26,218 nucleotides of DNA. Source: a virus. Each line of letters opens with the position of its first letter. Positions within the stretch are counted from its first letter, which is position 1. Location: positions 1 through 26,218 of the IMG/VR virus record IMGVR_UViG_3300043410_000170; one strand, 5' to 3'. Below are positions 1 through 26,218 of the stretch, piece by piece. A program made the position numbers and the translations under genes. The notes below the pieces were generated by a model. The model was not told where the DNA came from. It worked only from the letters and a program-made list of their open reading frames with translations, and made no database searches.

Positions 1-410
1 TGATTGATAGTCCATGCGCCACTACAGTTGACGATGCCACCACCGCCAGCACGAGCAATAACATCAACGTTGAGGTTAGTGAAGGTAACGTTCTCGGTAT
101 ATGTACCTGGATGTAAGATAACAGAACTACCGATATTACCAGCCGCTGTTAATGCCGCTGAAATCGTAGCAAACGGTTTGAACTCACCGCCATTGTTGGT
201 ATCCGAGCCACTAACTGGATCTACGTGGAACTCACGTGTGTATTTGAAGAACGGTTCACTAAGTGTAATGATAGCATTGCTACCGTCTTTGGTGAATAGT
301 TTCTTGTCTGTCATATTCAAGGCAATTTCGCCTGTTTGAATATCTGCGGCTAGAGGTACTTTACCAGCTACTGAACTACGCTTGTGCTGATAGGGAAGTT
401 TTTGTGACAT
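1..410 (-). CDS. Tail fibre protein, N-terminal part (cut by window edge)
   Basis: An open frame starts at ATG 410 and runs off the left edge without a stop, giving the first 136 residues. The start is preceded by AAAGAAAGAAACAT, the same A-rich ribosome-binding site used by neighbouring fibre genes. Residues 1-50 (MSQKLPYQHKRSSVAGKVP, then a TGEIALN and KLFTKDGS pattern) resemble the N-terminal virion-attachment segment common in phage tail fibres. From about residue 63 the pattern GSDTNNGG, FATISAALTAA, ILHPGTYTENV is typical of the first coils of a right-handed parallel beta-helix (pectin-lyase-like/DUF1565). I infer a fibre or tailspike with a beta-helical shaft. Whether it is an enzyme cannot be told because the C-terminal part is missing. 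It lies 23 nt after the preceding fibre gene, probably in the same operon. Confidence 0.75.
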   Translation of the reverse strand, partial: MSQKLPYQHKRSSVAGKVPLAADIQTGEIALNMTDKKLFTKDGSNAIITLSEPFFKYTREFHVDPVSGSDTNNGGEFKPFATISAALTAAGNIGSSVILHPGTYTENVTFTNLNVDVIARAGGGGIVNCSGAWTIN

Positions 411-433
411 ATGTTTCTTTCTTTATATAAAGG

Positions 434-3382
434 TTAATACGTACCCATATCTAGGGTACCATCAATCCATAAGCTATTTGCGGAATCAAAACTAAGGATT
501 GCTCTATTACTTATGTTAGCAACGTTTGCTGGTAGTAAGACATCGCTACATTCTGCTAACTCTTGGAAGTTATTTACATCAATGTAAATCTCGCCCTGAC
601 TAGCGTGTGCTCGTTGAATAAAACCAATGACAACTAAGTGTGCTGGTGAAATAGGTTCAGTAGTAGTCCAAGTACCAGCAGTTGCTCCTAAGAATACAGG
701 AGCACCTTCAGTTAATCCACCAGTATTTACTCCACTTAAAACGCCATGATACTGAACATAGCACTCTGAGTTATCAGCTCCGCCTATAGCAATGATACCG
801 ATTGTGCCAGCACTTAGACCCTCACTAGCATTACTTGCCTTAGCAACAGCAATACGCTGACCTTGAGCACCGCTAATATAAACAGCATCACCGATAACAA
901 GCGCACCCCCAGATTTATTAACTACTAGGTCTTGTGAAGCACCACGATGAATGCCAGTAAAGACAGGAGCCGCTATGGAATGAGAGGAAGTGAATGAGTT
1001 ACTGCTGTTAGTATATACGAAAGTAGCGTTAGCGCCAGCAATAGTAAAACCACCGCCATCTGCTTGAACGGAGTTAGCAGCCGCATTAGCAAGTGTAATA
1101 TTTTTGTCATTGATGTTTACTGTATTGGATTCTATGTATGTAATATTGCCTTGAATGTCTAGATTACCAGTGACAACTAAGTCAGTGTTGAAGGTAGTTA
1201 CCGCATTAGAGAATACAGCAGTGTTTGTAGTACCACCTACACTAAACGCAACATTGCCGTTAGCGCTAGAGATATTAACATTAGAGGTGCCATTTACGAT
1301 AGCATTAGCAGCCGCTGTTGATTTCCATTGTAGAACACCACTGCCGTTTGTGGATAGAACTTGTCCGTTCGAACCACCTGGGATTACTAAGTTAGCAATA
1401 TTAGCAAACTCTACACTCTCTGGATAAACACGAGAGGTAGTTTCTAAGTAACCATCCAGCGATAAACCACCATTATTGAATAGGGCCACATTAGCGGTAC
1501 CATTGACTTCTACACCAATATTACCATCAGGGAAGATTGTTACGCTACTAGTATTTCCAGTAATGGTATTACTAGCACTAACAGTAGATAGGGTAGTCCA
1601 ACTTAGATTGCCGCTGCCATTAGTGGTAAGCACCTGATTGTTTGTACCGCCGCCAATTCTAACATTAGCATTACTACCGACTGATAGATTACCACCGATA
1701 TTAGCATCACCAAGAACATCTAACTCACCGTTGATATTACCAGCGTTAGTAAATATTGTGCCACCGATGTGGGTATTACCAATGATATCTACACGACCTT
1801 CAATGCCGTCTTTTCTAACAGTTACTACGTTAGCAACTCCATCAGCACTGATCTTTACGCCACTAGAAGTAGTTCTAACATTACTATTACCACCATTGCT
1901 ATCTCTCACTAGTGTTTCATCAATGTAGTAGAATGATAGGTTGCCATTACCATCTGTGCGCAAGACACTATTTGATGTTCCGCCTAGTAAGGTAACATTA
2001 CCCACATTTCCAAGATTGTAGTGATCACCAACAATAGTATTGCCAACAAAATAGTTAGCACGAACAACATTACCCATGTAACTGTTAGCATCACCTAACA
2101 ACTCTAAACCTGTTTCTTTTACAACAAGAGCATTTGCGATAGATGATACCTGAAACTTTACATAACTGTTATTGACGAAATCTACCTTAGATAAACCACT
2201 AACAATTTTATCTGGTGTAGCAAATACAATATTGCCTTGACCATCAGTACGGATAAATTCACCACTATTACCACCTTGTAGTTTTACGTTTGAGATTTGA
2301 TTGAGTGTTACACGACCATTAGCAGTAATATTACCAGTAGTAATGGCATTAGCAGTAATCGTATTAGCGCCTACTTTACCAGTAGTTACTACATTACCAG
2401 TTGAGTTGATAGGAGTACGAACTGTAATAGCCGCACCATTCATATCTATAATACTAGTACCACCAACCTCAACATTGATAGCATTATTCTTTGCGATTAT
2501 GGATGTGTTTTCAGATACTATTTTATCAACAACAATAGTTCCAAACGATAAATCACCACCGCCGTTGGTAATCAATACATTACCAGCACTACCACCACTA
2601 ATTTTTACATTACCAACATCACCTAAATCAGTAACACCACTAACAGACAATCCAGTTAGAGTTCCTAATGATGTAATATTAGGTTGATCGCTATCAGTTA
2701 CTGCGTTTGCGATACCACTAGTGATAGAGACACCTACACTACCAATAACGTTAGCGCCATTGATATTGTAAAGTAAACTACCATCACCGCGAATATAATC
2801 ACCACTAATATTACCAAAGAACTCCTGTGTAACAATACCACCCTTTACAATCATACCACCATGAGTAATGATATCAGTACCGTCACTACTTAGACGAACG
2901 CCATTCATATCAATAGTAGCATTACTCAAATACAAGTCACGCCAGCGCTGTGTTGGTGAGCCTAAGTCATAGGTAACGTTTGCTTCTGGTAAGATATTAC
3001 CACGATAGGTAAGTTCTGTTTCTGTAATTGTTGCTAAGTTTGCTTCATTGCCAGCAGATAACTGGATATTGCTAGCATTTACATTTATAGATGTAGTAGT
3101 ATTAGAGATATTGGATAGTGTCTGCCATGATAGAGTTCCATCACCAGTATTAGTAACTACTTGTCCAGCTGTGCCGCCAGATAGTGCTACATTGCCAACT
3201 TCGCCGAATGTTAGGAATAAGTTTGCTGGATCATAACGAACTGGTGCTACATTACCAAATCGTTTACCATCTACATTGTATTGTAGATCACCGATATTAC
3301 CTGCTGGGACTCCACCAGAGAGCGGTCCCTTATTGATTGTAACGGTGATATTGCTACCTGGTTGAACTTCTAATTGTGCCAT
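434..3382 (-). CDS. Large modular tail fibre, 982 residues
   Basis: Probable receptor-binding or side tail fibre. Six copies of a cassette with the pattern N-V-x-x-x-GG-x4-V-x-x-T-x-G-x-G-x-L-S-W are spread through residues 60-750, several followed by a 'GTANVALFNNGGLSLDG'-like beta segment; this looks like a trimeric beta-rich shaft. Residues about 126-165 hold the NVTYDLGSPTQRWRDLYLSN module found in many phage fibres and also in the fibre at 10414-13605. From about residue 812 the C-terminal region (VVNKSGGALVIGDAVYISG, later PAHLVVIGFIQRAHASQGEI) matches a domain I know from many environmental phage structural proteins; its function is unclear. The start has AAGAAAGAAAACAAT as ribosome-binding site. 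It follows a small adaptor-like gene (3407-3901) by 24 nt, an arrangement repeated at the other large fibre. No enzymatic motif seen. Confidence 0.8.
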   Translation of the reverse strand: MAQLEVQPGSNITVTINKGPLSGGVPAGNIGDLQYNVDGKRFGNVAPVRYDPANLFLTFGEVGNVALSGGTAGQVVTNTGDGTLSWQTLSNISNTTTSINVNASNIQLSAGNEANLATITETELTYRGNILPEANVTYDLGSPTQRWRDLYLSNATIDMNGVRLSSDGTDIITHGGMIVKGGIVTQEFFGNISGDYIRGDGSLLYNINGANVIGSVGVSITSGIANAVTDSDQPNITSLGTLTGLSVSGVTDLGDVGNVKISGGSAGNVLITNGGGDLSFGTIVVDKIVSENTSIIAKNNAINVEVGGTSIIDMNGAAITVRTPINSTGNVVTTGKVGANTITANAITTGNITANGRVTLNQISNVKLQGGNSGEFIRTDGQGNIVFATPDKIVSGLSKVDFVNNSYVKFQVSSIANALVVKETGLELLGDANSYMGNVVRANYFVGNTIVGDHYNLGNVGNVTLLGGTSNSVLRTDGNGNLSFYYIDETLVRDSNGGNSNVRTTSSGVKISADGVANVVTVRKDGIEGRVDIIGNTHIGGTIFTNAGNINGELDVLGDANIGGNLSVGSNANVRIGGGTNNQVLTTNGSGNLSWTTLSTVSASNTITGNTSSVTIFPDGNIGVEVNGTANVALFNNGGLSLDGYLETTSRVYPESVEFANIANLVIPGGSNGQVLSTNGSGVLQWKSTAAANAIVNGTSNVNISSANGNVAFSVGGTTNTAVFSNAVTTFNTDLVVTGNLDIQGNITYIESNTVNINDKNITLANAAANSVQADGGGFTIAGANATFVYTNSSNSFTSSHSIAAPVFTGIHRGASQDLVVNKSGGALVIGDAVYISGAQGQRIAVAKASNASEGLSAGTIGIIAIGGADNSECYVQYHGVLSGVNTGGLTEGAPVFLGATAGTWTTTEPISPAHLVVIGFIQRAHASQGEIYIDVNNFQELAECSDVLLPANVANISNRAILSFDSANSLWIDGTLDMGTY

Positions 3383-3406
3383 ATTGTTTTCTTTCTTATT
3401 GGTTGA

Positions 3407-3901
3407 TTACAGTGTGCAGCCATCACTACGAATTACCAGCAACAGAAGGATTTTCTTTTGTAATTGTGGGATGTAGTCAATATCACCTGGTGTGCCAATA
3501 GCAGGTAACTTCAAGCCAATGTATCCTGTGTAAACTGGTGGTGTATCACTGTCTACAACTGAGGTTGCTGTTTGAAAGAATGATTCGGTGATAACGAAAC
3601 GAACACGACCATTTAGTGGATTGTAAATGATTACATTACTATCCATGTTGATTTCTGTTTCAGTTGGGATTGTTGCTAAGCCTTGAATATCTAAGCCTTG
3701 GCGAGTGTCTTCAATAGCAGTGATTGAGCGTTTGATTAGTCTGGCAGATGTTTGCCAACCAGTTAGGTCATATGGATTACCGTCATCGTCTGTAACTGTA
3801 ATGTCCCAGTATGTTTCTTGACCATAGAGTAGTTCTTCTGCTAGAACTTGGTCTTGGAATCCGCCTACTTTGGCGATTGTATTACGGGTAAATCTGGCCA
3901 T
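3407..3901 (-). CDS. Small fibre-adaptor-like protein, 164 residues
   Basis: Unrecognised by name. Residues 27-55 contain YGQETYWDITVTDDDGNPYD followed by LTGW and ARLIKR, the 'extended strand - DDDGNP - DLTGW' pattern of N-terminal domains of phage baseplate/fibre adaptor proteins (BppU-N-like). A second gene of the same length class (13606-14085, 159 residues) has the same pattern (YVIPFTIKD, then IDITGWTFTV) and also sits immediately ahead of a large fibre. I infer an adaptor that docks its downstream fibre to the tail tip. The start is ATG 3901 with AAGAAAGAGG as ribosome-binding site. It is separated from the upstream 1581-residue gene by 93 nt carrying an inverted repeat. A minor tail protein of unrelated function is the main alternative. 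Confidence 0.6.
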   Translation of the reverse strand: MARFTRNTIAKVGGFQDQVLAEELLYGQETYWDITVTDDDGNPYDLTGWQTSARLIKRSITAIEDTRQGLDIQGLATIPTETEINMDSNVIIYNPLNGRVRFVITESFFQTATSVVDSDTPPVYTGYIGLKLPAIGTPGDIDYIPQLQKKILLLLVIRSDGCTL

Positions 3902-3921
3902 GGTGCCTCTTTCTTATAGAT

Positions 3922-3972
3922 GAGCGCACCTGTTAGGTTAGTGTTTAGAGATACAATAACACAAGTGCGCTC
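3922..3972. repeat. Perfect 8-bp inverted repeat in intergenic gap
   Basis: GAGCGCAC at 3922-3929 and its exact complement GTGCGCTC at 3965-3972 are separated by 35 nt; a second, 5-bp pair (GTGTT 3941-3945 / AACAC 3958-3962) lies inside, so the RNA could fold into a two-tier hairpin. It fills most of the 93-nt gap between the Ig-repeat gene and the adaptor-like gene, the longest gap in the window. On the transcribed (minus) strand no U-run follows the stem, so it is not a standard terminator. A pause, RNA-processing or mRNA-stability element is possible. I see no good -35/-10 pair in the gap. Confidence 0.6.
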
Positions 3973-3994
3973 GTGTTTATTACTATTATTTATC

Positions 3995-6900
3995 TTATGA
4001 TACGAATATGGTTATTGCGGCAGATCCTTTATCATTAGTTACAGCGCCACCAGTACTACCAGTAACATTTACTGTTAGGTTATAGGATCCCTTAGGAGCA
4101 GTAATACCACCACCAATATATCCAGAGTTAGCAGCCAACGTAAAATATTGTGAACCAGTTCCACTTAGGGTATAAGTGAACGGGGCCGCGCCGCCAGTAA
4201 CATTTACTGTTTTACGACCAATATTATTAGTTCCGTAAGTAAACATTAGCGGACCACCACCTACCGCACTGACTGTCATTATTTGCTTAAATATTACTGG
4301 TATTGTTAGTTTTTGATTGTATCTATCTGTAATAACAATATCACAAGTCATTCTATCACTAGGAGTAACTACATAAACATTTGCGAACGCATCTCCAGTT
4401 ATTGATATGTTTGACTGTCCCATTGATATTGGGTCAAGTGTAAAATTACCTAATGTAGCAGTTGATGGTTGTGGATTTTGATAAGATACAATATACGGAG
4501 GAACACCACCAGTAATAGCGCCTATAAGTGAATTTGTATTTACTGGGTGACCAGCTGTTGCCGCCGTCTCAACAGTTGTTGAAAAATTGCGGCAAATTAG
4601 ACCTTGATATGCGTATGTTCTATTTGTACCTGGACTTATACTATCATAGTTAGCATTAGCACTATCTGATACTATCAATCCATTAACGAATGGAAAAACG
4701 CCGCTTGGAGTTGTCCTAAATATATAATATTTTGTACTATTAGGTGGAACAGTCGCTGTTATTACACCGGTATTTTTATCAACCTGTATTCCTGTAATTT
4801 GTTGAGACATTACATAGGAATATGGCTTAGTGCCACCATTAACAACCATTGGAGTGAATTTTAGATCCTTCTGAGTAGCTACGTATTGATAAGTCATAAC
4901 AGCTGTTGGAGCAACGGTAATTTCTTGATCAATATTTATATTAGAGAAATCTGTTCTACCAACAGCATCAGTAACTGTAACAGTAAATGTAGATGTAGAA
5001 CTAGCAACTGTTGGGGTGCCACTTAAAACACCCGTATTAGTATAAAAAGATAAGCCACTGGGTAGGATGCCACCGCTGATATCATAAGTGTATGGAGGTG
5101 TTCCACCACTTGTGAATGGGAATAGTGTAGCATTAGCAATAGGATTATTCAAAGTGTATGAAATATATGCCGCGCTTCTAGTTCCAATTTTTAGAGCGTT
5201 TGCTACATTTATCTGAGTAACAGCGGTTGTAGTTCTATTGCGTAAATCAGTTATTTTAATTGTATATTGAGTATTAGTTAGAACTGACGGAGTACCGCTA
5301 GCTATTTTTACACTACCACTAGAGAGATTAGAACCCCAAGTCATACCAGGGAATGTTGTTATTGAAGATACAGTATATGGAGGAGTACCACCACTAATAG
5401 TTCCAGTCATCCAAGTGCTTGTATTGATAATAAAGTTTTGTGCTGGCGCTAATGTTAGAGAAAGAACATCTACGCATTCCATCTCAATAGTAGCACTGCC
5501 AGTAGCACCAACACTATCAGTAACAGTAATCTTATAAGTAATGGCGGCAAATGTTAGTTTTGTGTTACCGTTGATAGTTCCATTTGATGTATCAAATGAT
5601 ATGCCAGTTGTTGCTGGGATTGCTTTATCAATAGTGTATGTGTATGGGGCAGTTCCACCGGCAACTGTAGGTAATACAGTTAAGCCTTCGCCTAATACTA
5701 AGTAAGCGGTAGTGCGAGATAGGGTAACTGTGATAGCGGCATTTACTTGTAAGGTTAGAGTAGTTGAAATCTTGCCACCATATTTGTCGGTAGCAGTTAT
5801 TGTGTATGGTCTACTGCTAATAGCAACTGCTGACTTACCAATAATAATGCCACCACTAATAGAGAAACCTGTTGGTAGATCACTAGTGTATGTGTATGGA
5901 GCAGTTCCGCCAGCAGTGGTGATAGCAACAGAAATATCTCTACCAACGGTTGTAGCTACTGATGACTTTGCTAAACTAATCGTCATTGGGTCAGTAACGA
6001 TAGTTGTTAGTGTTCCAGCTGATACTCTACCTCGTGGATCTTGTGCCTGAACAGTTACTGTTGTCAAACCAACATTAGTAGTTGGAGTACCACTAACATT
6101 ACCAGTAGCAGAATCCATAACAATACCTACAGGTAACCCTACAGCACTAAATGTGATAGGTAGAACACCGCCAGTAGCAGTTGCTAAGTTAGTTGTTGCC
6201 AACGGAGCATTATGTATTAATGGTAGTGATGTCTTAGTGATAGTGATTACTGGTGCGGCTGTTGACGAGATAGTAATAGTTTCATTCTTTACTTGACCCG
6301 CGCCATCAGTAACAGTAATACCATAACCTTTAGAAGTAGATGCTGTAGTAGGCGTACCACTGAATATACCTGTACTAGACATCACAATGCCTGGCGGAAG
6401 CACTACACCAGTTCCAAGTTTGTATGTGTATGGAGTGTAACCACCACTGGCTGTAACTGGAGTCGATTGCGTCATTGCCAAGTTTTGATCTAATAATAGA
6501 GGACCACTGTTTGCTAAAACAAATTGATTTGCTGCCTGAATAGTAAACTGAATAGACTTAGTAGTAACAGTTCCCTGTACATACATAGTGTAAGTTGTCT
6601 TAGGACTAACTGCCGACGGAGCACCACTGATTTTACCTGTGGCAGCATCAAGTGTTAGACCTGCTGGCAAACTAATATCTAGTGAATACGGGTTAGTTCG
6701 TGTAGTTCCAGTAACAGCCGCAGGTTGAAATGTAGATGTTACACCAACGGTAAGTTTACTATCGGCAATAGCAACAGTTACATTAAAATCTTCTACTTGA
6801 ATGGTAAAATTAACGGTTGCGGTTCTACCACCAGTATCAGAAACTGTAATACCAACTTTACCAGTGTAAGTAGCAACAGTTGGAGTGCCACTAATAACAC

Positions 6901-8740
6901 CAGTAGTGGTATTAAATGTTACTCCGGTTGGTAACATTGCCCCACTTAATGAATATGAAATAATACTACCAATGGTACCAGTAACAGTTGGAGTGAGCGT
7001 AACACTACTACCTTTGTAAAGTTGAGCGATACCGCCAACTACACCACTCATTGTTATTACTAGCGGTTGATTTACCACAATTGTGGTAGTTGTGCTTGCT
7101 GTTGTAGGTGTTGGCTTAGCACTATCATCAACACTAATAGTATATGTAGCAGTTTGTGCGCCAACAGGGAATGTTCCACTAATGTTACCAGTAGCGGAAT
7201 CAATAGTATGCCCAGGTACCCCTGGTGAAATACGATAGTTTTTGTATGGAGGTGTTCCGCCACTGACTACGAATGGGTTTAGATAATCTAAGATACCAAC
7301 AGTGCCACTAACAGGAGTAGATGTTAGAACAACTTGTGGGTTAGCACAAGACATAATAACAGTTATTGTAGCTGTTTGACCTGTGTGTTGATCAACTGCG
7401 GTAAATACAAAACTTGTAGAAGCAAAAGATGAGGTTGGTGTTCCGCTAATGAATAATCCACCACCAGCTGTGGTAACTACAAGACCAGCATTAGTCAATA
7501 CACTTTGATTTGAAACAGTCCAAGTTACTGGATAGAAATTGTGAGCATCAATCTTAGAGGCATTTATTGTTAGGAGTAACGTGATACCTACTGCTGTGCC
7601 TACAATAAAGTTTGTATTTGAGCCAATTGTTTGTAGGGCGAATGCTCCACCAACAGAAATAGAAAACCCAGCGGTCTTGACCTGCTGTGGAGAACCACTA
7701 TCTGTAACAGTTACTACGAATGTAGGAACACTACCTAATGCTGTTGTTGGAGTGCCACTCCAACTACCAATGTTTGAATACCAAGTTAGACCAGGAATAG
7801 CAGTGGCTAAATCAGGTGAAATTGAGTAACTGTATGGAGTAGTGCCGCCAGTAACATTAACTGCCTTAGTTGTAGGAACAGCCAGACCCTGAGTGTAACC
7901 ATAACTACTAGCAGCCGCAGTTACTACTAGGGTAGATGGTGGAGTAGGAGTTGGAATACCATTACAAGTGTTCCAAATAGGATACTTTGATGTAGGTAAT
8001 GGCGCACTGATAGCAAATGAAGCAACACCACTAGAGTTAGTTGGAACTGTTTTTACATTGGTTACGCACCATGTAGTAAGCGACTGATTGAATGACAGAG
8101 CATAAGCAAACATACTTGCCATACTAGCAACTGTTTTAGTATTCCAGTTGGCAATATTTACATTGAAACTCTCTGCCCATACGAACATACCGTCCATACT
8201 AACACACTCAGAGAAATCTGGTGTATCTAATGCCGAAATAGCAATAAGTTGAGAGTTGCCACGGAACATGTTATTTGTTCTGTAAAACTTAGCAACACCC
8301 CATTGAATAACATCAACAACGGTGTCATCGCCAGCAATAGTAGTAGCAGGGTCACCAGTAGCAATAAAGCAAACACGACTATTGTTACCGATATTACACC
8401 ATAGATAACCAGTTGATGACTTTACCGTAATGTAATAAGTTCCAGCGATACCATATGTATGTGTAACTGTTGTTGGATTACTGCTAGCGCTACCCCAACC
8501 AGTTACTGGCGTATTCAATGTGCTATCTGCTGCCGTAGTAGCAGTTACTGCCGCTGAGCCATCGCCCCAATCAACAACAAAGTTACCTGCTGTTTTTGTA
8601 TTTCCGCTTACTGATAGGGTAGTACCAGCATTTACTACAACCTTTACAGCATAAACAGTTGGGTCAGTAACTCCTGTTACTAATTGACGACTATTGATTT
8701 GGCCTTCACTAAGAGGACCGGCAGCATTTATTAATGGCAT
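3995..8740 (-). CDS. Giant tail/virion protein: PKD-like + BspA-like + ~14 Ig-like repeats
   Basis: 1581 residues. Residues about 40-108 form a PKD-like domain (FVVDWGDGSA, then THTYGIAGTYYITV). Residues about 150-250 carry the BspA/DUF285 repeat pattern (MF...FNVNIANWN, MASMFAYALSFNQSLTTW). A Thr/Pro linker (262-270) leads to about 14 tandem Ig-like repeats of about 90 residues resembling the putative-Ig (He_PIG) family: GGTPPYTYDISGG, LPSGLSF, TGVLSGTP, FTVTVTD recur. Such domains bind surfaces or polysaccharides, and Ig-like repeats decorate many phage tails and heads. Lying between fibre genes, it is probably a tail-tip decoration or adhesion fibre that extends reach. The start codon follows directly the stop of the previous gene (TAAATG), suggesting translational coupling. 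The repeats are diverged, so the expansion is not recent. No catalytic motif seen; chain role is inference. Confidence 0.75.
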   Translation of the reverse strand: MPLINAAGPLSEGQINSRQLVTGVTDPTVYAVKVVVNAGTTLSVSGNTKTAGNFVVDWGDGSAAVTATTAADSTLNTPVTGWGSASSNPTTVTHTYGIAGTYYITVKSSTGYLWCNIGNNSRVCFIATGDPATTIAGDDTVVDVIQWGVAKFYRTNNMFRGNSQLIAISALDTPDFSECVSMDGMFVWAESFNVNIANWNTKTVASMASMFAYALSFNQSLTTWCVTNVKTVPTNSSGVASFAISAPLPTSKYPIWNTCNGIPTPTPPSTLVVTAAASSYGYTQGLAVPTTKAVNVTGGTTPYSYSISPDLATAIPGLTWYSNIGSWSGTPTTALGSVPTFVVTVTDSGSPQQVKTAGFSISVGGAFALQTIGSNTNFIVGTAVGITLLLTINASKIDAHNFYPVTWTVSNQSVLTNAGLVVTTAGGGLFISGTPTSSFASTSFVFTAVDQHTGQTATITVIMSCANPQVVLTSTPVSGTVGILDYLNPFVVSGGTPPYKNYRISPGVPGHTIDSATGNISGTFPVGAQTATYTISVDDSAKPTPTTASTTTTIVVNQPLVITMSGVVGGIAQLYKGSSVTLTPTVTGTIGSIISYSLSGAMLPTGVTFNTTTGVISGTPTVATYTGKVGITVSDTGGRTATVNFTIQVEDFNVTVAIADSKLTVGVTSTFQPAAVTGTTRTNPYSLDISLPAGLTLDAATGKISGAPSAVSPKTTYTMYVQGTVTTKSIQFTIQAANQFVLANSGPLLLDQNLAMTQSTPVTASGGYTPYTYKLGTGVVLPPGIVMSSTGIFSGTPTTASTSKGYGITVTDGAGQVKNETITISSTAAPVITITKTSLPLIHNAPLATTNLATATGGVLPITFSAVGLPVGIVMDSATGNVSGTPTTNVGLTTVTVQAQDPRGRVSAGTLTTIVTDPMTISLAKSSVATTVGRDISVAITTAGGTAPYTYTSDLPTGFSISGGIIIGKSAVAISSRPYTITATDKYGGKISTTLTLQVNAAITVTLSRTTAYLVLGEGLTVLPTVAGGTAPYTYTIDKAIPATTGISFDTSNGTINGNTKLTFAAITYKITVTDSVGATGSATIEMECVDVLSLTLAPAQNFIINTSTWMTGTISGGTPPYTVSSITTFPGMTWGSNLSSGSVKIASGTPSVLTNTQYTIKITDLRNRTTTAVTQINVANALKIGTRSAAYISYTLNNPIANATLFPFTSGGTPPYTYDISGGILPSGLSFYTNTGVLSGTPTVASSTSTFTVTVTDAVGRTDFSNINIDQEITVAPTAVMTYQYVATQKDLKFTPMVVNGGTKPYSYVMSQQITGIQVDKNTGVITATVPPNSTKYYIFRTTPSGVFPFVNGLIVSDSANANYDSISPGTNRTYAYQGLICRNFSTTVETAATAGHPVNTNSLIGAITGGVPPYIVSYQNPQPSTATLGNFTLDPISMGQSNISITGDAFANVYVVTPSDRMTCDIVITDRYNQKLTIPVIFKQIMTVSAVGGGPLMFTYGTNNIGRKTVNVTGGAAPFTYTLSGTGSQYFTLAANSGYIGGGITAPKGSYNLTVNVTGSTGGAVTNDKGSAAITIFVS

Positions 8741-10399
8741 TTATGCGTATCTCGCTTTACTTACTAAAACTGTGTATGCAGCGGCACCTGTTCTGATTGT
8801 AGAGATTGTGTAACCCATGATACTATTAGCATTACCTGTTAGATCGCCTCCGTTTAGCATCTTTGTTGTTACACCTGTTGAACTACCATCGATAGTTATG
8901 CCACTTACAGATTGAGCAGTAGCGCCATTGGTGATGAATACAGTAGATGTTAGGGTTTCACCAACATTGAGCACACTACTCAAACGATAGTTATTACTAG
9001 AATAACCAGTGATATTTATCGACATCACACTAGTAGCAATTCCTGTAACATAAACAATACTGTTTCCAACTACATCAACTGAAATACTAGTTGGTGGTGT
9101 AGTTATTAGTTGTGTTTTCTCTTTTGCGAATGTAAATGTATCGCAATTTACAACTGGTTGAGTTGATGTGCCACCGATAGAGATATTATTGCCTGCTGTT
9201 ACACCAGTAACACCAGTTATCATTGATGCGAATGTGCCATCACCACGCAATACATTTGAAGCATTACCGTCTTTATTGACTGTAGCAATATTACCAACAG
9301 GCAACACAGACCAAGTGCCATCACCACGCAACCACTTACCACTATCAGCAATACTATTAGGTAAGTTTGTTGATTGAGTAGAGATATTTGCCCAAGTGCC
9401 ATCACCACGCAACCACTTAGTTGTATCACTAGGTTTAGACAGTTGTGCGATATCGCCTAAACCTAGGGAAGCACTTAGTTGATTTGATGTTGGACCACTT
9501 AGAGTTATTGTTCCACTGCCAGTAATTGGACCATTACTTGTTTGATCTGTTTTGATAGCAAATCCAAGAACACTGCCGCTTGCGCTAACGCTAGTAACTG
9601 TTCCACTACCACTTGGTGATACCCAACTTGTTGTTGTGCCATCAGTTTGTAAGAACTTACCACTGTTGCCTGTTTGTGTAGGTAACGATGAACCACTAGT
9701 AACAGTTTGCCAACTACCATCTTCTCGTAAAAATCTTGTTCCGCCAACTGTGGTATTTGGTAAAGTAGTAGCATTAGTTAGGCCTAGCGAACTTAGCAAG
9801 TTTGCTTTGCTAGGAACATTGAGTGTTAGTGTGCCAGTTGATGTGATTGGGCCGCCAGTTAAGGTTAGACCAAAGTTACCATCGCTAGTATTTGCTGTTG
9901 CTACGGCTACATTAGTAACTGTTCCACCACTACCACTTGTAACTGGACCCCAACTACCATCACTGCGTAAAACATTGCTTAGATTACTATCAGCAGCCAT
10001 GTTGATTTGTAGGTTGCCTAATGATAAGGATGATTTTAGTTGTTGAGGCGTAGGAACAGTTAGTGTGATTGTTCCAGATGTTGTAATTGGGCCACCAGTG
10101 AGTGTAAATCCTAACCCTGCCCCAGTATTAGCGGTTGATGTTGCTACACTAGTAACTGTGCCACTGCCAGATGAAGCATTTGTCCAATATGTTTGACCAT
10201 TAGCATATGTTGCTAGTACTTGACCTGCCGAACCACCTGAAATTTTAAGATTACTAGCAGAAACTGAAAATGAGTTAGCAGTAAGATTAGGAACTTCTAA
10301 ATCAGTGATGGCAGAAAAGTCAGCGTCTGCGTTGGCTAATGTATGAAATAAGCCATTTACTTCCTGTTGTTCTGTGCTAGTGTATGTTTTTATTGTCAT
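8741..10399 (-). CDS. Modular tail fibre, 552 residues
   Basis: Probable tail fibre. Three cassettes of the widespread phage-fibre pattern GSGTVTSVATST - GLGFTLTGGPITTSGTITLTVP occupy residues about 77-300. They alternate with short turns of the form LRGDGTW or LREDGSW, found at least four times. Residues about 50-70 carry the ISGGSAGQVLATYANGQTYW cassette also used in the two larger fibres. The last 150 residues lack the repeats and end in YTVLVSKARYA; this tail is the likely tip or receptor-contact part, by position only. ATG 10399 is preceded by TAGAAAGAAAATAA as ribosome-binding site. It sits 14 nt after the 1063-residue fibre and abuts the giant Ig-repeat gene (stop TAA then ATG). The RGD triplets belong to structural repeats and I attach no adhesion meaning to them. 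Confidence 0.75.
   Translation of the reverse strand: MTIKTYTSTEQQEVNGLFHTLANADADFSAITDLEVPNLTANSFSVSASNLKISGGSAGQVLATYANGQTYWTNASSGSGTVTSVATSTANTGAGLGFTLTGGPITTSGTITLTVPTPQQLKSSLSLGNLQINMAADSNLSNVLRSDGSWGPVTSGSGGTVTNVAVATANTSDGNFGLTLTGGPITSTGTLTLNVPSKANLLSSLGLTNATTLPNTTVGGTRFLREDGSWQTVTSGSSLPTQTGNSGKFLQTDGTTTSWVSPSGSGTVTSVSASGSVLGFAIKTDQTSNGPITGSGTITLSGPTSNQLSASLGLGDIAQLSKPSDTTKWLRGDGTWANISTQSTNLPNSIADSGKWLRGDGTWSVLPVGNIATVNKDGNASNVLRGDGTFASMITGVTGVTAGNNISIGGTSTQPVVNCDTFTFAKEKTQLITTPPTSISVDVVGNSIVYVTGIATSVMSINITGYSSNNYRLSSVLNVGETLTSTVFITNGATAQSVSGITIDGSSTGVTTKMLNGGDLTGNANSIMGYTISTIRTGAAAYTVLVSKARYA
9311..9419. repeat. 28-nt exact direct repeat inside the 552-residue fibre
   Basis: The 28 nt at 9311-9338 recur exactly at 9392-9419, offset 81 nt (27 codons, in frame); a third diverged copy starts near 9234. 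They encode the KWLRGDGTW turn. The length and identity suggest recent unit duplication or gene conversion in the fibre shaft rather than selection on protein alone. Confidence 0.8.
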
Positions 10400-10413
10400 T
10401 TATTTTCTTTCTA

Positions 10414-13400
10414 TTACCATGTTGATAGTGGTGAGCGTTTCCACTGAGTTCCAGTATAAACATAAATGTATTCTGTTCCTAGAATAATCTGTCCCTTTAC
10501 ACCACTATCAGATGATGAAGATGGAATAAAATTATTCACGTCATTTATAGTAAATGACTTACTGATGATACCTACTGTAGAGTTACCGATGCCTTGCGTG
10601 CCGCCGATACTTACTGTAGAGTTGCCGATGCTGCCGATACTTACTGTAGAGTTACCGATGCCTCGCGTGCCGCCGATACTTACTGTAGAGTTACCACCGC
10701 CACTGCCGATGCCGATACTTACTGTAGACGAGTCTATGATAGTTCTTTGTCCAGAGATAGTCAAGTCGTCGGACGCTAAGTAGGATTGGCCAGATGTGAA
10801 TTGCGCAAAATCAGTACTAGAATTACTAAGAAATAATTCACCATTCCCAAGTATCGATAAACCATTTTGTGTCCACACACCTCCAGCACTGCCATTAGGT
10901 CCACACCCTAAAAAAATATTCCCATTAGCATCTGGAATAGATACATATGAAGTGCCATTATCTATTGACGCCACAGTAACCGTTCCGCCATTTCCACCGG
11001 TAGTTACCCAACTAAGAACACCATTACCATTAGTAGATAACATCTGACCATTAGAGCCACCTGTAATAGTGATATTACCGATAGCCCCTAAGTTAGCCCC
11101 ACTAGAGATGTTTGCCGCACCAGCCACACTCAAATCACCCGCAAGAGTAGTGCTTCTATCAGCACCAAACGTAGCTACTGTTCTGCTAGTATTTGCCGTA
11201 GAACTAGATGTTTGAATTTTTACTGTTGTCGATGGGTAATTAGATAGCGCAGTAGGTAACGCAGTAATCGAACTAGTAATCATTGGCATCACTGGAGACC
11301 AACCACTAACGCCATCTAGTGAAGCATTACCAAGATTAGCACCTACAAATGCTTGACTACCAATAGCAGCTAAATCATCACCTACAGTTACGGTAGTAGC
11401 ACTGCCTCTACTTCCACGGGCCTTAGATAGAACAGTTTTTACTGGGAAATTATCACTACTATATCCAACACCAGTAATAGGTTGTGTGGCATTATATGTG
11501 GCTAATATTCGACCACCAGCAGTAGTCATTACGCCGTTAGCCCATGCTATAGTTGTATTAGCAATAACGTTAGCATTGTTCATCAATAGATATGAGCCTA
11601 CACCAGGAGCAGGCAACACATTTGAGAATGTGCCATTACCTAAGAATACTTGACCACTGTTACCAGTGATGTTGATGTTAGCAATATTGCCTACTCCAAC
11701 TACATTAGCAAGTGCTACACTATTAGCGACGGCAGATACATCACTGTTTGCGGCATATGCTGAATTAGCGGCATAGTTTGCGTTGGCAGAGTAGTTTGCG
11801 TTGGCGGCATAAGTTGCGTTCGCTACTACACCAGATACATTAGCACCTGCTACAGATAGGGCTATGTTGGCAGTGTTGGCAGTGTTGGCAATATTTGCGG
11901 TATTGGCTATGTTTGCTTGACCTGCGAAGTTAGCATAGTTGCCATCTCCACCTCCACCTCCACCAGTAGGAATGGCTACCCAAGTACCACTACCTGTTAG
12001 AATATTACTTACATTACCATCTAAATTTAATCTAGCAATATTACCAACACCAGTAACATTAGATAATGATACACTGTAAGCTACATTAGCCTCACTAGCG
12101 ATATCAGCAAAATGTGAATTCTGAACACCACCAACTACATTACTTCCATCAACAGACCAAGCATAATTGGCACTGTATGATTCACTAGCAAAGTTTGCTG
12201 AATTACTATTTGAGGCATAGTTAGCAATATTAGCGGTATTTGCTACGTTTGCCTCACCTGCGAAGTTAGCGTAATTAGCATCATCGTTTCTAATATTAAC
12301 CCATGTTCCATCACCTGCTAAAACATTACTAACATTACCATCTAAATTTACGGCAGCAATATTACCTACGACTGGTGCTTCTACCCAACTGCCATCTCCT
12401 CTAAGCATGTTTGCTATGTTACCATCTAAGTTCAGTGCTGAGATGTTACCGATATTAGCAATATTAGAATATTCTACAAGATTAGCAACGGCAGCAATAT
12501 TAGAGAAGTCACTGCTAAATGCGCTTGATACTTGACCATCTACATTGGCAGCATTTATGTATGAAATAGAACTACCATTACCGCTTACATGATTAGCAGT
12601 AACAGTATCAACTGTAAGAACTCCACCAGGAGCAGTTAGTGCTGTTTCACCACCAATGGACAATCCATCAGCAGTAGCACTTAAACTTGTATCACCCAAT
12701 ACAATGGTATTGTTACTTAGATACAGGTCTTTCCAACGACGAGTAGGACTACCTAAGTCATAGGTAACATTACTAACAGGTAGGAAGTGACCACTTAATT
12801 CAGCGCCACCACTATCAATACTCATCATAACGCTACCATCAATAGTAGTTCTGACAGCACCTGTTGCTAAGGTAGTTACTGATGTTGTAGTATTACTGAT
12901 ACTAGCACCACCAGATAAGTTTGTTAGTCCGCTACCATCACCAAAGAAAGCATTAGCACGAACATCAAAAGCATTTATGTTGCCAGAGAAATTACTAGTT
13001 GTAGCAATAGTTTGAGGTAAAATATCAACAGCAGTTCCAGCATTTAATACTCCAAGATATGTTAAAGTATTTCCTACTAATGAATATCTTGATGGATCTG
13101 ATAAAACGCCGCTAACAAATATCGACATCTGTGATACATTGCTGTAATACAAGAAAACATTATCAGTCCAACTAGGGAAACGAGTTTTAACATTAGGAGA
13201 TACAATATCAATACGAGGGATATTCACATAGCCAGGAGCAGTAGTCCATGATAGGTGTCCACTACCATCTGTTGATAGCATTTGACCGTTGCTACCACCA
13301 GAGATTGATAAGTTAGAGATATTAGCAACAGTTAGTTTTGTGCCGTCAGTAGATACACCAGTAATAGCGCCTAAATTGCCGTTATTATTGTATTGGATTT

Positions 13401-13605
13401 GACCATTACTGCCAGCAACATTCACATTACTGCTGCCGCCACCGCTAATGTTAGCCCATACACCATTACCATAGAGCACATGGTTAGCATTACCATCTAA
13501 GTTGAGAACACCGACATTACCAACTGCTGGTCCGCCTGTAGTGCCCTCAATGTAAAATTCAGCAACTATTTGCTGAGTTGTCATGTCTAAATTGAATGTG
13601 CTCAT
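10414..13605 (-). CDS. Large modular tail fibre with tandem repeats, 1063 residues
   Basis: Probable side tail or receptor-binding fibre. It contains NVSNVLAGDGTWV-type and SGGSNGQMLSTDGSGHLSW cassettes, the NVTYDLGSPTRRWKDLYLSN module (about 272-310) shared with the 982-residue fibre, and Asn/Ala-rich tracts (about 445-500 and 550-640) such as ANTANIANTANTANIA, broken by a poly-glycine hinge near 547. Residues about 959-1011 are short tandem repeats around GNSTVSIGG, encoded by near-identical DNA repeats. The C-terminus (GQIILGTEYIYVYTGTQWKR, then LSTW) matches the 'IYVCT..NTWKR..LSTW' ending seen in many phage fibres, so the gene is probably complete. The start follows the adaptor-like gene at once (stop TAA, then ATG), pointing to coupled expression and a functional pair. 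Repeat-rich, beta-structured trimer is inference from the family. Confidence 0.78.
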   Translation of the reverse strand: MSTFNLDMTTQQIVAEFYIEGTTGGPAVGNVGVLNLDGNANHVLYGNGVWANISGGGSSNVNVAGSNGQIQYNNNGNLGAITGVSTDGTKLTVANISNLSISGGSNGQMLSTDGSGHLSWTTAPGYVNIPRIDIVSPNVKTRFPSWTDNVFLYYSNVSQMSIFVSGVLSDPSRYSLVGNTLTYLGVLNAGTAVDILPQTIATTSNFSGNINAFDVRANAFFGDGSGLTNLSGGASISNTTTSVTTLATGAVRTTIDGSVMMSIDSGGAELSGHFLPVSNVTYDLGSPTRRWKDLYLSNNTIVLGDTSLSATADGLSIGGETALTAPGGVLTVDTVTANHVSGNGSSISYINAANVDGQVSSAFSSDFSNIAAVANLVEYSNIANIGNISALNLDGNIANMLRGDGSWVEAPVVGNIAAVNLDGNVSNVLAGDGTWVNIRNDDANYANFAGEANVANTANIANYASNSNSANFASESYSANYAWSVDGSNVVGGVQNSHFADIASEANVAYSVSLSNVTGVGNIARLNLDGNVSNILTGSGTWVAIPTGGGGGGDGNYANFAGQANIANTANIANTANTANIALSVAGANVSGVVANATYAANANYSANANYAANSAYAANSDVSAVANSVALANVVGVGNIANINITGNSGQVFLGNGTFSNVLPAPGVGSYLLMNNANVIANTTIAWANGVMTTAGGRILATYNATQPITGVGYSSDNFPVKTVLSKARGSRGSATTVTVGDDLAAIGSQAFVGANLGNASLDGVSGWSPVMPMITSSITALPTALSNYPSTTVKIQTSSSTANTSRTVATFGADRSTTLAGDLSVAGAANISSGANLGAIGNITITGGSNGQMLSTNGNGVLSWVTTGGNGGTVTVASIDNGTSYVSIPDANGNIFLGCGPNGSAGGVWTQNGLSILGNGELFLSNSSTDFAQFTSGQSYLASDDLTISGQRTIIDSSTVSIGIGSGGGNSTVSIGGTRGIGNSTVSIGSIGNSTVSIGGTQGIGNSTVGIISKSFTINDVNNFIPSSSSDSGVKGQIILGTEYIYVYTGTQWKRSPLSTW
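10571..10728. repeat. In-frame tandem repeat array, units 39-30-39-39 nt plus a partial
   Basis: Near-identical units start at 10571, 10610, 10640, 10679 and 10718 (partial), each opening with c(c/t)TACTGTAGAG on the plus strand. All unit lengths are multiples of three, so copy changes keep the frame; the minus strand encodes IGNSTVSIGG-like repeats near the fibre C-terminus. The second unit lacks 9 nt of its neighbours. This is a candidate for length variation by slippage or recombination. Confidence 0.9.
11741..11935. repeat. Low-complexity Asn/Ala-coding repeat region of the fibre
   Basis: Degenerate repeats of 9-18 nt (for example gtgttggca in tandem near 11870-11885 and gcggcata/gtttgcgttgg near 11750-11815) encode ANxANYA-type tracts. 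A second similar stretch lies at about 12160-12270, and a cca/cct triplet run coding poly-glycine at about 11943-11965. All are in frame with the fibre gene. Confidence 0.7.
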
Positions 13606-14085
13606 TTATTGATTTCCATATCTTACGATTAGACCCATCATTAGTTTGCGGACACTATCGAATCCGGTAACAGAACTAGGGTAGGTTGCTGTTATTGTGA
13701 TTACATTCAACAGCGTATTACTATTATCAGGCGTAACAAGAGTAGATGGTGCTGGAGTTGCAGACGCAGGTACTTTTAGAATACCGCTGCCATGCGCCTC
13801 TACAATATTTACTACTTCTAATCCAGCAATCGATCTAGCAGATATTTGTTTTGTAAAATCGCCTGTTGATATCAATTCGCCTGCTGTATTGTAGCCAAAA
13901 TTAGCAGTCATAATCTCACTAGTAACAGTGAAAGTCCATCCAGTGATATCAATTGGGATTGGAGTAGTGCTATTATCTTTGATTGTAAATGGGATTACAT
14001 ATTGCTCGCCAATACGGGTTTCCAAGAAGTCAATCTTGTCTCCTCCCTGTAACCATTTACCAAAATCACTTAATCGTAATGACAT
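13606..14085 (-). CDS. Small fibre-adaptor-like protein, 159 residues
   Basis: Unrecognised by name, but similar in length and pattern to the gene at 3407-3901: residues about 28-58 read YVIPFTIKDNSTTP, then PIDITGWTFTVTSE, matching the 'strand - D..G/T.P - D(L/I)TGW' N-terminal fold of fibre/baseplate adaptor proteins. The rest looks beta-rich and has no catalytic motif. It lies between the tail-tip J-like gene (26 nt away) and the 1063-residue fibre, whose ATG immediately follows its stop. I infer that it links that fibre to the tail tip. The ribosome-binding site is AGAAAGAAGG, nine nt before ATG 14085, the best extended match to a complement of CCUUUCU in the window. A generic minor tail protein is the alternative. 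Confidence 0.6.
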   Translation of the reverse strand: MSLRLSDFGKWLQGGDKIDFLETRIGEQYVIPFTIKDNSTTPIPIDITGWTFTVTSEIMTANFGYNTAGELISTGDFTKQISARSIAGLEVVNIVEAHGSGILKVPASATPAPSTLVTPDNSNTLLNVITITATYPSSVTGFDSVRKLMMGLIVRYGNQ

Positions 14086-14111
14086 GTTTGACCTTCTTTC
14101 TAATATTTATC

Positions 14112-17100
14112 TTATTTGTTTTTGTACTCGACGGCAGATAGAACACTACCACCGCACTTGACTACCTGGTTAGCATCACCTTTGAGACTGCCGATCACCA
14201 GATAGTAACCTAATTCTGTTCCCTTTGTGTATTGGGTATCAATAATTGTTGATGATACTGTAGCACCGTTTTGTAGTTGATGTTCCGCAGTAGCCGCTGT
14301 GCCAGTAGACATAACATCATCTAAACTACCACGATACCACAATCTTTCATATTTCAGTGTTTCATCAGGAGAGAAATTACTGCCTGTAGCAACTGAGAAA
14401 TCTGTTACTAAATCAGAGCGATTAACTAAGATAACGCCATCACCACCAATGACGAATGTTAGATAATCACTACTATGTTCAACTGAATAAAAGTTGCGTG
14501 TTTCATATCCTGTTGGAGCAGGAATCTTATACCATCCGATACCATCTGTTGATGTAATGATAGTGCCGTTATCGCCACAGATAACCCAGTTGCCACCACC
14601 GTAACGAACACTTCTTAGATCCTCAGTTATTATTTCACCAGTGCCGTAATCTAGGGCATCATAACGATACCATGTTTCACCATTGTTTGTAGAAGTAATG
14701 ATACTACCATCTGTTCCACATGCTACCCATACCAAATCATTTAGTGCTGGCGCCTCGTTACAAGCAACACTGTAAAGGGTATTAGTAAAATCACTATTAT
14801 CTGTATTTACTGCGGATTTAGCACTCCATACTTCTGTAGATGAATAGTTTTGTCTATTTGACTTTAAGATTTGTCCACTTTGTCCAACTACGATACAAGT
14901 GTAAGCAGCGGTGTAGTCCTCAGCACTGCCATACACGCTATACAAATTCTTTAGAACACCAGTAGTTTCTTTTGTCCATGTAGAAATATTCTGCGTAAAA
15001 CTAACAGGAGCATCAGTTACATTAGCACCACCGTTTCGATAGAAATAGATAGCGCCATTGTCACCAACTGCGATACTAGCACGACGATAGCCATTAGTTC
15101 CAGCAGTATTACTAACGACAGCAATATCATTTATGCCGCCACTAATCTTGTAACTGCCAGTGCCGCCAGGAGTAGTAGTGAACTTAATAGGCACAGGGTT
15201 AGAGTATCCACTGTTATTACGATAACCAGCGTTTACACTCTCTGGATAACTATTATCAGTATTTTGCCATGGACCAACTACCGCTGTTTGATATGGGAAA
15301 GTAGATGATGTTTGAAAGTATGGAATACTTGCTGTTAGTGTTTTAGAGGTAGAGTTGTTATTGTATTCACTCCATGTGTAACCGCCATCTATTGAGCGAA
15401 AATCATAGTTTAGACCTACTGCTTGTAGAACAGTTGCGTTTTGTTGTAGTGGTGTAGCATCATAACTATGGCGAATAGAATATGCTTTCTTTGTAAATGT
15501 AGGGTAAGCACTTGACTTCCATAGTTCTACTAAGTTAAATGTCGGGTTAGTAGCCGCATACACAGATGTTGAGAAGAATACATGAACACTGCCATTTGTA
15601 TTTTGACCAACAATAGTAGTTCCGCCAGCAGGCATAACGCCGCGAGTATTATTTGGCCACATTGTTTGACCATTTGTGTAGATAACATCAATCATATTAC
15701 TTGGATTGATTTTACCGCTAACACTACCAACTGGATTAGTAATCTTAGGTGACCAGATAAGTTCTACAGGGTCACTAAACTCACTCTTACGAACTAATCC
15801 GATAACACGAACACGCCAATACATGGTGCCAGCAGGCATACCAGCTACCTTGATACTCTCATACACTGGGTTACCAGGTGTAGAAATAGGATATTGAGAG
15901 CCAGCACTATTGTATTGTGTTTCGTATAGTTTGTAATTATTATCTGTTATTTGTTCTGTTGGACCATACCAGAATTCAATAGCCGCTGTAATGCCACTCT
16001 CTGGTATCTTTGCTTTTACCACGAATGATGGAGTATCGTCATCTTTAAGAATAGTAGCACTAGGAATCGTAGGAGCATCAGGTTTGGCTAGTAGTCCAGG
16101 GTCTACAACATAATTACTCAACGGTGGTGTGTAATCCTGAATCGTGAAGTTATCGTAAACTACGCTCGAATACTCGCTCAACTGTAACTTACATGTAAGT
16201 GATCCATCATCTGTGCGTTGTTCCTGAACTTGTGTAACACGAAACGGTTTGTTTGTCCAACTAAGACCACCACCACCAAATGGCTGATAAGTTAGTAAGA
16301 CGATATCACCAGCATCAACGGTAATAGCAGAGTAATCAGTAGTTAGATCAACAATGTAATCAGCACGACATTGCTCTAACTTACGATTACTCAAATACTG
16401 GCAGCGAACATAGTCGTTGACAAACGCATAGTTCATTGTAAGTCGCTGTGGTGGTTCAAATTTGTTTTGTAGTGATTGGGGTGTATCAGCATAAACAGTG
16501 TCTTGCTGTCCATTTGTCTTGTAGTTGTAGAATACGCTTTCAACACTATTAGGTGTATTATTTAAATCTAGTGGTGTAATATTGATACCACCAATGATAT
16601 TGTTAGGGTCTAATAGGAAAAGATCATTGATTGTTTTACTGCCAGGTAACTGATCATATGCTTTGTTAGTGATAACACTCCACTTGCCTACTGATTCATT
16701 GTATTGAATGAATGCGTCACTACATTGTGCCATCTGTTGCCAGTTAGACATTATACTAGCTGTTGGATCAATCATGCCATTGAAACGATAGCGTGGTTGA
16801 GTTGTTGAGCCACCGCCTACTGGAGTGAATGTAATTACTTGGTCAGCATAGGTATCTAGGTCTATGAAACTTTGTGTATTGATATCTGTAGGTTTTAAAC
16901 CAGCACCAAAGCGCGGATTAGTTAGATAGTCCATCATGGCACTACCAGGACGATAACCATCAGTTACGCCATTTTGATAGATGTTTGTTTCGAATTGTAG
17001 ATTGCCAGGTAAGCCAGTTACACCATCGTCGCTAGAATATACAATCTTCATAACCACAAAGATGGTGTTATTCATCTTCTCAGTGCCCTTCCAACGAGCG

Positions 17101-17684
17101 GCTTCAGTAATTTTAGTATCTTGTAGAATTTGATACGCAGTTTGCGTAGTTCCCTGTAGCGGTGTAGTACTGCCGTTGAAGAAATAGATCCACAAGTTAT
17201 CTGCTATTTTAGTGTCTTCTTGACCAGCGGCATTAGTTAATTTACTAACACGACCAGTTGATGTATCATACTCAGCCGTAGACCCATCCCATAAGATTTT
17301 ACCGAATGAGACAGTAGCGCTACCTACCGTTGGTGCTTCGCAGAGTGCTCCTACATACCACATTGTTTGATTATCAGTAGAAATCTTAGCATCAACTAAG
17401 ATAGGTGATAGGAATGCTTTACCATAAACTGCTGGAATCTTATTAGTTGTTCTTGCTGGAATAACTTGTGTATTGCCTGCTTGTGCCGTGGTTGAACCAT
17501 CAGGATTATCTTTTGCTGTAACAGCATTTAAGACACTACTAACCATCATAGTTGCTAACATACGCAAGCCTAGTGCTGGCGCATAAATTGCTAGGGCAAC
17601 AGCGGCAATAGCAGTTACTGGATTACTGATAATCGCTTTAATTGTGCCTGTAACGGCGTTCCATGCTTTTGATAACCAACTCAT
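14112..17684 (-). CDS. J-like tail tip protein with C-terminal Asp-box/propeller-like region, 1190 residues
   Basis: Central tail-tip (host specificity) protein. Residues about 10-55 contain hydrophobic Ala-rich helices (NPVTAIAAVALAIYAPALGL). Residues about 75-520 are the J/tip-attachment-like part (IPAVYGKAFLSPILVDAK, later PNSVESVFYN and DAGDIVLLTYQPFGGGGLSW). Residues about 533-660 look like a fibronectin-III-type domain (KPDAPTIP, MYWRVRVIGLVRKSEFSDPV). From about 690 to 1110 repeated motifs of the Asp-box/BNR or Ycf48 type appear: SIDGGYTW near 764, then GDNGAIYFYR, GQSGQILKS, GTDGSIITSTNNGETW near 998, GDNGTIITSTDGIGW near 1044 and GGDGVILVNR. These suggest a beta-propeller appended to the tip. 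The start overlaps the previous stop by one base (TAATG), with GGGAAGAAAG as ribosome-binding site. J-like identity rests on position after the tape measure plus sequence style; the propeller call is from motifs only. Confidence 0.75.
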   Translation of the reverse strand: MSWLSKAWNAVTGTIKAIISNPVTAIAAVALAIYAPALGLRMLATMMVSSVLNAVTAKDNPDGSTTAQAGNTQVIPARTTNKIPAVYGKAFLSPILVDAKISTDNQTMWYVGALCEAPTVGSATVSFGKILWDGSTAEYDTSTGRVSKLTNAAGQEDTKIADNLWIYFFNGSTTPLQGTTQTAYQILQDTKITEAARWKGTEKMNNTIFVVMKIVYSSDDGVTGLPGNLQFETNIYQNGVTDGYRPGSAMMDYLTNPRFGAGLKPTDINTQSFIDLDTYADQVITFTPVGGGSTTQPRYRFNGMIDPTASIMSNWQQMAQCSDAFIQYNESVGKWSVITNKAYDQLPGSKTINDLFLLDPNNIIGGINITPLDLNNTPNSVESVFYNYKTNGQQDTVYADTPQSLQNKFEPPQRLTMNYAFVNDYVRCQYLSNRKLEQCRADYIVDLTTDYSAITVDAGDIVLLTYQPFGGGGLSWTNKPFRVTQVQEQRTDDGSLTCKLQLSEYSSVVYDNFTIQDYTPPLSNYVVDPGLLAKPDAPTIPSATILKDDDTPSFVVKAKIPESGITAAIEFWYGPTEQITDNNYKLYETQYNSAGSQYPISTPGNPVYESIKVAGMPAGTMYWRVRVIGLVRKSEFSDPVELIWSPKITNPVGSVSGKINPSNMIDVIYTNGQTMWPNNTRGVMPAGGTTIVGQNTNGSVHVFFSTSVYAATNPTFNLVELWKSSAYPTFTKKAYSIRHSYDATPLQQNATVLQAVGLNYDFRSIDGGYTWSEYNNNSTSKTLTASIPYFQTSSTFPYQTAVVGPWQNTDNSYPESVNAGYRNNSGYSNPVPIKFTTTPGGTGSYKISGGINDIAVVSNTAGTNGYRRASIAVGDNGAIYFYRNGGANVTDAPVSFTQNISTWTKETTGVLKNLYSVYGSAEDYTAAYTCIVVGQSGQILKSNRQNYSSTEVWSAKSAVNTDNSDFTNTLYSVACNEAPALNDLVWVACGTDGSIITSTNNGETWYRYDALDYGTGEIITEDLRSVRYGGGNWVICGDNGTIITSTDGIGWYKIPAPTGYETRNFYSVEHSSDYLTFVIGGDGVILVNRSDLVTDFSVATGSNFSPDETLKYERLWYRGSLDDVMSTGTAATAEHQLQNGATVSSTIIDTQYTKGTELGYYLVIGSLKGDANQVVKCGGSVLSAVEYKNK

Positions 17685-18298
17685 TATGCTTTCTTCCCGA
17701 AATCGAACTTCTGTGTGGATAGCGAAACAATACCATCCATAGAAGTATCTGCACTATCGTATTGTCTCCAACTTTCACGGTTTGTCTTACGGCCCTTATA
17801 CATATTTTCTAAAACATACTTGCTTGAACTACAATTTAGAACTAGATTAATAGTATTTTGATGTTGTAACACCTGATAATCTTCATTAGTGGCATATGAT
17901 GTGACAATCCCAGTAAAACGCAGATGTGGTGTGCCAGTTAGTTGATAATGTTCGTTGTAGAATCCACGCCAGATACGAATGCGACTGCCCTTTGTCTCAC
18001 GGCCAACAACACGATAAATTTCATCTGGGTCAATGCCCATTAACATGATTGATGTGTCAAAGCCACTTGCCTTAATATCTCTTTGTTGTGTTCCTATTTG
18101 TAGGAGTCCACCTAAGTGCTCAAATGTTGTCTGAACACCATCAACGGCAAATGTTTCATCTTTATAGGTAGAAGAAAAGTAATAGTTTGTAGGCACATAG
18201 TCACCTGTGCCACTATTATACGCATATTTACTCCACTGAACGAACTCAGCAGTGATGATTTTTTGTGTATTAACTACTTCAGGTATTAATTGGCTCAT
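17684..18298 (-). CDS. Minor tail / tip hub protein, 204 residues
   Basis: It lies directly ahead of the J-like tip gene, overlapping it by one base, and directly after another minor tail gene, so it belongs to the tail-tip complex. Residues about 68-115 (GTQQRDIKASGFDTSIML, then DEIYRVVGRETKGSRIRIWR) and the closing part (YVLENMYKGRKTNRESW, then STQKFDFGKK) have the pattern of hub/minor tail proteins that precede the J gene, such as the DUF2163 family and lambda L/K-position proteins: a beta-rich core followed by an 'R(K/R)TN..S' arginine-rich stretch. No cysteine cluster of the lambda gpL type is present and no NlpC/P60 motif is visible. The ribosome-binding site is TGGAG, six nt before ATG. 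Family assignment is tentative. Confidence 0.55.
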   Translation of the reverse strand: MSQLIPEVVNTQKIITAEFVQWSKYAYNSGTGDYVPTNYYFSSTYKDETFAVDGVQTTFEHLGGLLQIGTQQRDIKASGFDTSIMLMGIDPDEIYRVVGRETKGSRIRIWRGFYNEHYQLTGTPHLRFTGIVTSYATNEDYQVLQHQNTINLVLNCSSSKYVLENMYKGRKTNRESWRQYDSADTSMDGIVSLSTQKFDFGKKA

Positions 18299-18976
18299 TT
18301 AAACTCCAGTGTATTCCACTAGTTCGAAATCGCTATCAAACTCAACGATAGCATTATTAGTTATCTTGCCTGTAGTTGGGTTACGGCTAAAAGCACCTGG
18401 TATCAATTTGTATGTAGGCATATTTACGCATACTACTGGGAATGATACACTGTTGCCGACAACAATACCATGACCGGCGGGATCGATAGAAGCAAAGTAT
18501 GGGCGATGTGTTGTTATGGTAACAGTTGAGCCACTACCACGAAGAATCTGAGTAGTAGAAGTAAAGCAGAAACTACCAACTTGAATAATATCATTAGGTT
18601 TAAACAGTACAGCACTTGGATCTAAGGCAGGTAGATTGCCTAACACTAGTTGATTGCCACTAAATGAAGTAATTGTAATAGCACTAATAGCGGCAGCATC
18701 CATTGCGCCACGGTATGCGAACATCCACGACATATTGCTATTACTGCTGAATGAGACAAACTCATAGTTGTTTCTATCTAATCTATCTAGTTCTTCTAGC
18801 ATATCACGCACTTCACTATAAATGAAACCGTTTGAGGCTTTTACGGTGAATTTCCAAGGGTTGATAGTTGGCGTCATCGCAGTTTTAACAATTTCATTAC
18901 GGGTGTATTGAATGCCAATAACACGACGACGATTGATTGTTAATTGATTGCTTTTATTGATTATATTTTGTAGCAT
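18299..18976 (-). CDS. Minor tail protein, distal-tail position, 225 residues
   Basis: First gene after the tape measure (stop TAATAA then ATG, 3 nt gap), the place of distal tail or minor tail proteins in siphoviruses. The N-terminal half (VIGIQYTRNEIVKTA, PWKFTVKASNG, DRLDRNNYEFVSFS, WMFAYRG) has the 'R.QRNE..R......PWKF.V' style seen in proteins that form the ring joining tube and tip. Residues about 128-180 (FKPNDIIQVGSFCFTSTTQI, later ITTHRPYF) form a beta-rich second half with the 'GD.IQ..G' pattern. The ribosome-binding site GGGAGTAAG lies inside the last codons of the tape measure gene. I infer a structural ring or tip component; no enzymatic motif seen. Confidence 0.5.
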   Translation of the reverse strand: MLQNIINKSNQLTINRRRVIGIQYTRNEIVKTAMTPTINPWKFTVKASNGFIYSEVRDMLEELDRLDRNNYEFVSFSSNSNMSWMFAYRGAMDAAAISAITITSFSGNQLVLGNLPALDPSAVLFKPNDIIQVGSFCFTSTTQILRGSGSTVTITTHRPYFASIDPAGHGIVVGNSVSFPVVCVNMPTYKLIPGAFSRNPTTGKITNNAIVEFDSDFELVEYTGV

Positions 18977-18979
18977 TTA

Positions 18980-21193
18980 TTATCTTACTCCCATCGGCAT
19001 TTCTTTACGAGCGCTTTCTACGATGCCGAATAGCATACGCTTATTTTCTTGTAGTAGTTGTGCTACACCTTTGGCGTCTAGTGCTGATACTTGATTAGTA
19101 ATGTAGGTGTTGTTGGTAATCTGTTGGGTAGGAGCATTACTACCACCTAATGCGCCATTAGGAATCACAGTGCCAGCGGAACGAGGCATAAACAATTCAG
19201 GACCGTTCTCACCAACAATAGATGGTTTATTCATAGGCGGTTGTCCGCCGTCTGCGAAACCCATTAGCCCTGCTATCCAGCCACCGATGCCGCCTAACAT
19301 GCCACCAGTTCCGCCACCGCCCATCATTTTCCACAACTCCATTGCTTGTGCTTTGAGTTCAATCTTGATTAGGTCTTTGATGATAGATTGAGCAAGATCG
19401 CCAAATGATAGTTTGCCAGTTTCTACAAAGTCATCAATTAATCTTTCCATGCCACGAGTGACTGAACTGAATGCTTGATTAGCCAATGACGATGCCTTGG
19501 TGGCATTTTCTGCGTAAGAATTGAATGCCTGTGCCCAACCATATTTGAATGTAGATGTTTCTTCATATAATTTCTTTTGAGCATCACCAATCTTTTGTAT
19601 TTTATCTACTTGGTCCTGAAATAACTGATTAATGTCAATATTAGCCTTTTTGAATAAAATTGCCTCTCTCTTGGTGTCTTCCATCGTTGAGTATTCTTTA
19701 GACATTATTTTGAGAAGTTCTTTTTTCTCTTCTAATGTTAATAAATTACTAGCATTGATTTCTTGTTGAGCGGCAGAATTTAATAAGGCAATCTGATTGA
19801 GGTGAGTTTCTAACTCAATTCTATCTTTACCAGTCGCTAAGCCTAAGGCATATTGATCTTGAATCTTATTCAATTCTTGACGGGTTGACACCAACAGATT
19901 AACTTGCGCTAATTGCTGTTGTTCTAATATCTTATTCTTTTCATCCTGAAGAATTCTTTCAGCAGTTATGAGTTTTTGTTCTTCGGCCTCTTTTGTAATG
20001 AGTGCTATACTATCGAGATGTGCCTGTTTGTTATTTTTTTGATATTCCGAATCTTTTTGAGCGAATTCTTGTTGCTTAGCATTGATATCAGAACGAAGTT
20101 TTGATTCAATTTGAAGATTGGCAGTAGTAATAGCAGCCTGAGTTTTGCTCATAGATAAAGCACCAACTGATAGTTGATATTGTTCTCTTAGCGCTGCCGT
20201 ATTATTTTTATATTCGGCAACTATCTTCATTACTTCATCACGTTGTTGCTTTAGTTTGAGTGTTAGTTCATCTGTTTTTACGGCAACTGCGGCAGTAGCA
20301 TCACCCTGCTTCTTGGTCTCTGTATTAACTTCTTCTTGCTTGTCTTTGAATATGCCTAAAGCAGCGGCAGCAGTAGTTATACCAGTCAATATTAATGTGC
20401 CAGCACGAACCCATGGATTCATATTAGCCACGGTATTGAATGCTACTTGTGCCGCTGTTGCTAAGGTAATAGCAGTTCTGATAGCCATGATAGGTGCTAC
20501 TACACCAACTAGAACAGTTGCCAATACTTTGAACGCGGTTGTGATAGAATCAGTGCTAATCTTTGTTTCTGCTAAGATTTTGAAGACAGGATTAAATGCC
20601 TCAGCAAAAGCCATCTTGACTTGTTTGAGCATTTTAGCCATGCTATCATAGGCAGCGCCAGCATCTTCAATCGCTTGTGCGTATTTTTCTGCTTCGGCAG
20701 CATTATCTTGGATTTCTTTTGCTAATTTAGAGAAGTCAACACCAATAGCAGCCTTGCCAAACATCTTGAACGCTAACGCATTACGCTCTGTCGCATTCTC
20801 CATAGCAGCCAAGTTATTGATAACTTGATTGCGAATAGCACTCTCACTCATGGTGCCTAATTGGCCAAGTGAGATGCCTAAATCTTCAAAGTTTTTGAGT
20901 GTTTTTAAATTGCCATCGTTTAATTCAGAAATAGCATCATTGATACCCTTGAATATCTTAACGGCATTATCACCTTTACCACCAACTGCGGCTAATGCTG
21001 AACTAAGCGCTATGACTTCTGCTGTTGTAGCATTGAAAGCATCAGCGGTATCTGTAATCTCATCTGCGAATGACGCAACTACACCAATCATACCAACGAA
21101 CGCGGCAGAAACTGCTTTACCTAGGTTAGCAATTCTACTAAGTGCTTCGTCTGTTTCTACTATCAGTTTATAGGTATCTGTTGTAGTTGCCAT
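18980..21193 (-). CDS. Tape measure protein, lambda gpH-like, 737 residues
   Basis: Sets tail length and is ejected ahead of the DNA. Residues 1-290 are Ala-rich with hydrophobic segments at about 27-43, 222-257 and 264-282, the membrane-active parts usual in tape measures. Residues about 300-560 are charged and helical (many E, K, Q heptads), predicted coiled coil. Residues about 545-630 match the lambda tape measure C-terminal family (RLIDDFVETGKLSFGDLAQS, then IKDLIKIELKAQAMELWKMM). This is followed by the glycine-rich FADGGQPPMNKPSIVGENGP and ELFMPRSAGTVIPNG motif characteristic of the same family. At 737 residues it is slightly shorter than lambda gpH (853), implying a somewhat shorter tail. 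It starts at TAATG, overlapping the upstream gene by one base, with TAGAG/AGAGG as ribosome-binding site. Confidence 0.92.
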   Translation of the reverse strand: MATTTDTYKLIVETDEALSRIANLGKAVSAAFVGMIGVVASFADEITDTADAFNATTAEVIALSSALAAVGGKGDNAVKIFKGINDAISELNDGNLKTLKNFEDLGISLGQLGTMSESAIRNQVINNLAAMENATERNALAFKMFGKAAIGVDFSKLAKEIQDNAAEAEKYAQAIEDAGAAYDSMAKMLKQVKMAFAEAFNPVFKILAETKISTDSITTAFKVLATVLVGVVAPIMAIRTAITLATAAQVAFNTVANMNPWVRAGTLILTGITTAAAALGIFKDKQEEVNTETKKQGDATAAVAVKTDELTLKLKQQRDEVMKIVAEYKNNTAALREQYQLSVGALSMSKTQAAITTANLQIESKLRSDINAKQQEFAQKDSEYQKNNKQAHLDSIALITKEAEEQKLITAERILQDEKNKILEQQQLAQVNLLVSTRQELNKIQDQYALGLATGKDRIELETHLNQIALLNSAAQQEINASNLLTLEEKKELLKIMSKEYSTMEDTKREAILFKKANIDINQLFQDQVDKIQKIGDAQKKLYEETSTFKYGWAQAFNSYAENATKASSLANQAFSSVTRGMERLIDDFVETGKLSFGDLAQSIIKDLIKIELKAQAMELWKMMGGGGTGGMLGGIGGWIAGLMGFADGGQPPMNKPSIVGENGPELFMPRSAGTVIPNGALGGSNAPTQQITNNTYITNQVSALDAKGVAQLLQENKRMLFGIVESARKEMPMGVR

Positions 21194-21501
21194 TATGCTC
21201 TACCGCCTCTCATTACTCTATCTACCATACGACGAATTTCTTCAATCGTTGGTTTGCTCATACCGTCTGGTGCTTGTTTTGAATAACCTTCGTCTAATCG
21301 TTTGGCATAAGGGTAGTTTGCTTGTATCTCATGATCTTTTAAGATGGTATTTCTGCGAGCATTACCACTCTTAATAGGCGTAGGCGCATCTACTTTAAAG
21401 TATTGATAGGCTTTGCCTGGAATTTTGTCCAATTCATGCTGAACTTTAGCGAATGCTAAGCCTATATTCTGTTGCTTTACTTCTAAACGAACATTAAACA
21501 T
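21193..21501 (-). CDS. HK97 gp10-like / tail completion protein, 102 residues
   Basis: Small basic protein. The central stretch APTPIKSGNARRNTIL, then IQANYPYAKRLDEGYSKQAP and DGM matches the HK97 gp10-like pattern 'P..(T/S)GN.RR...L....I..N..YA..L..G.S.QAP.GM', a family of head-tail or tail completion proteins. That family usually sits between connector and tail tube; here the gene is between the tail chaperone and the tape measure, overlapping both neighbours by one base (TAATG at each end). The tight packing says it is co-translated with tail assembly proteins. The ribosome-binding site is AAGAAAA. Role in tail completion is inference from the motif; a different minor tail function is possible. 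Confidence 0.55.
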   Translation of the reverse strand: MFNVRLEVKQQNIGLAFAKVQHELDKIPGKAYQYFKVDAPTPIKSGNARRNTILKDHEIQANYPYAKRLDEGYSKQAPDGMSKPTIEEIRRMVDRVMRGGRA

Positions 21502-21704
21502 TATTTTCTTACTTTTCTTATTATATCTTGGAGTTCATCAGAAGTATAATCTACAGCAACCTTACCTTCTGCCTTGCGTTGTTGATAATCTCTGTAACTG
21601 TAGGCAGCATCCATTACCCAAAGGTCTATAGTAGAGGCATTTGCCAAGATTTCACTAGGCAATTTGCCATAACGATGTGCCATATTGTCTAGTGTCATGA
21701 TCAT
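21501..21704 (-). CDS. Tail chaperone T-domain frame (67 codons if started at ATG)
   Basis: This frame supplies the C-terminal T part of the frameshift protein. ATG codons at 21704 and 21698 could start a free 67- or 65-residue product, with AGAGAACTCGCT or the farther AAGAAGGAAG as weak ribosome-binding sites. The sequence [13 protein letters not shown] then [19 protein letters not shown] resembles T-domain/second chaperone proteins of other phages ('..RYG..PSE(I/V)L'). In lambda the T frame is made only as a fusion, so I think separate translation is the less likely route. The stop overlaps the start of the gp10-like gene (TAATG). Confidence 0.55.
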   Translation of the reverse strand: MIMTLDNMAHRYGKLPSEILANASTIDLWVMDAAYSYRDYQQRKAEGKVAVDYTSDELQDIIRKVRK

Positions 21705-22039
21705 AGCGAGTTCTCTACTTCCTTCTTGAATGGTGCCGCCTGTTAGTTTCCCAAGAGACTAGTTACCTTATAGATTGCTCTCATTAGTACCTTTGTAGGT
21801 AACATTGAATCTTCGGTAAGTAGTTTATTGCCTGTTTCATCAAGGATAAGGTCTTTGACGATTTCGATTGCGTTTGCTTGGGATGCTTCAGTTTGTTGTG
21901 CTAGTTTCATAAAGATTTCTAGCGGCTGTCTGTCCCAGGTATGAAATGTGATTGCTTCGCCATACTCTTTAACGGTGTCTTTATCATCTAAGACTAATTC
22001 TACGAGTTGTGGTTTGCTTGCTAGTGTGCTGAGTTTCAT
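21501..22039 (-). CDS. Tail assembly chaperone GT fusion by -1 frameshift, 179 residues
   Basis: Predicted product of ribosomal slippage: 22039 to 21746, then re-reading base 21746 and on to 21501. Translation of the 98-codon G gene reaches the heptamer GGGAAAC (G-GGA-AAC in frame) right before its TAA stop. A -1 slip continues as [14 protein letters not shown] and then in frame into the 67-residue downstream frame ([20 protein letters not shown]), with no stop between. This is the lambda G/GT arrangement, in which G coats the tape measure and the T extension recruits tube protein; both are absent from finished virions. The position just ahead of the tape measure cluster fits. The frame continuity and slippery site are read directly; frequency of slippage is unknown. 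Confidence 0.85.
21743..22039 (-). CDS. Tail assembly chaperone G, 98 residues
   Basis: Short acidic protein ([19 protein letters not shown], then [20 protein letters not shown]) with the 'L..KPQLVE..LDD..(I/V)..YGE.I.F...DRQ' pattern of phage tail assembly chaperones. It lies upstream of the tape measure and ends at a slippery heptamer, as lambda gpG does. ATG 22039 overlaps the stop of the upstream homing endonuclease (ATGA), yet it keeps its own strong ribosome-binding site AAAGGAAAA inside that gene, so its translation need not depend on the endonuclease. Expected role: binds the tape measure protein and keeps it soluble until tube polymerisation. Confidence 0.8.
21746..21752 (-). promoter_or_regulatory. 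Programmed -1 frameshift slippery site GGGAAAC
   Basis: On the minus strand the codons read TTG GGA AAC TAA; the heptamer G GGA AAC fits X-XXY-YYZ exactly and differs from lambda's GGGAAAG only in the last base. It directly precedes the zero-frame stop, and the -1 frame is open into the T domain. I did not find an obvious strong stem-loop immediately downstream. Confidence 0.85.
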
Positions 22040-22743
22040 TTGTTTTCCTTTTGTGATTTGTTTAGTAAGAATGAAAATCCCATATTTCCATTCTTAATTC
22101 TATTTTTAATAGTTCCTCTATCGACGCCATAATGTTTTGCGGCGATAGACATATTACTAAAAATTCCTTCTGGAGTAAGAACTGGCTTGCTTCTTATCTC
22201 CGATAATAATCTCTTTGACTTTTCGGTGTGCTTTCTTCCTCTACTCTTGGCTCCGATTTTTCTTTTAGTTTCTTCACTTTTTGGACCAGTGGATACTCCA
22301 ACTCGTGAGGCTGAGATAGCTTTTTTGTGCTCTTCTGACTTAGGCTGAGATAAACTATTAGAGTATTTAGCGACTCTGGAATCTGTTTCTTTTGTCTTGC
22401 CTTTATTCCACGGAGTTCTACCAATCATTTTTTGAATTGATTCGTCTGAAAATTTAAAATTAACTGTCCCCTCACCACCGTCAGTCATATTACGAAGAAT
22501 ACCAGTTGCTAAATCTTTGCGTCCGTAGTAGGCGATCATGTATTTTTCAATTGATATTGCTTTTTCTTTGGTGAGGTCAGAAAGAAGAATGACTATTCTA
22601 TCTTTTGATTTTGGTAGCATATCTGTGCCATTTGTCCTACGATGACAATCATAGGCACGAGAGCCCTTTCCCATCCCTATGTAATAGGGAGTGCCATCTT
22701 TTCTAAGATAGGCATATACATAATGTTGATTAACTTGCTTCAT
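22036..22743 (-). CDS. GIY-YIG homing endonuclease with NUMOD3 and IENR1-type DNA-binding repeats, 235 residues
   Basis: Free-standing homing endonuclease that would nick or cut an unoccupied site and spread by repair. The GIY-YIG nuclease domain spans residues 6-95: YVY (8-10), YIG (21-23), Arg29, His34, probable catalytic Glu66 (ISIEKYMI) and Asn85. A linker GRTPWNKGK (108-116) leads to NUMOD3-like repeats ([30 protein letters not shown]). Residues 190-225 are a NUMOD1/IENR1-type helix-turn-helix ([20 protein letters not shown], then KNRIKNG). Flanking genes look intact, so it is not in an intron. No Shine-Dalgarno sequence precedes ATG 22743; instead a promoter ends 7 nt before it, suggesting a leaderless mRNA. 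Its stop overlaps the chaperone start. Confidence 0.9.
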
Positions 22744-22750
22744 TAATTAA

Positions 22751-22779
22751 ATTATTTGTTAATATCTTTCCCCTGTCTA
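22751..22779 (-). promoter_or_regulatory. Candidate sigma70-type promoter for the second homing endonuclease
   Basis: TAGACA (22779-22774), 17-nt spacer, AATAAT (22756-22751): five of six matches in each box. The -10 box overlaps the stop of the small upstream gene, and 7 nt separate it from ATG 22743, so the expected transcript begins at or next to the start codon. TTCCC (22785-22781) and GGGAA (22772-22768) pair around the -35 box. AT-rich surroundings make chance -10 matches likely, so the spacing match to the other endonuclease is the main support. Confidence 0.55.
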
Positions 22780-22940
22780 AGGGAATTTAAGAGAGCTAGT
22801 CTGAAAGACGACTTAGCCTTCAACTGTTTTACTGTGTTTTCAATTTCTAATAGCATTGCTTTGGCTTTTGCTTCATCAGCAATAAGGGATGCTAGTATTT
22901 CACCTTCATCAGTTAGCCATTGTTTTGATTTATTATCCAT
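22752..22940 (-). CDS. Small hypothetical protein, 62 residues
   Basis: Not recognised. The protein is charged and almost wholly helical in style (ASLIADEAKAKAMLLEIENT, then VKQLKAKSSFRLALLNSL), possibly a short coiled coil. I chose ATG 22940; an in-frame GTG at 22952 would add four residues but abuts the U-run of the terminator. Neither start has a clear ribosome-binding site. It lies between the tail-tube terminator and the homing endonuclease promoter, so it would be expressed only from terminator read-through or an unseen promoter. A plus-strand frame over the same bases (22756-22959) has no ribosome-binding site and no recognisable sequence. The size and place are compatible with a small tail assembly helper, but that is a guess. 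Confidence 0.45.
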   Translation of the reverse strand: MDNKSKQWLTDEGEILASLIADEAKAKAMLLEIENTVKQLKAKSSFRLALLNSLRQGKDINK

Positions 22941-22957
22941 ATTATTTATCACTTATT

Positions 22958-22990
22958 AAAAAGGAGACTATCTTGTGAATAGCCTCCCTT
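22958..22990 (-). terminator. Intrinsic terminator after the tail tube gene
   Basis: On the minus strand GGAGGCTAT (22987-22979) pairs over 9 bp, with one G-U, with ATAGTCTCC (22971-22963) around a 7-nt loop, followed at once by TTTTT (22962-22958) and TTAATAA-like AT-rich sequence. Outer A-U and G-U pairs can lengthen the stem. It starts 22 nt after the tail tube stop. It probably lowers transcription of downstream tail genes relative to capsid and tube. Confidence 0.88.
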
Positions 22991-23011
22991 GCCTCCCCAT
23001 CCCTAGGAAGA

Positions 23012-23518
23012 TTAACCTGTTGTGGTTGTAGTCATTGCGCCATCAACTGCGATAGTTAGTGGCGTTACCCATACTGGAGCATCAGGTGATGTTGTAGGGG
23101 CTAATGACGAGATGAAGCCTTGACCTACAGTGATACGATCTGTTGTACCAGATGTATTGCCTGTCCAGTAGATTGTGAAAACAACTGGATACTTGTCTGT
23201 AGATAAGGTAGCAAGACCAATCTTAGCAGCAGTTCCACTGGTAGCAGTACTATCACCGAAATATACTTTGTCGTCAATAACGATGTTAGTAGAGATTTCG
23301 TTATCAGCAGGTGTAGACAACTTGCGTGTATCAACATCTGTGAATGTAGTGTAACTGTAGACACCAGTTGAGTTAGTGATGGTCAAATCCTGAATGAACG
23401 GGATTGTTAGACCAGTAGTATCTGCCGCCACTGGTGTAGGTGTATCAGCATTTCGTTCACCGACTTTGATGACGATAACTGGTTGGGTTGTTGTTGTATT
23501 GGTTGTAATACGTGCCAT
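23012..23518 (-). CDS. Probable major tail (tube) protein, 168 residues
   Basis: I assign this as the tail tube subunit from position (after the tail terminator-like gene, before chaperone and tape measure), size, Thr-rich beta-strand composition, and expression signals: the clearest Shine-Dalgarno site in the window (AAGGAG) and a strong terminator right behind it. The chain begins MARITTNTTTTQPVIVIKVG and ends WVTPLTIAVDGAMTTTTTG; strands alternate with short loops and no catalytic residues stand out. Hundreds of copies would stack as hexameric rings around the tape measure. At 168 residues it is shorter than lambda gpV (246), lacking any added Ig-like C-terminal domain. Family membership was not recognised from sequence alone. 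Confidence 0.65.
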   Translation of the reverse strand: MARITTNTTTTQPVIVIKVGERNADTPTPVAADTTGLTIPFIQDLTITNSTGVYSYTTFTDVDTRKLSTPADNEISTNIVIDDKVYFGDSTATSGTAAKIGLATLSTDKYPVVFTIYWTGNTSGTTDRITVGQGFISSLAPTTSPDAPVWVTPLTIAVDGAMTTTTTG

Positions 23519-23524
23519 TATTTT

Positions 23525-23530
23525 CTCCTT
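23525..23530 (-). promoter_or_regulatory. Canonical Shine-Dalgarno site AAGGAG of the tail tube gene
   Basis: AAGGAG lies 6 nt before ATG 23518. Most other genes here use AGAAAG-type sites, so this core-type site marks the gene as highly translated, in keeping with a major virion protein. Confidence 0.75.
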
Positions 23531-23541
23531 GTGGTTGGCTG

Positions 23542-23940
23542 TTATTGAAATTCAATGCGCTTAAATTCGAAATCGTATGTTCTATACTCTGCTCTATTTA
23601 AGTAATCTTGTGCCATAGTGTAGTCACGCTCGTGATAGCCATCTAAGAGTTCGTTGTCTGATACCATTCCAATAACAGCATCAATAACTTCATCTCTACG
23701 GTTATCACCTTGAAAGGTAACAACCAGTATTCTCATAGCATCTACACAAGTGTAGATATGACTCTCATTTTGTGTGCCTAATCTATATGGTACACGCTCA
23801 CTAGTTGCTGGATCATTGATGTAAACACCGTGACGAACATTCTTCATGTCTGTTGGGAATTCATCAAAGAACTCAACACCTTTTACTTTCGCTTTCAGGT
23901 ATTTTGTTACTTGATCGGAAGTGATTAGTGGACGTGCCAT
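23542..23940 (-). CDS. Probable tail terminator / completion protein, 132 residues
   Basis: It lies between a connector-like gene and the tail tube gene, the usual place of the tail terminator (lambda gpU position). The 132-residue length is right. The sequence has an alpha/beta mix: helix QVTKYLKAKVKG, strands (MRILVVTFQGDNRRDEVIDA) and a C-terminal strand YDFEFKRIEFQ, compatible with the gpU-like fold but without a diagnostic motif that I recognise. Its start overlaps the previous stop by one base (TGATG), so translation is coupled. Expected role: caps the finished tail and forms the interface to the head. The assignment is mostly positional. Confidence 0.55.
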   Translation of the reverse strand: MARPLITSDQVTKYLKAKVKGVEFFDEFPTDMKNVRHGVYINDPATSERVPYRLGTQNESHIYTCVDAMRILVVTFQGDNRRDEVIDAVIGMVSDNELLDGYHERDYTMAQDYLNRAEYRTYDFEFKRIEFQ

Positions 23941-24458
23941 CAGAAGTACCTACGACCAGTGTTAAAGAAATTCTGATCTGCCTTCATGTTCTCTTCTAAC
24001 TTAGAGATAATTCCATCACTGTTTAGGTCATAGAAATTACTCAAGTTGATTGCTTTATCCCATTCGTCATGGAAGCGTTGTCTAGCATGTTTGTAGTTAC
24101 GTTCGTCAACTTCATTGATGTTGGAAACGTCACTTACTAAACTGCGATAAAACTCTTCTACTGCTTTAAATGTCTCTAATCTTTTTAGGATTTGACTTGA
24201 CTTCAATAACTTAGAGGGATCAAAAGCAGTTACCATCTTTCCTTCTGGAGTATTCTTGAAGTACCAAGCACCGAATGTTTGCTGAACATACTTAGGCCAC
24301 CAGCCAAACTCCATCATTTGAAGTAACTCTTGACTGGCAATCTGGAAATAAGTGTCCCAATCAGCACTCAAGGAATCAGCACGGCGCTCCGCAGCTGGAT
24401 CATAAAATATGATATCATCAACGGTTGCTGTAGAGATTCTTTGATATGCTAGGCTCAT
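23940..24458 (-). CDS. Probable head-tail connector protein with EF-hand-like loop, 172 residues
   Basis: After the capsid gene (apart from the inserted endonuclease) and before the tail terminator-like gene, where adaptor/connector proteins lie. The sequence is mainly helical (DWDTYFQIASQELLQMMEFG, LKRLETFKAVEEFYRSLVSD), consistent with helical-bundle adaptors of the HK97 gp6 class, though longer than those. Residues 144-155, DLNSDGIISKLE, fit the 12-residue EF-hand/dockerin calcium loop at positions 1 (D), 3 (N), 5 (D), 6 (G), 8 (I) and 12 (E). Only one loop is present. ATG 24458 has AAAGAAAGAAAATAA in front. Connector identity is positional; the calcium-site pattern is read from the sequence. 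Confidence 0.55.
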   Translation of the reverse strand: MSLAYQRISTATVDDIIFYDPAAERRADSLSADWDTYFQIASQELLQMMEFGWWPKYVQQTFGAWYFKNTPEGKMVTAFDPSKLLKSSQILKRLETFKAVEEFYRSLVSDVSNINEVDERNYKHARQRFHDEWDKAINLSNFYDLNSDGIISKLEENMKADQNFFNTGRRYF

Positions 24459-24493
24459 TTATTTTCTTTCTTTAGATCATACTTATCGAATTA

Positions 24494-25189
24494 TTATTTT
24501 GTGTTGTTTGTTGACTCTCGTTGTGGATAAATCCAGTAACGAGTGCCGTCTTCTCTGATTGCCATTTTTCTACCAGTTGCTGTAGCTGAAACTTTAGCAG
24601 CACTCTTCTTGCCGTTTTCAGCGGCTTGAGGATTGCTTTTACCTTTCCAATGAGAGGGTTTGCCTGTCATTGACTTAGATTGTTTTGCTTTTTGTTCATC
24701 AGATACAACAGCGCCGTATCTAGGGTTATTTACTCCGCTGTTTTGTTTTGCTTTTCTGGCTTTGGCTTCTTCACTCCACTTAGCCCCCTTGGCTCTACTT
24801 GGCTTACCCTTCATTTCTTGTCTCTTGGCTTCACGGCGTTCTTCTGTCCAGCCAGATTGCTCTGCTGTTAGTTTTTTGCCCTTGTTCCACGGAGTAAGAA
24901 CTAATGGGAATGGTCTACCTTCGTTATTGTGTTGGTTGAACGATCTAGGATCATTTCTAGCATCAAAGAGTTGTAAAATTTCTGATTCCAGATTTAACAT
25001 GTCTTCTTTACTACCAATATCAATAATGTGCTTAGACCATTCTTGTGGGTTGGCTAAGATAAGTGGTTTGACTAAACGACTACTACAAATATAACCATCG
25101 TTAGGATGACTATTCTTGGCAGTTCTTGAACCTACATACCATTTCATAGTTGGTAAGTGTGTCCATTTATAAACATAACAAGTATTCAT
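24494..25189 (-). CDS. GIY-YIG homing endonuclease with NUMOD3-like repeats, 231 residues
   Basis: Free-standing homing endonuclease between intact capsid and connector genes. I chose ATG 25189; the in-frame ATG at 25198 lies inside the -10 box of a perfect promoter and would not be in its transcript. Numbering from 25189: YVY 5-7, YVG 18-20, Arg22, probable catalytic Glu68 (LNLESEIL) and Asn85/88. The linker TPWNKGK (99-105) is shared with the second endonuclease, followed by Lys-rich NUMOD3-type repeats (WSEEAKARKAKQ, VSDEQKAKQSKSMTGKPS) and a closing REDGTRYWIYP. The nuclease domains of the two genes differ clearly, so these are separate acquisitions rather than a recent duplication. It probably cleaves capsid-region DNA of phages lacking the insertion. 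No Shine-Dalgarno sequence is present. Confidence 0.88.
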   Translation of the reverse strand: MNTCYVYKWTHLPTMKWYVGSRTAKNSHPNDGYICSSRLVKPLILANPQEWSKHIIDIGSKEDMLNLESEILQLFDARNDPRSFNQHNNEGRPFPLVLTPWNKGKKLTAEQSGWTEERREAKRQEMKGKPSRAKGAKWSEEAKARKAKQNSGVNNPRYGAVVSDEQKAKQSKSMTGKPSHWKGKSNPQAAENGKKSAAKVSATATGRKMAIREDGTRYWIYPQRESTNNTK

Positions 25190-25196
25190 AGTAGTC

Positions 25197-25225
25197 ATTA
25201 TATCAGATTAGATTGAGAATGTCAA
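25197..25225 (-). promoter_or_regulatory. Perfect consensus sigma70 promoter for the capsid-linked endonuclease
   Basis: TTGACA (25225-25220), 17-nt spacer, TATAAT (25202-25197): all twelve consensus positions and the optimal spacing. It begins 3 nt after the capsid stop (TGA 25230-25228). Seven nt separate the -10 box from ATG 25189, so the predicted start of transcription is at or next to the start codon and the mRNA would be leaderless. Confidence 0.88.
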
Positions 25226-25228
25226 TCT
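25210..25228. repeat. 7-bp palindrome over the -35 box
   Basis: AGATTGA (25228-25222 on the minus strand), loop CATTC, TCAATCT (25216-25210). It includes most of the -35 box and part of the spacer and starts at the last base of the capsid stop codon. No U-run follows on either strand, so an intrinsic terminator is unlikely; a repressor operator or an RNA hairpin at the end of the capsid message is more plausible. Confidence 0.6.
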
Positions 25229-26217
25229 CACGCCACCACCTCAATGTTCACAGCACCGCCGCGACGACCGTCAGCAACGCCACTACCGAAGAAGCCAAGA
25301 CCAGTTACCCACATTTGTAGGCCACCAGGTTTTTCGCCTAATTTAATTTCTAGACCGGACTTGATAACGGTGTAGATACTATTATCACCGAAGTATGCGC
25401 CGACAAGAACGTTCTCAGCACTGCCACCTGCTACAGCACGTGATGCTGTAGATAGGAAACGTGTGAATACAACACGGCAGCCGTATAGGTTCTGAATGTT
25501 GCCAGTTGTTAGCAATTCGTTACCTAGATCACTAATGTTGTTGTTAACAGCACCGCCAGTCAATTCGCCTAAGAGACGAGACTGTGTGTATTGTGTGTCT
25601 AATACTACAACTGGTGTACCACTTAGACCGGCGTTTTGCCATACACTGCGAATGTTACGGATCAACTGACTAACAGTAGTAGCAGTGAAACCAGTAGTAG
25701 CAGTACCACCACTTGCGCCACTAGCACGTAGTTCCATAGCGCCTAGAGCACTTGGACGTGTGAAGCCGTCACTACTTGTAGAGTAGTTTGTATTGCCTGG
25801 GGTTGCCTTGAATGATAGGAACGCCTTAGCGACACGTTGGTCAACTTTCTCACTAAATGACTCGCCTAGTTCAGCACCGATAGAAGATGCTAGATCGAAT
25901 GCGGTTGTTTGTGCTAGGAATGCGTCGAAAGCGGTAGCAGCAACTGCTGGTGTAGCAGTGATAGTGCTTTGCTCGATTGCTGGGGTTTGTTCGTCAGCAT
26001 CGCCTTGAACTGAACCACTTGTAGCACTTGGATCATAATCTTGATATGAAAGTGGGCTGAACTTAGGAATCACATATGTTGTTCCTTGATTGATGGTAGC
26101 GACACGAGTAGCGTCAACTAGACCAGTAGATGCGTGGACAGCGCGGAGTGCGAAGCCAGCGATTGCTTTTTCAAACGAATTACTCTCTCCGTTTGAACCC
26201 GATAGCACATAAGCCAT
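25228..26217 (-). CDS. Major capsid protein, HK97-fold type, 329 residues
   Basis: Probable main head subunit. The chain (MAYVLSGSNGESNSFEKAIA, TINQGTTYVIPKFSPLSYQD) has an N-terminal arm, a middle with SFSEKVDQRVAKAFLSF and LIRNIRSVWQNAG (spine-helix style), the strand PVVVLDTQYTQSRLLGEL and a closing part NVLVGAYFGDNSIYTVIKSG, then GLQMWVTGLGFFGSGV typical of capsid P/A-domain ends. Size is right for an HK97-fold capsid without a long scaffold domain. No scaffold or protease is visible in the window. The ATG at 26217 is one base from the window end, so a start further upstream cannot be excluded and its ribosome-binding site is not seen. A perfect promoter for the next gene begins just after the stop. 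Confidence 0.75.
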   Translation of the reverse strand: MAYVLSGSNGESNSFEKAIAGFALRAVHASTGLVDATRVATINQGTTYVIPKFSPLSYQDYDPSATSGSVQGDADEQTPAIEQSTITATPAVAATAFDAFLAQTTAFDLASSIGAELGESFSEKVDQRVAKAFLSFKATPGNTNYSTSSDGFTRPSALGAMELRASGASGGTATTGFTATTVSQLIRNIRSVWQNAGLSGTPVVVLDTQYTQSRLLGELTGGAVNNNISDLGNELLTTGNIQNLYGCRVVFTRFLSTASRAVAGGSAENVLVGAYFGDNSIYTVIKSGLEIKLGEKPGGLQMWVTGLGFFGSGVADGRRGGAVNIEVVA

Positions 26218-26218
26218 G

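Follow-up and report, generated by a model that had tools for sequence, protein, structure and literature searches.

Different expression modes are probable for two GIY-YIG homing endonuclease genes in one phage structural operon

Two free-standing homing endonuclease genes of the GIY-YIG type, here HEG1 and HEG2, appear to follow two expression modes within one phage operon: HEG1 brought its own promoter, and HEG2 would be a promoter-less gene that relies on the operon. This reading, drawn from sequence comparison, is given a probability of roughly 0.68. The window, that is, the whole stretch of DNA analysed, is a 26,218-base phage contig from IMG/VR. All genes of interest are located on its minus strand in the order capsid, HEG1, hc1, hc2, tube-like protein, p66, HEG2, p98 and the tape measure gene (hc1, hc2, tube and p66 to p98 are working labels assigned in this analysis). 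Promoter sites were scored out of 12 against TTGACA plus TATAAT, the sigma-70 consensus.

Two homing endonuclease genes in the structural operon

HEG1 (24494..25189, minus strand; 231 amino acids from its second ATG) lies directly downstream of the major capsid protein gene (25228..26217, minus strand), which was assigned to PHROG 267 major head protein and for which a profile search found no relative among genome contigs or phage records. HEG2 (22036..22743, minus strand) interrupts the 3′ end of p66 (22752..22940, minus strand), a small structural-operon gene whose tail was replaced on this insertion. HEG1 matches the PHROG 314 homing endonuclease (5.7e-20) and also contains NUMOD3; HEG2 matches PHROG 314, PHROG 15526 and NUMOD3, and the GIY-YIG motif is recognised in its alignment. 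The confident, N-terminal part of the predicted HEG1 fold is closest to the catalytic domain of I-TevI (probability 0.96, E 0.07), a comparison that covers HEG1 only, the predicted structure of HEG2 being too poor. Neither protein matched Pfam PF01541, and PDB sequence searches with both returned nothing useful. The combination of a GIY-YIG catalytic domain and a DNA-binding tail (NUMOD3), by which free-standing phage homing endonuclease genes are recognised, is found in both. Their sites are fixed and polymorphic for presence, being empty in L087, L088 and L091 and occupied in L001-L004 (HEG1) and L006 (HEG2). Judged from these features, HEG1 and HEG2 are two separate GIY-YIG homing endonuclease gene insertions in a phage structural operon, with putative homing activity.

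HEG1 has a further in-frame ATG upstream (25196..25198, minus strand), located inside the -10 box as TATAATG. Since homologues beginning MKTAYVYKW or MTQAYVYKW line up with the ATG at 25189, the latter is the likely start, as the earlier note had also chosen; the ATG at 25198 is a poor candidate and an unlikely start for a transcript from the HEG1 promoter.

The promoter of HEG1

The earlier note, made from the window alone, had described promoter boxes with the same spacer and the same distance to the ATG at both genes, and these letters are as it gave them. At HEG1, the -35 box TTGACA (25220..25225, minus strand) and the extended -10 element TGA-TATAAT (25197..25205, minus strand) are both perfect and separated by a 17-nt spacer; TATAAT itself occupies 25202-25197, and the TG one base ahead of it makes the -10 extended. 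It is followed by the 7-nt discriminator GACTACT (25190..25196, minus strand) and then by the ATG at 25189, which would put the predicted +1 on the A of this ATG or at most 3 nt away. From this 7-nt spacing, leaderless translation of HEG1 is plausible. The lambda cI gene transcribed from PRM is a leaderless phage gene, and HEG1 is similar to it in that the predicted 5′ end coincides, or nearly so, with the start codon, although lambda cI is not a GIY-YIG gene.

TTGACA-17-TGATATAAT is the window's sole perfect site, where shuffles would lead one to expect 0.03 copies of TTGACA-16..18-TATAAT over the 26 kb; seven related records (27.9-48.0 kb) also hold only one perfect site, which is the same HEG1 promoter in the contig of L001. 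HEG1 thus shows every property asked of a sigma-70 promoter, i.e. near-consensus boxes (12/12), a spacer of 16-18 nt, occurrence above chance and retention in homologues. Folding near the starts of HEG1 and HEG2 is not unusual (z -0.7 to +1.3), and no RNA hairpin hiding either start, as for I-TevI, was found there. A 7-bp inverted repeat, AGATTGA-cattc-TCAATCT, spans the HEG1 -35 box (window 25210-25228), and its version in L001 is 5 bp long (GATTG-acac-CAATC); this repeat is possibly, on weak evidence, a candidate operator.

The earlier note had further contrasted both genes with the rest of the operon, stating that neither ATG has a Shine-Dalgarno (SD) sequence whereas nearly every structural gene does. 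The first half holds. The second is overstated: an SD core of at least 4 nt is present at about 7 of the 19 non-HEG starts (AAGGAG at tube, AAGGA at p98 and p67, and further cores at hc2, TMP, p204 and p159), and the remaining starts have at most a purine-rich AAGAAAG stretch.

Conservation among HEG1 homologues

HEG1 homologues with proteins 77-80% identical occupy the capsid/hc1 (capsid/head-tail) gap in four other contigs, L001-L004, and TTGACA-17-TGATATAAT-7-ATG is kept in 4/4 of them, giving five copies with that of the window. The -10 box and the discriminator are no more conserved than their 3′ neighbours, because the first 60 nt of the HEG1 coding sequence are already 95-98% identical across the same-site homologues. 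Since these homologues are close, their retention is partly due to recent common descent; indeed, the same-site copies (window, L004 and L001-L003) represent only two or three lineages. The -35 box is kept between diverged flanks: when L001 is aligned with the window, identity is 33% over the 9 nt preceding this box and 59% over the promoter spacer. On this alignment, the retained -35 amid changed flanks is stronger evidence for conservation of the HEG1 promoter than the -10 and discriminator are.

In IMG/VR, the promoter-ATG element was recovered in exactly these same-site copies and at one unrelated locus. The latter, TTGACA-17-TATAATGACTACTATG before a DnaJ-like gene, is found in L247 (2245-2283) and L249 (5259-5297), two unrelated viral contigs (of 19 kb and of 121 kb) that do not differ in sequence at this promoter-like string. 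Mobility of the promoter-ATG module by itself was considered and rejected, as this lone extra match, in front of a DnaJ-like gene, is taken for a chance occurrence.

Outside the capsid site, the nearest HEG1 homologue, L093, located between the terminase genes (terS/terL), has TTGACG-17-TATAAT with 21 nt to the ATG, and L005 of the same family has ATGTCA-17-TATAAT with 26 nt. The distance of 7 nt from the -10 box to the ATG, which the earlier note had proposed to follow across relatives, is therefore a feature of the capsid-site clade that does not extend to L093 or L005; this leaderless geometry is present at none of the 44 HEG1-family and 34 HEG2-family starts (non-redundant) outside that clade. 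Within the HEG1 family, the IMG/VR scan found TATAAT 4-34 nt upstream of the start in the four capsid-site copies, L093, L005, L255, L258 and L259; the last three are without a -35 box, and two of them have the same sequence. As far as these sequences go, an own promoter is found in few branches of the HEG1 family, and the leaderless distance is limited to the capsid-site clade.

A promoter is lacking in most HEG1-family members, whose start codons are next to the previous stop codon or overlap it. Coupling is taken to be common in the family because the end of the upstream ORF is no more than 20 nt away at 27 of 44 starts, and overlaps 17 of these 27. HEG1 of the window might likewise be translated by reinitiation on read-through capsid mRNA, or from a leader of a few nucleotides, its spacing being incidental. 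The frequency of coupling or read-through in the family and the 21-nt distance in the close homologue L093 speak for such a route. However, the 38 nt from the capsid stop to the HEG1 ATG exceed the distance typical of coupling and contain no SD, and the boxes together with the 7-nt discriminator are kept in all same-site homologues, which leaves reinitiation at HEG1 rather unlikely, if still worth considering.

HEG1-family genes recur in the terS/terL gap of related phages (L222, L093), which is a second hotspot. In L099 (452-1108), and also in L100, a GIY-YIG domain is fused in frame to an apparent terminase small subunit, and the C-terminal half of this fusion resembles terS of L093.

Empty capsid sites

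The empty capsid/hc1 sites of L087, L088 and L091 contain no HEG1-type promoter; they have a gap of 60-74 nt with a strong hairpin. This capsid-hc1 hairpin reaches -22.7 kcal/mol with z -2.4 in L087 (993-1052), and z -1.9 with a compensatory change in L088 (6988-7060). It is absent from all HEG1-bearing phages. As the empty sites have the hairpin and lack the promoter, the promoter arrived within the HEG1 insert and the hairpin was lost.

The stretch from HEG1 to hc1 showed no terminator-like site, so that HEG1 transcripts probably continue into the head-tail genes. The HEG1 promoter could then be real and yet serve mainly, under selection at the level of the phage, in feeding the downstream head-tail genes after the insertion had removed a regulatory hairpin. 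Besides the uninterrupted path to hc1, the stable hairpin of the empty sites and its loss in HEG1 phages would agree with such a role, and inserted homing endonuclease genes are known to displace or introduce the promoters of their neighbours (Edgell et al., 2010; PMC2988022). Nevertheless, the promoter adjoins the start of HEG1 and not that of hc1, a near-consensus promoter likewise precedes the ATG of the homologue in the terS/terL gap, and both hairpin and promoter are missing from more distant empty relatives. A main role in feeding downstream genes is thus a tentative alternative to a promoter serving HEG1 itself.

Insertion of HEG2 in p66

The boxes claimed for HEG2 are TAGACA (22774..22779, minus strand) and AATAAT (22751..22756, minus strand), with a 17-nt spacer and 7 nt to the ATG at 22743, and reach 10/12. 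Each strand has 3 sites of at least 10/12 where shuffles give 9.1; such sites are if anything rarer than by chance and not enriched, so the HEG2 site is unremarkable on matches alone. Its position is less common: among 177 non-HEG gene starts in relatives, none has a site of at least 10/12 with the -10 ending 5-9 nt before the start. The local shuffle rate of 0.146 sites per 400 nt gives an estimated 0.002 or so per start; for about 20 starts together this amounts to roughly 4%. The rarity of this geometry is suggestive, not strong, and conservation must decide.

In L006, the nearest HEG2 homologue (same site, 79% amino acid identity), the box positions read CATAGA and AATAAA, and the best promoter site within 120 nt reaches only 8/12. 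The claimed -35 lies within p66 codons and is absent from L006 and from the empty p66 genes; the claimed -10 overlaps the p66 stop TAA (22754-22752). The exact HEG2 element has no other match in IMG/VR. By the properties that HEG1 shows, the HEG2 boxes do not qualify as a sigma-70 promoter: their score is 10/12, such sites are not enriched, and the element is lost in L006 and absent elsewhere. Most likely, they are a coincidence of AT-rich DNA. They might instead be a lineage-specific promoter, for which the rarity of the geometry at other starts speaks.

The earlier note had gone further, holding that both genes bring dedicated leaderless promoters of host type with identical geometry, which would give early expression independent of the operon. 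Both genes do share the 17-nt spacer, the 7 nt to the ATG and the lack of an SD, a geometry seen at no other gene start of relatives. Against such a matched pair, the HEG2 boxes are not kept in L006, their -35 is resident p66 sequence, the element is without match elsewhere, and the geometry recurs at none of the HEG2-family starts. That note had itself named boxes lost while the ORF is kept as what would tell against it, and L006 presents just this for HEG2. The claim of a promoter brought in therefore stands for HEG1, where it arrived as part of the inserted DNA and persists in close homologues, and falls for HEG2; the resemblance of the two is most likely coincidental, and a true pair is very improbable. 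That note's further proposals, early expression and function in varied hosts, are speculative.

Comparison with uninterrupted p66 genes points to another arrangement for HEG2. Intact p66 ends in NKSQKENK and a stop in L088, and in NKSPKENK and a stop in L087. In the window, p66 ends early, in DINK and a stop, and it is HEG2 that carries the final p66 codons (NKSQKENK and stop), together with the RBS for p98 and the same ATGA overlap with it (22036..22062, minus strand). The 8-nt gap from the new p66 stop to the HEG2 ATG (22744..22751, minus strand) has the same length in L006 and is a candidate reinitiation site. The heptamer AACAAAT occurs at both ends of the HEG2 insert (window 22036-22062 and 22754-22760). 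HEG2 is probably a cassette without its own promoter, placed in a string of coupled genes, and translational coupling is predicted for it.

Two proposed expression modes

The preferred reading combines these results. By comparison with the empty sites, HEG1 entered the capsid/head-tail gap as a cassette with a consensus sigma-70 promoter adjoining its start codon. Host RNA polymerase would start at the HEG1 AUG or within about 3 nt of it, yielding a leaderless or near-leaderless mRNA that may read on into the downstream head-tail genes. HEG2, on the same kind of comparison, entered the 3′ end of p66 without a promoter, creating a new p66 stop 8 nt before its AUG and taking over the last codons of p66 and the ATGA junction with p98; it would share the operon transcript, with ribosomes reinitiating at its AUG once p66 has been translated. 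A stronger version for HEG1, in which the cassette joins a host sigma-70 promoter directly to a leaderless start codon, is independent both of the phage transcription programme and of an RBS at the new site, and gives early-type expression, is rather doubtful.

Both modes, own promoter and coupling, are already known from the free-standing homing endonuclease genes of T4. Edgell, Gibb and Belfort described two groups of seven: one without promoters, in which several genes overlap the stop codon ahead of them, and one whose members have a middle or late, but never an early, promoter directly in front (PMC2988022). HEG1 is similar to segB, segE, mobB, segA, segG, mobC and mobD of T4 in being free-standing, in having the same orientation as its phage neighbours, and in the position of its promoter, which in such cases is the gap directly upstream or the 3′ end of the gene before (PMC2988022). 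It differs from them in its perfect promoter of the host sigma-70 type, its leaderless spacing and its lack of an SD, the T4 promoters being middle or late (PMC2988022). HEG2 and many HEG1-family members are similar to segC, segF, mobA, mobC and mobE of T4/Aeh1, which are carried on a polycistronic message and have start codons adjacent to, or overlapping with, the stop of the gene before them (PMC2988022); what sets HEG2 apart from these coupled genes is its place within the 3′ terminal part of p66, whose final codons and junction with the following gene it has acquired. For the HNH endonucleases of mycobacteriophages hidden in a methylase (the ShiLan insertion), translation without a detectable RBS, or leaderless translation, has been proposed (PMC11855218). 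HEG1 shares the lack of an RBS with the ShiLan case, but its 5′ end is predicted from a consensus promoter, whereas the ShiLan proposal was made without promoter analysis and for an HNH rather than a GIY-YIG enzyme (PMC11855218). In the literature, with limited coverage of subscription journals, no description of a leaderless GIY-YIG phage gene was found.

A single phage operon would thus display two routes by which homing endonuclease genes are expressed, namely bringing a promoter and plugging into the translation of a neighbour. Should HEG1 prove to have a leaderless, early transcript, this would depart from T4, whose promoters specific to homing endonuclease genes are of the middle or late class; what timing and host-independent translation contribute to the spread of these genes would then become testable.
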